Shown here one piece after another: positions 1-64,000 of a stretch of 64,000 nucleotides of DNA. Below the pieces are notes generated by a model. That model was not told the origin of the DNA, ran no database searches, and was given only the letters and a program-made list of their open reading frames with translations. The DNA is taken from positions 806,001 to 870,000 of the forward strand of contig NZ_CP071503.1 in assembly GCF_017354945.1 (NCBI RefSeq), written 5' to 3'. This DNA is from Shewanella avicenniae (GTDB taxonomy: Bacteria; Pseudomonadota; Gammaproteobacteria; Enterobacterales; Shewanellaceae). The position numbers and the translations under genes were made by a program. The stretch's first letter is position 1; the number at the start of each line of letters is the position of its first letter.

Positions 1-337
1 GGTATTGTTCAAGCAGCGGCGCGAGCGTGTGAACTCCTTTGAGTTCAATGTTGATCATGGCGCGGCCAGCGACCAGTTCCATGACCTGCCACAGCGTCGG
101 AATCGCTTCACCGGCCACTGTATAGTGACTAAGTTCATCGCGGCTGTGACGATCGATGACCCCAAGGCCACTACTTTTAAACTCTAAGCGGCGGTCATGG
201 AATACGTATAACTCACCTTCCACGCAATGCACGTCTAACTCAATCGCCTTTGCGCCTAACGTGAGCGCATAATCGATAGCACTCAGCGTATTTTCGGGGC
301 GATGACCACTTGCGCCGCGGTGTGCAATAACCAGCAT
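1..337 (-). CDS. Glycerophosphodiester phosphodiesterase, 5' part, cut by the window edge
   Basis: The minus strand is open from an ATG at 335-337 to the left edge, giving about 112 N-terminal residues. They start MLVIAHRGASG, followed by PENT, IELDV and FHD. These are the metal-binding and active-site blocks of the GDPD TIM-barrel family (HRG, E-x-D, HD), which hydrolyses glycerophosphodiesters to glycerol 3-phosphate and an alcohol. No signal peptide precedes HRG, so a cytosolic UgpQ-type enzyme is more likely than the periplasmic GlpQ type. The C-terminal half lies outside the window. Family assignment is firm; the exact substrate is not known. Confidence 0.88.
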   Translation of the reverse strand, partial: MLVIAHRGASGHRPENTLSAIDYALTLGAKAIELDVHCVEGELYVFHDRRLEFKSSGLGVIDRHSRDELSHYTVAGEAIPTLWQVMELVAGRAMINIELKGVHTLAPLLEQY

Positions 338-483
338 TTAAACATCCTTTAGGTGATGGAAAACATGACCTTTAGCTAATCGCTGGCACGATACAACATT
401 GCCATGGCAATAACTATAGATGAGCGCTGACTTTCTAGTGAACTGCGCTTGTGGTGTGGTAAAGATGAGCTTAGGTAGGTAAC

Positions 484-509
484 AAAAACGCCGTGCAGCG
501 CACGGCGTT
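484..509 (-). terminator. Rho-independent terminator of rsgA-psd
   Basis: A GC-rich hairpin has stem 489-496 / 500-507 (CGCCGTGC paired with GCACGGCG) and a three-base loop. On the minus strand it is followed by TTTTTGTT. It lies just beyond the psd stop codon. Confidence 0.85.
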
Positions 510-526
510 AAACGATTGAACGATGA

Positions 527-1420
527 TTACGCTTTCTTGGCAAAAGCTTGACCCATGCGGGTGGTCGCACCGGGAACCACTTCAGCAACAAAGCTCTCCA
601 GCGCCCCTTTTTCAAACAGCATCACCACTGTGCTGCCGAGTTTAAAGCGACCCATCTCTGCGCCTTTCTCTAGCGTGATGGCGTTTTCAGCTTCGGTGTC
701 ATAATCCCACACGAAGACTTTTTTGCCGGTAGGTGGCGTCACTGTGCCAGCCCAAACCGTCTCGATGCTGGCGACAATCGTCGCGCCGACTAACACCATG
801 GCCATAGGGCCAATTTCGGTTTCAAAAATCGCCACTACGCGCTCGTTGCGGGCAAATAAGCCAGGAACGTGCTGCGCGGTTAACGGGTTAACCGAGAACA
901 GTTCGCCCGGCACATAAATCATTTTCGACAGGGTGCCCGCCACTGGCATATGGATGCGGTGGTAATCGCTCGGTGCCAGATAGATAGTGGCAAAGTCACC
1001 GTCTTCAAAACGGGCGGCCACGTCAGCTTTATCACCCAATAGCGCCAACGCTGAATAATCATGACCTTTCGCTTGAATAATGCGCCCTTGTTCAATGGGA
1101 CCACGTTGGCTCACTGTGCCATCGACCGGATGGACGATATAACCTGCATCATCAAATAACGGACGGGCTCCATCCTTCAATGCGCGGGTGAAAAAAGCGT
1201 TAAAGGTCTTGTAAGCTTCCGGCTGTGGCTCAATCGCTTCGGCCATCTGCACCTTGTACTGGGCGATAAATTTTTTAATAAACCACGTGGTAACACCGCC
1301 TAACTCAGCCGCAGCGAGTTTACCTACTAAACGCGACACCAAATGCTTAGGTAGCAGATATTGCAGTGTGATTTTTAGCTTATCCAATGGTTTCAAGTCC
1401 TTGTTATTGTTAGATATCAT
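527..1420 (-). CDS. psd: Phosphatidylserine decarboxylase proenzyme
   Basis: Converts phosphatidylserine to phosphatidylethanolamine at the inner membrane, the last step of PE synthesis. The proenzyme cleaves itself in the LGST motif (G262-S263 in a 297-residue protein), leaving a pyruvoyl cofactor on the small subunit. The sequence shows VHPVDG (catalytic Asp), YHRIHMP (catalytic His) and FKLGST near the C-terminus. The open frame runs upstream to 1552. The ATG at 1420 is chosen because the protein then begins in the helical N-terminal region at a normal family length, and because it overlaps the rsgA stop by 11 bases, suggesting translational coupling. The rsgA-psd pairing is also common in related bacteria. 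A terminator follows. Confidence 0.96.
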
Positions 1421-2474
1421 CAATACCAGCGCGGAAATAACGTGCGTGACGTTGTTCGCCCAAGCTGGCAATAATTCGATGGTAGTTGTTAAACCTGTCT
1501 TCGGCGATTTTACCTGCTTCGACGGCGGAGCGCAGCTCACAGCCAGGATCATCTAAGTGCTTGCAATCGCGGAATTTACAGCCGCCCAGATAGTCTCTAA
1601 ATTCAATAAAGCACCATCCTACACGGTCTGCCGGCAGATGCCACAGCGCAAATTCACGAACGCCGGGAGAATCAATCAATTTACCGCCATCAGCAAAATG
1701 CAGCAGCTTAGAGGTGGTGGTGGTGTGTTGACCTAACCCTGAGTTATCCGACACTGCACCAGTTTGTAATTCGGCTTCAGGCATCAATGCATTGATCAGC
1801 GAGGATTTGCCTACGCCGGATTGCCCAGCAAAAATGCTGGTTTTGTGGGCCAGTGTATTACGCAGTTCATCTAAACCATTGGCGGTTTTACTACTCACAC
1901 ACAGCACTTGATAACCGATGTCGCGATAACGCTGCAGCGCTGTTTCAATCTCTTCGCTGTTGCTGTCATCCAACAAATCGATTTTATTGAGCACTATGAT
2001 GGGAGGAATATCGGTATCTTCGGCGGCCACCAAATAGCGGTCGATGATTTGAGTGGTAAATTCTGGCAGTACCGAAGACACAATCAAAATTTGATCGATG
2101 TTAGCGGCTACCACTTTTACCCCATCATAAAGATCTGGACGGGTGAGCGAAGATTGCCGTGGATGTACCGCTTCAACCACGCCACCAATCGCCGATTGGT
2201 TGTCATTGGCAAGCCGCAATACCACGTTGTCGCCGGTGACTAAGCTGCCAATGGTGCGGCGAATATTGCAGCGCACGATGTTGCTTTCGGCAGTTTCAAC
2301 ATCCACATGCTGGCCAAAACGCGAAATCACCACGCCTTCTTGTTCAGGGCCGAGATTGCTCTCTTGCAACTCCACTTCTGGCTCATCATTGGCTTGGCGG
2401 CGATCGAGTCGTTTTTGGTGGTTAGCCTTCATACGGCGCAACTGGCCTTGGCTCAGGGGTTTCTTTTTGCTCAC
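1410..2474 (-). CDS. rsgA: Small-subunit ribosome maturation GTPase RsgA
   Basis: A circularly permuted GTPase that checks late 30S subunit assembly. The permuted order is visible: G4 LNKIDLL and G5 SSKT come before the P-loop GQSGVGKSS, then G3 DSPGVREF. An OB fold precedes them and a C-terminal zinc-binding segment ([14 protein letters not shown]) follows. The basic N-terminus [20 protein letters not shown] resembles the E. coli protein and supports the start at 2474. Length 354 residues is normal. It is transcribed divergently from orn. Confidence 0.97.
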
Positions 2475-2514
2475 TTAAACCTATAAGATCATGCTGATTC
2501 GGGGTCAAAGGCTC

Positions 2515-2520
2515 TATAAT
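2515..2520 (+). promoter_or_regulatory. -10 element of the orn promoter
   Basis: A consensus TATAAT lies about 55 bases upstream of the orn start codon in the rsgA/orn divergent gap. The matching -35 (TGCTGA, 17 bases upstream) is poor, so only the -10 is annotated. Confidence 0.5.
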
Positions 2521-2573
2521 ACACGCTATTGAACAAAAAAGCCTGATAGGGCGCTTGCGGGAGTATGACGAAC

Positions 2574-3119
2574 ATGGCGGCTAATGCTGACAATCTGATT
2601 TGGATCGATCTGGAAATGACAGGGCTTGAGCCTGCAACCGATCGCATTATCGAAATTGCCACAATTGTGACCGATAAAGAGTTAAATATTTTGGCGGAAG
2701 GGCCAGTCATTGCCATTCATCAATCCGATGAAGTGTTAGCGGCAATGGATGATTGGAACCAGCAGCACCACGGTGCTTCAGGTTTGATCGATCGAGTGCA
2801 CGCAAGTGAATATTCAGAAGAAGATGCGATTCGCGCAACAATTAGCTTTCTTGAGCAGCATGTGCCAAAGGGTAAATCGCCTATGTGTGGTAACAGCATT
2901 GGCCAAGATCGCCGTTTTCTGAACAAATATATGTTGGAGTTGGAAGACTATTTCCACTATCGCAATCTGGATGTGAGCACCATTAAAGAGTTGGTGCGTC
3001 GCTGGCAGCCAGACATCATGCAAGATTTTAAGAAACAAAATACCCATCAAGCGTTGGATGATATTCGCGAATCTGTGGCTGAATTGCGCTTCTATCGTGA
3101 GCGAGTATTTAAAATTTGA
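2574..3119 (+). CDS. orn: Oligoribonuclease (DEDDh 3'-5' exoribonuclease)
   Basis: Degrades short RNA oligonucleotides, especially dinucleotides, to mononucleotides; essential in several gammaproteobacteria. The DEDDh exonuclease blocks are IWIDLEMTG, the central [10 protein letters not shown], and [10 protein letters not shown] with the active-site His and Asp. The protein is closely similar to E. coli Orn over its whole length. An ATG also occurs at 2565, but the ribosome binding site GGGAG at 2558-2563 is one base from it and about ten from the ATG at 2574. [17 protein letters not shown] also aligns with the E. coli N-terminus, so 2574 is chosen (181 residues). The tRNA-Gly array follows, as in Shewanella. 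Confidence 0.97.
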
Positions 3120-3149
3120 CCACTTAACGCGTAAATATGCACAAGGGGG

Positions 3150-3177
3150 TTGCAGGGTTAATAAATTTCCATATAAT
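3150..3177 (+). promoter_or_regulatory. Promoter of the tRNA-Gly array
   Basis: TTGCAG (3150-3155), a 16-base spacer and a perfect TATAAT (3172-3177) lie about 40 bases upstream of the first tRNA. The bases after the -10 (GCGGCCTC) are GC-rich, like the discriminator of stringently controlled stable-RNA promoters. Confidence 0.75.
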
Positions 3178-3219
3178 GCGGCCTCACCTTCGCTGCATCA
3201 TGTAAGCGAAGCGCGGAAT

Positions 3220-3295
3220 GCGACATTAGCTCAGTTGGTAGAGCGATACCTTGCCAAGGTATAGGTCATCGGTTCGAACCCGATATGTCGCTCCA
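3220..3295 (+). tRNA. tRNA-Gly (GCC), copy 1
   Basis: A 76-base cloverleaf. The acceptor stem GCGACAT pairs with ATGTCGC (3285-3291), the D-arm contains AGCTCAGTTGGTAGAGC, the anticodon loop is TTGCCAA (anticodon GCC), the T-loop is GTTCGAACC, and CCA is encoded. It decodes GGC/GGU. Confidence 0.97.
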
Positions 3296-3315
3296 ACATT
3301 CCGTGGTTCAGTAGT

Positions 3316-3391
3316 GCGACATTAGCTCAGTTGGTAGAGCGATACCTTGCCAAGGTATAGGTCATCGGTTCGAACCCGATATGTCGCTCCA
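3316..3391 (+). tRNA. tRNA-Gly (GCC), copy 2
   Basis: Identical base for base to copy 1, with encoded CCA. The 20-base spacer from copy 1 is unrelated to the other spacers. Confidence 0.97.
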
Positions 3392-3415
3392 ATACTGCTG
3401 AACGGTTTGATGATT

Positions 3416-3491
3416 GCGACATTAGCTCAGTTGGTAGAGCGATACCTTGCCAAGGTATAGGTCATCGGTTCGAACCCGATATGTCGCTCCA
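3416..3491 (+). tRNA. tRNA-Gly (GCC), copy 3
   Basis: Identical to copies 1 and 2, with encoded CCA; separated from copy 2 by 24 bases. Confidence 0.97.
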
Positions 3492-3510
3492 ATCATCTGC
3501 AAATCTCGAT

Positions 3511-3586
3511 GCGACATTAGCTCAGTTGGTAGAGCGATACCTTGCCAAGGTATAGGTCATCGGTTCGAACCCGATATGTCGCTCCA
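3511..3586 (+). tRNA. tRNA-Gly (GCC), copy 4
   Basis: Identical to the other three copies, with encoded CCA; separated from copy 3 by 19 bases. No clear intrinsic terminator follows. The 250 bases to the next gene carry only the palindrome at 3739-3752. Confidence 0.97.
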
Positions 3587-3738
3587 ATTTTTCGAATCTC
3601 CCGCCTTATTTTCTTGCCATCAGCAACTAATTTTTTAGCTGTAATTTCAGTCTATCGATATCGCCTGTGCTGGTTTCGTGATCTACCGCCGTTTTTCTGC
3701 GTGTTTGCTAATGTAGCGAATGCCGTTACCTGAAAAGT

Positions 3739-3752
3739 ATGACAATCGTCAT
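3739..3752. promoter_or_regulatory. Operator-like palindrome, copy A
   Basis: ATGAC-AATC-GTCAT is a perfect inverted repeat about 85 bases upstream of the gene at 3837. The same architecture, ATGAC-N4-GTCAT, recurs at 4384-4397 upstream of nnr. The 5-N4-5 layout is that of FNR/CRP-family boxes (FNR is TTGAT-N4-ATCAA), but the bases differ from consensus. The regulator is unknown. Confidence 0.4.
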
Positions 3753-3836
3753 GTAATCCTTAGACTATTACTTACATAATGGACGTAGAGTAAATCAACC
3801 AGCAGCCTAAGCGCTGTAACTCATGGAGGGTGCGGA

Positions 3837-4292
3837 ATGCGTATCCAACAACTGCGTGAACTACTTGAATATGTTGCCGAATGTCATTTAGATATGGCGA
3901 AGTTGTACCATAGATTGAATGAACAGGCAGACTCTTCCCGAACCAAACTCCTACTCGATTATTTTGAGCAACACCAGAAAGGTGTGGCGCGTCACTTAGA
4001 AGACTATGTGGACGAAGCGCCAAAACGTATTTTGGAAAGCTGGTACAAAGATTTTGTCTTTGAAGATTTCAGCAAACGTTGCGAAAACGCCATGCTACCG
4101 GCTAGCATGAACGATGAAGACGTGTTGGAATTACATCTTGAATTAGACAATCTGCTGATTGGCTTGCTGGAAAAAACCGCTAACTCCTCTTCGGCAGAAG
4201 ATGTAAAAAGTGCACTTGAAGATTTAGTGCGTGTGCAAAAAATCCACCAACAACGCTTAGTGCATAGCACGATGCGGATGGATGATATCTGA
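3837..4292 (+). CDS. Uncharacterised helical protein, possibly ferritin-like
   Basis: I do not recognise this 151-residue protein. It is almost wholly predicted helix, acidic, with no signal peptide or membrane segment. Several His/Glu pairs lie on helices (ECHLDMAKLYHR, FEQHQKGVARHLED, LELHLELD, KIHQQRLVH), the kind of pattern seen in four-helix ferritin-like or hemerythrin-like bundles. A metal site is only a guess. A strong ribosome binding site (GGAGG, 3824-3828) precedes the ATG. The gene stands alone between the tRNA array and its own terminator, and a palindrome lies in its promoter region. Codon use looks like the neighbours. Confidence 0.8.
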   Translation: MRIQQLRELLEYVAECHLDMAKLYHRLNEQADSSRTKLLLDYFEQHQKGVARHLEDYVDEAPKRILESWYKDFVFEDFSKRCENAMLPASMNDEDVLELHLELDNLLIGLLEKTANSSSAEDVKSALEDLVRVQKIHQQRLVHSTMRMDDI

Positions 4293-4330
4293 TTTTTACT
4301 GCTAAAAACTCCCGTAAATAGCACATCTTC

Positions 4331-4354
4331 AGCCCGGCTTGACCGGGCTTTTTT
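4331..4354 (+). terminator. Rho-independent terminator
   Basis: The hairpin AGCCCGG / CCGGGCT with loop CTTGA is followed by a run of T. It ends the gene at 3837. Confidence 0.9.
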
Positions 4355-4383
4355 CATCTTTTGGTAATTTAATCATTACGATA

Positions 4384-4397
4384 ATGACCAATGTCAT
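4384..4397. promoter_or_regulatory. Operator-like palindrome, copy B
   Basis: ATGAC-CAAT-GTCAT is a perfect inverted repeat with the same half-sites and spacing as the one at 3739-3752. It sits just upstream of a plausible nnr promoter (TTGGAA at 4409-4414, TACTAA at 4433-4438). Confidence 0.4.
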
Positions 4398-4503
4398 GTT
4401 GCGTTCTGTTGGAACTTGCTAGGCTCAATGCTTACTAATTAAGCACTCAAAGTTACCTAAACCTCAATTTAGGGTTGTTATTCTGCTTGGTGGAGTCGTT
4501 TAC

Positions 4504-5988
4504 ATGGCGCAAAATTTGTCTCATCTTCCTACAGCGCTGTATTCAGCAGCGGCCATTCGTGATGCCGAACTTGCGTGGGCGGCGCACCATCAAACTTCTC
4601 TCTATCAATTGGTGGAACGGGCAGGCTTGGCCGCATTTGAATTGCTCCAGCAGCGTATTCCTGCCACCAGTCGTATTTTGGTGATTGCGGGACAGGGCAA
4701 TAATGGCGCTGACGCATTGCTTTGTTACTACTGGCTCAAACAGCGCGAATTTGACGTCGCTTTGGCACTGCATCCAGCAAAATACCCCACTGATGAATGG
4801 CAGCAAGCGTGGCAATTGCTGACTGAACATGGCTATCACGACCCTATCATCGAACTAACAAATGATGCGCTGTTGGCCGAGTTTGATGTCATTGTCGATG
4901 GCTTATTAGGTACTGGGGTTCGCGGTGAATTGCGTGATGAGATGGCGTCTCTAGTGACTGCAATTAATCAAACGGATGCCATCATATTTAGCCTCGATTT
5001 ACCCTCTGGCATTAACGCGGATACTGGCGCGGGCGCAGCCGTCGTTGCCGACTTTACCTTGTGCATGGGCGCGATGAAGCAGGGGCTGCTGACCAGCAAG
5101 GCGCGTAATTGCAGTGGATTACTGTTCTTTGCCGATCTTGGCCTCAATGATTTTTTACCCGCAGCAAAGGTCAAACGTGTCGGCTATGACTATCTTGCTG
5201 GCTGTCTTGGTGTTCGCGCGCGTGATAGCCACAAAGGTGACAGTGGCCGAGTAACGGTAATCGGTGGCGACTATGGCATGGCGGGCGCGGTGCGGCTTGC
5301 CGGTGAAGCGGCGCTGCGAGCCGGTGCCGGTTTAGTAACTGTGATCAGTCGGCCAGAGCATCAACAGACGGTGAATAGCAATCGCCCCGAGCTGATGTTT
5401 TGGGGCTGCGAGCTGGTGGATATGGAGGTCTATTCTCGGCTTGGTTGGGCCAGAGTGCTGGTGCTTGGGCCTGGGTTGGGTAAACAAGATTGGGGTTACA
5501 ACCTATTCAAAGCGGTGGGGCTGAGCGAAAAGCCGATGGTGTTAGATGCTGATGCACTGAATCTTTTAAGCCAAGACCCCAGACGCGAAGCAAATTGGGT
5601 GCTTACGCCGCATCCAGGAGAAGCCGCGCGTTTGTTGGGGTGCAATATTCAAGCAATCGAACAAGATAGGTTTGCTGCCGTGCGCGAATTGCAGCAGCGT
5701 TTTGGTGGGGTTGTGCTGCTAAAAGGTGCTGGCACTTTAATTTGCGATGGCGACACAGTATATGTAGCACCCGTGGGTAATCCGGGGCTTGCCAGTGGTG
5801 GGTGTGGTGATGTGTTATCTGGTATAATCGGCGCACTTATAGCCCAAGGGCTAAGTTTGGTCAGTGCCACCGTTGCCGCCGTAGTCATTCATGGTGAAGC
5901 CGCAGATAAAGCAGCAGAGCAAGGTGAGCGCGGCATGTTGGCAAGCGATCTATTTCCTTGGATCCGCCGATTAGTCAATACTGTGTAA
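4504..5988 (+). CDS. nnr: Bifunctional NAD(P)H-hydrate epimerase / ADP-dependent NAD(P)H-hydrate dehydratase
   Basis: A metabolite-repair enzyme that restores NAD(P)H damaged by hydration. The N-terminal YjeF_N domain (about residues 1-210) interconverts the R and S hydrates and shows the nucleotide-binding loop GQGNNGADALL at 63-73. The C-terminal ribokinase-like domain (about 220-494) dehydrates the S form using ADP and shows NPGLASGGCGDVLSGII from about residue 426. Full length at 494 residues. It heads the long block nnr-tsaE-amiB-mutL-miaA-hfq-hflXKC, an order conserved in many gammaproteobacteria. Confidence 0.95.
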   Translation: MAQNLSHLPTALYSAAAIRDAELAWAAHHQTSLYQLVERAGLAAFELLQQRIPATSRILVIAGQGNNGADALLCYYWLKQREFDVALALHPAKYPTDEWQQAWQLLTEHGYHDPIIELTNDALLAEFDVIVDGLLGTGVRGELRDEMASLVTAINQTDAIIFSLDLPSGINADTGAGAAVVADFTLCMGAMKQGLLTSKARNCSGLLFFADLGLNDFLPAAKVKRVGYDYLAGCLGVRARDSHKGDSGRVTVIGGDYGMAGAVRLAGEAALRAGAGLVTVISRPEHQQTVNSNRPELMFWGCELVDMEVYSRLGWARVLVLGPGLGKQDWGYNLFKAVGLSEKPMVLDADALNLLSQDPRREANWVLTPHPGEAARLLGCNIQAIEQDRFAAVRELQQRFGGVVLLKGAGTLICDGDTVYVAPVGNPGLASGGCGDVLSGIIGALIAQGLSLVSATVAAVVIHGEAADKAAEQGERGMLASDLFPWIRRLVNTV

Positions 5989-6021
5989 CCGCAGCTAACG
6001 CTGCAGAATGGAAGTGAAACA

Positions 6022-6501
6022 ATGTCGAGTGAAACGCTTGTATTGCAGCTGCAAGATGAATCTGAAACCGTTGCCTTAGGTCGAACCCTCGCCCAAGCGA
6101 TTAAACCGCCATTAGTGATTTACCTGACCGGCGAGCTCGGCGCCGGTAAAACCACCATGAGTCGTGGACTGATCCAAGCCTTGGGTCATCAAGGGGCGGT
6201 GAAAAGCCCAACTTACACCCTTGTTGAACCCTATGAGTTGGCGGATATCGATGTTTATCACTTTGATCTGTATCGATTAAGTGATCCTGAAGAACTTGAG
6301 TTCATGGGTATACGCGATTATTTCAGCGATCGCAGCTTATGTTTAGTTGAGTGGCCCGATAAAGGTGAAGGCTGTTTGCCTGCTGCGGATATACATCTGC
6401 ATATTAAATATGTTAATACTGGTCGAGAAATTACCATCGAAGCCTCGTCGCCTGCTGGCAAGGTGCTATTAGATAACATAAATAACAATGCTAAAAGCTA
6501 A
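6022..6501 (+). CDS. tsaE: tRNA threonylcarbamoyladenosine biosynthesis ATPase TsaE
   Basis: The ATPase partner of TsaB-TsaD in making the t6A modification at position 37 of ANN-decoding tRNAs. The Walker A motif GELGAGKTT is at 37-45, followed by the family blocks [10 protein letters not shown] and YHFDLYRL, and LVEWPDKG. At 159 residues it has the normal length. It lies 33 bases downstream of nnr, and its 3' end overlaps amiB by 14 bases. Confidence 0.96.
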
Positions 6502-7822
6502 TAACATCTCCTTTTTTTCCATTGCGACGGCCACGCTGTTCGCACTTTCTAGTGCTGCCGCTTTCGCCGCAAATACGCTCAATAGCGTCCGTATTTGGGC
6601 TGCCCCTGATTCAACGCGGATTGTCTTTGATTTAGCCAACAAGCCTGATTTCAATCACTTCACTCTCGATAATCCAGAACGTTTGGTGATTGATTTAGAT
6701 GATACTCAGCAAGGTAGCAAGCTCTCGTTGGCGGAACTGAGTAATAACAGTGAGTTGGTTAAAAAAGTGCGGCTTAGTAAACCGCCGAAGCAAGGCATTT
6801 TACGGATAGTGGTGGATCTGAAACAGACAGCTACAGCCAACCTATTTTCATTGCCACCAACCGGGCCATACGGCGATCGGTTGGTCGTCGATTTTGACCC
6901 TGGCCGCAAAGCAACGATTAAGCAAGACAGCGATCGGCAGCAGAGCGATGATCGCGATATTATTGTGGCGATTGACGCCGGACACGGCGGTGATGATCCC
7001 GGTTCAATCGGGCCATCGGGAATGTATGAAAAGCGGGTTGCTTTAGCGATTGCCAAGCGTGTCACTGAACAGATTAATACCGTACCGGGCATGAAAGCGA
7101 TCATGACCCGTTCAGGGGATTACTTCGTCGATCTCAACCGGCGCTCTGAGTTGGCACGCAAAGGCAAAGCAGATTTATTGGTGTCGATTCACGCCGATGC
7201 GTTTACCTCGCCACAACCGCGCGGCGCCTCGGTGTGGGTGCTATCAAATCGTCGTGCCAATTCTGAAATGGGTCGGTTACTGGAGCAAAGTGAGAAAGTC
7301 TCTGAGCTTTTAGGCGGTGTGGGTGAAATCGTGCAGAACACCGACAGTGAGCAGTATTTGATGCGCACGCTAATCGATATGTCGATGGATAACTCGCGCT
7401 CGGCGGGTTATCGAGTCGCTAGTGATATTTTGGGACGCTTAGGCAAGGTCACCAAATTGCATAAAAGTAATCCAGAGTACGCCAGTTTGGCAGTATTAAA
7501 GTCGCCTGATATTCCTTCGCTGTTGGTTGAAACCGGGTTTATTTCTAACCCGTCAGAAGAGAAGTTGCTGCGAAGCGATAGCCATCAACAGAAACTAGCG
7601 GATGCGATTTATGGCGGCATTATCAATTACTTCAAAACGTACCCGCCCGAAGGCACGTTATTGGCGCGCAGCGCCACCATTAATCATCGGGTGGTGAGTG
7701 GCGAGTCGTTATCGGTGATTTCGGCGCGCTATAACGTCTCAATTGATGCCATTAAAAAGGCCAATAATCTTAAATCCAACGTGTTATGGATTGGCCAAAA
7801 ATTGGTCATTCCAAGAGTTTGA
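6488..7822 (+). CDS. amiB: N-acetylmuramoyl-L-alanine amidase (AmiB type) with LysM domain
   Basis: A periplasmic zinc amidase that cleaves septal peptidoglycan during daughter-cell separation. A signal peptide (about 1-28, ending AAAFA) is followed by an AMIN localisation domain (about 30-135) and the Amidase_3 domain. Zinc ligands are visible as H166 (DAGHGG), E181 and H235 (SIHADAF). A single LysM repeat (about 398-443, [19 protein letters not shown]) ends the protein. AmiB-family enzymes are normally activated by EnvC/NlpD. The start overlaps the tsaE end by 14 bases, and mutL follows after 7 bases. Confidence 0.95.
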
Positions 7823-7829
7823 GGTCGCT

Positions 7830-9671
7830 ATGACAATACGCGTGTTACCTCCGCAACTAGCGAACCAAATTGCGGCCGGTGAAGTCGTCGAGCGGCCCGC
7901 CTCCGTTGTGAAAGAACTGGTGGAAAATAGCCTTGATGCTGGTGCAACCCGAGTCGATATTGAGATCGATAAGGGCGGCGCCAAGCTGATAAAAATTCAA
8001 GACAATGGCAATGGCATCGCTAAAGAAGAGTTGGCCTTGGCGCTGTCTCGCCATGCCACCTCAAAACTTAGCAGCATCGATGATTTAGAAGCGATTTTAA
8101 GTTTTGGCTTTCGCGGCGAAGCACTCGCGAGTATTAGTTCGGTGGCCCGTTTAACGCTCACCTCCAAAACTGCAGAACAGGCGGAAGCGTGGTTAGCTTA
8201 CGCCGAAGGCTCAGAAATGGCGGTGAAAGTGATGCCAGCGGCACATCCGCAAGGCACGACAATTGAAGTTGCCGACTTATTTTTTAATACCCCCGCCCGC
8301 CGTCGTTTTCTAAAAAGCGATAAGACCGAATTTACCCATATCGATGAATGGCTAAAGCGGATCGCACTCGCGCGTCCAGAAATCCATTTAACGCTCAAAC
8401 ATAACGGCAAGCAGGTACGTAACTATCGACCTGCAACCAATGAAAGTCAGTATTTGCAACGATTAACCCAAGTGTGTGGCCGTGGCTTTGTGGAACATGC
8501 GCTCAAGGTGGAATGTGAGCATGATGGCCTGCGACTCAGCGGTTATCTGCAATCTCCCATGCAAACCGAGTTAGTCGATGCACACTATTTTTACGTCAAT
8601 GGCCGCCATGTGCGTGATCGACTGGTGACCCATGCGGTCAAGCAAGCCTTTGCAGGATTGGGCGAGCTTGAACAGCCCGGTTACATCCTCATGTTGTCGG
8701 TTGATCCGCATCAGGTTGATGTCAACGTGCACCCCGCTAAGCATGAAGTACGCTTTCACGAGGCCCGCTTTGTGCACGACTTTGTGTTACAGGCGCTCTC
8801 GTCAGCGCTCGAGCAATGCTGGTCATTGCCGTTAGTCGCAGAACAAGCGCCAATTAAGTCGCAATTAAGCCAGTCCACCTATGATCGCCGCGCCGATGAA
8901 GGGGGAGCAACCAGCCAGCGTGAGCCTCGACAACTAGCATCCGAGATTGATTATGAGACTGGGGAATATCGTCCAGCTGCAGATCCAGCATCTGAGCGAG
9001 AGAGCTACGGTTCATTCAACTTGAGTTCAGCTGCACGGCAATATGGTGCCAGTTCGCCTTCAAAAGCCGCAGTGCGAAGTTACGGTGCGCTGATCACTAC
9101 GCCGATGGCGGTTCATGAGGCGAAAGTTGCCCAGACACATGACGTTGATAGTGCTTCCATGCCGCCGCTGTTGGATGGCGATTACTGGGTGTTAGTGGCT
9201 GAACATCAATTGAGTTTGTTGGCCGTGAAGCAAGTCGCCAGTGCGTTGACTAAGCTGGATATTGGGCTAAAGCTCGATAAAGGTTTGCCGATGCAACCCT
9301 TATTGATGCCGGTGGCAGTGGAAGCCAGCACTGCGGCAAAAACGTTGTTATCCAGCCATAACGAGTTGTTGCAGCAATTGGGCTTTTCAATCGACTTACG
9401 TCAGCGTCAGTTGATTATTAAAAAAGTGCCCCCATATCTGCGGGACACGCAACTTGCGCAAGTGGTTCCAGCGCTGCTGGAATGGTTGGCGCAAGGCGAG
9501 CATTCATTGACCGAGATAGCGGAATGGATGGCTACGAAAAGTGTTAGCGGATATATCTCGGCGCCTCTAATTTGGCAGCAATTTTTGCAACTCGATGATG
9601 CGCAACGACAACAAATTTTAAAAATGGCCAAGGCGTTACCTTGGCAACAATGGGTAGGTAATTCAGTTTGA
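7830..9671 (+). CDS. mutL: DNA mismatch repair protein MutL
   Basis: The matchmaker ATPase that links MutS to MutH in methyl-directed mismatch repair. The GHKL ATPase motifs are present: [27 protein letters not shown] and [13 protein letters not shown] variable linker (about 340-430) precedes the C-terminal dimerisation domain, where no DQHAAxERxxYE endonuclease motif is seen, as expected for a MutH-type system. The frame is open upstream to 7743, but the ATG at 7830 (after GAGG) gives the conserved N-terminus [20 protein letters not shown] and 613 residues. Its stop overlaps the miaA start. Confidence 0.96.
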
Positions 9672-10594
9672 CGGCAACAGCAAAGCCACGGGTTATCACA
9701 TTAATGGGACCCACTGCATCGGGCAAAACCGACTTAGCTATTGCGCTTGCTGAGCAGCACAACTGTGAGATTATCTCCGTCGATTCGGCGCTGATTTATC
9801 GTGAGATGGATATCGGTACCGCCAAGCCGTCAGCACAAGAGTTGGCGCGTGCGCCGCATCGCTTGATTGATATTCTCGACCCTAGCGAAAGTTACTCAGC
9901 CGCGGATTTTCGCAGTGATTGTCTATGCGAAATTGAACAGATCATCGCGCAAGGCAAAACGCCGTTATTGGTCGGCGGTACCATGATGTACTTCAAGGCG
10001 TTACTTGAAGGGCTATCACCGTTACCAGCAGCGGACGAGCAAATCCGCGCAGAGATCATGGTGCAAGCCGAACAACTTGGCTGGCAAGTGATGCATCAGC
10101 AACTGGCTGAGGTAGATCCTGTGTCCGCCGCAAGAATTCATCCTAACGATCCGCAGCGGTTATCGCGAGCGTTAGAGGTTTATCGTATCAGTGGCAAGTC
10201 ACTGACTGAGTTAACGCAGACCAAGTCTGATGCGTTCCCTTATGAGGCGGTTCAATTTGCGATTGCACCGAGTGACCGAAAAGTCTTACATGATCGCATT
10301 GCACTGCGATTTAATCAGATGTTAGCGCTAGGGTTTGTTGAAGAAGTTGAGCGTTTACGCGCTCGAACAGATTTACATTTAGAATTACCGTCGATGCGCT
10401 GTGTGGGATATCGCCAATGTTGGCAGTATCTAGACGGAGAGTTTGACCATGAAAATATGACCGAAAAAGCCATTGCCGCTACTAGGCAATTGGCAAAGCG
10501 TCAATTAACATGGTTGCGGGGATGGCCAAACTTAACTTGGCTCGAAAGCGGTGCTGAAAGTAATTTAGTAACAGTTATACGCCAAAGCCTCTAG
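9668..10594 (+). CDS. miaA: tRNA dimethylallyltransferase
   Basis: Transfers the dimethylallyl group to A37 of UNN-decoding tRNAs, the first step to ms2i6A. The P-loop GPTASGKT is near the N-terminus, with [16 protein letters not shown], the central RL.RALEVY block and C-terminal MRCVGYRQ. The start is a TTG overlapping the mutL stop (TTGA). No ATG lies between it and the P-loop, so TTG is the only reasonable start in frame. At 308 residues it is full length. hfq follows after 83 bases with its own likely promoter. Confidence 0.95.
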
Positions 10595-10611
10595 CTTAAT
10601 GGCCCTTGCTG

Positions 10612-10617
10612 TATAAT
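10612..10617 (+). promoter_or_regulatory. Likely -10 element of an hfq promoter
   Basis: A consensus TATAAT lies 60 bases upstream of the hfq ATG and after the miaA stop. The -35 region is poor. In E. coli hfq also has promoters within and after miaA, which supports the call. Confidence 0.45.
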
Positions 10618-10677
10618 ACTAAAACTAAATAAGAAAGTGTCACTGTTGGATTAATATAAAGTAAAAAGGAAAAAAAA

Positions 10678-10956
10678 ATGGCTAAGGGGCAATCATTACA
10701 AGACCCATTCTTGAATGCGTTACGCCGTGAACGTGTTCCTGTTTCTATCTATCTGGTTAACGGCATTAAATTGCAAGGGCAGGTAGAGTCTTTTGATCAG
10801 TTTGTTATTTTGCTGAAAAACACAGTCAGTCAGATGGTGTACAAACATGCCATCTCAACAGTGGTGCCTTCTCGTCCATTCAATATGGGCAGTGGCAGCC
10901 ATCAAGGCGGTCAAGCTGGTTACAACGGCCAGCACGAAGACAGCAGCGAACAGTAA
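10678..10956 (+). CDS. hfq: RNA chaperone Hfq
   Basis: A hexameric Sm-like protein that pairs small RNAs with mRNAs. The Sm1 and Sm2 motifs are intact: [33 protein letters not shown] and [12 protein letters not shown]. The C-terminal tail (about 68-92) is Gly/Gln/Ser-rich and disordered, and short compared with E. coli (102 residues). A clear AAGGA precedes the ATG. It lies between miaA and hflX, the usual position. Confidence 0.98.
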
Positions 10957-10976
10957 TATTTTAAGGAGCCTACTTC

Positions 10977-12263
10977 TTGTTTGAACGCTATGAGGCGGGG
11001 GAGACAGCCGTTCTGGTCCATTTGGAATTTTCCGATGAAGACAGCAGAGAAGATCTCCTTGAATTGCAACTGTTGGTTGAATCCGCAGGAGCACGTTCAG
11101 TCGGTGTTATAACAGGAAGTCGTAGAGCGCCTGATCGCAAATATTTTGTTGGTACAGGTAAAGCTGAAGAATTAGCTGCACTTGTTGCTGCTACGGAAGC
11201 TAACGTGGTGATTTTTAATCACGCGCTGACGCCTGCTCAAGAACGTAACTTAGAAGCGCTGTGCCATTGCCGGGTACTCGATCGTACTACGTTAATTCTT
11301 GATATTTTCGCTCAGCGGGCGAGAACGCATGAAGGTAAGCTGCAAGTTGAACTTGCGCAGCTGCGCCACATGTCGACTCGCCTCATCCGAGGTTGGACCC
11401 ACCTTGAGCGTCAAAAAGGCGGTATCGGCATGCGGGGCCCAGGTGAAACTCAGCTGGAAACTGACCGTCGTTTGCTGCGTGGGCGGATCAAATATATTAA
11501 CCGTCGTCTTGAGAAAGTAGACAAACAGCGTGAGCAAAGCCGTCGTGCACGTCAGCGCAGTGACATGGCAACGGTCTCGCTGGTGGGCTATACCAACGCC
11601 GGTAAATCAACACTGTTCAATACCCTGACATCGTCAACTGTTTATGCGGCCGATCAGCTGTTTGCTACACTGGATCCTACCTTGCGTAAATTGGATCTGG
11701 AGCATCATGCTGTCTTTTTGGCTGACACTGTAGGGTTCATTCGCCATCTTCCGCATGAGTTAGTTGCTGCATTTAAAGCAACGCTGCAAGAAACCCGTCA
11801 AGCCGATTTGTTGCTACATGTGGTGGACTGTGCGGACGACAATATGGACGATAATTTTGCCCAAGTGCAAGCGGTATTGACCGATATTGATGCAGCAGAT
11901 ATTCCGCAACTGATTGTATGCAATAAGATTGATCTACTCGAAGAAGCTCAAGCAAAAGTTGACGTTGATGGCGAAGGTAAGCCATACCGGGTGTGGATTT
12001 CGGCGCAAAAGCAACTCGGTTTAGACCTATTGCTAAAGGCGATTGAGCAACTTATTGGAAACCATGTAGTTGACGTAGATTTAAAGCTTCCTGCCAGTGC
12101 AGGACGTTATGTGAGTCAGTTTTTCCGATTAGAAGCGATTCAACAGCAAGCTTACGATGAAGAAGGGAACTGCTTACTGACTGTGAAAATGCCAGAAGCA
12201 GACTGGAATCGTTTAGTGAAGCAAAGTGAAGGTGAGCTTGAAAGCTTCGTTATTGAAGCTTGA
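10977..12263 (+). CDS. hflX: Ribosome-associated GTPase HflX
   Basis: A 50S-binding GTPase that splits stalled ribosomes, notably under heat stress. An N-terminal HflX domain (MFERYEAGETAVLVHLEF) and a glycine-rich linker (GMRGPGETQLETDRRLL) precede the G domain with P-loop GYTNAGKST, G3 DTVGF and G4 CNKIDLL. The start is TTG at 10977, eight bases after AAGGAG. It reproduces the E. coli N-terminus MFDRYDAGEQAVLVH. 428 residues. It belongs to the hfq-hflX-hflKC run. Confidence 0.95.
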   Translation: MFERYEAGETAVLVHLEFSDEDSREDLLELQLLVESAGARSVGVITGSRRAPDRKYFVGTGKAEELAALVAATEANVVIFNHALTPAQERNLEALCHCRVLDRTTLILDIFAQRARTHEGKLQVELAQLRHMSTRLIRGWTHLERQKGGIGMRGPGETQLETDRRLLRGRIKYINRRLEKVDKQREQSRRARQRSDMATVSLVGYTNAGKSTLFNTLTSSTVYAADQLFATLDPTLRKLDLEHHAVFLADTVGFIRHLPHELVAAFKATLQETRQADLLLHVVDCADDNMDDNFAQVQAVLTDIDAADIPQLIVCNKIDLLEEAQAKVDVDGEGKPYRVWISAQKQLGLDLLLKAIEQLIGNHVVDVDLKLPASAGRYVSQFFRLEAIQQQAYDEEGNCLLTVKMPEADWNRLVKQSEGELESFVIEA

Positions 12264-12322
12264 ACGGACTCAGATAAAGTTAATAAATAACCCAGTGTAT
12301 TCATTCTGTTATGGAGTTTTAA

Positions 12323-13483
12323 ATGGCTTGGAATGAGCCCGGTAACAAGGGTAATGATCCTTGGGGAAATAAAGGTGGTAACGACAAGGGACCACCAGAT
12401 GTCGATGAAGTGTTTCGCAAACTGTCGAAGCGCTTTGGTGGTTCAGGCGGTGGCGCGGGCTTTAGCTTTGGTGCGCTAGCGATTGTTGTGGTGATTGCAC
12501 TAGTTGTTTGGGGACTGGCGGGTTTCTACACCATCAAAGAAGCTGAACGCGGCGTCGTGATGCGCTTTGGACAACATGTCGGTGAAGTGGGCCCAGGTTT
12601 GCACTGGAAAGCCACGTTTATCGATTCAGTGTTGCCAGTAGATGTTTCAACCGTGCGGTCTATCCCAGCGTCGGGCAGCATGCTGACAGCTGATGAAAAC
12701 GTAGTGCAGGTCGAGTTGGATGTGCAGTTCAAAGTGACTGACGCTTACAACTACCTGTTCAGTGCAGTTGATCCAAAATCGAGCTTAAGTGAAGCAACCG
12801 ATAGCGCATTACGTTACGTGGTAGGTCATTCCAAAATGGATGACATTCTTACCACAGGTCGTGCCACAATTCGTGATAACACTTGGGCCGAAATTGAACG
12901 CATCATTGAACCTTACAAATTAGGCTTGACCATTGTGGACGTTAACTTCTTGCCTGCACGCCCGCCGGAAGAGGTTAAAGAAGCGTTTGATGATGCGATT
13001 TCTGCACAAGAAGATGAGCAACGTTTCATCCGTGAAGCAGAGGCGTATGAGCGTGAAATCGAACCTAAAGCACGTGGTCAAGTACAACGTATTAGCCAAG
13101 ATGCGCGCGCATATAAAGAGCGTGTCGTGCAAGATGCAGAAGGTGCCGCTGCGCGCTTCGATAAGTTGCTGCCAGAATATAAACAAGCGCCTGAAGTTAC
13201 TCGTAAGCGTTTGTATCTAGATGCGATGCAAGAAGTGTATAGCAACAGCAGTAAAGTGCTGGTCGACAGTAAAAACAGCAATAACATGATGTATTTACCG
13301 TTAGATAAACTGATGGAAAAGCGTGCTGCAGTATCTGAGTCTGATGTAATGCAGCCAGATTCTGTGACTAATTACAGTAGCTCTTCAGCAACGAGCAGTT
13401 CATCCAGTGCTTCAAACAACTATATGTCAACCACAGGACGTACTCCGCGCGATGCTCGTGTACGTCAAGGACGGGGGGAATAA
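12323..13483 (+). CDS. hflK: FtsH modulator HflK
   Basis: A membrane SPFH/band 7 protein that with HflC forms a large periplasmic vault around the FtsH protease and limits its access to membrane substrates. A Gly/Asn-rich cytoplasmic N-terminus (MAWNEPGNKGNDPWGNKGG) is followed by one transmembrane segment (about 48-70), the SPFH domain (about 70-270) and a Ser/Asn-rich C-terminal tail (about 340-386). The stop is followed by hflC after three bases. Confidence 0.95.
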   Translation: MAWNEPGNKGNDPWGNKGGNDKGPPDVDEVFRKLSKRFGGSGGGAGFSFGALAIVVVIALVVWGLAGFYTIKEAERGVVMRFGQHVGEVGPGLHWKATFIDSVLPVDVSTVRSIPASGSMLTADENVVQVELDVQFKVTDAYNYLFSAVDPKSSLSEATDSALRYVVGHSKMDDILTTGRATIRDNTWAEIERIIEPYKLGLTIVDVNFLPARPPEEVKEAFDDAISAQEDEQRFIREAEAYEREIEPKARGQVQRISQDARAYKERVVQDAEGAAARFDKLLPEYKQAPEVTRKRLYLDAMQEVYSNSSKVLVDSKNSNNMMYLPLDKLMEKRAAVSESDVMQPDSVTNYSSSSATSSSSSASNNYMSTTGRTPRDARVRQGRGE

Positions 13484-13486
13484 TCG

Positions 13487-14401
13487 ATGAGAGGTATTTT
13501 GATTATTGCTGCCATCGTGATTGGCGTGAGTCTGTCATCTTTGATGGTTGTGACTGAAGGTGAGCGTGCGATTGTGTCTCGCTTCGGTGAAGTATTAAAA
13601 GATAACGTTGACGGTAAACCGGTGACTCGTGTGTATGGCCCGGGCTTACACGTTAAGCTACCTGTCATTGATAAGATCCGCTATCTGGATGCGCGTATTC
13701 AAACCTTAGATGGTGCGGCAGACCGTTTCGTCACATCTGAGAAGAAAGACTTAATGGTCGACTCTTATGTTAAGTGGCGCATTATGGACTTTGAAAAGTT
13801 CTACTTGGCCACTAACGGCGGTATGAAGTCAAACGCTGAGATGTTGCTGCAACGCAAAATCAACAGCGACCTGCGTACTGAATTTGGTAAACGTACGATC
13901 AAAGAGATTGTTTCGGGTATCAGCGAAGACAGCGCGGTTGCGGGGTCAAGTCGTGACGAGTTGCAACGTTTAGCTCTGGAAAATGCCGCAATTAGTGCGC
14001 AAGACCTGGGTATTGAAGTGGTGGATGTGCGCGTTAAGCAGATCAACCTGCCGAATAATGTCAGTAACAGTATCTTCCAACGTATGCGCGCCGAACGTCT
14101 GGCGGTAGCTAAAGAACACCGTGCAAAAGGTAAAGAAGAAGCGGAAACAATCCGTGCTCGTACCGATGCCAACGTAGTGGTGACGTTGGCAAACGCGCGT
14201 CGTGATGCTGAGGTCATTAAAGGTCAAGGCGATGCATTAGCCGCTAAGGTTTATGCCGATGCCTACAACAAAGATCCTGAGTTCTATAGCTTCCTACGCA
14301 GTTTAGAAGCCTATAAAGCCAGCTTTACCGGTAAATCAGATGTGATGGTGTTAGCGCCAGACAGTGAGTTCTTTAAGTATCTTAAAGACGGTAACAAGTA
14401 A
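13487..14401 (+). CDS. hflC: FtsH modulator HflC
   Basis: The partner of HflK in the FtsH-HflKC complex. An N-terminal transmembrane anchor (about 3-22) is followed by an SPFH/band 7 domain beginning EGERAIVSRFGEV and a long charged coiled-coil region (about 190-260, rich in Ala, Glu and Arg). 304 residues. It is the last gene of the nnr-to-hflC block; an intrinsic terminator follows after about 20 bases. Confidence 0.95.
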   Translation: MRGILIIAAIVIGVSLSSLMVVTEGERAIVSRFGEVLKDNVDGKPVTRVYGPGLHVKLPVIDKIRYLDARIQTLDGAADRFVTSEKKDLMVDSYVKWRIMDFEKFYLATNGGMKSNAEMLLQRKINSDLRTEFGKRTIKEIVSGISEDSAVAGSSRDELQRLALENAAISAQDLGIEVVDVRVKQINLPNNVSNSIFQRMRAERLAVAKEHRAKGKEEAETIRARTDANVVVTLANARRDAEVIKGQGDALAAKVYADAYNKDPEFYSFLRSLEAYKASFTGKSDVMVLAPDSEFFKYLKDGNK

Positions 14402-14419
14402 GTTCAGTTTGCCTGTTGA

Positions 14420-14446
14420 AAGCCCAGTGAATACTGGGCTTTTTTG
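14420..14446 (+). terminator. Rho-independent terminator after hflC
   Basis: The stem AGCCCAGT / ACTGGGCT with a GAAT loop is followed by six T. It closes the nnr-hflC block. Confidence 0.92.
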
Positions 14447-14478
14447 TCTCTATACCTCAATAAATAATCGATTTAGCG

Positions 14479-14492
14479 GTGATTTTTATCAC
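14479..14492. promoter_or_regulatory. CRP/FNR-like site upstream of petABC
   Basis: GTGA-TTTTTA-TCAC carries the full core of the CRP consensus; read as 5-N4-5 it is also GTGAT-TTTT-ATCAC, close to an FNR box. It is centred about 50 bases upstream of the start inferred from a TATAAT at 14524-14529. crp itself is in this window. Confidence 0.5.
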
Positions 14493-14523
14493 TTTAGCAA
14501 ATGAATTATTGAGCACTTTTTTT

Positions 14524-14529
14524 TATAAT
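14524..14529 (+). promoter_or_regulatory. -10 element of the petABC promoter
   Basis: A perfect TATAAT lies 68 bases upstream of the petA ATG. No good -35 is seen 16-18 bases upstream, which fits an activator-dependent promoter. Confidence 0.5.
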
Positions 14530-14596
14530 GCCGAGCAAACTAAACCAGATGTAAGCGCTTTTCTGATTGCAAGCGTAGCGCTGCGGAGAATATTGA

Positions 14597-15184
14597 ATGA
14601 GCAGTTCGGCAGATTTCGGACGCAGACGCATATTAGCGCTCACCACGATTGCCGTCGGAGGCGCTGGAATTGCCGCTGCATCGGTGCCATTTCTCAAATC
14701 TTGGAACCCATCCGCCAAAGCCAAGGCAGCCTCAGTGCCGGTTGAAGTGAATATTAGCAAGCTTGAGCCAGGTCAGCTTATCAAAGTGATGTGGCGTGGT
14801 CGTCCCGTGTGGGTCGTAAAACGGCCGCAGGCCATGTTGGATGCACTCGCCCAACACGAAGAATTGCTACGTGACCCGCAATCCGTTGAGCCTCAGCAAC
14901 CTAAGTATGCTCAAAACCCGTGGCGTTCAATCAAGCCCGAAATTTTTGTGGCGATTGGCATTTGTACCCATTTAGGCTGCAGCCCTAATTATCAACCCGA
15001 CAGTTTTTCTGAGCATGTGGATCAAGTGATTGCCGGATTTTTCTGTCCTTGTCATGGCTCAGGGTTTGATATGGCCGGAAGGGTCTTTCAAGGGGTACCA
15101 GCGCCGTTGAATCTGGTTGTGCCGCCGCACAAATTTGTGGATGACAATCTGCTTGTGATTGGTGTTGATCAGGAACCTGCATAA
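14597..15184 (+). CDS. petA: Ubiquinol-cytochrome c reductase iron-sulfur (Rieske) subunit
   Basis: The Rieske subunit of the cytochrome bc1 complex carries electrons from ubiquinol to cytochrome c1. The two Rieske motifs CTHLGC and CPCHGSGFD bind the [2Fe-2S] cluster. A Tat-like N-terminus (FGRRRILALTTIAV) leads into one transmembrane anchor (about 14-34). 195 residues. First gene of petABC; petB starts three bases after its stop. GGAG precedes the ATG. Confidence 0.96.
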   Translation: MSSSADFGRRRILALTTIAVGGAGIAAASVPFLKSWNPSAKAKAASVPVEVNISKLEPGQLIKVMWRGRPVWVVKRPQAMLDALAQHEELLRDPQSVEPQQPKYAQNPWRSIKPEIFVAIGICTHLGCSPNYQPDSFSEHVDQVIAGFFCPCHGSGFDMAGRVFQGVPAPLNLVVPPHKFVDDNLLVIGVDQEPA

Positions 15185-15186
15185 CG

Positions 15187-16401
15187 ATGAAGAAACTAAT
15201 TAGCTGGTTAGATGATCGCATTCCAATGTCCGCCACCTACAAGCGGCATGTGGGACAATACCCTGCACCTAAGAACTTCAATATCTGGTATCTGTTTGGC
15301 TCATTGGCCTTAGTGGTGTTAATGAATCAGCTATTTACTGGCGTTTGGCTTACCATGAGTTATGTGCCGACCACCGAAGGCGCATTTGCCTCGGTCGAAT
15401 ACTTGATGCGTGATGTCGAATACGGTTGGCTGCTGCGCTACATGCATTCGACTGGCGCGACCGCATTCTTTGCGGTGATCTATCTGCATATGTTCCGTGG
15501 GCTACTTTATGGTTCCTATCAAAAACCGCGCGAGTTGCTGTGGATTTTTGGCATGCTGATTTTTGTGGTGATGATGGCCGAAGCCTTTATGGGCTATCTG
15601 TTGCCTTGGGGGCAGATGTCCTATTGGGGCGCGCAGGTGATTATTTCGCTATTTGGCGCAATACCTGTAATAGGCGACGATTTAACGCTATGGATCCGCG
15701 GCGATTATGTGGTGTCGGGTGCTACGCTAAATCGTTTCTTTGCGCTGCATGTGATCGCGCTGCCATTAATTATGGTGGTGCTGATATTTTTGCATCTGAT
15801 TGCATTGCACGAAGTGGGTTCAAATAATCCCGATGGTATCGAAATAAAAAAATACAAAGATGAAGATGGCTGGCCGCTCGACGGTATTCCGTTTCATCCC
15901 TATTACACAGTGAAAGACGTGCTCGGGATTGCCGGGTTCCTGATGATTTTCTGCTTTCTGGTGTTCTTTTTGCCAGAGGGCGGCGGTTTGATGTTGGAAA
16001 GCCCCAATTTTGAAGCGGCAAATCCACTAAAAACGCCGGACCATATTACGCCGGTCTGGTACTTCACCCCGTTTTACGCCATGTTGCGCGCGGTTCCTGA
16101 TAAGCTTGGCGGCATCGTGGTGATGGGCTTATCGATTGCGCTGTTGTTTATTGTGCCTTGGCTTGACCGCTGCAAGGTGAAATCGGTGCGGTATCGCAGC
16201 CGATTACATAAGATCAATTTAACCCAGTTTGCGGTATCGTTTATTGCACTCGGTGTGATTGGGCTGTTGCCAGAAACTAGCGTGCTGAAGTGGTGCTCGC
16301 GGGTGTTTACCATCGGCTATTTCGGCTTTTTTATTGCGTTAATGCTTTACAGCAAGCACGAAGTGACCAAGCCAGTACCAGAAAGGGTGTCATTCAAATG
16401 A
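15187..16401 (+). CDS. petB: Cytochrome b subunit of the bc1 complex
   Basis: The membrane core of complex III, with two b hemes and both quinone sites. Conserved features include the N-terminal amphipathic helix, LLRYMHSTGA, the heme-ligand helices with HMFRGL and FFALHVIALP, and the Qo-site block (PEGGG lies further on). About eight transmembrane segments; 404 residues. The stop overlaps the petC start (ATGA). Confidence 0.96.
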   Translation: MKKLISWLDDRIPMSATYKRHVGQYPAPKNFNIWYLFGSLALVVLMNQLFTGVWLTMSYVPTTEGAFASVEYLMRDVEYGWLLRYMHSTGATAFFAVIYLHMFRGLLYGSYQKPRELLWIFGMLIFVVMMAEAFMGYLLPWGQMSYWGAQVIISLFGAIPVIGDDLTLWIRGDYVVSGATLNRFFALHVIALPLIMVVLIFLHLIALHEVGSNNPDGIEIKKYKDEDGWPLDGIPFHPYYTVKDVLGIAGFLMIFCFLVFFLPEGGGLMLESPNFEAANPLKTPDHITPVWYFTPFYAMLRAVPDKLGGIVVMGLSIALLFIVPWLDRCKVKSVRYRSRLHKINLTQFAVSFIALGVIGLLPETSVLKWCSRVFTIGYFGFFIALMLYSKHEVTKPVPERVSFK

Positions 16402-17123
16402 AGCAATTAATCGTGCTGATATTGTTATTGCTCCCTGCGCTCACGTTCGCTGCCGAAGTTGATTTGCAATCGGCTAACATTGATAGCCAAGATGTGGCAG
16501 CACAAAAACGCGGTTTTAAAGCATTTCAAACCTATTGTGCCTCCTGCCATAGTACCCATTTTCAACGTTATCAACGTGTAGCTGACGATTTAGGCCTAAC
16601 TGAGGATGAGCTCAAACAGTACATGTTTACCGGAGCGCAGGAATCCGATTTGATCGAACGCACTATGACAGATGAAGATGCAACGCGGTGGTTTGGCATG
16701 GCGCCGCCAGATTTGACGCTCGTCAGCCGTGTTCGTGGTGAAGATTGGGTTTACAGTTTTCTCAAATCCTTTTATCAAGACGATAAACGTCCATTTGGCG
16801 TTAACAACCTGCTAATGCCATATACCTCAATGCCTCACGTGTTGCAGTATGAACAAGGATTAGCATTACCTACGCTGGCGCAACAGCAAAAGAATGGCCG
16901 TACTATCACGAAAGTTGTGGGAATAAGTGATCCTCAAGGCGGGAGCATGAGTGCTCCAGAGTATGATGCTTTGGTCAAAGATATCACCGCTTATTTGGTC
17001 TATGCTGCCGAACCGGTGAAAGCACAACGGGAGCAAATGGGACGTTGGGTACTGCTGTATCTGGCGGTATTTTTCTTATTGGCTTGGCTGTTGAAGAAAG
17101 AATATTGGAAGGATGTACACTAA
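16398..17123 (+). CDS. petC: Cytochrome c1 subunit of the bc1 complex
   Basis: Accepts electrons from the Rieske centre and passes them to soluble cytochrome c. A signal peptide (MKQLIVLILLLLPALTFA) is followed by a single heme c site, CASCH, and by a C-terminal transmembrane anchor (about 217-234). The frame is open upstream to 16290; the ATG at 16398 overlaps the petB stop and begins a proper signal peptide. The mature protein is small for cytochrome c1 (241 residues in total), as in other proteobacterial forms. Confidence 0.95.
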   Translation: MKQLIVLILLLLPALTFAAEVDLQSANIDSQDVAAQKRGFKAFQTYCASCHSTHFQRYQRVADDLGLTEDELKQYMFTGAQESDLIERTMTDEDATRWFGMAPPDLTLVSRVRGEDWVYSFLKSFYQDDKRPFGVNNLLMPYTSMPHVLQYEQGLALPTLAQQQKNGRTITKVVGISDPQGGSMSAPEYDALVKDITAYLVYAAEPVKAQREQMGRWVLLYLAVFFLLAWLLKKEYWKDVH

Positions 17124-17136
17124 AGCCTACAAAAAG

Positions 17137-17145
17137 TGGTAAAAT
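17137..17145 (+). promoter_or_regulatory. Extended -10 promoter of sspAB
   Basis: TGGTAAAAT is an extended -10 element (TG-N-TAAAAT) about 75 bases upstream of the sspA ATG and after the petC stop. Confidence 0.45.
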
Positions 17146-17220
17146 ACGCCATCCAAATAGCGCGAACTGGGCAATTAACGCTCATGTTTGCGTTTGTTTT
17201 ATGAAATCTGGAGGGGATCG

Positions 17221-17850
17221 ATGGCTCTGGCTGCCAATAAACGCTCTATTATGACCCTGTTTTCCGGGGCTGATGATTTGTACAGCCATCAGGTTCGTAT
17301 TGTACTGGCTGAAAAAGGGGTGACAGTGGATGTGCTGCAGGTAGACCCTAATGAACTACCTGAAGATCTGCTGGAACTGAATCCTTACAATTCAGTGCCA
17401 ACACTGGTTGACCGTGAACTGGTGTTGTACGAAAGCCGTATCATTATGGAATACCTCGACGAGCGTTTTCCTCATCCACCATTGATGCCGGTTTATCCTG
17501 TATCACGTGGTCAAACTCGTTTGATGATGCACCGCATTGAAAAAGACTGGTATAGCTTGGTTGATCGCATTCGTAACAACGATGGTGCCGATCAAGCGCG
17601 TAAGGAACTGCTGGAGAGCATTCTGGCCATCGCACCAGTATTTATTGAAATGCCTTACTTCATGAGTGAAGAGTTCGGGTTAGCAGACTGCTACCTTGGC
17701 CCATTGTTGTGGCGTTTGCCAGCGCTGGGTATTGAACTTGATGGTAAAGCGTCAAAAGAGATCAAAGCTTACATGACTCGCGTGTTTGAACGTGATTCAT
17801 TTAAAGCGTCTCTGACTGAAACCGAACGCGAAATGCGTATGGGGCTGTAA
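17221..17850 (+). CDS. sspA: Stringent starvation protein A
   Basis: An RNA polymerase-associated, GST-fold protein induced by starvation; in E. coli it aids acid tolerance and phage P1 late transcription. The GST-N segment MALAANKRSIMTLFSGADDL, SVPTLVDRELVLYESRII and MEYLDERFPHPPLMPVYPV are nearly identical to E. coli. The ATG at 17221 after GGAGGGG gives the conserved N-terminus; the frame is open from 17188. 209 residues. The stop shares one base with the sspB start. Confidence 0.97.
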   Translation: MALAANKRSIMTLFSGADDLYSHQVRIVLAEKGVTVDVLQVDPNELPEDLLELNPYNSVPTLVDRELVLYESRIIMEYLDERFPHPPLMPVYPVSRGQTRLMMHRIEKDWYSLVDRIRNNDGADQARKELLESILAIAPVFIEMPYFMSEEFGLADCYLGPLLWRLPALGIELDGKASKEIKAYMTRVFERDSFKASLTETEREMRMGL

Positions 17851-18311
17851 TGAAAGGAATGACGCCAAGTCGCCCGTATTTGTTGCGTGCTTATTTCCAA
17901 TGGCTGTTAGATAACGATTTAACACCGCACTTAGTGGTTGATGCCACAGTGCAAGGAACTCAAGTGCCATTGCAGTACGTGAAAGACGGGCAAATTGTAT
18001 TGAACATTGCACCATCAGCGGTAGGCAATCTGCAATTCGATAATGATTTTGTCGAATTCAGTGCGCGTTTTGGTGGTGTGCCACAACAATTGATTCTGCC
18101 GATGCAGTCTATTGTGGCGATCTATGCCCGCGAAAACGGTGCAGGTACAGTGTTTGATATGGAAGATGCATATCTGTTAGAAGAAGGCGAAGATGCCATG
18201 TTGAACGTGGTGGAGTCTGAAGCAGTTGATATCGCACACGAACGTAAGCCAAAAACATCAGTGACTGATGACAAGGCAAAACGCCGTGCGCATTTAACAG
18301 TGGTGAAGTAA
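17850..18311 (+). CDS. sspB: ClpXP adaptor SspB
   Basis: Delivers ssrA-tagged and other substrates to ClpXP. The substrate-binding domain (PYLLRAYFQWLLDNDLTPH, VLNIAPSAVGNL, ARFGG, AIYARENGAG) is followed by an acidic linker and a short basic ClpX-binding tail (RRAHLTVVK). 153 residues. It starts within the sspA stop (TAATG), so the two genes are coupled. A strong terminator follows. Confidence 0.97.
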   Translation: MKGMTPSRPYLLRAYFQWLLDNDLTPHLVVDATVQGTQVPLQYVKDGQIVLNIAPSAVGNLQFDNDFVEFSARFGGVPQQLILPMQSIVAIYARENGAGTVFDMEDAYLLEEGEDAMLNVVESEAVDIAHERKPKTSVTDDKAKRRAHLTVVK

Positions 18312-18329
18312 CCGATAACGTCTTTGCTG

Positions 18330-18360
18330 AAAGCCAGTCTATGATGACTGGCTTTTTTGT
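18330..18360 (+). terminator. Rho-independent terminator after sspB
   Basis: The stem AAGCCAGTC / GACTGGCTT with loop TATGAT is followed by a T run. Confidence 0.92.
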
Positions 18361-18405
18361 TTCTAACAGCTTGTAACGGCGAGTGATTTTGACCAACAAC
18401 CGCGA

Positions 18406-18434
18406 TTGTGGTGGCGAATCGAGTTGGGTAGAAT
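18406..18434 (+). promoter_or_regulatory. Promoter of the gene at 18469
   Basis: TTGTGG (18406-18411), a 17-base spacer and TAGAAT (18429-18434) lie 34 bases upstream of the ATG. Confidence 0.5.
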
Positions 18435-18468
18435 CGATTGAAACTCCACCATCGAGAGGGAATACGAC

Positions 18469-18876
18469 ATGAAAGGTGCGGGCGGCACATCTGGCGGTAT
18501 TGGCCAGTTTTTTCTTGGTTTGGCAATGATTTGTGGTGGCGGCTATCTGCTGCTCAATGCCATCAGTGTTTCCTCAAGTTTTGGCCTTGGCGCGCGGCTT
18601 TATGGCGTAGGTATGCTCGGCAGCCAATGGGGCATTACCGGCGGCATGATTATGATCCCGTTTATGTTTGGGGTGGGTTTAGTGTTCTACAACAGCCGTA
18701 ATATTCTGGGGTGGATTCTTGCTGTCGGCGCATTGGTGGCGCTAATTTTTGGGGTGATATCCTCCATCCATTTCCATCTGCGTAATATGAGCAGCTTTGA
18801 TTTAATTGTGATTCTGGTGCTGTTGGTCGGTGGAATTGGCTTGTTTTTACGCTCATTAAAGTCAGTTGAAGGTTAG
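18469..18876 (+). CDS. Uncharacterised inner-membrane protein
   Basis: I do not recognise the family. The 135-residue protein has a glycine-rich N-terminus, then about four hydrophobic segments (about 13-32, 55-75, 80-100 and 110-130). There are no cysteines and few charges. A good ribosome binding site (GAGAGGG) precedes the ATG. The GST-like gene follows after six bases, so the two are probably cotranscribed. No function can be inferred. Confidence 0.82.
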   Translation: MKGAGGTSGGIGQFFLGLAMICGGGYLLLNAISVSSSFGLGARLYGVGMLGSQWGITGGMIMIPFMFGVGLVFYNSRNILGWILAVGALVALIFGVISSIHFHLRNMSSFDLIVILVLLVGGIGLFLRSLKSVEG

Positions 18877-18882
18877 CTGCTG

Positions 18883-19554
18883 ATGGCGCACTCGGGGCTA
18901 CCATTACTCTATAATTTTCGTCGTTGCCCTTACGCAATGCGTGCACGATTGGCATTAATTGCCAGCGGTGTGACCGTTAACGTGCGTGAAATCGAACTCA
19001 AGCACAAGCCGACAGCGCTGATGGCGTTATCTGCCAAAGCCACTGTGCCGGTAATGCAGTTGACCGATGGCACTGTGTTAGATGAAAGCGCCGATATCGC
19101 CTATTGGGCGCTGCAGCAGCAAGACCGGCATCAGCTACTGCAGCTTTCCGCGGCGGAGCAGCATTGGACTCAGGCGCTGCTCAAACAGAATGATACTGAG
19201 TTCAAATATTGGCTCGACCGTTACAAATATTTTGACCGCTTCCCTGAGCAAACACAGGCCGCTTATTGGCAGCAGGCGCTAGTATTTTTACAGCAGTTGG
19301 AAGCGCAATTAGCGAGTCACCAACAGGGGTATTTATTGCAGCGGCCAACCATCGCTGATCTGCTTGTCATGCCATTTGTACGCCAATGCGCGTTTGTCGA
19401 TCAAGCCATGTTTGCTGCGGCGCAATTACCTTGGCTGCAGCAATGGTTAGCCGCGTGGTTGGCGCATCCGTGGTTTATCGCGGCGATGAGAAAGCACCCT
19501 ATATGGCAACCCGGTGATGCGGAATACTGTCTATCGGCAACATTATCCCGTTAG
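18883..19554 (+). CDS. Glutathione S-transferase-like protein
   Basis: A thioredoxin-like GST-N domain (about 1-80) shows RRCPYAMRARLAL, with a CPYA motif in the place of the catalytic residue, and TVPVMQLTDGTVLDESADI, the glutathione gamma-glutamyl binding segment. A helical GST-C domain follows (about 90-215). The Cys in CPYAMR suggests an omega-, beta- or glutaredoxin-like GST rather than a Tyr or Ser type. Substrate unknown. 223 residues. Confidence 0.85.
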   Translation: MAHSGLPLLYNFRRCPYAMRARLALIASGVTVNVREIELKHKPTALMALSAKATVPVMQLTDGTVLDESADIAYWALQQQDRHQLLQLSAAEQHWTQALLKQNDTEFKYWLDRYKYFDRFPEQTQAAYWQQALVFLQQLEAQLASHQQGYLLQRPTIADLLVMPFVRQCAFVDQAMFAAAQLPWLQQWLAAWLAHPWFIAAMRKHPIWQPGDAEYCLSATLSR

Positions 19555-19591
19555 CTTGCAGCGCGTTTACTTAACGGATGGTCGCTAACCA

Positions 19592-19620
19592 TTGGTTCTT
19601 TGAGCTGAATCACATACAAT
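19592..19620 (+). promoter_or_regulatory. Promoter of pabA
   Basis: TTGGTT (19592-19597), a 17-base spacer and TACAAT (19615-19620) lie 40 bases upstream of the pabA ATG. Confidence 0.55.
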
Positions 19621-19659
19621 GCCGCAGCGTTGTTTTGAGTTGCATGACTGGGCGATCAT

Positions 19660-20229
19660 ATGCTGTTGATTATCGATAACTACGATTCTTTCACCTATAA
19701 CTTGGTGCAGTACTTTCAGCAGTTAGGTCAGCAGCCGCTCGTTTTACGCAATGATGAATTATCCGTTGAGCAGATTGCCAAGCTTAATCCGTCTCATTTG
19801 GTGATTTCACCAGGCCCTTGTACTCCTAATGAAGCGGGAATCTCACTCGCCGCCATCGAAGCTTACGCCGGTAAGTTACCTATTCTTGGAGTCTGTCTTG
19901 GCCATCAAGCGATTGCGCAAGTGTTTGGCGCAGAAGTGATTCGTGCCCAACGGGTGATGCATGGCAAAACCTCTGCCATTAGCCATAATAGCCAACGGCT
20001 ATTTGCAGATTTACCCAACCCGTTAACCGTGACGCGCTACCATTCATTGCTCGTGGATAGTGTGCCGAATGGCTTTATTGAGGATGCCTGGTTTGATGAC
20101 CCAGTACATGGGCACGAAATCATGGCGCTCAGTCATCCTGCGCTGCAGCTCTACGGCGTGCAGTTTCATCCAGAGTCGATATTGACCCAATCGGGTCACG
20201 CTTTGCTGCAAAACTTTCTCGCGCAATAA
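19660..20229 (+). CDS. pabA: Glutamine amidotransferase subunit of aminodeoxychorismate (or anthranilate) synthase
   Basis: A class I glutamine amidotransferase that supplies ammonia to the chorismate-binding partner, for folate (PabB) or tryptophan (TrpE). It shows the N-terminal [15 protein letters not shown], the nucleophile block [14 protein letters not shown] and the His-Glu block FHPESI. 189 residues, lacking any PRT fusion. The position close to argD is a familiar Shewanella arrangement and favours pabA, but PabA and TrpG are hard to tell apart by sequence. Confidence 0.88.
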
Positions 20230-20295
20230 CCCCAGTTTGCTAACACGCTCTTACAAGTTTCCCAGGTAACAATCGCCCTTGTCACTGCCCAGCTA

Positions 20296-20304
20296 TGGTA
20301 TAAA
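20296..20304 (+). promoter_or_regulatory. Extended -10 promoter of the S9 peptidase gene
   Basis: TGGTATAAA (TG-N-TATAAA) lies about 68 bases upstream of the ATG at 20373. Confidence 0.4.
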
Positions 20305-20372
20305 TGGCGCTTTATCGCGAGCATCTATTCCCATGGCCAAAGTGCCCGGGCTAAAAATAACAAGGATATGGA

Positions 20373-22865
20373 ATGAACAATTACCTTCGCCAACTTGGGC
20401 TGAGTGCAATTGCGCTGGCCGTTCTTTCAGGTTGTGCTGCTACCAGTGCTGAACAAACCTTAACCGCAGCAGTTACTGTGGTCGCCGCACCAACACTGGC
20501 GACACCGCCGGTTGCCGATCAACCTCTTACCTTGAATCAGATTATGGCCGACCCTGATTGGATGGGACTGACGGCAGAAGGCGCATATTGGAGCGATAAC
20601 GGCGAATCAGTGCTGTTTTCTCGTGGTAAGAGTGCATCACGCCTACGTGATTACTACCGATTAAATATTGCCAGCGGCGAGACCGAAGCTCTGCCGTTAG
20701 CTGAGCTGCACAAGGCATCGCAACGTTTGGGCGTCTACAGTGCTGATAAAAAACGCAAAGCCTATGTGTATCAAAACAACTTGTTCGTGAAAGACATTGC
20801 CAGTGGCAACATCCAGCAACTCACTCGTCAAGCTGACCGCATCGACGGTGCCAGCTTCTTGAACAATGGCGATGTGGTTTATTGGCAAGGCGACAAGGTT
20901 TTCCAAATCGACAGCGCCAGCGGCATGGTTGCGGTGTTGGCCGACATTCGGTTTAGCAAAGCGCCAGAGGGCGTTAAAGACCCAAGCTCATTCCTCGCCA
21001 AGCAGCAAGCGCGCTTGATTCAATACGTGGCGCAAGAGCATGCGAAAGCCAAAGCGGCAGAAGATTACAAAGCGGTATTGCGCGCCGCAGACCCAACCAT
21101 GGCGGCTGAGCCATTTTATCTCGGTGAGCAAGATGCGCTGCAAGAGCTGAGCGTATCGCCAGACGGGCAATACCTGTTCTTGGTGCTGCAAGACAAAAAT
21201 TACACTGGCCGCGCGCAAAGCGACATCATGCCGAACTACATTCATGCCGATGGCGAGATTGAGTCTGTGCCAGTACGCGCTCGGGTTGCCGAAGATGATG
21301 TACCGGGGCAACGTTTTGTGGTGTTGGACTTGGCCAAACATAGCCAAAAGGATGTCACCATCGAAGGCTTAACTGGCTATAACGAAGATGTGTTAGCCAA
21401 GGTTAAAGCTGAAAATGCTAAAGCTGAAGGCAAGCAATATCAAAGCGAAACCAAACCGCGCAAAATCCGTTTGATTGAAGACTGGAGCTGGGTGCAAAGC
21501 GCTCTGCAGTGGCAAGATGGCAAACCTGTGTTAGCTGTCATGGTGGAAGCAGTTGATAACAAAGACCGTTGGATTGCCACGGTTGATCTGCAGAAGGGCA
21601 AGTTTGTTACCCAACACCGCCTGCATGATGATGCGTGGATTAACTATGATCACAACCAATTTGGTTGGTTGCCGAACAGCGACACCTTGTTCTATCTGTC
21701 TGAACAATCCGGCTATGCACAACTGTATATCAAACCTTTGGCTGGCAAAGAAAAGGCGTTAACCAGCGGCAACTATGTGGTGAGTGATGTGACCGTCGGG
21801 CCAAAGGCACAATACATCTATTACAAGGCCAACAAAGATCATCCCGGTAAATACAATGTTTATCGCGTTGAACTGGCCACTGGTAAAAATGAGCAGTTGA
21901 CCGATTGGACGGGCACCTTGGATTATCAACTGAATCCAAGCGGCGATAGCTTGTTGCTGACCGCATCACAACTCACCAAACCTGATGAGTTGTATCTGCA
22001 GCCAATTGGCGGCGAACTCAAGCAACTGACCAATTACACCAGCGCAGAGTTTGCTAACTATCCTTGGCAGGCGCCAGAGATTATCGAAGTGCCATCTACC
22101 CACGGTGCCGGTAAAGTTTATGCCCGTTTATATCTGCCAAAAGGCTTTGATAAGCGCCGCGCAGAGAAGTATCCGGCCGTTATCTTTAACCACGGAGCGG
22201 GCTACCTGCAGGAAGTGCACTATGGCTTCTCGGGTTATTTCCGCGAGTTCATGTTCAACAATTTGTTGGCGCAGCAAGGCTACGTTGTGCTGGATATGGA
22301 TTACCGCGGCTCAAAAGGCTATGGCCGTGATTGGCGTACTGCCATCTATCGCAACATGGGTCACCCAGAAGTGGAAGACTTGAAAGATGGTGTGGCGTGG
22401 ATGGTACAAAATACCAACATCGACCCAACCCGCGTAGGCACCTATGGTGGCTCTTATGGCGGCTTCCTGACCTTTATGTCGATGTTCCGTGAGCCTGAGT
22501 TGTTCAAAGCGGGTGCAGCGTTGCGTCCAGTTGCGGATTGGGCTCACTACAACACGGGCTATACCTCAAACATTCTCAACACGCCGGATGATGATGCAAT
22601 TGCTTATAACCGTAGCTCTCCGATTGAGTTTGCCGCGGGACTGAAAAACCATCTGCTGATATTGGGTGGCGTGGTGGATAACAACGTATTCTTCCAAGAC
22701 AGTGTGCGTTTGGTGCAGCACTTAATTGAGCTGGAAAACCCGAACTTTGATATGGCGTACTATCCGGTTGAACCGCATGGTTTCCGTCAGCCTTCAAGTT
22801 GGTTAGATGAATACCGCCGTATTTTCCGCTTGTTTGAAACTGACGTAAAACCGCTTAAAAAATAA
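20373..22865 (+). CDS. S9-family prolyl oligopeptidase-like peptidase, lipoprotein
   Basis: A large exported serine peptidase of the DPP-IV/acylaminoacyl-peptidase group. A lipoprotein signal (lipobox LSGC, Cys about 21) is followed by a beta-propeller region (about 70-560) and an alpha/beta-hydrolase domain (about 570-830). The nucleophile lies in GTYGGSYGGF (Ser about 694), the Asp in GGVVDNNVFF and the His in VEPHGF. A dipeptidyl- or oligopeptidase acting on periplasmic peptides is likely; specificity cannot be read. 830 residues, single gene with its own terminator. Shewanella use amino acids heavily, which fits the nearby arginine catabolic genes. Confidence 0.92.
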   Translation: MNNYLRQLGLSAIALAVLSGCAATSAEQTLTAAVTVVAAPTLATPPVADQPLTLNQIMADPDWMGLTAEGAYWSDNGESVLFSRGKSASRLRDYYRLNIASGETEALPLAELHKASQRLGVYSADKKRKAYVYQNNLFVKDIASGNIQQLTRQADRIDGASFLNNGDVVYWQGDKVFQIDSASGMVAVLADIRFSKAPEGVKDPSSFLAKQQARLIQYVAQEHAKAKAAEDYKAVLRAADPTMAAEPFYLGEQDALQELSVSPDGQYLFLVLQDKNYTGRAQSDIMPNYIHADGEIESVPVRARVAEDDVPGQRFVVLDLAKHSQKDVTIEGLTGYNEDVLAKVKAENAKAEGKQYQSETKPRKIRLIEDWSWVQSALQWQDGKPVLAVMVEAVDNKDRWIATVDLQKGKFVTQHRLHDDAWINYDHNQFGWLPNSDTLFYLSEQSGYAQLYIKPLAGKEKALTSGNYVVSDVTVGPKAQYIYYKANKDHPGKYNVYRVELATGKNEQLTDWTGTLDYQLNPSGDSLLLTASQLTKPDELYLQPIGGELKQLTNYTSAEFANYPWQAPEIIEVPSTHGAGKVYARLYLPKGFDKRRAEKYPAVIFNHGAGYLQEVHYGFSGYFREFMFNNLLAQQGYVVLDMDYRGSKGYGRDWRTAIYRNMGHPEVEDLKDGVAWMVQNTNIDPTRVGTYGGSYGGFLTFMSMFREPELFKAGAALRPVADWAHYNTGYTSNILNTPDDDAIAYNRSSPIEFAAGLKNHLLILGGVVDNNVFFQDSVRLVQHLIELENPNFDMAYYPVEPHGFRQPSSWLDEYRRIFRLFETDVKPLKK

Positions 22866-22887
22866 CGTTTAGCGGCATTGAAGAATA

Positions 22888-22918
22888 TTAGGCTCCTACT
22901 CAGGAGCCTATTTTTTGT
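22888..22918 (+). terminator. Rho-independent terminator
   Basis: The stem TAGGCTCCT / AGGAGCCTA with loop ACTC is followed by six T. It ends the S9 peptidase gene. Confidence 0.93.
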
Positions 22919-23059
22919 CTGAGCGGCGTGCTACTGACATCATTGCGGCTATCGACAGCGCAACTCGGCGATATCTAACGTAAAAAGGGGTGAGGCCGAT
23001 AACGTATACAGTTAGAATAGGCCATCATCCCAGTTTACGACCTGTAGGAAACAGAGACT

Positions 23060-24196
23060 TTGGTTGCTTCTTTAGTCGGCGGTGCAAAACCGTCAGCCAT
23101 TAACGACATCGAACAACGCTTTTATAAACAGCTGATTTCCGGGCAGCAGCGTGGTGCTGTGTCAAATCCGTTGGATGCAGAGCTTGAAGCTATCGCCCAT
23201 AAAATCGCGGTAGAACGTGAGGCCGCGATAAAACGTTTGGAAAAGAAGCAGCAAGCACAGCAGCTGGTGGCGCAACTCACCGAGCAGCTGACAAAGTTAT
23301 TACAGGCAGAATTAGGTAACCGTTTATCGCAACCGCAACTGTTTCTTAAAGACAGTGCCGTTTCAGACAAACAACTGTTACTACTGGAATTACTAAACTC
23401 TCCTCGGGTTGACCTAAACCGTATTCGGCCGATTGTTGCGGAAATTGGCTGGTTGGGGCGCGATATCACCGCCATCGTAAATAGCCCATCATTTATGGCG
23501 CGTCGGCAACAACACAGTGATACCCAAGTAAACGATCTGAAAGTCGCGTTGGCGTATATCGGGCTCGATAATTTACGAGCCTACATTCCTTACTATGTGT
23601 GCCGCTATTGGTTATCGCAATCACCGAGTTTGCTGTGGGTCAGTCGTAAGGTTTGGCGTTATTCGCAGCTGCAAGGCATCGCAGCGCGCGCCTTGGCCGA
23701 GCTACATCAACAAGATCCGACCTTGTTTTACACCATTGCACTGATGAAGCAGCTGGGCATGTCGGTGATGTTAAGTGTCAGTGCGGATGTTTTTGAGCAA
23801 CTGCGCCACACTTGGATGCGCCAAGCCTTGGTGGAGCGCGACAGCGCCTTGCATGATGCCTTGTCTGTGTGTGAATTCCCGCTAGATTTGGTATGGCCGA
23901 TGATTGCCGAACAAAGTTTAGCGTTGACGTGGAAACTGCCTGAAAGCTTAGGCTTCGCTGATGTTAAAGCTGTGTCTATTCTACGTGAACTTACCGAAGC
24001 AAAAGGGGTTGTGGCGCTGTCTGATGACGCTAAAATTATCGCTAAATCCTCTTGTTATGCTAAATGCATGCTGCTTGATGAAGGGCAACAATTGAGCTTC
24101 AACGAACGGCAATTGATGTACCGTTACTATGAATTGAGCGAACAAGAAGCGATCCGACTCAGCGGGCAAAACTTCCGCAAAACAGAAGCCGTCTAA
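23060..24196 (+). CDS. HDOD-domain protein
   Basis: The region about 100-300 has the HDOD pattern: LLELLNSPRVDLNRI, AEIGWLGRDITAIVNSPSF, ALAYIGLDNLRAYIP and ALMKQLGMSVMLS. HDOD is a degenerate HD domain found in signalling proteins. The HD metal residues are not obvious, as usual for the family. The N-terminus (about 30-90) is a charged helix or coiled coil. The start is TTG at 23060, nine bases after AGGAA. 378 residues. Its function is unknown; other HDOD proteins act in c-di-GMP or stress signalling. Confidence 0.78.
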   Translation: MVASLVGGAKPSAINDIEQRFYKQLISGQQRGAVSNPLDAELEAIAHKIAVEREAAIKRLEKKQQAQQLVAQLTEQLTKLLQAELGNRLSQPQLFLKDSAVSDKQLLLLELLNSPRVDLNRIRPIVAEIGWLGRDITAIVNSPSFMARRQQHSDTQVNDLKVALAYIGLDNLRAYIPYYVCRYWLSQSPSLLWVSRKVWRYSQLQGIAARALAELHQQDPTLFYTIALMKQLGMSVMLSVSADVFEQLRHTWMRQALVERDSALHDALSVCEFPLDLVWPMIAEQSLALTWKLPESLGFADVKAVSILRELTEAKGVVALSDDAKIIAKSSCYAKCMLLDEGQQLSFNERQLMYRYYELSEQEAIRLSGQNFRKTEAV

Positions 24197-24287
24197 GCTG
24201 TACGCTTAGCTTGCCAACCAGTATTTTCTCCGCCTAAAAAATTCGCCTAAGGAGTGCTTCATTCTTAGGCGTATCACTGTTACCATT

Positions 24288-24322
24288 CGGATAATTATTC
24301 ACTCATATCGAATAATTAAACA
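24288..24322. promoter_or_regulatory. Tandem ArgR-type operator upstream of argD
   Basis: Two 14-base boxes, CGGATAATTATTCA (24288-24301) and CGAATAATTAAACA (24309-24322), resemble the ARG box core TGAAT-W4-ATTCA. Their centres are 21 bases apart, exactly the spacing of paired E. coli ARG boxes bound by one ArgR hexamer. This part of the 396-base gap 24197-24592 also holds a CRP half-site (GATCACATTT, 24464-24473) and a hairpin (24244-24271). Confidence 0.65.
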
Positions 24323-24556
24323 AATTGATGAGTTTGTGTTTTTTTTGTGACTATTTATGCCATCAAACCAGCTGAATAATGCCTGTTTAGCGCACTATAT
24401 CAACTTGTTATTCAAAATCGGTTTGTGCGCGTCATTTACTAATGTAATCAATCTGGTGTTTTGATCACATTTAAGCTAAGTATGTCACATATACCAAACG
24501 CATTCTCGCAGTAGCATTCGATCAAAACCATTGGTAACACTGCGGCAGAAGCGTAG

Positions 24557-25810
<1,254 letters not shown>

Positions 25811-25815
25811 CTTAT

Positions 25816-25876
25816 CTCAAACTGTCACGTTTGAGGTACGCAGTTTCGATCCCATCCGGGGACAAAACTGTCCCCG
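25816..25876 (+). repeat. Two consecutive hairpins between argD and astA
   Basis: The first stem is CTCAAAC / GTTTGAG (25816-25822, 25829-25835). The second is CGGGGACA / TGTCCCCG (25857-25864, 25869-25876) with loop AAAC, followed by TTGTTTGG. Neither has a strong T run. They may attenuate or process the argD-astAD transcript. Confidence 0.5.
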
Positions 25877-25907
25877 TTGTTTGGTTGGGAGAAGGGAGAA
25901 CTTAACC

Positions 25908-26933
25908 ATGTTAGTCATCAGGCCGATCCGTCACAGCGACTTCGCAGCGCTACGCACCATTGCCGTAGAATCCGGTCATGGATTCACTTCACTACCTGTT
26001 AATGATGAGCTACTGGCGGCAAAAATTGCCCGCTCGGAAGCGTCTTTTATTAAAGCGATTGAGCGCCCCGGTCATGAAGGCTATCTGCTGGTGCTCGAAG
26101 ATACCGATACGGGTGAGGTAGTCGGCACCTGCGGTATCGAAGCGGCTGTCGGGCAGCAAGATGCTTTCTACCATTATCGCTTGGGTACCGAAGTTTATTA
26201 TTCCAGTCAAATAGGCGTGCGCAATGAAGTGGAAACCTTAACTCTGTGCCACGACTACACCGGCTCAGCCGAACTGTGCACTCTGTTTTTGCGGCCTAAT
26301 TATCGCCGTGGGTTCAATGGCCGTTTGCTCTCGCGTGTGCGATTTATGTTGTTAGCGCAATTTCCTGAGCGTTTTGGCGAAACCGTCATTGCGGAAATGC
26401 GTGGCATTAGTGATGAACAGGGCAATTCGCCATTTTACGCTTGGTTACAAGAGCACTTTTTGGGGATTGAGTTTACTCAAGCGGATTACCTTTCGGGACT
26501 TGGGCAAAAGTCTTTTATGGCTGAAATGATGCCGCGCAGCCCAGTGTATGTCTGTTTGTTGCCCGAGGTTGCACAGCGGGTGATTGGCGAAGTGCACAAC
26601 AATACTCGCCCCGCACTCAGCATGCTGCAGGCCGAAGGATTTCGCTGGCGTAACTATATCGATATTTTTGATGCAGGCCCCACGGTGGAATGTAGCCGCG
26701 ATGATATTCGCTCGGTGAAAGAGAGCCGCTTGTTTACGGTCAATATCGCTGATATCGCAGTAAACGCCGAGGCGCCACAATACATTGTCGCCAATACTCA
26801 ATTAGCCGATTTTCGTGCCACGCTCACCACGCTGCAACTTGATGAAGACAGAGATACGGTGACCATTTCTCACGCACTTGCCAAGGCGTTGCTGCTGAAC
26901 GATGGCCAGCAAATGCGAGTGCTCGCAATATAG
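25908..26933 (+). CDS. astA: Arginine N-succinyltransferase
   Basis: The first enzyme of the AST pathway: succinyl-CoA plus arginine gives N2-succinylarginine. The N-terminus MLVIRPIRHSDFAALRTIAVESG, TLFLRPNYRRGFNGRLLSRVR and FGETVIAEMRG are AstA hallmarks of an acyltransferase fold. Start at the ATG 25908 after GAAGGGAG; the frame is open from 25881. 341 residues. The usual neighbour astB is not in this window, so the dihydrolase must be encoded elsewhere, as in Shewanella. astD follows nine bases later. Confidence 0.95.
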   Translation: MLVIRPIRHSDFAALRTIAVESGHGFTSLPVNDELLAAKIARSEASFIKAIERPGHEGYLLVLEDTDTGEVVGTCGIEAAVGQQDAFYHYRLGTEVYYSSQIGVRNEVETLTLCHDYTGSAELCTLFLRPNYRRGFNGRLLSRVRFMLLAQFPERFGETVIAEMRGISDEQGNSPFYAWLQEHFLGIEFTQADYLSGLGQKSFMAEMMPRSPVYVCLLPEVAQRVIGEVHNNTRPALSMLQAEGFRWRNYIDIFDAGPTVECSRDDIRSVKESRLFTVNIADIAVNAEAPQYIVANTQLADFRATLTTLQLDEDRDTVTISHALAKALLLNDGQQMRVLAI

Positions 26934-28403
<1,470 letters not shown>

Positions 28404-28459
28404 GCTTGTGCGCATCGGTGTTGTGCTGTCCCGATGCGGTGGATCGTCAAGGAGTTGCT

Positions 28460-29260
28460 ATGCATCAGAATATTGATTCACTGTTTACCGCCATGTGGCA
28501 CGATTATGTGCGAATGACCCCATCGGCAGCCAAAATTCATGATTTGTTAGCGCAAGATGATGAAATAATTAATGATCATATTGCGCTGCGTACCTTTAAT
28601 TTACCCAAGGTCGGCTTGCCTGTATTGGCGGCGCATTTTGAAGCGCTGGGCTATCGTGCGGCGGGTGAGTATGAATTCAAGCAGAAAAAGCTCAAAGCCA
28701 AACATTTTGAACACCCAGATGCCACCAAGCCCAAGGTGTTTATCTCGGAATTGTTAGTAGAACAATTTAGCCCTTGGTTGCAGCAGACGGTGGCTGAGCT
28801 GGTGGCGCAAGTCGATGCCGCTGCTGTGATTGACGATGAGTTTCTCTACTCTGGGCGCCATTGGCAGTTAAATTTTGCCACCTATGAAAAACTGCTCGCT
28901 GAAAGTGAATATGCTGCCTGGTTAGCCGCCTTTGGCTATCGTGCAAACCATTTTACTGTGTCCATCAATCATCTGCGCCATTATGATACTATTGTGGCGG
29001 TGAACGACACCCTTAAGCATGCGGGGATTGTGCTCAATAGCGCTGGCGGTGAAGTCAAAGGATCTGCGCAAGTGATGCTGGAGCAATCATCCACCATGGC
29101 GGATCAAATCCCAGTGGCATTTACCGACGGCGATCATACCATCCCGAGCTGTTTTTATGAGTTTGCACTGCGATATCCGCAGGCGGATGGACGTTTGTAT
29201 TCGGGGTTTGTTGAGGCGTCAGCCGATAAGATTTTTGAGAGTACCAACGCCAAAGCCTGA
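28460..29260 (+). CDS. DUF1338 protein, 2-oxoadipate dioxygenase/decarboxylase-like
   Basis: The protein fits the DUF1338 family. Its characterised members (HglS/YdcJ type) are Fe(II) enzymes that turn 2-oxoadipate into 2-hydroxyglutarate in lysine catabolism. Candidate iron ligands are His in NDHIALRTF, His in RANHFTVSINHLRH and Glu in CFYEFALRYP. The ATG at 28460 after AAGGAG gives 266 residues; the frame is open from 28406. It is the last gene of the argD-astA-astD run, so its substrate may come from arginine or lysine breakdown. Function is inferred from the family. Confidence 0.85.
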   Translation: MHQNIDSLFTAMWHDYVRMTPSAAKIHDLLAQDDEIINDHIALRTFNLPKVGLPVLAAHFEALGYRAAGEYEFKQKKLKAKHFEHPDATKPKVFISELLVEQFSPWLQQTVAELVAQVDAAAVIDDEFLYSGRHWQLNFATYEKLLAESEYAAWLAAFGYRANHFTVSINHLRHYDTIVAVNDTLKHAGIVLNSAGGEVKGSAQVMLEQSSTMADQIPVAFTDGDHTIPSCFYEFALRYPQADGRLYSGFVEASADKIFESTNAKA

Positions 29261-29271
29261 ACCTTATAAAT

Positions 29272-29300
29272 AAAAAATGCGCCATTGGGCGCATTTTTTT
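29272..29300. terminator. Rho-independent terminator after the ast operon
   Basis: The stem TGCGCC / GGCGCA with loop ATTG is flanked by six A and seven T. It can work in both directions, and the tetR gene ends on the other side. Confidence 0.9.
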
Positions 29301-29367
29301 CATCTCTACATAATCCCCACATAATCACCAAATAGGCGCGATTGGCCGTGGTGATTGTTTAACTCGC

Positions 29368-29967
29368 TTACTGATTTAATTTAAGAAATGCATCAACCGC
29401 GCTTTCAACAATTTCACGGATACGCTTGGCCGATGGCTTGCCAATCGCGCCGAGTGAGTAGGGCATCACTAACTCAGCTTCCAGCAAGCCTTTAAACTGC
29501 ATGGCTGCGTGCCAAGGCTCAATATCGACTCGTAACTCATTGCTGGCGATACGCGAGGCTAAAAAGCGGCAGACGTTATCCCAGCCCTGCTTAGGGCCTT
29601 TCTCATAAAACTTTTTCCCCAGTTCGCTCTTGCCTGCTTCCGCCATCACCATGCGGTGAATCGCCATAATTTCAGGGGTTAAGATGGAGTCGAGGTAGTT
29701 AATCCCAAACTCGAGCATGCTGCTGCGAATATCCTTGGCTTGATTGAGCGAATGAAAGGCGTTGGCGATCTGCTCTGTGGCCGATGACTCCATTACCGCG
29801 TAGAAAATTTCGTCCTTGGAGGAAAAATAGTTGTACAAGGTCGCTTTTGAACCACCGAGCTGCTGCGAAATGTAAGACATTGAAGTTTTTTCAAAGCCTT
29901 GGTTAAAAAAAGCCTCTTTAGCTATCTCTATGATTGCCTGTCTTTTTTCTTCAGTTTTTACGCGCAT
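29368..29967 (-). CDS. TetR/AcrR-family repressor of the adjacent efflux operon
   Basis: The N-terminal helix-turn-helix (about 12-55) reads RQAIIEIAKEAFFNQGFEKTSMSYISQQLGGSKATLY with NYFSSKDEI, typical of TetR. The C-terminal half is a helical ligand-binding domain. The ATG at 29967 gives 199 residues; the frame is open from a TTG at 30027 without a good ribosome site. It is divergent from the OMF-EmrA-EmrB operon, and a 17-bp perfect palindrome lies between them, so it most likely represses that operon and itself. Confidence 0.92.
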   Translation of the reverse strand: MRVKTEEKRQAIIEIAKEAFFNQGFEKTSMSYISQQLGGSKATLYNYFSSKDEIFYAVMESSATEQIANAFHSLNQAKDIRSSMLEFGINYLDSILTPEIMAIHRMVMAEAGKSELGKKFYEKGPKQGWDNVCRFLASRIASNELRVDIEPWHAAMQFKGLLEAELVMPYSLGAIGKPSAKRIREIVESAVDAFLKLNQ

Positions 29968-30006
29968 CTTAGGTTCCAATCCTTGCTTACTGTTTGAGAG
30001 TTTCGC

Positions 30007-30036
30007 TTGACTAAACGCCCCTGTCAAGAATATAAC
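30007..30036 (+). promoter_or_regulatory. Promoter of the efflux operon
   Basis: TTGACT (30007-30012), an 18-base spacer and TATAAC (30031-30036). The operator palindrome begins within the -10. Confidence 0.55.
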
Positions 30037-30050
30037 TGTACGGTACAGTT
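30034..30050. promoter_or_regulatory. TetR-type operator
   Basis: AACTGTACGGTACAGTT is a perfect 17-bp palindrome covering the -10 to about +8 of the efflux promoter in the tetR/efflux divergent gap. This is the classical position for a TetR repressor site. Confidence 0.75.
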
Positions 30051-30067
30051 TACTTATGGAGGTTGAT

Positions 30068-31513
30068 GTGACTCATCACGTACGCCCCAAGTGGCAACCG
30101 CTGGCATTGGTGTCGCTGGCTGTTTTTGGGGTTTTAGGGCTCAATGGCTGCGCTTTGCATGATGCCGATGCGCAAGTATCTGCTCTGCAGCAAAGCAGTG
30201 CGCCGGCATTTGCCAAAGCATTTGCCGAGCAAAATGAAATTAGTTGGCCAACCAGCGCTTGGTGGCAGCGCTATCAGGACGCGCAGCTCAATGCGTTGGT
30301 GGAGCATGCGTTAGCGCAAGCGCCTACCATCAAAATGGCCGCAGCCCGAGTACAGCAAGCACAAGCGATGACGCAACAAGTGGGAGCGGCTGAGTTGCCG
30401 CAGCTTGGTATGGCAGCATCAGCCTCTGAGACTAAAGTCAGCTATCGCTATCAAGCCTATAATCCGCCGAAAAATTGGAACGATTATGGCTCGCTGACGT
30501 TGAACTTCAGCTATGACATCGATTTCTGGAACAAGAATAAGAGTGCGGTTGCCGCAGCCTCATCGGAATATGCTGCTGCACTGGCGGAGCAGGCTTCTGC
30601 TCAGTTAATGCTCACCACGGCCATCGCCAACGCTTATGCAGAATTAGCACGCTTGTACGCCAACCTCGATACCGTGACAGCCGCACTGCAAGTACGCCAG
30701 AAAACCGCGGAGTTGTTGACGCAGCGATTTGATAACGGCCTAGAAAACCGTGGCACTGTTAGCCAAGCGCAAGCGGTGGCCAAAAGCGCTAACGCTGAAG
30801 TATTAGCGGTGCAAGAGTCCATCATGTTGCAAAAACATGCATTGGCAGCGTTGTTAGGCGCAGGGCCTGATCAAGCCTTAACCATCGACCGTCCAGCAAT
30901 TCAATTGAGTCAAAGCTTTGGTTTACCTGCAAACGCGGGATTGGGCTTGCTAGCGCATCGCCCTGATGTCACCGCGGCACGCTGGCGCGCACAAGCGGCG
31001 GCTTACCAAATTGGCGTGGCCAAAGCGCAGTTTTACCCCGATGTCAGCCTGTCGGCATTTGTTGGGATACAAGCCTTTGGACTTAACAGCCTGTTTGATA
31101 GTGGCAACGATGCTGGCAGTGTTGGCCCAGCGATCTATCTGCCGCTGTTCTCTGGTGGTCGTTTACAAGGACAGTTGAGCGCTGCAGAAGCTGGGTTTGA
31201 TTTGGCTGCTGCCAGCTATCAACAAACCTTGGCCAATGCGCTGCAAGAAGTAGCCGACGTGCTCACCAGCACGCAAGCGCTGGATGGTCAGATTAGCGAA
31301 ACCCAAGCCGCTGTAGATGCCGCGGAAGAGGCCCATCAAATCGCCAGCAATCGCTATCGCGGCGGTTTGGCAACCTATCTTGAAGTGTTGACTGCCGAAG
31401 ACCGCTTGCTTGGTAGTAAGCGTGCCTTGGTTAATCTGCAATCGCGGGCATTTTCGTTAGATCTGGCGCTAGTACATGCGTTGGGCGGCGGTTATCAATC
31501 ACATCAGTCTTAG
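30068..31513 (+). CDS. Outer-membrane efflux lipoprotein (NodT/OprM family)
   Basis: The TolC-like exit duct of a tripartite pump. A signal peptide with lipobox LNGC is followed by two OEP repeats with long helices (about 65-260 and 275-475), including AHRPDVTAARWRAQAAAYQIGVAKAQFYPDVSLSA and the C-terminal YRGGLATYLEVLTAEDRLL. The GTG at 30068 is five bases after GGAGG and is preferred over the ATG at 30056, which has no ribosome site. It is the first gene of the operon with EmrA- and EmrB-type genes. Confidence 0.92.
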   Translation: MTHHVRPKWQPLALVSLAVFGVLGLNGCALHDADAQVSALQQSSAPAFAKAFAEQNEISWPTSAWWQRYQDAQLNALVEHALAQAPTIKMAAARVQQAQAMTQQVGAAELPQLGMAASASETKVSYRYQAYNPPKNWNDYGSLTLNFSYDIDFWNKNKSAVAAASSEYAAALAEQASAQLMLTTAIANAYAELARLYANLDTVTAALQVRQKTAELLTQRFDNGLENRGTVSQAQAVAKSANAEVLAVQESIMLQKHALAALLGAGPDQALTIDRPAIQLSQSFGLPANAGLGLLAHRPDVTAARWRAQAAAYQIGVAKAQFYPDVSLSAFVGIQAFGLNSLFDSGNDAGSVGPAIYLPLFSGGRLQGQLSAAEAGFDLAAASYQQTLANALQEVADVLTSTQALDGQISETQAAVDAAEEAHQIASNRYRGGLATYLEVLTAEDRLLGSKRALVNLQSRAFSLDLALVHALGGGYQSHQS

Positions 31514-31529
31514 TTCATAGGGTGTAAAC

Positions 31530-32720
31530 ATGAGTTCGCAACAGGTTTCTGAGCAGCCATTTGATGCTGTCAACGCACAAGCTGCGCGTAAAAAAGGCTT
31601 CACCGTATTAGTTGCGGTAATCGTACTGGTGGCGATTTGTACCACTGCGTACTGGTATTTTGTTGGTTCGCGCTATATCTCGACCGATAACGCCTATGCG
31701 GCCACCGAAATTGCCGCGGTGACGCCTGCCGTTGGGGGGATTGTCGCCAAGGTGAATGTGGTTGATACCCAGTGGGTGAATCAAGGCGATGTCTTGGTGG
31801 TCATTGATAACAGCGATGCCAAGCTCGCGTTTGAGCGTGCTAAAGCCGATTTAGCATTAGCCAAACGCCGCGTTGAAGGCTATATGGCCAACGATGAAGG
31901 CTTAGCCGCGTTAGTGGCGGCACGTGAGGCTGACCAACAACGTGCGGCGGCGCAGTTAGAGGTGGCGCAAGCGGATTTTGCGCGCGCAAAACTCGATCTA
32001 AAACGTCGTGAAAACCTGATCCAATCTGGCTCAGTGTCGGGCGAAGAGATGAGTAATGCCAAAACTGCATTTGCTCAAGCACAGGCAAACTTAAATGCTG
32101 CCAAAGCCGCTGCTGCACAGGCGCAAGCTAATCGCTTATCGACTATTGGCAACAAAAAGGCCAATGCGGTTTATATCGTCGATACAACGGTTGATACCAA
32201 CCCGGAAGTGCTGCAAGCAAAAGCGCGTTTTGAACAAGCCAAAATTGATCTGGCACGTACAGTTATCCATGCACCTGTGAGCGGTATTGTGGCGCAACGT
32301 AGTGTGCAAGTCGGTCGTCGCGTACAAGTGGGTGAGCCGTTGATGGCAGTTGTACCCGTACAAAATATGCACGTCGACGCTAACTTCAAAGAGGTGGAAC
32401 TTGGCAAGTTACAAGTTGGCCAACCAGTTGAAGTAACGGCAGATCTCTACGGCGATGAGATTATCTATCACGGGGTGGTTACCGGTGTCTCTGGCGGTAC
32501 AGGTTCGGCGTTTTCTGCCATCCCCGCGCAAAACGCGACCGGTAACTGGATTAAGGTAGTACAACGTTTACCGGTACGGATTGGTTTAGATCCGGAAGAG
32601 TTAGCCAAGCATCCTCTGCATGTGGGTTTATCGATGGAAGTGACCATTGATACCGCCGCGCCATTGAACAAGGACGCTATCGCCGCAGTGGCAGACAGAC
32701 AACAGCTGACTGAAGGCTAA
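31530..32720 (+). CDS. EmrA/HlyD-family efflux adaptor
   Basis: The periplasmic membrane-fusion subunit. One N-terminal transmembrane segment (about 22-45) leads into a biotinyl-lipoyl-like domain (STDNAYAATEIAAVTPAVGGIVAKVNV), a long helical hairpin (about 90-210, Ala/Lys/Glu-rich) and a beta-barrel domain (IHAPVSGIVAQRSVQVGRRVQVGEPLMAVVP). 396 residues. It links the MFS pump to the outer-membrane lipoprotein encoded on either side. Confidence 0.94.
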   Translation: MSSQQVSEQPFDAVNAQAARKKGFTVLVAVIVLVAICTTAYWYFVGSRYISTDNAYAATEIAAVTPAVGGIVAKVNVVDTQWVNQGDVLVVIDNSDAKLAFERAKADLALAKRRVEGYMANDEGLAALVAAREADQQRAAAQLEVAQADFARAKLDLKRRENLIQSGSVSGEEMSNAKTAFAQAQANLNAAKAAAAQAQANRLSTIGNKKANAVYIVDTTVDTNPEVLQAKARFEQAKIDLARTVIHAPVSGIVAQRSVQVGRRVQVGEPLMAVVPVQNMHVDANFKEVELGKLQVGQPVEVTADLYGDEIIYHGVVTGVSGGTGSAFSAIPAQNATGNWIKVVQRLPVRIGLDPEELAKHPLHVGLSMEVTIDTAAPLNKDAIAAVADRQQLTEG

Positions 32721-32731
32721 GGCTGGCACAG

Positions 32732-34282
32732 ATGAATCAGACTGATTTAGCTGAATCGCCCATTACCGAACCGCAGCCGCTGACCGGATTAGCGCTATTT
32801 GGTGGTGTACTATGCTTGGCTATGGCGAACTTCTTGGCGATTTTGGATACCACTATCGCCAACGTGTCGGTGGCCAATATTGCCGGTAGCCTTGGTACAT
32901 CAACCAGCCAAGGCACTTACGTCATCACCTCTTATGCGGTGGCTGAAGCGATATCCGTGCCGTTAACCGGTTGGCTGTCACGCCGCTTTGGCTCAGTGCG
33001 GGTGTTTGTGACTTGTCTTATCTTGTTCGGCGTGTTCTCGCTGCTGTGTGGTATGGCCACAAGTATGACCATGCTGGTGGCCTGTCGGGTATTTTTGGGG
33101 CTGTCGGGTGGCCCTATGATGCCGCTATCGCAGACTTTGATGATCCGCATCTTTCCCAAAGATAAGAGTCACGCGGCAATAGGTATCTGGAGTATGACCA
33201 CGCTGGTGGCGCCGATCATGGGACCCATCCTCGGCGGGGTACTGTGTGATCAGTTCTCGTGGCCCTACATCTTTTATTTTAAAGTGCCGTTTGCCATTTT
33301 AGCGGGCATCGCTTGCTGGAAAATCATCGGTGGCTTTGAAACTAAAGTGGTGAAAGCGGCTATCGACAAGATGGGTTTGCTGCTGTTGGTGGTGTGGGTT
33401 GGCGCGCTGCAGATCATGCTTGATGAAGGTAAAGACCATGATTGGTTCGCCTCTACGCGGATTACCGTGTTGGCGATTATTGCACTGATTGGCTTCATCT
33501 CATTCTTGATTTGGGAGCTGACGGAACGCCATCCAGTGGTGGACTTGCGGGTGTTCAGGCATCGGGGCTTTTCGGCCAGTATGTTGACCTTGAGCTTAGG
33601 CTTTGGGGCGTTTTTTGGCATCACGGTGATCACCCCTCTGTGGCTACAGATCTACATGGGCTACACAGCTACTGAGTCGGGCTATGCCACTGCCACCATG
33701 GGGATTATTGCGGTGTTTATCGCGCCAGCGATTGCTGCTGCAGTCAGTAAGTTTGATCCGCGGCCATTCGTGTTCTTTGGCGTGCTGTGGCTCGGATTAT
33801 GGACTTGGCTGCGCGCCAGCAACAACATGGATATGACCTTCTGGCAGATCAGTTTGCCGATGTTTTTCCAAGGGATTGGGATGCCGCTGTTCTTTGTGCC
33901 GTTAACCGCGATTGCCTTAGGCTGCGTAAAACCTTCCGAGATGGACTCTGCTGCTGGCTTGTTCAACTTTATTCGAACCTTGTCGGGGGCATTTGCCACG
34001 TCGATGGTGAATACCGCATGGGAAAATGAAACTACTTATGTGCATGCTGAGCTATCGGGGTTAACCGATAGAGTGGGCGTTGCAGCGCAGCAGATGCAAG
34101 CTGGGGGGATGACCCATGAGCAAACCCTCAATTCATTGAATTGGCTGTTACAGCAGCAAAGCTCGATGATTGCGACCAACCAGATCTTTATGTGGGTGGC
34201 GGCCATCTTTGCGGTGGGGGCGTTTGCGATTTGGCTGTCGCCTAAGCCAACCCATACCGTTGATCCTGGCGCGAGTCATTAA
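32732..34282 (+). CDS. DHA2-family MFS efflux pump, EmrB type
   Basis: A 14-helix proton antiporter of the drug:H+ antiporter-2 family. It shows the N-terminal ANFLAILDTTIANVSVANIAGSLG (motif D1), GWLSRRFGSVRVF (motif A) and GPILGGVLCDQFSWPYIFY (motif C). 516 residues. With the OMF and EmrA-like proteins it forms a full EmrAB-TolC-type pump for hydrophobic drugs. Substrate unknown. A terminator follows directly. Confidence 0.94.
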   Translation: MNQTDLAESPITEPQPLTGLALFGGVLCLAMANFLAILDTTIANVSVANIAGSLGTSTSQGTYVITSYAVAEAISVPLTGWLSRRFGSVRVFVTCLILFGVFSLLCGMATSMTMLVACRVFLGLSGGPMMPLSQTLMIRIFPKDKSHAAIGIWSMTTLVAPIMGPILGGVLCDQFSWPYIFYFKVPFAILAGIACWKIIGGFETKVVKAAIDKMGLLLLVVWVGALQIMLDEGKDHDWFASTRITVLAIIALIGFISFLIWELTERHPVVDLRVFRHRGFSASMLTLSLGFGAFFGITVITPLWLQIYMGYTATESGYATATMGIIAVFIAPAIAAAVSKFDPRPFVFFGVLWLGLWTWLRASNNMDMTFWQISLPMFFQGIGMPLFFVPLTAIALGCVKPSEMDSAAGLFNFIRTLSGAFATSMVNTAWENETTYVHAELSGLTDRVGVAAQQMQAGGMTHEQTLNSLNWLLQQQSSMIATNQIFMWVAAIFAVGAFAIWLSPKPTHTVDPGASH

Positions 34283-34287
34283 TGGTC

Positions 34288-34315
34288 AAAAGCTCCTCAA
34301 TTGAGGAGCTTTTTG
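34288..34315. terminator. Rho-independent terminator, probably bidirectional
   Basis: The near-perfect palindrome AAAAGCTCCTCAA / TTGAGGAGCTTTTT lies between the convergent efflux operon and DUF4382 gene. Confidence 0.88.
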
Positions 34316-34347
34316 TTGGTGATTAGCTCGGAAAAATAGCAAAAAGA

Positions 34348-35340
34348 CTAACCACCGCCGCCATGCCAATGGCCACGACCTGACGGAATATTACCGCACT
34401 GCAGGTAGGTATCACTGCCGCCACCCACGCCGGCAGTAACGCTGACGCTGCCTGCATCGGCAAAGATATTAAACACACCACTGCTGACATCATCGGTCAG
34501 CGGATCATCAAGATAGCCAGTACAGCTATAGCCTACGCGATAATCACCTTCATCGAGGTATCCCATGCCAAAATACCAATTTCCATCATCATCTTGATGC
34601 AAAGGCGCGACGGCGATTGGCGCAGTCATACCTGAAGGCGTGGTCGTTGACACATCGGCCATCTGGTTAATCGCGCTGACGGTAGCAGGATAGAGGTAGG
34701 CAAGATGGACAAAGTTGCCACTGGGAGCCACCGCATTCGGATTGGCTGCTTCACAACTGGCAATCCATTGTGGGTCCATATCCCCGAGTAGATGCCCCAT
34801 CTGCAGGTTGTTCACACTACGGATGCCGCTTTGTGCCAGCTGATAGCCGTTTTGTTGCCGATATTGCAGCCCTTGATAAAGGCTGACTTCCAGCGTGTAG
34901 GCGTGGGTTTGATCGCGCTGCATGGTAAAATTTGGCAGCGGGATGACGCCATCTTCAACCTGCAACGCGTGTTGGCCTTGACCATCAATCACATAACAGC
35001 CGTTATTGCCGTCCCCTTGCATGACTGACAAGTAAACATTGTGATATTGGCCAACCGGCAGGTCGAAATTTTGCAAAAGCGGGATGCTCGCTTTGCCTTG
35101 ATAATCGAGCAGATTAATCAGGGTGTTTTGCAGTGTGTAGCGGTGTTCTGCATGGTTGGCGTCGGTCATCACCAATTGGCCGAGTTGCAAGCGTACCGCA
35201 GAGACATTACCCATGGGCGAGTCGGATAATGCGATTGAGAGTTTACCGGTTTCTTTGATTGCTGCTGCGTCATCACTCCCGCCGCAGGCAGTGAGGGCAC
35301 AGATGGCAGAAACCAGTAGCCCAGTGTGGTAGAGCTTCAT
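34348..35340 (-). CDS. DUF4382-type lipoprotein
   Basis: A surface or periplasmic lipoprotein of unknown function. The signal peptide ends in lipobox LTAC-GG (Cys about 19). A beta-rich DUF4382-like domain follows (about 32-180): TGKLSIALSDSPMGNVSAVRLQLGQ, LPVGQYHNVYLSV. The C-terminal part (about 180-310) looks like a second beta-sandwich, and the protein ends in the Gly/His-rich tail SGRGHWHGGGG. A small palindrome lies just upstream of its ribosome site. Single gene. The domain call is from memory of the family pattern. Confidence 0.8.
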   Translation of the reverse strand: MKLYHTGLLVSAICALTACGGSDDAAAIKETGKLSIALSDSPMGNVSAVRLQLGQLVMTDANHAEHRYTLQNTLINLLDYQGKASIPLLQNFDLPVGQYHNVYLSVMQGDGNNGCYVIDGQGQHALQVEDGVIPLPNFTMQRDQTHAYTLEVSLYQGLQYRQQNGYQLAQSGIRSVNNLQMGHLLGDMDPQWIASCEAANPNAVAPSGNFVHLAYLYPATVSAINQMADVSTTTPSGMTAPIAVAPLHQDDDGNWYFGMGYLDEGDYRVGYSCTGYLDDPLTDDVSSGVFNIFADAGSVSVTAGVGGGSDTYLQCGNIPSGRGHWHGGGG

Positions 35341-35352
35341 GTTGGGCTCCTG

Positions 35353-35373
35353 TGTTAGTGAAGTGCACTAACA
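35353..35373. promoter_or_regulatory. Inverted repeat upstream of the DUF4382 gene
   Basis: TGTTAGTG / CACTAACA are separated by five bases, immediately upstream of the ribosome binding site (AGGAG on the minus strand, 35346-35350). It could be an operator or a leader hairpin. Confidence 0.4.
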
Positions 35374-35489
35374 AGTGTAAAAGCACCTTATGGCTGCTGC
35401 CTAGATTCAGCGCTTTTACTGATGTATATCAAATATTAGCGATGAGTAAAGTGTGTGGGCAATGCTCCGCTTTGAGGTTGAGTTGTTGC

Positions 35490-36818
35490 TTAGGCATGGC
35501 TTAGGGTGACACGCAGTCCACCTAATGCTGGGCTGCTGTCAAAGTTGATCTCAAACTGATACTGCTCGGCGATATCTTTCACAATTGATAACCCCAGACC
35601 GTGGCCGGCCACTTCTTCATCGAGTCGCTTGCCGCGGCGAGTCAGTTTATCCAACTGCGCTTCTGGCACGCCGGAACCATCATCCTCAACACTGATAAAT
35701 ATTCTGCCTTGCTGCGGCCATACGCGGATAAGAACTTGGCTCGTTGCCCATTTGAAGGCGTTGTCGAGCAGATTACCCAGTAGCTCCATACCGTCTTCAC
35801 GGTGAATTGGTAGTCGAGTGATCTGTGCTGCTAGGTCGAATTTTAGTTGAATTGACTTATGGTGATACACCTTTTGCAGGGTATTGCTGAGACTGTCGAT
35901 ATCTCGTGGCAGCACCATTTGCGCCGCTGGCAGCATATCGCCAGTGGCCCGCGCAGCGGCCAGCTTACGCTCGATCATATTGTGGATCTGCTGCAACTGT
36001 TGGTCGAGCAGTTGTGCAGTCTGCGGATCTTTAAGTGCTAACACTTCAACCTGCTGCCGCATTACTGCTAGTGGTGTTTTTAAACCGTGGCTGAGATTGC
36101 CTAAGTTATTGCGGCTGCGCTGAATTTGGACTCCAGTGTATTCCAACAAGCCGTTATAGGTTTCCGCCAGCGGCTTAATCTCTGCCGGCATCTGGCTGAT
36201 ATCCAGCGAATTTGTTTCGCCTTGGCGAAGTTTAGCCAGTGCCTGCTTTACGCCAGCAATTGGCTTAAATGACTGATGCAGAATGATAAATATCCCGATA
36301 ATCATCGCGGCTAACATGGCGAGGTTGCCCAGCAATTTGGTGCCATACACTTCGCGAAATACTTTACGGCCAATACTGAGATCTTGCGCAACAGTCAGGG
36401 TAACGGTGCCGCTGGGTGACAGGGTCGGCAGTCCGATAGACAGCAATTGAATATCGTGTTTTTTCGGGCCTTTCGCTTGCCAAACACGGGTTTTACCGGC
36501 TTCGAGCGGCATTACACTGAGGTGCTGATCCCAAAGCGAGCGCGAGCGGATTTCAGTTTCACCGGCATTCAGCTGATAGTAACGGCCAGAGTAAGCGGGT
36601 TTATAAAAGCTCGACAGTTCGCCAGCGTTTATACTGATGTCCTTGGCGCTAATTTGCGTGGCAATCTCAACTTGAGTGATATCTTCGCGCAAGCGGTCGA
36701 TAATCGAATCGTGAAACGCTTGCCGAAGCATGGATTCGATATAGATTAAGCTTACCAAGGAGCTGAACATCACCAAGCAGGTGAGCCAGATGGTGAGCTT
36801 GAGCCGAATGGACATCAT
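35490..36818 (-). CDS. Sensor histidine kinase
   Basis: A membrane histidine kinase of the PhoQ/QseC type. Transmembrane helices are at about 9-27 and 163-181, with a 135-residue periplasmic sensor between them. A HAMP-like linker precedes the H-box NLSHGLKTPLAV (H244). The ATPase domain shows the N-box NLLDNAFKWA, DDGSGVP and GHGLGLSIVKDIAEQ. 442 residues. It follows its response regulator by three bases. The signal is unknown; a PepSY gene upstream in the same operon suggests an envelope cue such as metals or cationic peptides. Confidence 0.93.
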   Translation of the reverse strand: MMSIRLKLTIWLTCLVMFSSLVSLIYIESMLRQAFHDSIIDRLREDITQVEIATQISAKDISINAGELSSFYKPAYSGRYYQLNAGETEIRSRSLWDQHLSVMPLEAGKTRVWQAKGPKKHDIQLLSIGLPTLSPSGTVTLTVAQDLSIGRKVFREVYGTKLLGNLAMLAAMIIGIFIILHQSFKPIAGVKQALAKLRQGETNSLDISQMPAEIKPLAETYNGLLEYTGVQIQRSRNNLGNLSHGLKTPLAVMRQQVEVLALKDPQTAQLLDQQLQQIHNMIERKLAAARATGDMLPAAQMVLPRDIDSLSNTLQKVYHHKSIQLKFDLAAQITRLPIHREDGMELLGNLLDNAFKWATSQVLIRVWPQQGRIFISVEDDGSGVPEAQLDKLTRRGKRLDEEVAGHGLGLSIVKDIAEQYQFEINFDSSPALGGLRVTLSHA

Positions 36819-36821
36819 AAC

Positions 36822-37493
36822 TTATTGAATGCCGTGAAAAATGTAGCCTTGGCCGCGACGAGTTTCAATAGCAGTTTTGCCGAGCTTTTTACGTAAGTGG
36901 GTCACATAAACTTCAACGACGTTACTCTCTTTTTCGTCATCAAATTGGTAAAGCTTGTCGCTTAGCTGATTCTTGGACAGCAATTTTTTAGGCGATAACA
37001 GGAAGATACGCAGCAGGCGAAACTCCATTGCTGTCAGTTCATAACGCTGCTCACCCACGTCGACCGTTTGCTCAGATTCATCTAAGGTGATGCCGCCGAA
37101 GCTGAGTTGCTTATTAGGGGCGGTTGCGCGGCCGTGACTGCGAGAAATCACTGCTTGCAGGCGTGCCAGCAGTTCCTGCGTGTGAAACGGTTTACCGAGA
37201 TAGTCATCCGCGCCTGCGTTAAAGCCTTCGACCTTTTCGTGCCATTGGCTACGTGCAGTGAGCATAATCACCGGTGTGCTGATCTCCTGCTGACGCCAAT
37301 GTTGCAATAGCTCTAGACCGTTGCCATCAGGCAAGCCAATATCAAGCACTACGCAGTCATATGGGCTTTCTTTGAGTAGATAGTCAGCGTCCATGGCGTT
37401 GTTTGCCACATCGGTGACATAGCCAGCGGTTTTGAGTTGCTTAGTCAGCTCGCCAACCAATAACTCATTATCTTCAACGAGCAGTAGCTTCAT
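36822..37493 (-). CDS. OmpR-family response regulator
   Basis: The receiver domain (1-115) has the acidic pair ED at 7-8, phosphorylation site D51 (VVLDIGLPDGNG), T79 and K101 (LGKPF). The C-terminal winged helix (about 125-223) ends in VEVYVTHLRKKLG and RRGQGYIF, as in PmrA/QseB-like regulators. 223 residues. It is coupled to the PepSY gene upstream (20-base overlap) and the kinase gene downstream. Confidence 0.95.
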   Translation of the reverse strand: MKLLLVEDNELLVGELTKQLKTAGYVTDVANNAMDADYLLKESPYDCVVLDIGLPDGNGLELLQHWRQQEISTPVIMLTARSQWHEKVEGFNAGADDYLGKPFHTQELLARLQAVISRSHGRATAPNKQLSFGGITLDESEQTVDVGEQRYELTAMEFRLLRIFLLSPKKLLSKNQLSDKLYQFDDEKESNVVEVYVTHLRKKLGKTAIETRRGQGYIFHGIQ

Positions 37494-37836
37494 CGGGTAA
37501 ACAATCTCCTGGTAGCTTGTCAGGGCTTATCAGTCGGCCATCACTGGCATCGACAATCAGGCTTTGGACTATGCCCTGACGAAACTTGGTATATAAATCA
37601 TAACGCCAATGCCCGTCGGAATGATACAAGTGGGCATCAAGTAGTTCGGCATCGCAGTGGCGCAGTAGCTCAGCGAGTGTCTGATCTAACGAGCGGATTA
37701 CGCCAGAAGCCACTAACGACTTTGCTAATTCGTGGTCGGGTTCAAGAGGGTGGGCTTGATCGTGGGCGAACACAGAAAATGGCAATAACACACATGTCAG
37801 CAGGCTGAAATAACGCTTTAAATTCAGTCGTGTCAT
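37474..37836 (-). CDS. Exported PepSY-domain protein
   Basis: A signal peptide (MTRLNLKRYFSLLTCVLLPFSVFA) is followed by a small PepSY-like domain: ELLDAHLYHSDGHWRYDLYTKFRQGIVQSLIVDASDG. Small periplasmic PepSY proteins are often encoded beside two-component systems and are thought to tune them or inhibit proteases. The ATG at 37836, five bases after GGAG, gives 120 residues; the frame is open from 37881. Its end overlaps the regulator start by 20 bases, so the three genes form one operon. Confidence 0.85.
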   Translation of the reverse strand: MTRLNLKRYFSLLTCVLLPFSVFAHDQAHPLEPDHELAKSLVASGVIRSLDQTLAELLRHCDAELLDAHLYHSDGHWRYDLYTKFRQGIVQSLIVDASDGRLISPDKLPGDCLPDEATAR

Positions 37837-37849
37837 GGTGCTCCACCAA

Positions 37850-37884
37850 ATAAAAATGGCCAGAATTTTCATTCCGGCCATTCT
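37850..37884 (-). terminator. Rho-independent terminator after crp
   Basis: The hairpin AATGGCC / GGCCATT (37855-37861, 37876-37882), extended by GAA/TTC, is followed on the minus strand by TTTTTATTT. Confidence 0.8.
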
Positions 37885-37915
37885 AGGTTTGCAGCATTAA
37901 CTCAAGCTGAAGCTA

Positions 37916-38551
37916 TCAGCGAGTACCATATACTACGATAGTTTTACCGTGTGCTTGGATGAGGTTTTGCTCTTCCAGCATCTTCAGAATACGGCCAACT
38001 GTCTCACGTGAACAGCCAACGATTTGGCCGATCTCTTGACGGGTAATTTTGATTTGCATGCCGTCTGGGTGAGTCATTGCATCCGGTTGTTGTGCCAAAT
38101 GCAGCAGCGTTTGTGCAATACGACCAGCAACGTCCAAGAACGCAAGGTTACCCACTTTCTGACTAGTGTTTTGCAGACGGTGTGCCATCTGCGCAGCCAG
38201 TTTCATCAGAATTTCTGGGTTAACTTGGATAAGCTGTTTGAATTTCTTGTAGGAAATCTCGGCAATCTCACATGCCTGTTTCGCACGTACCCATGCGGTA
38301 CGTTCTGCTTGTTCTTCAAACAAACCTAATTCGCCAATGAAATCACCCTGGTTTAAATATGACAGGATCATCTCTTTGCCTTCGTCGTCCTTGATCAATA
38401 CAGCGACAGAGCCTTTTACGATGTAGTACAAAGTATCTGAGTCTTCGCCAGCATGGATCAATGTACTTTTGGCTGGATACTTATGAATGTGACAGTGAGA
38501 TAAAAACCATTCCAGCGTAGGATCTGGTTTTGGCTTACCAATCAGAGCCAT
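37916..38551 (-). CDS. crp: cAMP receptor protein
   Basis: The global cAMP-dependent regulator; in Shewanella it also controls anaerobic respiration. The sequence is nearly colinear with E. coli [30 protein letters not shown], the cAMP-binding loop [18 protein letters not shown], and the helix-turn-helix [26 protein letters not shown] with the recognition RETVGR intact, so it should bind TGTGA-N6-TCACA. 211 residues. Candidate targets in this window are at 60731 and 14479. Confidence 0.98.
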
Positions 38552-38585
38552 GCCTGTGTTCCTCGATTGATTGAAGTAAAGTTAG

Positions 38586-38613
38586 GTTATGCTAAATAAC
38601 TAAAGCGAGTCAA
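38586..38613 (-). promoter_or_regulatory. Promoter of crp
   Basis: On the minus strand TTGACT (38608-38613), a 16-base spacer and CATAAC (38586-38591) lie about 35 bases upstream of the crp ATG. The rest of the gap 38552-38912 between crp and the Sel1 gene is AT-rich with no gene seen. Confidence 0.5.
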
Positions 38614-38912
38614 ATTTTCGTCTATTGTCCCGAAACATATGCCTATAACGACACACTGTTGAGTTTTCTTTGTTAATTAACGCAACCATTTTGATACTTT
38701 AGTGATATATGTCAATTAATACCGTGTAAATCAACCATTAGGATTCCGGTCTTGTAGGTCAAGTCACAATCAGTCGTTACCCCTACGTCTTATGCGTAGA
38801 ATTTTGCTGAAAAATTGGGCAGATTAACGCAGTATTTTCGAGGTTTGTCGCTCGACATTACGGGGTAAATCTGGCTAACTGAGTGGCTCGTAGTTTAGAT
38901 GAGGTTTCAGGC

Positions 38913-39695
38913 TTGAGGTATTCCGCAGTTATCTTTGGTGTCGTGGGTGGGTTGTTAACCTTGTCAGCGCAAGTGGCGGCGTTTAGCTTGCCGCAGCCGC
39001 AGCAAGATCAGATCGCAGGTCGCGTGGCGCTGATCCAATACAATGCTGAACGTGGTGAAGCACAGTCGCAATATCTGTTGGGGTTGATGTACATCTCTGG
39101 TCGTTATGTTGACAAAGATATTGATAGCGGAATGGGGTTACTTAAACAGGCCGCAGCCGCAAATAATGCCGACGCTCAGCGCGCACTGGCCGACTTAAGT
39201 TTTGAAGGGCGCATTGTTGCGCGAGACCTTTCGACCGCGGAGCATTGGTATCGCAAATTGGCGGAAACGGGCGACCATTGGGCCAACTTCCGTTTGGGCT
39301 TTGTTTATGCCGCTGGTGGTGCTGGCGTAGTGCGAGATTGCGGCAAAGCGGTGAAACACTTTTCTGATGCGGGCGATAAAGTGTCTATGGGTAATGTCGT
39401 GTGGATTTTGGCGACCTGTCCAGAGTCTCAGTTTCGTGATGGTGAGCGTGCTGTTGCGCTGGCAACTGAGCTATTAAAAGTTAATGAAGCCGACCCGACC
39501 TTTCTTGATAATCTTGCCGCCGCATATGCGGAGACCGGTGACTATGCCAACGCGGTAAAAACCCAACAGCAGGCATTAGTGCAGTTACATTTAAGTGCCA
39601 ATCAACAGCTGAAAACCAAAGAAGATGAATTTCAGAAGCGCTTAGACAATTACCTTAACCACAAGCCTTATCGTGAGATTTTGCCACTCGACTAG
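38913..39695 (+). CDS. Exported Sel1-repeat protein
   Basis: A signal peptide (RYSAVIFGVVGGLLTLSAQVAA) is followed by three or four Sel1/TPR-like helical repeats: GEAQSQYLLGLMYISGRYVDKD, NADAQRALADLSFEGRIV, GDHWANFRLGFVYAAGGAG, then a TPR-like DPTFLDNLAAAYAETGDYANAVKTQQQAL. Sel1 repeats mediate protein contacts. The start is uncertain. TTG at 38913 follows GAGG by eight bases and gives a normal short signal peptide; a GTG at 38883 would add ten residues. No known partner; single gene facing prkB. Confidence 0.8.
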   Translation: MRYSAVIFGVVGGLLTLSAQVAAFSLPQPQQDQIAGRVALIQYNAERGEAQSQYLLGLMYISGRYVDKDIDSGMGLLKQAAAANNADAQRALADLSFEGRIVARDLSTAEHWYRKLAETGDHWANFRLGFVYAAGGAGVVRDCGKAVKHFSDAGDKVSMGNVVWILATCPESQFRDGERAVALATELLKVNEADPTFLDNLAAAYAETGDYANAVKTQQQALVQLHLSANQQLKTKEDEFQKRLDNYLNHKPYREILPLD

Positions 39696-39779
39696 GTATC
39701 GAAGATTCTTTGATGGTAAGACGGTGATGGTAAGAGCGTGATGCTGAGAATGTGGTGCAGTGCGTGTGTTGAAGAGAAT

Positions 39780-39842
39780 GATGACATACTCAGTTAACAG
39801 ACAGATTGTGGTGGGGGAATCCGGATACCTGAGTATGTCATC
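39780..39842. repeat. Long inverted repeat between convergent genes
   Basis: A 14-base perfect inverted repeat, GATGACATACTCAG / CTGAGTATGTCATC (39780-39793, 39829-39842), is separated by 35 bases. It lies between the 3' ends of the Sel1 gene and prkB. There is no T run on either side. Confidence 0.6.
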
Positions 39843-39903
39843 TACCAGTCTTTCAATGAAATCCTGATGCTGCTCAGCATACGGAGCACCAATTAAGCCA
39901 ACA

Positions 39904-40833
39904 TTAATTGTCCGCTTGCGGATCTGCTTTATTTTGCGCTTGTGCCTCAAGGGCTTCCATCGCTAAACAGGCTTTACGTTTTTCCATCAACTCGCGGATC
40001 AGTGGGGTGAGGATCAGCTCCATCGCTAATGACATCTTGCCGCCCGGCACCACCAAGGTGTTGACCCGCGACATAAACGACCCTTGGATCATACGCAGAT
40101 AGTAAGGGAAATCGACATTGTCCATTCCGCGAAAACGGATCACCACAAAGCTTTCATCTAGGCTCGGGATATCTTTGGCGCTAAATGGGTTTGAGGTGTC
40201 GACGGTGGGGACGCGCTGGAAGTTGATATGGGTGCGAGAAAACTGCGGCGTAATATGGTTGATGTAATCTTCCATTGAACGCACGATGGAGCCCATCACT
40301 TTCTCTTTGCTATGGCCGCGCTCTGAGGTGTCGCGAATGATCTTTTGAATCCACTCTAAGTTCACAATTGGCACCATGCCGATAAGCAAATCGACGTGTT
40401 GCGCCACGTTGTGTTCTGGCGTAACGACCGCGCCGTGCAAGCCTTCGTAGTAAAGCATATCGGTATCATCTGGCAGCGGTTGCCACTGGGTAAACGTCCC
40501 CGGCATCTGGTTGTACGGTACGGCTTCATCAAAGGTGTGCAGATACGAGCGGGTTTCACCCACACCGCAGTTCCCATAGTCCACAAAACACTTTTCAAGT
40601 CGGGCAAAGTCATTTGCCTCAGAGCCAAAATAACTGATATTACGATTTTCCGCCTTGGCTTTGCGGATCATCACTTCCATCTCGGCGCGGGTGTAGTGGT
40701 GAAAGCTGTCTCCTTCCACATACGCTGCATTAATTCCCAACTGGCGAAAGATATGACTGAACGCAGTTGTGGTGGTTGTAGTACCAGCACCAGAGGAACC
40801 TGTCACAGCGATAATCGGATGTTTTACAGACAT
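39904..40833 (-). CDS. prkB: Phosphoribulokinase-like protein PrkB
   Basis: A P-loop kinase of the phosphoribulokinase/uridine kinase family encoded near crp in many gammaproteobacteria. Walker A is the family variant GSSGAGTTTTT. Further blocks are VEGDSFHHYTRAEM, YYEGLHGAV and DLLIGMVPIVNLEWIQKI. No RuBisCO or other Calvin-cycle gene is present here, so the cellular substrate is unclear. 309 residues. A 32-base near-palindrome lies 37-68 bases upstream. Confidence 0.92.
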   Translation of the reverse strand: MSVKHPIIAVTGSSGAGTTTTTTAFSHIFRQLGINAAYVEGDSFHHYTRAEMEVMIRKAKAENRNISYFGSEANDFARLEKCFVDYGNCGVGETRSYLHTFDEAVPYNQMPGTFTQWQPLPDDTDMLYYEGLHGAVVTPEHNVAQHVDLLIGMVPIVNLEWIQKIIRDTSERGHSKEKVMGSIVRSMEDYINHITPQFSRTHINFQRVPTVDTSNPFSAKDIPSLDESFVVIRFRGMDNVDFPYYLRMIQGSFMSRVNTLVVPGGKMSLAMELILTPLIRELMEKRKACLAMEALEAQAQNKADPQADN

Positions 40834-40869
40834 TTTTTATACCGTTAATGTTGCGAGCGCGAGGGAGGA

Positions 40870-40901
40870 GATATGTTGTATTAACGTGAATATAACATAT
40901 C
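40870..40901. promoter_or_regulatory. Large near-perfect palindrome upstream of prkB
   Basis: A 32-base palindrome centred on ACGT, with outer arms GATATGTT / AACATATC perfect and only two mismatched positions per half. It lies in the 109-base gap between yheU and prkB and is a strong operator candidate. Confidence 0.55.
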
Positions 40902-40942
40902 GGGCGGTAATAACTTATAAGGTAGTGACGCGATTAGGTCAA

Positions 40943-41197
40943 TCATTCGCTGATTGGGGTGCGGCGTGAGATCTCCTCTCGGCTGCGTATCGCAATGGAT
41001 TCATCTTCCTCACTGTACTCCACTAATAGCTCTTTTTTCTTGAGCATAATCATGCATTTTGCGGTTGCTTGTTGCATTGCCTCTGCATCCAGTTCCACAA
41101 AGCTGCCGTCTTCAATTTGTGACAGCAGATACTCGTGGATCAAGTTTTCTAAGGTTTCACGCGGTAAGCTTTGTAAGGCATCAAACGGGACTAACAT
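40943..41197 (-). CDS. yheU: YheU-family (UPF0270) small protein
   Basis: An 84-residue acidic protein starting MLVPFDALQSLPRETLENLIHEYLL and carrying REG-free DGSFVELD, matching the YheU family found beside yheT. Function unknown. Its start overlaps the end of yheT by 17 bases, so translation is probably coupled. Confidence 0.9.
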   Translation of the reverse strand: MLVPFDALQSLPRETLENLIHEYLLSQIEDGSFVELDAEAMQQATAKCMIMLKKKELLVEYSEEDESIAIRSREEISRRTPISE

Positions 41198-42149
41198 CGT
41201 GCTGCTCCTGAAGAAAGCCGATAATACGTTGTTCTAAATAGTAACGTGGTCGCCACGGTGTCCCACCATTGATAAAGCCCACATGCCCACCTTGTGGGCA
41301 AAGCTCATAGGTTACGGCGGCGGGAAGCGCATTGGCGTTGAGTAACACCGCTTCGCTCATAAAGGGATCGTCAGCGGCGTGCAGAATCAAGGTTGGCCGA
41401 CAAATCTGCTCAATCAGCGGCTTGGCGCTGGATTGCTGATAGTAGTCGTCAGCATTGGCAAATCCGTGTAGCGGCGCAGTGAGCTGATCGTCAAAGCGAT
41501 AAAAGGTGTTGAGTTCATCAATGTTTGCATGGGTAATCTGCGGATGTTGTCGCTGTTTGGCGCGCATTTTTTGCTGTAACTGCTTGAGCAAATAGCGCTG
41601 ATAAACTCGTGAGAATCCTTGCTCTAATTTGCGTGAGCAACTCGCCAGCATCAGCGGTGCCGACACTATCACCGCGGCATCGACCAAACTGCGTTGTTGC
41701 TGTTCTGCCTGATACTTGGCTAGTACATTGCCGCCCAGACTGTAGCCAACGGCCCACAGCGGTTGCTGCGGATAGCGTTGCTTGATCAGCGTTAAGCTGT
41801 TGTGCAGATCGGCGGTGTCGCCACTGTGATAACTGCGTGGCAAACGGTTGGCTTCACCCGAGCAACCACGGTGATGATGCACCACCGCATTTAATTTTGC
41901 TTGCCGGCAATAATGCATGATTCGCCGCGCATAATGAGATTTCGCGCTGCCTTCTAAGCCATGCACTACAACCACAATCGGTGCGCCTTCATGCCAGTCG
42001 TTTAGCCAATCTAAATCGATAAAATCACCATCTGCCAACTCGACACGTTCACGTTTGAATGCTGGCAGTGGTGGTTTCGTCAGAACCGGCAGAATGGTTT
42101 GAAGATGTGGGCTTTTAGCCCACCAAGGTGCTTTAAACATCAGTGGCAT
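41181..42149 (-). CDS. yheT: YheT-family alpha/beta hydrolase
   Basis: A predicted hydrolase/esterase. It shows HLQTILP near the N-terminus, the oxyanion segment VVHGLEGSAKSHYARR, HHHRGCSGEANRL, the nucleophile elbow GYSLGGN, the Asp segment LHAADDPFM and the His segment GGHVGFINGG. 322 residues (an ATG three codons in is also possible). The substrate is unknown. Same position relative to yheU, prkB and crp as in E. coli. Confidence 0.93.
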   Translation of the reverse strand: MPLMFKAPWWAKSPHLQTILPVLTKPPLPAFKRERVELADGDFIDLDWLNDWHEGAPIVVVVHGLEGSAKSHYARRIMHYCRQAKLNAVVHHHRGCSGEANRLPRSYHSGDTADLHNSLTLIKQRYPQQPLWAVGYSLGGNVLAKYQAEQQQRSLVDAAVIVSAPLMLASCSRKLEQGFSRVYQRYLLKQLQQKMRAKQRQHPQITHANIDELNTFYRFDDQLTAPLHGFANADDYYQQSSAKPLIEQICRPTLILHAADDPFMSEAVLLNANALPAAVTYELCPQGGHVGFINGGTPWRPRYYLEQRIIGFLQEQHDVSPV

Positions 42150-42277
42150 ATTGTTTAATTACAGAACAAACGGCGGCGAAGAATAATGAATTTGAGTGTA
42201 ACACGAAGCCGGCAGCTGCACGGCTTCATTTGAGATTAGGGATGATTAACCCGACAGATGTTCGCGCATACTGCGCT

Positions 42278-42733
42278 TTATGCCGCCGCGGTGAGTTCCG
42301 GGAATTGCTCGATGGAGAGGTTAAACATCGACAGGTAGCAGTTAAGATTCCAGTGGGGCGCTTGATAGGGTTGCGCCGCATAGTTCTGATTCAGTTTGTT
42401 CAGAATCAAGCGTTGGCCGTTACGCTCCAACATTAATTCTACATCCAACATGCGGCGATATTCTTGCTCTTGCAGCTGTGATTTAGACAAGCAACGCAGT
42501 TTGCGAAACGGCGCTAAAAACTTTTGTTGCCAGCTATTAAACTCAAGCTGTAATCGTTCCCAGCAATCTTCACCTAAGGCGATAGTGCGTTGATCCAGTG
42601 TCATTGCCAGTAGCAGCAAATTGACCGCTAAGCCGTATTCATCTTGCAACGCAATACAGGTACTTTGTAGCGAATGATAAAGCTGATCGCCATCTTGCCA
42701 TAGCGAGCTATCAAATACGCGTTGTTCTACCAT
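42278..42733 (-). CDS. TIGR02444/DUF2390-like protein
   Basis: A 151-residue helical protein with no signal peptide. LWQDGDQLYHSLQSTCIALQDEYGLAVNLLLLAMTLDQRTI and the RKLRCLSKSQLQEQEYRRMLDVELMLER segment fit, from memory, the TIGR02444 family often encoded beside yheS. Function unknown. It starts about 45 bases after the yheS stop on the same strand and could share its transcript. A hairpin (42205-42227) lies downstream. Confidence 0.78.
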   Translation of the reverse strand: MVEQRVFDSSLWQDGDQLYHSLQSTCIALQDEYGLAVNLLLLAMTLDQRTIALGEDCWERLQLEFNSWQQKFLAPFRKLRCLSKSQLQEQEYRRMLDVELMLERNGQRLILNKLNQNYAAQPYQAPHWNLNCYLSMFNLSIEQFPELTAAA

Positions 42734-42777
42734 TTGCCACTCCTCCCTGCATCCGTGTCAGGTAAAACTGAGGCGCA

Positions 42778-44691
42778 CTAACTGTTAAGTGCCTCTGCCT
42801 CAATGTCATCTATTTGCTCTTGCAGTTCAAGCCACGCCATCTCACTTTCTTCAAGTTGTTGGCTCAATTGTGTGCGCTCCGCCAAAATTTGGGTCAAGGT
42901 GGCTTTATTTTGTGTTTCGTACAAACTGGTATCGGCCAGTTGTGCTTCTAATTCACCGAGGCGTTGATTGCACTTTTGCTGTTCGGTTTCTAACTTGGTT
43001 TGCTGTTTTTTCAGAGGCGACAGTTTTTGTCTTAATTCGGCTTCAATCCGCTTCTGCAGTTTTTTATCTTGCTGCGGTTTTACGCTGTCAGCTTCAGGTT
43101 GGGCTTGTGATTTTGCCGCCTTGGCAGCTTCAAGTAACCATTGATGATAGTCATCTAGATCGCCGTTAAAGCTCTCTACCTCGCCATTATCAACGAGGTA
43201 GTAATCATCACAGGTCAGGCGTAACAGGTGGCGGTCGTGCGACACAATGACCATCGCGCCTTCAAAGCCTTGCAGTGCCACTGTTAATGCGTGGCGCATG
43301 TCCAAATCGAGGTGGTTGGTGGGTTCGTCAAGCAGCAGCAGGTTGGGGCGTTGCCACACCAATAACGCCAATACTAAACGGGCTTTTTCACCGCCAGAAA
43401 ATGGCCGCACGGGTGCTAGCGCCATATCGCCGTGGAAGCCAAAACCACCGAGAAAATCACGCAGCTCCTGTTCGCGGGTATTGGGTGCCAGTCGTTGCAG
43501 ATGCATCAGCGGCGAGTCATCAAGGCTCAAAAATTCAATCTGATGCTGGGCAAAGTAACCAATGCTCAGGCCCGGATTGGGTTCATACTTGCCGCGCATG
43601 GCTTGTAGCTCACCGGCCAGCAGTTTGATAAGGGTTGATTTACCTGCACCGTTGCGACCCAGCAGGCCGATACGAGCGCCGGGCACCAAGTTAAGATGCA
43701 CTGAATTTAAAATGGTGACATCGCCATAGCCTACGGCGACCTTTTCCATCGCGACCAACGGATTGGGCAACGCATGGGGAGCGAGGAATTCCATATGGAA
43801 CTCACTGTCTGCCTTGGCTGGCATCAGTTCTGCCATCTTTTCTAACGCTTTTAAGCGGCTTTGCGCTTGGCGCGCTTTACTGGCTTTATAGCGAAAACGA
43901 TCCACAAACGATTGCATATGAGCGCGTTCACGTTGCTGCCGTTCAAAGGCCACTTGTTGTTGCACCATGCGCTCAGCACGAATTCGTTCAAAGGCGCTGT
44001 AGTTACCTTTGTAATAATTCAACTGCTGGTTTTCGACGTGAATAATTTCATCCACCACACCGTCAATAAAATCGCGGTCGTGGCTGATCAGCACCAGCGT
44101 GCCTTGGTAGCTCTTTAGCCAACTCTCCAACCAAAACATGGTGTCGAGATCCAAGTGGTTGGTGGGTTCGTCGAGCAGCAGCAAATCGGAACGACACAAC
44201 AGTGCTTGCGCCAAGTTAAGCCGCATACGCCAGCCACCGGAAAAACTTTTCACCGGATTGCTTTGCTTTTCTTCGCTGAAACCTAGCCCGGCGAGCAGAG
44301 TACCGGCGCGGGAACGAATGCTGTAGCCACCGACAGCGTCGAGTTTGCCATGTAAATCGGCAATTTTATGGCCGTCATTGCTGGCTTCAGCTGCAGCCAA
44401 CTGCTGCTCTAACGCGCGAAATTCACGATCGCCGTCCAGCACATATTCCAAAGCGGAAACCTCTAACGCTGGGGTTTCTTGCGCAACCGTGGCAATTTGC
44501 CACTGGCTTGGCACTTGGATATCGCCCTTATCCAACTGGAGTTTGCCCATGATCAGTGCCAACAATGAGGATTTGCCGGTACCGTTGGCGCCTACCAGCC
44601 CGACTTTGTGGCCGGGATATAGCGTCATGGAGGCTTCGCTCAGCAGCGTTTTGCTGCCACGGATAAGTTCTGCTTGGGAAATGGTGATCAT
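42778..44691 (-). CDS. yheS: ABC-F family ATPase YheS
   Basis: A soluble ABC-F protein with two ATPase domains and no membrane segment. ABC-F proteins bind the ribosome E-site region and act on translation. ABC1: GANGTGKSS, FSGGWRMRLNLA and LLLLDEPTNHLD. ABC2: GRNGAGKST, FSGGEKARLVLALL and a second LLLLDEPTNHLD. A charged linker (about 235-290) separates them, and the C-terminus (about 540-637) is a coiled coil. 637 residues. Its place near yheT/yheU/crp matches E. coli yheS. Confidence 0.95.
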   Translation of the reverse strand: MITISQAELIRGSKTLLSEASMTLYPGHKVGLVGANGTGKSSLLALIMGKLQLDKGDIQVPSQWQIATVAQETPALEVSALEYVLDGDREFRALEQQLAAAEASNDGHKIADLHGKLDAVGGYSIRSRAGTLLAGLGFSEEKQSNPVKSFSGGWRMRLNLAQALLCRSDLLLLDEPTNHLDLDTMFWLESWLKSYQGTLVLISHDRDFIDGVVDEIIHVENQQLNYYKGNYSAFERIRAERMVQQQVAFERQQRERAHMQSFVDRFRYKASKARQAQSRLKALEKMAELMPAKADSEFHMEFLAPHALPNPLVAMEKVAVGYGDVTILNSVHLNLVPGARIGLLGRNGAGKSTLIKLLAGELQAMRGKYEPNPGLSIGYFAQHQIEFLSLDDSPLMHLQRLAPNTREQELRDFLGGFGFHGDMALAPVRPFSGGEKARLVLALLVWQRPNLLLLDEPTNHLDLDMRHALTVALQGFEGAMVIVSHDRHLLRLTCDDYYLVDNGEVESFNGDLDDYHQWLLEAAKAAKSQAQPEADSVKPQQDKKLQKRIEAELRQKLSPLKKQQTKLETEQQKCNQRLGELEAQLADTSLYETQNKATLTQILAERTQLSQQLEESEMAWLELQEQIDDIEAEALNS

Positions 44692-44842
44692 CTACAGCGC
44701 TGGTTCTACATATAGCCTAGGAAAGCGCCGATCATAGCCTAGTCGCCATAACCAGTGCTAGCGCCAAGGTCAATGAAAAGCTGCCGCAATACCGATGAAT
44801 GTGGCAAAATGAGCTCATCACAAGGATTAGGTTCAGATTGAA

Positions 44843-45034
44843 ATGACCAGAAAACGATTTGTCGCTGGTGCTAAGTGCCCCAAATGTCAGGCGGTGGATA
44901 GCATAGTGTTGTTTAAAGAGAACGGCGTAGAAACCGTCGAGTGTGTCGAGTGTGACTACCGCGAACAGCAAACTGAACAGAAAGTCAGCCAAAAAGCCAA
45001 CGGCGAAGTGATCGGCTTATTCAAGCCTGATTAA
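44843..45034 (+). CDS. yheV: YheV-family zinc-ribbon protein
   Basis: A 63-residue protein with CPKC and CVECDY, four cysteines spaced as a zinc ribbon. MTRKRFVAGAKCPKCQAVDSI resembles E. coli YheV. Function unknown. It is divergent from yheS. It is the last gene of the crp-yhe block before the SMC-like operon. Confidence 0.9.
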   Translation: MTRKRFVAGAKCPKCQAVDSIVLFKENGVETVECVECDYREQQTEQKVSQKANGEVIGLFKPD

Positions 45035-45230
45035 TCTCTCTTTCATCGTCATAACATTTTTAAGCGGAATTGCTTGCCAGAGCAGCAGTTCTGCCGCTGC
45101 TGCGTTGCCAAGATCAAAGCTTTTGATTACTTTAAGAAGCTTGCGTTTATGGGCGGCTTCAGACCGTTCGCAAAAGATGTCATAGAAAACACAAAATGGA
45201 ATGCCATCTTTTTGAACAATAAGGATAATT

Positions 45231-48200
45231 ATGCCAAGCCTTATCAGAATTATACTGATTGATACTCACCTTCCTGGCGTTGTTGAACTGCGATTGGATG
45301 GCCACACCAATATTTGCGGTACTAACGCCTCAGGTAAAACCACATTACAGCGCTTAGTGCCAGTGTTTTATGGCGAATATCCGAGCCGTGTGGTGCCGTC
45401 CACTCGAGATAGTTTCGAGCGTTGGTATCTGCCCCATGAATCCAGTTACATCATCTATGAATACCAAAAGGCCGATGGCCTGCTGTATCAAGCGATATTA
45501 GCTTCAGCGGGTGATGGCAAAGGGGTGAACTATCGCTTTGCTGCCAAAGAGTTTGAACTAGAAGACTACGTGAAAAGCCGCAATGGTGATGCGATTTTAT
45601 GTCATCCCATGGCTGAGCTGCGGGGCGTATTTAGCAAACTCAATGTGCCATTTACCAACCAGCTCAACACCCGCGAATTTCGCGCCATCATTCAAAACGA
45701 TCGCAGCCTGCTAAGTACCGGCTCGAATCGCACTGAGCTACGCAATTATGCGCGTATCTTCTCGCTCTGTGATGCCGACCATTCGCTGCGCCACATCGAA
45801 AAATTGGCCAAAGCGGTGCATTCCAAAGAAGGCAAAATGGAGACCATCAAGTCGATGATTGCCGCCATTTTGGAAGAGGATGGAGTGAATCCGCCAACGT
45901 CCAGTATCAACCCGCAGCGGGTGGAAGCCTGGATCCGCGAAAGCCAACTGATTGCTGGTTTTGACAAAATCCGCCCAGAATTTGACAAGCTCGACCAAGA
46001 GTTTAATGAACTGCAAGCCGCTGAGTTGCGCTTGGCGAGCTTAGCGGGTGGCTACCGCCATGATGAGGTACTGCAAACCCAACGCGCCGAAGCCGAGCAA
46101 ACCCGCGCCAGCGAACTCAATCTGCAATTGAAAATGCTCGATGAGCAGTGGAAAGAGCAGCGCGACGAGTTGAGTTTGGATCTGTCCGCCGCCAAAGGCG
46201 ATGCCACGAATCTTGAGCATGAGCTGGACAGCATCGAGAACCAGCAAGCGGCCTATTTGGATGCCGATATTGAGCAAGCCGAAGCCAACTTAGAACAGCT
46301 GCCCCATTGGCGCAGCGACTTAGACAGCCTCGCCGAACGGCATAAACTGTTGACCGAAAAACACCAAGACGTGGAAGCCGCCTACAATGCGCGCCGCAGC
46401 AAAATTGGTGAGCAACTCAACCGCGAGCTGGAAAAACTGCATGCCGAACAAGACCTGCAGCGTGAAGCGCTGGATAAGCAAAAGCTGTTGGCCGGCGACG
46501 ATATTGCCGCGTTGGAGAGCTATTGGCGTGAGCAGTTGGATGCCGGAAAGCAGCGTCATCAGCAGCAACAATATGAATTAAAACTGCAAGCGGCGGAGCT
46601 GAAGCTCAAAGTCGATAGCGTTACTTACACCGAAGAGGAAAAGTTGGCGCTGGCGGTATTTGATGAGCGCATTGATCGCGCTGATGCCGAGCAAGAAGCC
46701 GCTAATGCCAAGGTGGAACGCCTCAGCAGTGATGAGCGTAAATTCAAGGCGGCACGTGAGCAAGCCAGTGAAGCGCTGCGATTGGCCTCGCTGCGTGTCA
46801 ATGATCGGCAAAATGAGCTGGAAGAGATCAAACAGATGCTGTTCCCGCAGTCACATACGCTGCTGGAATTTTTGCGCCGTGAACAACCGGGCTGGGAACA
46901 AGCGCTCGGCAAGGTGATCAACCCTGAGTTGCTGTATCGCACTGACTTGCATCCGGTAAGCGGCGATGCCACCGACACGCTATTTGGCTTACAGCTGGAT
47001 TTAAAAGCCATAGATTTGCCGGCCTATGCCGCCAGCGAAACCGAACTGCGTACTCGGTTAGCCAGTGCGGAAGAAGCGCTAAGTAACGCCAAAGAGTTGA
47101 AAGAGCAGGCCGAAGAACAACTGGTTGCTGCTAACAGCGCGTTGGAGCAGCTCAATCGTGAGTTGACCTTTGCTCGTACCAGCTACAAAAACTTGCGTGA
47201 CGATGTGCGCCGTCTCTTTGAAGAGCGTCGCAATACCCAAGCCGACATCAATAAAGCCTTGGCGGAACGTAAAGCGCAAGCGGGTAAACAGCTGACCCAA
47301 CTTGACCATGAGCTGAAGCAGCTCCATAACCAACATTTGGATTGGTTAGAGCAGCAAAAAGAGTTAGCGCTAGAAGCACGCATGGATAAACAGGTCTACT
47401 GGCAAGATGTGACTGGCGCCATTGAGCAGCAATTGCAGCAACTGCGCGACAGCATTAATCAACGCCGTGAGCGTGCCAAAGAGGAGCAAAAAGCCTGTGA
47501 AACTTGGTATCGCAACGAGCTTAAATCTCGCGGTATCAATGAAGACGACATTGTGGCGCTCAAACGTCAAATGCGTGATCTCGAAGGGCAGATTGCCAGC
47601 GCTGAACAGCGTCGTAGCGATGTATTGCGCTACGAAGATTGGTACCAGCATGTGTGGTTGGCGCGTAAACCTAAGTTAGTGACTGAGCTCGCCAAAGCTA
47701 AACAAGCGGTGGCCGAGCTGGATGCACAACTCAAACAGCGTGCGAATGAAGTGAAACACAAACGCCAAGAGCTGGAAGCGGCAAGACGTCAATCCGATGC
47801 GGCGCAGGTAGAAGCCTCAGAGTTCCTTACCAAACTGCGCAGTTTGCTGCGTAAGTTGACTGAGCTAAAACTGCCGAAAACCAACGAAGAAACGCCGGGC
47901 AGTTTGGGCGAGCGTTTACGTCAGGGCGAAGAGTTGCTGCTAAAGCGCGAGCACCTGCTGACCTCAGTAAAACAGTATGTCGATCATTTCGATCAAGTGA
48001 TTGCCAGCAAGTCAGGTTCAAGTTTGTCTGAAACTTGGGAGCGTTCGCGCGAAGGTGCCAGCTATATCACCGACAAAGGGATTCGCTTACTCGATTACCA
48101 TAAGTTAGTGCCTGAGTTGGAGCAGTTGCTCAACGTGATGGTGCCGCAATCAGTGACCGCACTGCGTGAACAAGGGCGGATCTTCGGCGTTGACTTAACC

Positions 48201-48908
48201 GCATTTTACGATGTGTTGGCCGATATTGACCGCCGCATTGCCTCGCAAAGCGCGCGCATTACCCGCGAAGTCGGCGAAGAGCTGTTCTTAGACGGTGTAT
48301 CCGATTCTGCGGTGCGGATCCGCTCACGCATCAGCGAGTTGGAATTCTGGCCAGAGCTGGAAACCTTTGTGAAGGCGTTTCGCGCCTGGAAGGCCGATGG
48401 CTTCAGTAAGTTGCCGGATGAACATTACACCGACAGCATGCGCCGTGCACTGGACATTATTGGTCGCTCAGCCTTAACCGGCGGCATTGCCAAGTTGCTC
48501 GAAATCGAATTGCGTTTGAAAGAGGGCAACTCGGACTTGGTGATCCGCACCGACCGCCAATTGAACGAATCCTCGAGTCACGGTATGGCCTACCTGATTT
48601 TGTGTAAGTTCTTGCTGGCGTTCACGCGCTTGTTGCGGGGTAAAGCCAACGTCACCATTCACTGGCCAATCGACGAACTCGGCACGTTGCACCACAGCAA
48701 CGTGAAGAAGATATTCGATGCCTGTGAAAACAACGATATCAGCGTGTTAGGTGCATTCCCTAACCCAGAATCAGAAGTGCTTGGGTTATTTGCCAACCGT
48801 TACATCATCAACAAGCAAACCCGTAAACTGCAAACGGTTAAGCCCAAGGCTGACCCCATTGCTGAACTGCTGAAACAACGTCAAGCCGCCGAAGGAGCCA
48901 TGCAATGA
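45231..48908 (+). CDS. SMC/Rad50-like ATPase (DUF3584-like), condensin-type locus
   Basis: A 1225-residue protein with a split ABC ATPase. The N-terminal head has Walker A CGTNASGKTT (about 29-38) in NICGTNASGKTTLQRLVPVFYG. Two long coiled coils (about 250-530 and 600-950, rich in Ala, Glu, Gln, Leu and Arg) flank a compact hinge-like region (about 530-600, with PGWEQALGKVINPELLYRTDL). The C-terminal head has a signature-like SSSHGMAYL (about 1114) and Walker B IHWPIDELGTLHH (Asp about 1148). Length and P-loop suggest the DUF3584 family (from memory). The ATG follows AAGGA. The stop overlaps the next gene (ATGA). By architecture it is the ATPase of a MukB/MksB/JetC-like complex; its exact family is uncertain. 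Confidence 0.85.
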   Translation: MPSLIRIILIDTHLPGVVELRLDGHTNICGTNASGKTTLQRLVPVFYGEYPSRVVPSTRDSFERWYLPHESSYIIYEYQKADGLLYQAILASAGDGKGVNYRFAAKEFELEDYVKSRNGDAILCHPMAELRGVFSKLNVPFTNQLNTREFRAIIQNDRSLLSTGSNRTELRNYARIFSLCDADHSLRHIEKLAKAVHSKEGKMETIKSMIAAILEEDGVNPPTSSINPQRVEAWIRESQLIAGFDKIRPEFDKLDQEFNELQAAELRLASLAGGYRHDEVLQTQRAEAEQTRASELNLQLKMLDEQWKEQRDELSLDLSAAKGDATNLEHELDSIENQQAAYLDADIEQAEANLEQLPHWRSDLDSLAERHKLLTEKHQDVEAAYNARRSKIGEQLNRELEKLHAEQDLQREALDKQKLLAGDDIAALESYWREQLDAGKQRHQQQQYELKLQAAELKLKVDSVTYTEEEKLALAVFDERIDRADAEQEAANAKVERLSSDERKFKAAREQASEALRLASLRVNDRQNELEEIKQMLFPQSHTLLEFLRREQPGWEQALGKVINPELLYRTDLHPVSGDATDTLFGLQLDLKAIDLPAYAASETELRTRLASAEEALSNAKELKEQAEEQLVAANSALEQLNRELTFARTSYKNLRDDVRRLFEERRNTQADINKALAERKAQAGKQLTQLDHELKQLHNQHLDWLEQQKELALEARMDKQVYWQDVTGAIEQQLQQLRDSINQRRERAKEEQKACETWYRNELKSRGINEDDIVALKRQMRDLEGQIASAEQRRSDVLRYEDWYQHVWLARKPKLVTELAKAKQAVAELDAQLKQRANEVKHKRQELEAARRQSDAAQVEASEFLTKLRSLLRKLTELKLPKTNEETPGSLGERLRQGEELLLKREHLLTSVKQYVDHFDQVIASKSGSSLSETWERSREGASYITDKGIRLLDYHKLVPELEQLLNVMVPQSVTALREQGRIFGVDLTAFYDVLADIDRRIASQSARITREVGEELFLDGVSDSAVRIRSRISELEFWPELETFVKAFRAWKADGFSKLPDEHYTDSMRRALDIIGRSALTGGIAKLLEIELRLKEGNSDLVIRTDRQLNESSSHGMAYLILCKFLLAFTRLLRGKANVTIHWPIDELGTLHHSNVKKIFDACENNDISVLGAFPNPESEVLGLFANRYIINKQTRKLQTVKPKADPIAELLKQRQAAEGAMQ

Positions 48909-49543
48909 GTGAAATAATCGCCACCGGTGAGCTGATTGAACGTCTATTACGCGGTGAGTTTATTTGTCGCACCACCTTTGAAGATGGTTGGCGCGCGTTA
49001 AAAAGTCCGGCCACCTTGGATAAAGTTGAAAGCTATCTGAATCAGATTAACCGCACCGTGGCTCAAGCTGCTGAAGGCGATGTGTTCTTCGCCGGTTATG
49101 TCAATTTAGGTGACCACGAACGCAAAGTGATTTCGGCGCAGTTTCGTGAGATCTGCCAGTCGCTGATCCCGCTGGTGGAATGGCTGGTGTTAGTGCAAGA
49201 GGCCAGTGGCCAAGATGCACCGCTGTCGCAAGGTTCGCCAGTGCGATTAACTGAGCTGCAAACCCGCATTGAAGATACCCCTGCGTTTCGTGAGCAGTTA
49301 GCCAAACTGAGCCAATATCGCTTATTTGGTTCCAGCGCCAGCAGCGTAGATGGCCAGATAAAACTGGTGTTCAAGCGCTTAGTCGAGCTGGGTTATCTGA
49401 TTAAGCCCAACCCCGAGAAGCAGATTTTTATCGCCACCGGTAAATTGGACTATCTCTACGAAGTGATCCGTTTTATTGATGAAACCGAAAGCCTGAGCTT
49501 GGAAGCGCAGGCAGAAACTGCCAGCCAACGGGAGTTGTTATGA
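48905..49543 (+). CDS. Small accessory subunit of the SMC-like locus, MksE/MukE-like by position
   Basis: A 212-residue protein with no signal peptide. It looks like tandem winged-helix: IATGELIERLLRGEFICRTTFEDGWRAL at the start and a second block at about 130-190 (FREQLAKLSQYRLFGS, LVFKRLVELGYLIKPNPEKQIFIATGKLDYLYEVIRFI). This size and fold match MukE/MksE/JetB, which bind the kleisin. It is fused by ATGA overlaps to the ATPase upstream and the third gene downstream. The assignment rests on context and fold pattern, not on clear homology. Confidence 0.7.
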   Translation: MSEIIATGELIERLLRGEFICRTTFEDGWRALKSPATLDKVESYLNQINRTVAQAAEGDVFFAGYVNLGDHERKVISAQFREICQSLIPLVEWLVLVQEASGQDAPLSQGSPVRLTELQTRIEDTPAFREQLAKLSQYRLFGSSASSVDGQIKLVFKRLVELGYLIKPNPEKQIFIATGKLDYLYEVIRFIDETESLSLEAQAETASQRELL

Positions 49544-50757
49544 GCAATAACCTGCATCAGTCAGGGGTTAAGCTGCTCAGGCTACTCGGCCGCAATGCCG
49601 AACTGGTTATGGACGCCTACTTAAGCGGCAGTGTTGATGAACAAGCGCTGGAACCGGCGACCGTCACTAAGCTGACCGAAAGCGGCATTCTGTGGCGCCC
49701 TGAACCTAACGAAGCCTTGCGGTTATCCCGCAATGTGCGTGCCTTGCTGGAAGATGGCCTCAAAGATGAGCGCAATCGCCAGATCAATGCCAACGTCGGC
49801 TCGGCATTAGCCACCATTAAAACGGTGGCAGGCCATTATCGTGAAGCGCGCGCCAGCGTTGATTACAGCGCGGCAGAAGCCTATCTTGCCGATCTTTCTG
49901 AGCAGGTGTACAGCTTTACCGAAAACCTGCGCTACTCAGTGCGGGTGTTGTGGGGTCGCATCAATAACGAGTTCGGTTATGTGGGCTCGCTCAGTGCCAA
50001 AATTCGCGAGAACGAGTTGGCGCAAAGCCAAGTGACCGAGCTGCTCAACGGCCTCGAGATGTTTGAATTTGCTGAATTGAGTGAATTAGCCGGTGATGTG
50101 CGTGAACTGCGTAAATTACTGGTCACGGGGCTGCAAGAAACCCTGACCAACTGCGCCCAAGAGCTAAGTGTGGTGCAAGGGCGCTTGCTGGAACTGTTAG
50201 GTCGCTTCCGTCAGATCCAAGGCCGAACCCGCTTGCTGAAAGGCTGGTTGTTATATACCGATCTGCACCCTGATTATGAAGTCGCCGACCATGTGGCGCA
50301 TAAGCAGATCCCTACCTTATTTAATCAAGCTGAAGCGCTACTCGCGCCAGCAGCGGTGGACGTACATAACTCGCAGCATGAGCAGGAGTTGATGCAGTTG
50401 GTGGCGGGCATTCGTAGCATCAGCCGCGAGCAGCAACAAACCGTGGTGGCCGAGCCAATGCCAGTAGAAGTCTCGGCGGCCGAAGAGTTTGATATTCCCG
50501 ATAATCCATTGAAACAGGCGGTAGAAGCTTATTTCTGTGCTGTGATTGAGTCAGGGCAGAATCAGTCGGCGCTTGATTACCTCTCTGACAATGGCCTGCA
50601 GTGGGATCGCGAAGCTTGGCTGTTCCAAGTTATTGGCGGTTTTGAAGGCCTAAGCGACGAGCATAAGCAGTTTTTTGCGCTGGAGCCATTAGGTCATAAG
50701 CATGAAGTTTATGACGGCAACTTTATTATTCAGGATGTGGAAATCGGCCTGCGCTAA
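49540..50757 (+). CDS. Kleisin-like third subunit of the SMC-like locus, MksF/MukF-like by position
   Basis: A 405-residue, mainly helical, acidic protein. A probable winged helix at the N-terminus (about 1-70, GVKLLRLLGRNAELVMDAYL, LTESGILWRP) is followed by a helical middle (about 70-260, AEAYLADLSEQVYSFTENLRYSVRVLWGRINNEFGYV) and a C-terminal domain (about 310-405) reached through a Val/Glu-rich linker. This is the layout of MukF/MksF. It lacks Toprim or JetD-like acidic motifs, so it is not a Wadjet nuclease. Last gene of the operon; a 10-base hairpin follows at 50807-50833. Confidence 0.68.
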   Translation: MSNNLHQSGVKLLRLLGRNAELVMDAYLSGSVDEQALEPATVTKLTESGILWRPEPNEALRLSRNVRALLEDGLKDERNRQINANVGSALATIKTVAGHYREARASVDYSAAEAYLADLSEQVYSFTENLRYSVRVLWGRINNEFGYVGSLSAKIRENELAQSQVTELLNGLEMFEFAELSELAGDVRELRKLLVTGLQETLTNCAQELSVVQGRLLELLGRFRQIQGRTRLLKGWLLYTDLHPDYEVADHVAHKQIPTLFNQAEALLAPAAVDVHNSQHEQELMQLVAGIRSISREQQQTVVAEPMPVEVSAAEEFDIPDNPLKQAVEAYFCAVIESGQNQSALDYLSDNGLQWDREAWLFQVIGGFEGLSDEHKQFFALEPLGHKHEVYDGNFIIQDVEIGLR

Positions 50758-50806
50758 TCGGTTGTGATGTCACTGACACCATCTGCAGCAAACCGGTGAA
50801 ACTTTG

Positions 50807-50833
50807 GTTCGGCCACTTAAAATGTGGCCGAAC
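50807..50833 (+). terminator. Hairpin after the SMC-like operon
   Basis: GTTCGGCCAC / GTGGCCGAAC is a 10-base perfect stem with a 7-base loop, 50 bases after the operon. It lacks a T run, so termination is uncertain. The rest of the gap 50758-51007 shows no gene. Confidence 0.45.
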
Positions 50834-51007
50834 TCAGTTAACGAGTGCGAAGTGATGGTCTGTTTTCGCCGCCTATGTTAGAAAATGCGGCGCAAAATTT
50901 TAGCCGAATTGTCACGCGACAATATCGCGTAATGGGCGTATAACGTGCGCTAGTAATTGTTTAGCAATGATTGAACTAGCAACGATTTAGAACATAAGGA
51001 TTGAGTA

Positions 51008-52147
51008 ATGCTGAGACGTGAGTTTTTGAAAGGTGCAGCGCTAATGTCGGCTGCTGGTATGGCTGCGCCGATGATGGCAAATGCGGCAGTATCAACATCA
51101 AGCGAGCTGAGCGCTGTGGCTGGCCGTCGTCGTTTTGTGTTGGCGCAGACCTATGACGTTAAGCCTCCGGTAGGTTCAGAAGGGAAGGTGAACCTGTGGA
51201 TCCCGCTGCCTGAAAATACCGAGTTTCAAAAACTGAACCATCTGGATGTGAAAGGCAATCACGATGATGCGTACGTCACCATGGAAAACAACTACGGCGC
51301 CAAGGCGTTGTTGGTGACCTGGGCTGATTCTAACAAGCCAATGAAGCTGGATGTGGCGTTGGATATTTCTACCGAAGATTGGGAACCAATGGCCAGCGGC
51401 GCTTTGGCACTGTATCGCACTCCAAGTAAAATTGAATACCCAGCAGAAGTGCAGCGCTATTTGGCGCCAACGGCGCATATTCCTACCGATGGCATTGTCA
51501 AAGCAACCGCAGATAAAATCGTGGGTAGTGAAACTGACCCGCTGAAAAAAGCTCACAAGATCTACCTGTGGGTGAGTGAAAACATGGAACGTGACGACAG
51601 CGTTATTGGCTGTGGTCAGGGGGATGTCCGTGCCATTTTGGAAAGCGGTAAGCTCGGTGGTAAGTGTACCGACATCAACTCAGTTTTTGTGGCGTTGGCG
51701 CGTGCCGTTGGGTTACCTGCGCGTGAGATGTTTGGTCTGCGTTTGGGCCAAGGCATCAAAATGGGTAAATACTCTTCTGCGTTTGGCAGTGCTGATGCTA
51801 ACGGCGTTGCCAAAGAAACAGGTGGTCAACACTGCCGCGCCATGTTCTTCTTGGCGGGCTTTGGTTGGGTACCAGTTGACCCAGCAGACGTAACCAAAAT
51901 GCGTTTAAAAGAACATATGAAACACAGCGATGCCGATGTGCAAGCGGTGAACCAATACCTGTTTGGTAACTGGGAAATGAACTGGGTTGGTTTTAACTAC
52001 GCTCGTGACTTCGAGTTGTCACCAGCACCTGAACAAGGCGCAATGAACAACTTCGGTTATCCCTATGCTGAAGTGGATGGCGATCCACTGAACTACTACG
52101 ATGCAAAAGCCTTTGCCTATGACTATCGCTCAACCGAGCAACGCTAA
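51008..52147 (+). CDS. Tat-exported transglutaminase-like protein
   Basis: The N-terminus MLRREFLKGAALMSAAGMAAPMMANA is a Tat signal (RREFLKG), so the protein is exported folded. The transglutaminase-like domain (about 150-300) has the Cys-His-Asp triad in GGKCTDINSVFVALARAVGLPAR, GGQHCRAMFF and VPVDPADV. An upstream beta domain (about 45-140) precedes it. Proteins like this are often peptidases or amidases rather than cross-linkers. 379 residues. Its 3' end overlaps the MerT-like gene by 29 bases, tying it to that pair. Confidence 0.9.
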   Translation: MLRREFLKGAALMSAAGMAAPMMANAAVSTSSELSAVAGRRRFVLAQTYDVKPPVGSEGKVNLWIPLPENTEFQKLNHLDVKGNHDDAYVTMENNYGAKALLVTWADSNKPMKLDVALDISTEDWEPMASGALALYRTPSKIEYPAEVQRYLAPTAHIPTDGIVKATADKIVGSETDPLKKAHKIYLWVSENMERDDSVIGCGQGDVRAILESGKLGGKCTDINSVFVALARAVGLPAREMFGLRLGQGIKMGKYSSAFGSADANGVAKETGGQHCRAMFFLAGFGWVPVDPADVTKMRLKEHMKHSDADVQAVNQYLFGNWEMNWVGFNYARDFELSPAPEQGAMNNFGYPYAEVDGDPLNYYDAKAFAYDYRSTEQR

Positions 52148-52481
52148 GCGCTTTGTGATGACCATGGCGGCGGCAGTTGTCGCGGCCATGGCCTCAAGTT
52201 TGTGCTGTATTGGGCCACTGATCTATCTCGTCTTTGGTGTCTCGGCGGCGAGCTTATCCGGTGTTGAGCAACTGGCTTGGCTGCAGTATCCAATGCTGCT
52301 GCTATCAAGTGTGCTGATCTTGCTCGGTTTTTGGCGGCTGTATTTTTCTAAACGACCTATCTGCAGCGGACGTTTTAGTCGTAACAACATGCTGCTGTTG
52401 TATTGGCTGACTTTACCTGTCGTATTGGCATTTCAGTTGTATCCCTATGTATTACCTTGGCTATTGGAGCGGATCGAATGA
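52119..52481 (+). CDS. MerT-like membrane transport protein
   Basis: Resembles MerT, the inner-membrane mercuric ion importer. The first helix contains the vicinal pair SLCCIGPLIYLVFGVSAA. Two more hydrophobic segments follow (about 55-72 and 92-110). The loop between them has only one Cys (RPICSGRF), where MerT has two, so Hg2+ may not be the substrate. The ATG at 52119 gives 120 residues with the CC pair at 29-30, close to MerT; 52101 and 52158 are alternatives. The stop overlaps the MerP-like start (ATGA). Confidence 0.75.
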   Translation: MTIAQPSNAKRFVMTMAAAVVAAMASSLCCIGPLIYLVFGVSAASLSGVEQLAWLQYPMLLLSSVLILLGFWRLYFSKRPICSGRFSRNNMLLLYWLTLPVVLAFQLYPYVLPWLLERIE

Positions 52482-52762
52482 GATATTTTTTGCTAGTGAC
52501 CCTGCTGCTGTTGTCACCACTCACCTGGGCGGCCAATAAGCAGGTGACCATTGATATCAAAGCGATGCATTGCTCACTGTGTGTGACTATGGTGAACAAG
52601 GTACTGCGGTCAACCGAAGGGGTGATTAAAGCCAAGTCGTCGCTGAAAACCCGTCAAGCGCAGGTGATAGTGCCAGAGGAATTCGATAACGAGTTGCTGT
52701 TAGAAGCCGTGGCGAAAACAGGTTATGAAGGGGTGATTAATCACGTTGAACCCGTGTCATAA
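52478..52762 (+). CDS. MerP-like periplasmic heavy-metal-associated protein
   Basis: A signal peptide (MRYFLLVTLLLLSPLTWA) is followed by one HMA domain: VTIDIKAMHCSLCVTMVNKVLRSTEGV, with the CxxC metal site HCSLC. Mature length about 76 residues, like MerP. The ATG at 52478 overlaps the MerT-like stop and is the only start that gives a signal peptide. It would pass a soft metal ion to the MerT-like protein. No merR, merA or other mer gene is nearby. Confidence 0.85.
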   Translation: MRYFLLVTLLLLSPLTWAANKQVTIDIKAMHCSLCVTMVNKVLRSTEGVIKAKSSLKTRQAQVIVPEEFDNELLLEAVAKTGYEGVINHVEPVS

Positions 52763-52785
52763 GCTGATACCTCGTCAGTGCAAAC

Positions 52786-52819
52786 AAAAAAGCGATACTG
52801 GCATCAGCATCGCTTTTTT
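52786..52819. terminator. Bidirectional rho-independent terminator
   Basis: AGCGAT-a-CTG-gcat-CAG-c-ATCGCT forms a hairpin flanked by A and T runs, between the convergent MerP-like and CBS genes. Confidence 0.85.
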
Positions 52820-52838
52820 AATGGAATAAATCTGCAGA

Positions 52839-53261
52839 TTAGGCTTTTTGCAACAAGGTCTTACATAGACTGACAAAGTCAGACGAAGTGACAATCCCAA
52901 TCACTTTGCCGTCAGCGTCGGTGACCGGCAAGCAACCATATTTGTGCTCAATAAAATAATCGACCACCTCCAACAGCGATGTATCAGCAAACAGCACCGG
53001 ATATTCAGTTTCAATCAATTCACTAAGCGGCATATGGCGTTCGCGCCGCTCCAATGCGCCAGGGCCATAGCGGTTGTAGAGCCCAATAACTGTGGTGATC
53101 ATTTTCTTGTGGGTCAAAACGCCCACTAAGGTCGCCGAGGTTTCAGAAATTACCGGTAGATGGCGCACGCCGCGATTGTGCATCAGTGCATGGGCATCGT
53201 AGATAGATGCTGCATCGCTAATGCATACAGGATTTTGGGTCATAATCTGTTGAACTTTCAT
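52839..53261 (-). CDS. Tandem CBS-domain protein
   Basis: A 140-residue protein made of two CBS motifs: MKVQQIMTQNPVCISDAASIYDAHALMHNRGVRHLPVI with GVLTHKKMITTV, and then ETEYPVLFADTSLLEVVDYFIEHKYGCLPVTDADGKVIGIVTSSDFV. A CBS pair usually binds adenosine nucleotides such as AMP, ATP or c-di-AMP. No effector domain is attached, so it probably regulates another protein. The ATG at 53261 after GGGAAA is chosen; the frame is open from 53318. Confidence 0.9.
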   Translation of the reverse strand: MKVQQIMTQNPVCISDAASIYDAHALMHNRGVRHLPVISETSATLVGVLTHKKMITTVIGLYNRYGPGALERRERHMPLSELIETEYPVLFADTSLLEVVDYFIEHKYGCLPVTDADGKVIGIVTSSDFVSLCKTLLQKA

Positions 53262-53403
53262 GGCGTTTCCCTCTGTGGCAACTCCGTTTGAATAGCTTTT
53301 ATTATAGATGGTTGGCACCTGAGGATTGTGCTGAAGCGATAAAATCGGCGCAAAAATCGCCTTAGCAGAGTGCTAGTTCGGGATAAGGGAATAGCGGTGA
53401 GCT

Positions 53404-53443
53404 TAAAAAAATAAACCCCGCAATCGGCAATTACGGGGTTTAT
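53404..53443 (-). terminator. Rho-independent terminator of the L,D-transpeptidase gene
   Basis: The stem AAACCCCG / CGGGGTTT with an inner CAAT/ATTA pair is followed on the minus strand by a run of seven T. Confidence 0.85.
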
Positions 53444-53465
53444 TGCAGCGTCTACAGCTTTTGGC

Positions 53466-54377
53466 TTAGTTGATGCGGGTAGGAATACCGCTGCGATCAT
53501 CCAATACACGTTTCAGAATGTAGGAATTCGTGTCCTTTGCAGCAATAAAACGCACGATTTGCGGTGTCAGCTGCAACACGGTTGGTTCGGCTGAGTTGAA
53601 CTCTGCTTGGGTCTTAGACAGCGGATGATGCACTTCTAAATAACGCTTGCCGTTTGGTTCCAGTGTTGCTTTTATCGGTTGGTTGACGAACTGCACTCGT
53701 GTTCCTACGGGAACGGATTTAAACAGGTATTCAATGTCATCGTTACGTAACCGCACACAACCGTGGCTGACTCGCAAGCCGATACCAAAGCTGGCATTGG
53801 TGCCGTGAATGGCGTACAGGTTACCCAGATACATGGCGAACAATCCCATTGGGTTATCAGGGCCTGCAGGCCAAATTTTTGGCAAAGGTTCACCACGTGC
53901 GGCGTATTCTTTATGCATCTTTGCCGTTGGCGTCCATGTCGGGTTGGCTTTTTTACGTTGGATTTTAGTGACCCAGTTTTCTGGGGTATCCGTGCCTAAC
54001 TGACCAATGCCAATCGGCAGCACTTCGACCACTTTTTTATCTTTTGGATAGTAGTACAGACGCATTTCGGCCACGTTGATCACGATGCCTTCTTTGGGCG
54101 CATCGGGCAGAATCAACTGATGCGGCACAAGCAAGGTGCTTTGTGGCTTCGGCAAAAAAGGATCGGCGCTTGGGTTAGCTTCCATCATATTGGTCAGACC
54201 CAACTGGAAATCTGCGGCGATACCTTCTAAGGTCAGTTTTTTCTGTGGCACCACATAGAATGCATTGCTACCCACTAAGCGGCTGCCTTCAGGCGGAAGC
54301 GGATATTCTTTTGCGATAAGTGTGCTAGAGAGTGTGGCGAGTCCCAACATCAGGGAGCTGATAATCAACTTCTTCAT
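53466..54377 (-). CDS. L,D-transpeptidase (YkuD family)
   Basis: A periplasmic enzyme that forms 3-3 cross-links or attaches Braun-type lipoprotein to peptidoglycan. A signal peptide ([22 protein letters not shown]) is followed by a LysM-like segment (about 40-90) and the YkuD domain (about 95-225) with [20 protein letters not shown] (catalytic Cys about 208). It resembles the ErfK/YbiS/YcfS group. The ATG at 54377 gives 304 residues; the frame is open from 54485. The gap 54378-54826 is AT-rich promoter DNA without a gene. Confidence 0.94.
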
Positions 54378-54826
54378 ACGGCCTTTCAGGGTTGTGATGC
54401 ATGCCTTTGGTGAAACCCAAGATATCGCAGCTAGCTTAGAATTGGCTGAACCTTGAGCGAGAACCCCATATTCTAGAGAAATCACTAGGGAAACCCAACA
54501 GCAATTGCTGCTTTATTCCACCGAAATTTTCGTTTTAGCGATGCTCATGGTGTGCCTGATGCCTTAACCGCCTCTGGTAAGCCTAAAACTGAGATTTTCT
54601 ACAACATAGTCAATAAGTTAGTTATTGCTGCTTAAAAGTAGCGGTTATGTTGCAGAATTATTGGGAATTTTGAATTGAAGTTTGGCTAACCGATAAATTT
54701 TTTTTATTTAAAATCATTCTATTAAATAGTAAGTGTGTTAAGTTCATTAGGGTGAGGTTTATCTAAAGTTCAGCGCGGTTTATTGGCTGCTTTATGATAA
54801 TGGTAGTGGGTTAACGGGAGTCGCCT

Positions 54827-56566
54827 ATGGATGCAAACACGATTAACAACTTTTTTCTGGTCGGCGCCTTACTTGCTGCCATCAGTGTGTTGTTGAGTCC
54901 TGTTTCGTCACGACTCGGGATCCCCATTCTGGTGGTGTTTTTAGGCGTGGGTATGCTCGCGGGTGAAGATGGCCCCGGTGGTATTGTATTTAACGATTAC
55001 TCCACCGCTTATTTGGTCAGTAACCTTGCGCTGGCGGTGATTCTGCTGGACGGCGGTATGCGTACGCGTGTGGCCAGTTTTAGGGTGGCGCTGTGGCCAG
55101 CATTGTCGTTAGCGACCGTCGGTGTGGTGGTGACCACCGGCTTAACCGGATTACTCGCCAGCTATCTGTTCAACTTACATTGGCTGCAAGGGCTATTGTT
55201 GGGTGCCATTGTCGGCTCAACCGATGCGGCGGCGGTATTTAGTTTATTAAAAGGGCGCGCCATCAATGAACGGGTGGGGGCGACCTTGGAGATTGAATCC
55301 GGCAGTAACGACCCGATGGCGGTGTTCCTCACTGTGACCCTAATTGGCATCTTAGCCTCCGTCGATCATAGTGTTGCCGCGCCACAGCTGTTAGTCAGTG
55401 TTATCAAGCAGTTTGGCTTTGGTACCTTGCTTGGCTTGATTGGCGGTTGGCTGATCTGGCGCTTAGTTAATCGCACGCAATTGCCTGAAGGGCTCTATTC
55501 GATTTTGGTGCTCAGTGGTGGTTTGATTGTTTATGCCATCTCCAATGCCCTCGGCGGCAGCGGTATTTTATCGATTTATCTCACCGGCTTATTTCTTGGC
55601 AATCGCGCCACCCGCAGTAAGCACGCCATTTTGAGCGTATTGGATGGCATGACTTGGGTGAGCCAGATCGGCATGTTCTTAGTGTTGGGATTATTGATTA
55701 CCCCGAGCGAGTTAGAAACAGTGGCTTTACCCGGCTTAATCCTAGCGTTTGGAATGATTTTTATTGCTCGTCCTGTGGCGGTGTGGCTCAGTTTGGCGCC
55801 GTTTCGGCGCTTTCAAGCACGGCAAATCCATTTTATTTCGTGGGTGGGATTACGTGGTGCAGTGCCAATCATTTTGGCGGTGTTCCCAATGATGGCTGGG
55901 TTGCCGATGGCGCAGCTCTACTTTAACTTGGCGTTCTTTGTGGTGCTGGTGTCGCTGCTGTTTCAAGGAAGCACGCTGACCTACGCGGCACGGCTTGCTA
56001 AAGTGGAATTGCCGCCCAAGCCCGAGCCGGTATCACGCTCAGGCGTAGAAATCTACCCAGCCAGTGAGTGGGAAATTTTCGTCTACAAGTTGAAGGAAAC
56101 CAAATGGTGCATTGGTGAACCGCTGCGCAATTTAACCATGCCCAACGACACCCGTATTGCAGCGGTGTTTCGAGATGACCAACTGATGCACCCGTCTGGC
56201 AGTACCACCCTTAAAGCGGGAGATACCCTTTGTGTGTTGGCCAAAGAGTCCGATCTTGATGCACTTAGCCGCATGTTCAGTGAAGCGCCTGAGAAGAAAG
56301 AGGCACCGCGTTTCTTTGGCGATTTCTTTATGACCCCAGAGGTGATTCTGGCCGACATGGCGATGGTTTATGGCTTTATGTTGGACGAAGACCATCAGCT
56401 GATGACTGTGGGTGAACTCGTCAAAGAACAACTCGGCAGTTCACCTGTGGTGGGAGATCACTTTATGTGGCAAGGCATCGGCTGGATGGTGTCGGAAGTG
56501 CAACTCGGTGAAGTGATTCGTGTGGGAATTCGCTTACCCACGCAAGAAGCGCAAGCCGCGTCGTAA
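54827..56566 (+). CDS. nhaP2: K+/H+ antiporter, NhaP2/CvrA type
   Basis: A CPA1-family cation/proton antiporter involved in K+ and volume homeostasis. About 12-13 transmembrane segments (1-400), with [28 protein letters not shown], the ion-site block [16 protein letters not shown] and [13 protein letters not shown], nearly identical to E. coli CvrA. The C-terminal cytoplasmic part (about 400-579) carries a TrkA-C/RCK-like domain ([42 protein letters not shown]) and a CorC-like tail. CGGGAG precedes the ATG. Confidence 0.94.
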
Positions 56567-56592
56567 GCGGCTGCGATCATTGAATTAACCGT

Positions 56593-57519
56593 CTATTTGT
56601 ATAGCGATGGATCGCCCTTCACTGGGCGCGTCTTAAAGCGGCGGTGCAGCCACATATATTGGCTGAGATTACGGGAAATCAGTCGCTCAATAATGCCGTT
56701 ACCGCGAATAGCATCAGCTTGTTCATTTTCGCCCGGATAGTTCTCCAGTGGCGCTTCAATCTCGATGGTATAACCATCATCATTGGCATTACGTTCCACA
56801 AAGAAGGGCAACACTTTGGCTTTGCCGAGTTTTGCCAACGTGGTGCCACCGGTAATGGTGGCGGCGTCTGGCACGGCAAAGAAGGGAATAAAGATGGCAC
56901 TGGAGCGGCCAAAATCTTGGTCGGCGGTGTACCAAATCACATTGGGTGCTCGCAGGCTACGTACCATTTGGCGTAGATCGCGTTTGGGAATAAGTGCTTT
57001 GTTGGAACGCAAACGCCCCTTCACTTGTAGATATTCCATCACCGGATGATTGTGCGGCCGATAAACGCCAACGCCGGGGTTAAACTGGCCAAATATGCGT
57101 GCGCCCATCTCCAGCGGTAAACAATGCACCGCAAATAGAATCACCCCTTGGCCGGCATCTAAGGTTTGTTGCACATATTCTTGACCTTTAATGGCCATGT
57201 GCGACTGAATGCGATCATTTGACCACCACCATGCGTTGATGGTGTCAAAAATCGCTTTACCTGTTTCTTCAAAATTGCGCTTCAGCAGTTGTTCGCGCTC
57301 AGCTTCAGCCATCTCTGGAAAGCACAACGCCAGATTACGTTTCGCGGTATGCACCCGTTTTTTGGCAAAAGACATCGATGTACGACCAATCACCGCGCCC
57401 AGTTTCATCTGCCATTTGAGCGGCAGCAGAGTGAGCAGATGCGCCAAACCAACGCCACACCACAGCAACCAATGCTTTGGGTGGAGCAACTGTTTTGAAA
57501 ATTCAGCTTTTTCGACCAC
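56593..57519 (-). CDS. lpxL: Lipid A biosynthesis acyltransferase, LpxL type
   Basis: Adds the secondary acyl chain (lauroyl or myristoyl) to Kdo2-lipid IVA at the inner membrane. The N-terminal [23 protein letters not shown] is a membrane anchor like that of E. coli LpxL. The catalytic HX4E motif is HCLPLE, followed by [33 protein letters not shown] and WYTADQDFG. 308 residues. It is divergent from hldE, a heptose gene for the LPS core; this divergent pairing is common. Confidence 0.93.
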
Positions 57520-57623
57520 GTTTCAGAATACCTACAACAAAAATTAGCGCTCATTCTAACGCAAATTTCAGTGAAAATTGGGTACAATCCTCCCTTATTT
57601 TGCCTAAACCGGAATTGTCCGAG

Positions 57624-59054
57624 ATGAAAGTTACCCTGCCTCCGTTTGAAAAAGCTCGCGTATTAGTGGTTGGCGATGTGATGCTTGACCGCTATTGGGT
57701 GGGTCCAACCGGGCGGATCTCCCCTGAAGCGCCTGTGCCGGTGGTGAAAATCAACCAAATTGAAGACCGTCCCGGCGGCGCGGCCAACGTGGCGTTAAAC
57801 ATTGCTGCCCTCGGCGGGCAAACCTCGCTGTGTGGCATTGTCGGTGAGGATGATACCGCCACAGCGCTGAGCAATGGCCTGAAAGCTCAAGGCGTTGTGC
57901 CATCATGGTTGCAAGTGAACGATAAGCCGACCATCACCAAGCTGCGCGTGTTAAGCCGTAATCAGCAGTTAATTCGGTTAGATTTTGAAGAACCCTTCAC
58001 CGCTGAGCAAAGCGCTGAAATGCTCGCTCAGGCCGAAAACTTACTGGCTGATTGCACTGTGGCGATTTTGTCAGATTACGCCAAAGGCGCCATCGATAAC
58101 CCACAGGCGTTTATTGCCAAAGCGCGCGCGGCAGGGGTGAAAGTGTTGGTTGACCCTAAAGGCAGCGACTTTGCCCGTTACCACGGCGCGACCTTAATTA
58201 CGCCCAACATGAGCGAGTTTGAAGCGGTCGTGGGCGCAGTGACCTCAGAAGCAGACTTAGTGCAGAAAGCCAAAGGCTTAATCGAACAACATGATCTGCA
58301 AGCCATGCTGGTGACCCGCTCAGAAAAAGGCATGACTTTGATTACTCGCGAAGGGAATGAACTGCATATCCCTACTGTTGCGCGTGAGGTGTATGACGTC
58401 ACCGGCGCGGGCGACACAGTGATTTCAACCTTGGCAACCGCACTGGCGGCGGGTAGCGATCTTGCTCAAGCCTGTGCCATTGCCAACACAGCTGCAGGCA
58501 TTGTGGTCGGTAAGTTGGGCACATCCACCGTCAGCCGCATCGAATTGATTGAAGCCTTATCGGCACATCAAGGCGAAACGGGTTTTGGGGTGGTGAGTGA
58601 AGAGCAATTGGCGTATGCCATGGAGCAAGCCCGTCTACGCGGTGAGCGCATCGTGATGACCAATGGTTGCTTTGATATTCTGCACGCAGGGCATGTGTCT
58701 TATCTGAAAGATGCCCGAGCCTTGGGGGATCGCCTAATTGTCGCGGTCAATGACGATGCCTCGGTGAAGCGCCTCAAAGGTGAAGGTCGGCCAGTGAACA
58801 ACGTCGATCGTCGCATGGCGGTGCTGGCGGGGCTGGCCGCTGTCGATTGGGTAGTGCCATTTGCTGAAGATACACCGCAGCGCTTAATTGCTCGGTTACT
58901 GCCTGATCTGTTGGTGAAAGGTGGCGATTATCGCGTGGAAGAGATTGCCGGCGGCCAAGAGGTGATTGCAGCGGGTGGTAGTGTCAAAGTGCTCGGTTTT
59001 GAAGATGGCATCTCCACTACCGCAATTATTCAACGGATCATGGAAAAACCTTAA
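57624..59054 (+). CDS. hldE: Bifunctional D-beta-heptose 7-phosphate kinase / heptose 1-phosphate adenylyltransferase
   Basis: Makes ADP-D-beta-heptose for the LPS inner core. The N-terminal ribokinase-like domain (about 1-320) shows [41 protein letters not shown] and TGAGDTV. The C-terminal nucleotidyltransferase domain (about 345-476) shows [16 protein letters not shown], with the HxGH signature. 476 residues. The ATG at 57624 after CCGAG is chosen; the open frame extends to 57477, into the lpxL gene. The stop shares a base with the next gene (TAATG). Confidence 0.97.
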
Positions 59055-59905
59055 TGATTGCCGCTGCGGTGTTGGCATCGGGCTTGTTTACGCTACCGGT
59101 CGGTGAGCGCCAAGCGCTGGTGTGTCCGCCGCAGCAATATTATCAATGTTTAGCTGAAGTGCCTGTGGCATTGCGGCCGCAGTTTCCGCAATCCAGTGAG
59201 CGCATTCAGCAAATGCTGGGGCATCGTGCTGCTATGGCGATGCCGCTGGATGACCCACAGTTTGCTGGCATTATTTTGTGGGCGCCGCAGCGCTTGCCGA
59301 ACAGCATCAGCGCGCTGTGGAATGACAGTGTCTATCAATTATCCTTGGCCGAGCAGCAGCAGCAGTTAACCCTGTGGCACGAGCTCGGTCATCTGGAAAT
59401 TAAGCGCTTACAGTCTGCTGCAGTTTTACCGCAACAGCTGACAACCCTTGAGCATGAATGGCTTGCCGACGGTTATATGATTTGGCGCAGTGCTCGCGAA
59501 ACTCAATCGTTGGCATTGGCTGAACAGCAGTTGGATCGGCGCAATATGGCAGTATTTGCCGACATCAAAAACTTTTCTCATTGGACGCCGCTCTATCTGC
59601 AGCACACACTGGTGCAGCTCAAGGTTTCTGAGCTGCAACAGCAATCATTTGATCTGTGGATTGCACAGTTATTTCACGCCACTCCCCGCTACGGTGATGA
59701 CGAACTGCAAGAGTTTTCTGGCTTACTGCAACGTTTGTTCGGCATGGGACGTTCGCAGTCGCTGCCAGATTATATGCTATGGCGACGCCCGACACTTGGC
59801 GCTGTCGTCGCCCCGACGTTACGTCGAGTGATGGGCAGCGCCTTGGCGCAGCAGTGGATGGCTGAGCAGAACTTATTGCCAAAGCAAAGCGCTGCACGCC
59901 AATAA
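59054..59905 (+). CDS. Uncharacterised HExxH metalloprotease-like protein
   Basis: I do not recognise the family. A hydrophobic start ([17 protein letters not shown]) may be a signal peptide or anchor. The zinc-protease motif WHELGH is at 108-113 (H109, E110, H113). E135 in HEWLAD (E-W-L-A-D, 135-139) fits the third ligand of gluzincin families, where E-x2-AD is usual. C24 and C32 could form a disulfide. The rest is helical and Gln-rich. 283 residues. It starts one base inside the hldE stop, so it is cotranslated with an LPS enzyme. Confidence 0.8.
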   Translation: MIAAAVLASGLFTLPVGERQALVCPPQQYYQCLAEVPVALRPQFPQSSERIQQMLGHRAAMAMPLDDPQFAGIILWAPQRLPNSISALWNDSVYQLSLAEQQQQLTLWHELGHLEIKRLQSAAVLPQQLTTLEHEWLADGYMIWRSARETQSLALAEQQLDRRNMAVFADIKNFSHWTPLYLQHTLVQLKVSELQQQSFDLWIAQLFHATPRYGDDELQEFSGLLQRLFGMGRSQSLPDYMLWRRPTLGAVVAPTLRRVMGSALAQQWMAEQNLLPKQSAARQ

Positions 59906-60019
59906 TTAGATCCCTCTAGATTCGTAACTAAAGAAACCTTGCCCAGCGGCGCAATCAGTTCAGTGCTTTGATAGTCTTGAAAGCCAATTGATTACTGATC
60001 CAAATACAGGAAATTCAAT

Positions 60020-60493
60020 ATGGCCAAACGTTCCAAATTGGACACTGAAAAGACCATCGCGCTGATCGAAAACGCCGCCTTGGAGCAGATCCTTGCTATC
60101 GGGTATGAGTCTATGTCCTATAGCACATTGTCTGAAGCAACGGGGATCAGCCGTACCGGTATCTCGCACCATTTTCCGCGCAAAGTGGATTTCCTGTTAG
60201 CGCTGAATCAACGTATTGGTCAGTTGTTTGTGGAGTCTTTGGATTTCTCTGGGCTGCGAGCACTCCAACTCAGCTGGCAGGCGGCGATGGACAGCGATAA
60301 GTTGCGGGCGATTTTACGCTTGTTCTTCACCTTTTGTGCCCGCCCCGGCGAAGACGTGCGTGAGTTTGCTGCCATTGATATGGCAAAAACCGCGGCGATG
60401 AAAGCGCTCGGCGAACAGGGCTGTGCCTTAGTGAGCCAACTGTTAGGCCAAAGTGCGTTGAGTCTGCTCACCGATAACCGTCTTGCAGCGTAA
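60020..60493 (+). CDS. TetR-family regulator
   Basis: A 157-residue protein. The N-terminal helix-turn-helix reads IALIENAALEQILAIGYESMSYSTLSEATGISRTGISHHFPRKVDFLLAL, typical of TetR. The C-terminal domain is short (about 100 residues), so the ligand pocket may be reduced. AGGAAA precedes the ATG. It stands alone between the hldE pair and a 255-base gap (60494-60748); no divergent target is adjacent. Its own operator is not obvious. Confidence 0.87.
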   Translation: MAKRSKLDTEKTIALIENAALEQILAIGYESMSYSTLSEATGISRTGISHHFPRKVDFLLALNQRIGQLFVESLDFSGLRALQLSWQAAMDSDKLRAILRLFFTFCARPGEDVREFAAIDMAKTAAMKALGEQGCALVSQLLGQSALSLLTDNRLAA

Positions 60494-60730
60494 GTTAGCC
60501 CGTTTGTTGGCGCTCCTTTGCGCTGAAGTGGGTCAGTCTCGTTAAGTCGAACCGCTACATTCGCGCTTATTAGCCATGCCTATCTCATTGTTAATCATGA
60601 AATTAACAGTAATCGTTTAAAGTTTAAACGATTTTGCCGATTAACTGCTCGCAAAAAATGAGGGATCAATACTGCTAAATTAGTTGGTACTGTCCAACGC
60701 TTCGTGCTAGTTTCAAATGTACGATATTTG

Positions 60731-60746
60731 TGTGAGGCATATCACA
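60731..60746. promoter_or_regulatory. Perfect CRP-consensus palindrome
   Basis: TGTGA-GGCATA-TCACA matches the CRP core at all ten defined positions. It ends two bases before the ATG at 60749 and covers the only Shine-Dalgarno-like GAGG. crp is in this window with an intact recognition helix. Confidence 0.7.
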
Positions 60747-60748
60747 TT

Positions 60749-61099
60749 ATGCAGCATTGGCGACTAACAACAGCATTCCTGAGCTTCAGCATGACGCTGA
60801 TGGCTTTGCTGTATTGCGTTAGTGCTGCGATGGTACCAAGTCGTGATAGCCACAAGGTTGTTTTGAACTCTGATGATGTTGGTGTTGTTCAGGCCCACAT
60901 CCTGACCGCAGCGGTTATTTTGCCGGAAACCTTGTCAGAGTCCTTTGAGCCGCTGGAGCCCCGAAAGCGCGCAAAACCACAGGCGAATTATCGCCTGCTC
61001 ACTGAGCTGTCACCACTTACGCTGGTGACATTTCGCCACACTCCTCCACGTTATTTTATGGCGCCGAGCCGTGCACCGCCGCGAGTGTTGTTGGGCTAA
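60749..61099 (+). CDS. Small membrane-anchored or exported protein, unknown
   Basis: A 116-residue protein I do not recognise. One hydrophobic segment near the start (about 7-27, TTAFLSFSMTLMALLYCVSAA) suggests a signal peptide or anchor. The remainder is basic and Pro-rich at the end (RHTPPRYFMAPSRAPPRVLLG). The frame is open from 60704. The ATG at 60749 is the first that gives a normal hydrophobic N-terminus, but a perfect CRP box ends two bases upstream, so the true start might be a later ATG (60791 or 60800). The CBS-like gene follows after 62 bases. Confidence 0.6.
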   Translation: MQHWRLTTAFLSFSMTLMALLYCVSAAMVPSRDSHKVVLNSDDVGVVQAHILTAAVILPETLSESFEPLEPRKRAKPQANYRLLTELSPLTLVTFRHTPPRYFMAPSRAPPRVLLG

Positions 61100-61161
61100 C
61101 TCCCTTTTAAAAACAACATAAAGCGACACAACAAAATGATAATTTTGCAGAGGTGTACCAT

Positions 61162-61752
61162 ATGAAAACGTTAAATACTTTTTGTTTGAGCAGTGCGCAA
61201 ACCTTAGCGCAGTCATCTTGCGTGACACAGTTGAATAGCGATTCACCCGCGGTTGACGCCATGATGCCATTTGACCATCAGTTGCGTATGGCGCTACCCG
61301 CCACTATGCCTGCGCCAGAGGCTTATCGGCAGATGGTAGACGAAAACAGCAAGATCAACTACGTGATCAATGAGCGTCACGAAATTTTAGGCATTATTAG
61401 TCGAGGTTGGTTATCCGCAACCCATTTAGCCAAATTTGTCGATAAGACCCACGGTCCGTCGAGCTGGACGGTGTCGGATATGATGTTGCCCCGTTATGAG
61501 TTGTTGGCTGTGGCACAAGATGAGCTGGAAAATGCTACCGTAGCGGATGTGCTCGCGAGTTTTCGCAGTGTTCAACGCGACTTTCTGCTGGTGATCAATC
61601 AGCGTGGCAATGTGTGTGGTTTGTTTGCGGCAGAAGATATATTACAGCGCATGCAGCATCGTCCTTCTGAGCAAAACGAGCTCAATGTGCTCAATATTCT
61701 GCAGCAGATCCGCCAAAGCCATAAGCTGGAAGCGCAAGTAGTGCACAGCTAA
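61162..61752 (+). CDS. CBS-domain-like protein
   Basis: A 196-residue soluble protein. Its core (about 30-165) looks like a degenerate CBS pair: SKINYVINERHEILGIISRGWLSA, VSDMMLPRYELLAVAQDELENATVADVLASFRSVQRDFLLVINQRGNVCGLFAAEDI. The ligand residues are less clear than in the CBS protein at 52839. The ATG at 61162 is eight bases after AGAGG and is preferred to the GTG at 61153. Function unknown. It may share a transcript with the small protein upstream. Confidence 0.78.
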   Translation: MKTLNTFCLSSAQTLAQSSCVTQLNSDSPAVDAMMPFDHQLRMALPATMPAPEAYRQMVDENSKINYVINERHEILGIISRGWLSATHLAKFVDKTHGPSSWTVSDMMLPRYELLAVAQDELENATVADVLASFRSVQRDFLLVINQRGNVCGLFAAEDILQRMQHRPSEQNELNVLNILQQIRQSHKLEAQVVHS

Positions 61753-61796
61753 CCCAATTGCGTTAACGCACTCCGATATTCGGACGGAACGCTATA

Positions 61797-61829
61797 AAAA
61801 GAAAAGCCGGTGCAGAGCACCGGCTTTTT
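61797..61829. terminator. Rho-independent terminator, bidirectional
   Basis: The stem AGCCGGTGC / GCACCGGCT with loop AGA is flanked by A-rich and T runs. It lies between the convergent CBS-like gene and pntB. Confidence 0.92.
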
Positions 61830-61848
61830 GCATCAGCAAGGAAATTGC

Positions 61849-63330
61849 TTACAGCGCCGCAAGAATCGCGCTGACAGAATCCTTCGCATCACCAAATAAC
61901 ATTTGAGTATTTTCTTTGAAGAACAATGGGTTTTGTACCCCAGCGTAACCTGTGTTCATCGAGCGTTTGAAGGCGATAACGTTAGTCGCTTTCCACACTT
62001 CCAACACTGGCATACCGGCGATTGGGCTCGCTGGATCTTCAGAGGCTGCAGGGTTTACGGTGTCGTTCGCACCAATCACCAATACGGTATCGGTTGATTC
62101 AAAATCATCGTTGATCTCGTCCATTTCCAATACGATGTCGTACGGTACTTTGGCTTCCGCCAGCAGTACGTTCATGTGACCTGGCAAACGACCTGCAACT
62201 GGGTGAATACCAAAGCGTACGTTAACACCTGCTGCACGTAGCTTCGCAGTGATTTCCGCCACTGGATATTGCGCTTGCGCAACCGCCATACCGTATCCTG
62301 GAGTGATGATGACTGAGCTTGAGTTTTTCAGCATATCAGCCACTTCTTCCGCGGTAGTTTCACGGTATTCGCCCATCTCTTCATCACCGGTTGAAACGGC
62401 ACCATCAGTACCGAAACCACCTGCAATTACCGAAATAAATGAACGGTTCATCGCCTTACACATGATGTACGACAGAATTGCACCTGATGAGCCTACCAGC
62501 GCACCAGTAACAATCAGCAGGTCGTTTGACAACATAAAACCTGCTGCCGCTGCCGCCCAACCTGAGTAGGAGTTCAGCATTGACACCACTACAGGCATAT
62601 CTGCGCCACCGATAGAAGCCACCAAGTGCCAGCCGAAGGCGAGGGCAATCAGGGTCATCACAATCGCGGCAGCCGTGTTACCGGCAGTGCTGACAAAGTA
62701 CAACATCAGAATAAATGACACGACCACGGCCAACAGGTTCAGCTTGTGGCGATGAGGCAGCATCAAAGGTTTTGATGAAATCGCACCACGCAGTTTACCG
62801 AACGCGACGATTGAGCCGGTAAAGGTTACTGCACCGATAAAGATACCGAGGAAGATTTCGACCAAGTGGATGTTGAGCATTGCGCCGGTCAGCGCATGTT
62901 CTGATGCCGCAGTGGCTTCTGAATAGGCTTCTTTTACCGCCGCAATGGTGGTTTCCAAATCAGCACCTGCGGTGACGACCACATTGGCGGTCGTCGCTGG
63001 ATGCAGATCAATCAAGCTGTTAAAGCCAACCAATACCGCTGCCAAACCAACGAAACTGTGCAGAATTGCCACCAGTTCAGGCATTTGGGTCATTTCAACT
63101 TTCAGTGCTAAACGTACGCCAATCGCGCCGCCAATCACCATTGCCAAAATAATCCAAGTAACGCCACTTGTTTCAGGGTTTAAAATGGTGGCCACCAACG
63201 CAATTGCCATACCGGTAACCCCTAAGTAGTTACCTTGCTTCGCGGTTTCTTGCTTGGATAAGCCAGCCAGACTCAAAATAAAACACAGCGCCGAAATAAT
63301 ATAGGCTGCTGTAACCAGTCCATGAGACAC
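61849..63330 (-). CDS. pntB: NAD(P) transhydrogenase subunit beta
   Basis: Subunit of the proton-translocating transhydrogenase that makes NADPH from NADH using the proton gradient. About nine transmembrane helices in the first 300 residues (domain II) are followed by the NADP-binding domain III (about 320-493), with [45 protein letters not shown] and [13 protein letters not shown]. 493 residues, longer than E. coli PntB (462). An insertion-like segment near 125-150 ([21 protein letters not shown]) lies in a periplasmic or loop region. pntA ends 11 bases upstream. Confidence 0.96.
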
Positions 63331-63341
63331 GATAAACCCCC

Positions 63342-64000
63342 TTAACCTTTACGGAACATCTTCAGCATGCGCTGAGTGACGGTGAAACCACCGAAGATGT
63401 TGATGCTGGCAATCAATACCGCCACAAAGGCAAGTGCGGTCACCAATGTTGAGCCTTGACCAATCTGTAACAGTGCGCCCACCACGATGATGCCGGAAAT
63501 TGCGTTAGTCACTGACATCAAAGGCGTGTGCAGCGAGTGCGAGACGTTCCACACCACGTAGTAACCCACCACGCAGGCAAGCATAAATACGGTGAAGTGC
63601 GACAAGAACTCAGCTGGCGCAACCGATGCCACGGCGGCAAAGCCCACCATGCCAGCAGCGGCTAAGATGTATTTGAGTTTTGATGGCTCTTTTGGCGTGT
63701 CATCTTTCACAACTGCGGCTTTTGCTGCAGGCTTTTGCGGCGCGGCAGACACTGAAATCGCTGGTGGTGGGAAGGTGACTTCACCGGCTTTTACTACGGT
63801 CATGTTGCGCATGACAACGTCGTCAAAGTCGAGCACGGCATTGCCGTCTTTCTCTTTACACATCAGCTTCATCAGGTTGACGAGGTTGGTGCCGTAAAGT
63901 TGTGACGATTGTGCTGGCAAACGGCCTGGCAGATCGGTGTAACCAATCACTTTCACGCCGTTGTCGGTGACGAACAGTTCACCCGGTTTGGTGTATTCGC
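63342..64000 (-). CDS. pntA: NAD(P) transhydrogenase subunit alpha, 3' part, cut by the window edge
   Basis: The C-terminal 219 or so residues of PntA. The end of the NAD-binding domain I ([28 protein letters not shown]) is followed by an Ala/Pro/Lys linker and four transmembrane helices of domain II ([56 protein letters not shown]). The open frame continues past base 64000, so the true start lies outside. Same strand as pntB with an 11-base gap. Confidence 0.95.

Follow-up and report, generated by a model that had tools for sequence, protein, structure and literature searches.

Three adjoining genes of Shewanella avicenniae encode an SMC-like ATPase, a kite subunit and a kleisin subunit, that is, the parts of a condensin, and no nuclease gene follows them. 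The question raised by this locus is whether such a trio serves the folding of the chromosome or the surveillance of foreign DNA, two roles that an earlier note, made from the sequence alone, had left side by side. We analysed the trio in its window (here, the whole stretch of 64,000 nt that was studied, positions 806,001 to 870,000 of NZ_CP071503.1), which is part of a closed 4.2 Mb genome, and we compared it with related loci on chromosomes, plasmids and a phage. From these comparisons we infer that the trio probably descends from a Wadjet/Mks-like system with the ATPase gene first, and that it would have lost its nuclease and been kept as a core second condensin.

The three genes and their products

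The three ORFs of the earlier note were reproduced with exactly the same coordinates (Table 1), and the ORF check of the window found the genes linked by 4-base ATGA overlaps at both junctions. Their order over positions 45231-50757 is ATPase-kite-kleisin, i.e., B-E-F in Mks terms, and the gene on the 3′ side, which starts at 51008, encodes a transglutaminase-domain protein (window ORFs and Pfam). No nuclease gene was present directly after the trio in the window; both the ATPase-first order and the lack of a JetD-type gene behind it, as claimed earlier, were borne out by the window ORFs. Promoter and terminator scans at the trio gave signals no more than in shuffled sequences. Just upstream of the ATPase gene, at 44843-45034 on the + strand, there is a 63 aa zinc-ribbon-like ORF (CPKC...CVEC), which we take to be YheV-like.

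Table 1. Positions in the window of the three genes and of the site behind them
Feature	Position	Strand	Length and basis
SMC/MukB/JetC-like ATPase, PF12128 (DUF3584)	45231..48908	+	1225 aa; Pfam, motifs
Kite subunit (MksE/JetB/MukE-like tandem winged helix)	48905..49543	+	212 aa; MksE profile, fold
Kleisin subunit (MukF/JetA-like)	49540..50757	+	405 aa; fold of predicted model
DUF7281 site of relatives, vacant here	50758..51007	.	250 bases before next gene

The ATPase matched PF12128, the domain that PADLOC ascribes to JetC, over the whole Pfam model (1549.7 bits), and its direct matches to the JetC models of PADLOC were weak (best 3.5e-4). Its nearest named relative is that of Shewanella mangrovi, with 95% identity. 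The motifs are intact (Walker A GTNASGKTT, signature SSSHGMAYL and Walker B PIDELG). They had been described as unlike those of MukB or SMC, and the sequences are indeed present as described, but they are lineage-specific forms of ordinary motifs: in the alignment all three are kept in relatives down to ~21-25% identity, and more distant family members have GTNGAGKT as Walker A. In a tree of the ATPase heads, the ATPase-first proteins formed one group (support 93), separate from type I JetC, MukB, the Mks ATPases of 917-924 aa and the Bacteroidota relatives, and the window clade stood beside a cyanophage protein and among plasmid proteins; the branches of this tree are long, so that the deep joins are uncertain. 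By analogy with its relatives, the trio should bind DNA and extrude DNA loops with ATP.

The window kite matched the MksE profile PF21980 with 23.4 bits (E 8.4e-5), below the curated cut-off of 27 bits, and among the second proteins of the family an MksE match was obtained for 35/38 at E<0.01 and one to DUF4194, the JetB domain, for 16/38. A structure model of the kite (pLDDT 66.5) had as best Foldseek matches the JetB proteins of the E. coli and P. aeruginosa Wadjet systems (2.4e-5, for 8as8_C, and 3.5e-5; VIA Z 10.1 and 9.8, respectively), with MukE next.

For the kleisin, sequence-profile searches against Pfam, PADLOC and solved structures gave no match, and a Pfam match to L35Ae was rejected as chance noise; sequence searches of the solved structures with profiles of all three proteins returned just chance or coiled-coil matches. 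The predicted model of the kleisin (pLDDT 77.5, pTM 0.43) has a winged-helix region at the N-terminus, a long helical part in the middle, then a disordered linker and, at the C-terminus, another winged helix, an arrangement like that of MukF/JetA. Foldseek ranks 1 to 6 were all MukF (the top matches include 7nz2_C1, 9gm7_C, 3euh_B and 1t98_A), with JetA at ranks 10 and 14. VIA superposed the model on MukF 9gm9_D with Z 12.7 (2.9 A over 145 residues), and Z against MukF reached 13.4; the helical part also resembles unrelated helical bundles. Judged by its predicted fold alone, the third protein is probably a kleisin of the MukF/JetA kind. The SMC-kite-kleisin composition proposed earlier is therefore supported by the JetB/MukE and MukF/JetA fold matches and by the MksE profile, and the second and third proteins, rather than falling in unrelated families, fall in the expected kite and kleisin ones.

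Occurrence and neighbourhood

The ATPase was found in 117/117 Shewanella species sampled, the window genome included. Class-wide, 17 of 369 genomes had any match to it, and 10 had one above the cut-off. All three genes were present together and ATPase-first in 78/78 named loci, which belong to Shewanella, Alteromonas and its kin, Ferrimonas, Paraferrimonas, Pseudomonas, Stutzerimonas, Azotobacter and Thiocystis; in one of them (L109) the ATPase frame is split in two. The same order was found in every full-length locus read in the genus and in the order, and in no full-length locus did we see the ATPase without the other two genes, an occurrence that the earlier note had named as evidence against the grouping. 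Since the trio is complete and in the same order in all the named loci, the grouping of the three genes is not due to chance.

In the usual Shewanella slot an SDF symporter gene lies downstream and a sodium:alanine symporter or DUF3581 gene is often upstream, and in Alteromonas the trio is flanked by another fixed gene set. Among the genomes searched, yheS adjoins the trio only in the window genome and in a close relative (G005). Thus, of the earlier description of the locus as core genome beside the yhe genes, the core-genome residence holds throughout the genus and the yhe context is local to these two genomes. In two Shewanella species (L058 and L059; cf. L046) the slot between the sodium:alanine symporter and the SDF symporter is occupied by a four-gene version, ~25% identical to the trio, which is an apparent in-place swap of the trio for a distant homologue.

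A fourth gene in relatives

In many relatives a gene of ~290 aa lies directly 3′ of the kleisin gene, and its product is a member of DUF7281 (PF23947, with E values as low as 4e-42). Searched against solved structures, the DUF7281 profile matched Topo VI-A (2e-4) and Spo11 (3e-4), and members of the family matched the JetD models of PADLOC, with E down to 3e-9. Across 25 diverse members, residues E142, N143, D205, D207, P208 and G210 do not vary, a pattern of the Toprim type E...DxDPxG. From its sequence, DUF7281 is likely a short, JetD/Topo VI-A-like Toprim protein, and a putative nuclease of the JetD type. A literature search on DUF7281 found no paper, and the family has no described function; a likely one, that of a JetD-like nuclease subunit, can now be proposed for it.

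In the 117 Shewanella species, DUF7281 was detected in 57, in 55 of which it adjoins the ATPase locus downstream, and was undetected in 60, one of which is the window genome; it stands next to the trio in 27/78 named loci. In two of the Shewanella genomes (G128 and G129) there is an additional, divergent PF12128 ATPase, which is adjoined by a DUF7281 gene of its own. Profile searches found neither DUF7281 nor JetD_C (PF09983) anywhere in the window genome, and a profile scan downstream of the window kleisin gene found no nuclease remnant. The earlier view of the operon as a trio without a nuclease holds for the window and its genome, but the trio is not a complete system of its own; it represents a four-gene system, found in 55 of the 117 congeners, in a state without the nuclease.

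A DUF7281 gene also occurs outside the ATPase-first arrangement. In one genome (G410, locus L180), a kleisin-first Mks operon (MksE 8e-35, ATPase of 917 aa) is followed by a DUF7281 gene of 287 aa, which means that the nuclease serves both gene arrangements and suggests that outside the ATPase-first group, too, DUF7281 is a partner of the MksG kind.

We read 18 plasmid or phage copies, one of which is a fragment, and a DUF7281-like gene was present in all the 17 others. The order was ATPase-kite-kleisin-nuclease in 15 of these 17, with the kite before the ATPase in two Bacteroidota plasmids. A scan of viral contigs found no relatives; one phage record, found separately, is that of the cyanophage Dfl-JY45 of Dolichospermum (PP438435.1, 86907-93262), in which the full four-gene operon is annotated as hypothetical throughout and the ATPase is sister to the Shewanella/Alteromonas clade. 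Four of the plasmid copies (L157, L171, L164 and L158) are near RES/Xre toxin-antitoxin genes, a DNA methyltransferase or recombinases, surroundings that are defence-like and unlike the chromosomal slots. A further four-gene copy, on an IncC plasmid (NZ_OR497351.1), neighbours Tn7-like transposition genes and has an IS256-like element inserted in its ATPase gene. The majority of the plasmid copies fall in a divergent branch whose chromosomal members have the nuclease as well, hence mobility and nuclease retention are confounded.

Comparison with Wadjet, MksBEF and MukBEF

Like the four-gene relatives of the trio, Wadjet (JetABCD/MksBEFG, types I-III) has an SMC-like ATPase, a kite, a kleisin and a Toprim nuclease in one operon, and the second protein has its best fold match in JetB. 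The order differs, being kleisin-kite-ATPase-nuclease in Wadjet and ATPase-kite-kleisin(-nuclease), i.e., C-B-A-D, in all the named loci of the trio lineage, whose nuclease, unlike that of Wadjet, is the short DUF7281 protein, missing in the window. Of the PADLOC Wadjet models, none matched the window kite or kleisin, and only those of JetC matched, weakly, the ATPase; to go by the proteins tested, the lineage is not called as Wadjet by the PADLOC models. Literature searches found no paper on a 'type IV' Wadjet and, in the open-access literature, which leaves out the founding MksBEF paper, no paper on the ATPase-first lineage. These results point to plasmids and a phage as carriers of a Wadjet-like lineage that the PADLOC models left unrecognised in the proteins tested.

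With MukBEF the trio shares a kleisin whose fold is nearest to MukF and a kite near to MukE, but its ATPase is shorter (1225 aa versus 1488). The N-terminal domain of MukB (PF04310) was found neither in the window genome nor in any of 24 genomes of the genus, and we rejected the identification of the trio as MukBEF because of the absence of this domain from the genome. MksBEF of the P. aeruginosa type resembles the trio in being a second condensin beside SMC (PMC7485682) and in having no nuclease, and the kites of the trio family mostly match the MksE profile, that of the window below the cut-off. The Mks operon has the order F-E-B, as in mksFEBG (PMC10123090), and compared with the kleisin-first Mks loci read, the trio is ATPase-first, has an ATPase of 1225 aa instead of ~917 and stands on a separate branch of the head tree.

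Loss or gain of the nuclease and alternative explanations

The changes of nuclease state were counted on a tree of 88 concatenated trios. There were at least 11 (9 counting well-supported branches only), or 19 if the nuclease could only be lost and never regained, a count that by itself cannot separate gain from loss. In carriers the nuclease gene is always at the same junction, and its divergence rises with trio divergence (Spearman 0.87, 27 loci), the pattern that joint inheritance would give. At one nuclease-less locus (L033), 28 codons from the start and ~40 from the end of the nuclease gene are left; compared with the sister locus L066, where the gene is intact and the ATPase 97.6% identical, ~0.67 kb is missing. 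In another genome (G115) a stop interrupts the nuclease frame. A recognisable remnant was present in 1/65 nuclease-less loci scanned. We also estimated omega from close pairs, many of which have dS near or above 1, so that single values are rough: for the ATPase, kite and kleisin it was mostly 0.01-0.04 (about 0.02) in pairs lacking the nuclease and similar in pairs of carriers, and for the nuclease 0.12-0.32. No relaxed selection after nuclease loss was visible for any trio gene in this pairwise rate comparison, and the strong purifying selection in loci without the nuclease indicates that the function of the trio outlives it.

The tracked divergence, the constant junction, the remnant in L033 and the broken copy in G115 make loss a better reading than gain, and by parsimony the nuclease would have been lost repeatedly from the trio, even if the direction is not proven for each branch. 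The opposite history, in which an ancestral chromosomal condensin repeatedly acquired the DUF7281 nuclease, would need only about 11 changes, gains being allowed, instead of 19 pure losses, and it agrees with the much faster evolution of the nuclease; we nevertheless think it improbable, since the gene is always at the same junction and its divergence tracks that of the trio, decaying copies exist, and the nuclease is present in the plasmid and phage lineages and in most of the outgroups. About as doubtful is that the trio is the orthologue of P. aeruginosa MksBEF with re-ordered genes. The MksE matches of the second proteins and the coexistence of MksBEF with SMC in P. aeruginosa (PMC7485682) speak for it, whereas the kleisin-first Mks ATPases read are of 917-924 aa and lie outside the ATPase-first clade of the head tree, the MksE match in the window is below the curated cut-off, and an Mks locus (L180) can carry a DUF7281 gene of its own. 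As L180 keeps this gene, nuclease loss looks independent in the ATPase-first and the Mks lineages.

The trio could also still act in defence without its nuclease, by capturing or compacting invading circles uncut or by calling on an unlinked host nuclease. Close relatives with all four genes occur on plasmids and in a cyanophage, plasmid restriction is known for homologous systems (PMC10123090, PMC10586767), and the replacement of the trio by the 25%-identical four-gene version in one Shewanella slot is what would be expected of defence genes. Presence in every Shewanella species sampled, flanks that are constant within a genus and purifying selection that is strong and uniform are, however, unlike a defence locus, the nuclease is required for plasmid restriction in C. 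glutamicum (PMC10123090), and the window genome has no alternative JetD. We therefore consider a defensive role unlikely, if somewhat less so than the two preceding alternatives; for surveillance through an unlinked host nuclease, as suggested by the earlier note, we found no positive evidence.

Proposed function of the trio

In the preferred reading, that of a nuclease-less descendant kept as a second condensin, the trio would form a complex of two ATPase arms, with the kleisin and two kite subunits as the bridge between their heads, and its ancestor would be a four-gene ATPase-kite-kleisin-nuclease system working like Wadjet. The motor of that system would extrude DNA and, on small circles, would activate the Toprim nuclease, the short DUF7281 protein; the four-gene form should thus extrude DNA and cut small circles as Wadjet does (PMC10586767, PMC10123090), and the trio alone should extrude without cutting. 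In the window lineage, and many times in Shewanella and the Alteromonadaceae, the nuclease gene would have been lost and the motor kept. A chromosomal role is most likely for the present trio, which would work on the chromosome alongside SMC, as a second condensin. The window genome has a canonical SMC of 1153 aa, and a strong SMC match was obtained in 15/15 genus members tested; with SMC present and MukB absent, the trio would be the second condensin.

A wider interpretation, plausible but held with more hesitation, is that in Shewanella and the Alteromonadaceae a mobile plasmid-cutting machine, of an ATPase-first Wadjet type with DUF7281, was repeatedly converted into a housekeeping condensin through loss of the nuclease. 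The instances of loss would be many, independent and partly recent, and the step would be that proposed for the origin of MksBEF and MukBEF; according to the proposal of a review (PMC10586767), Wadjet gave rise to MksBEF when JetD was lost, and MukBEF likewise came from Wadjet. As sister Shewanella species differ by the nuclease alone and the motor is universal in the genus, the switch from defence to chromosome upkeep could be tested in matched strains.

As regards MukB, four relatives that have it were all without the trio, and the three of them that were tested were also without SMC; with only these four MukB genomes, it is no more than suggestive that the trio and MukB exclude each other among relatives.
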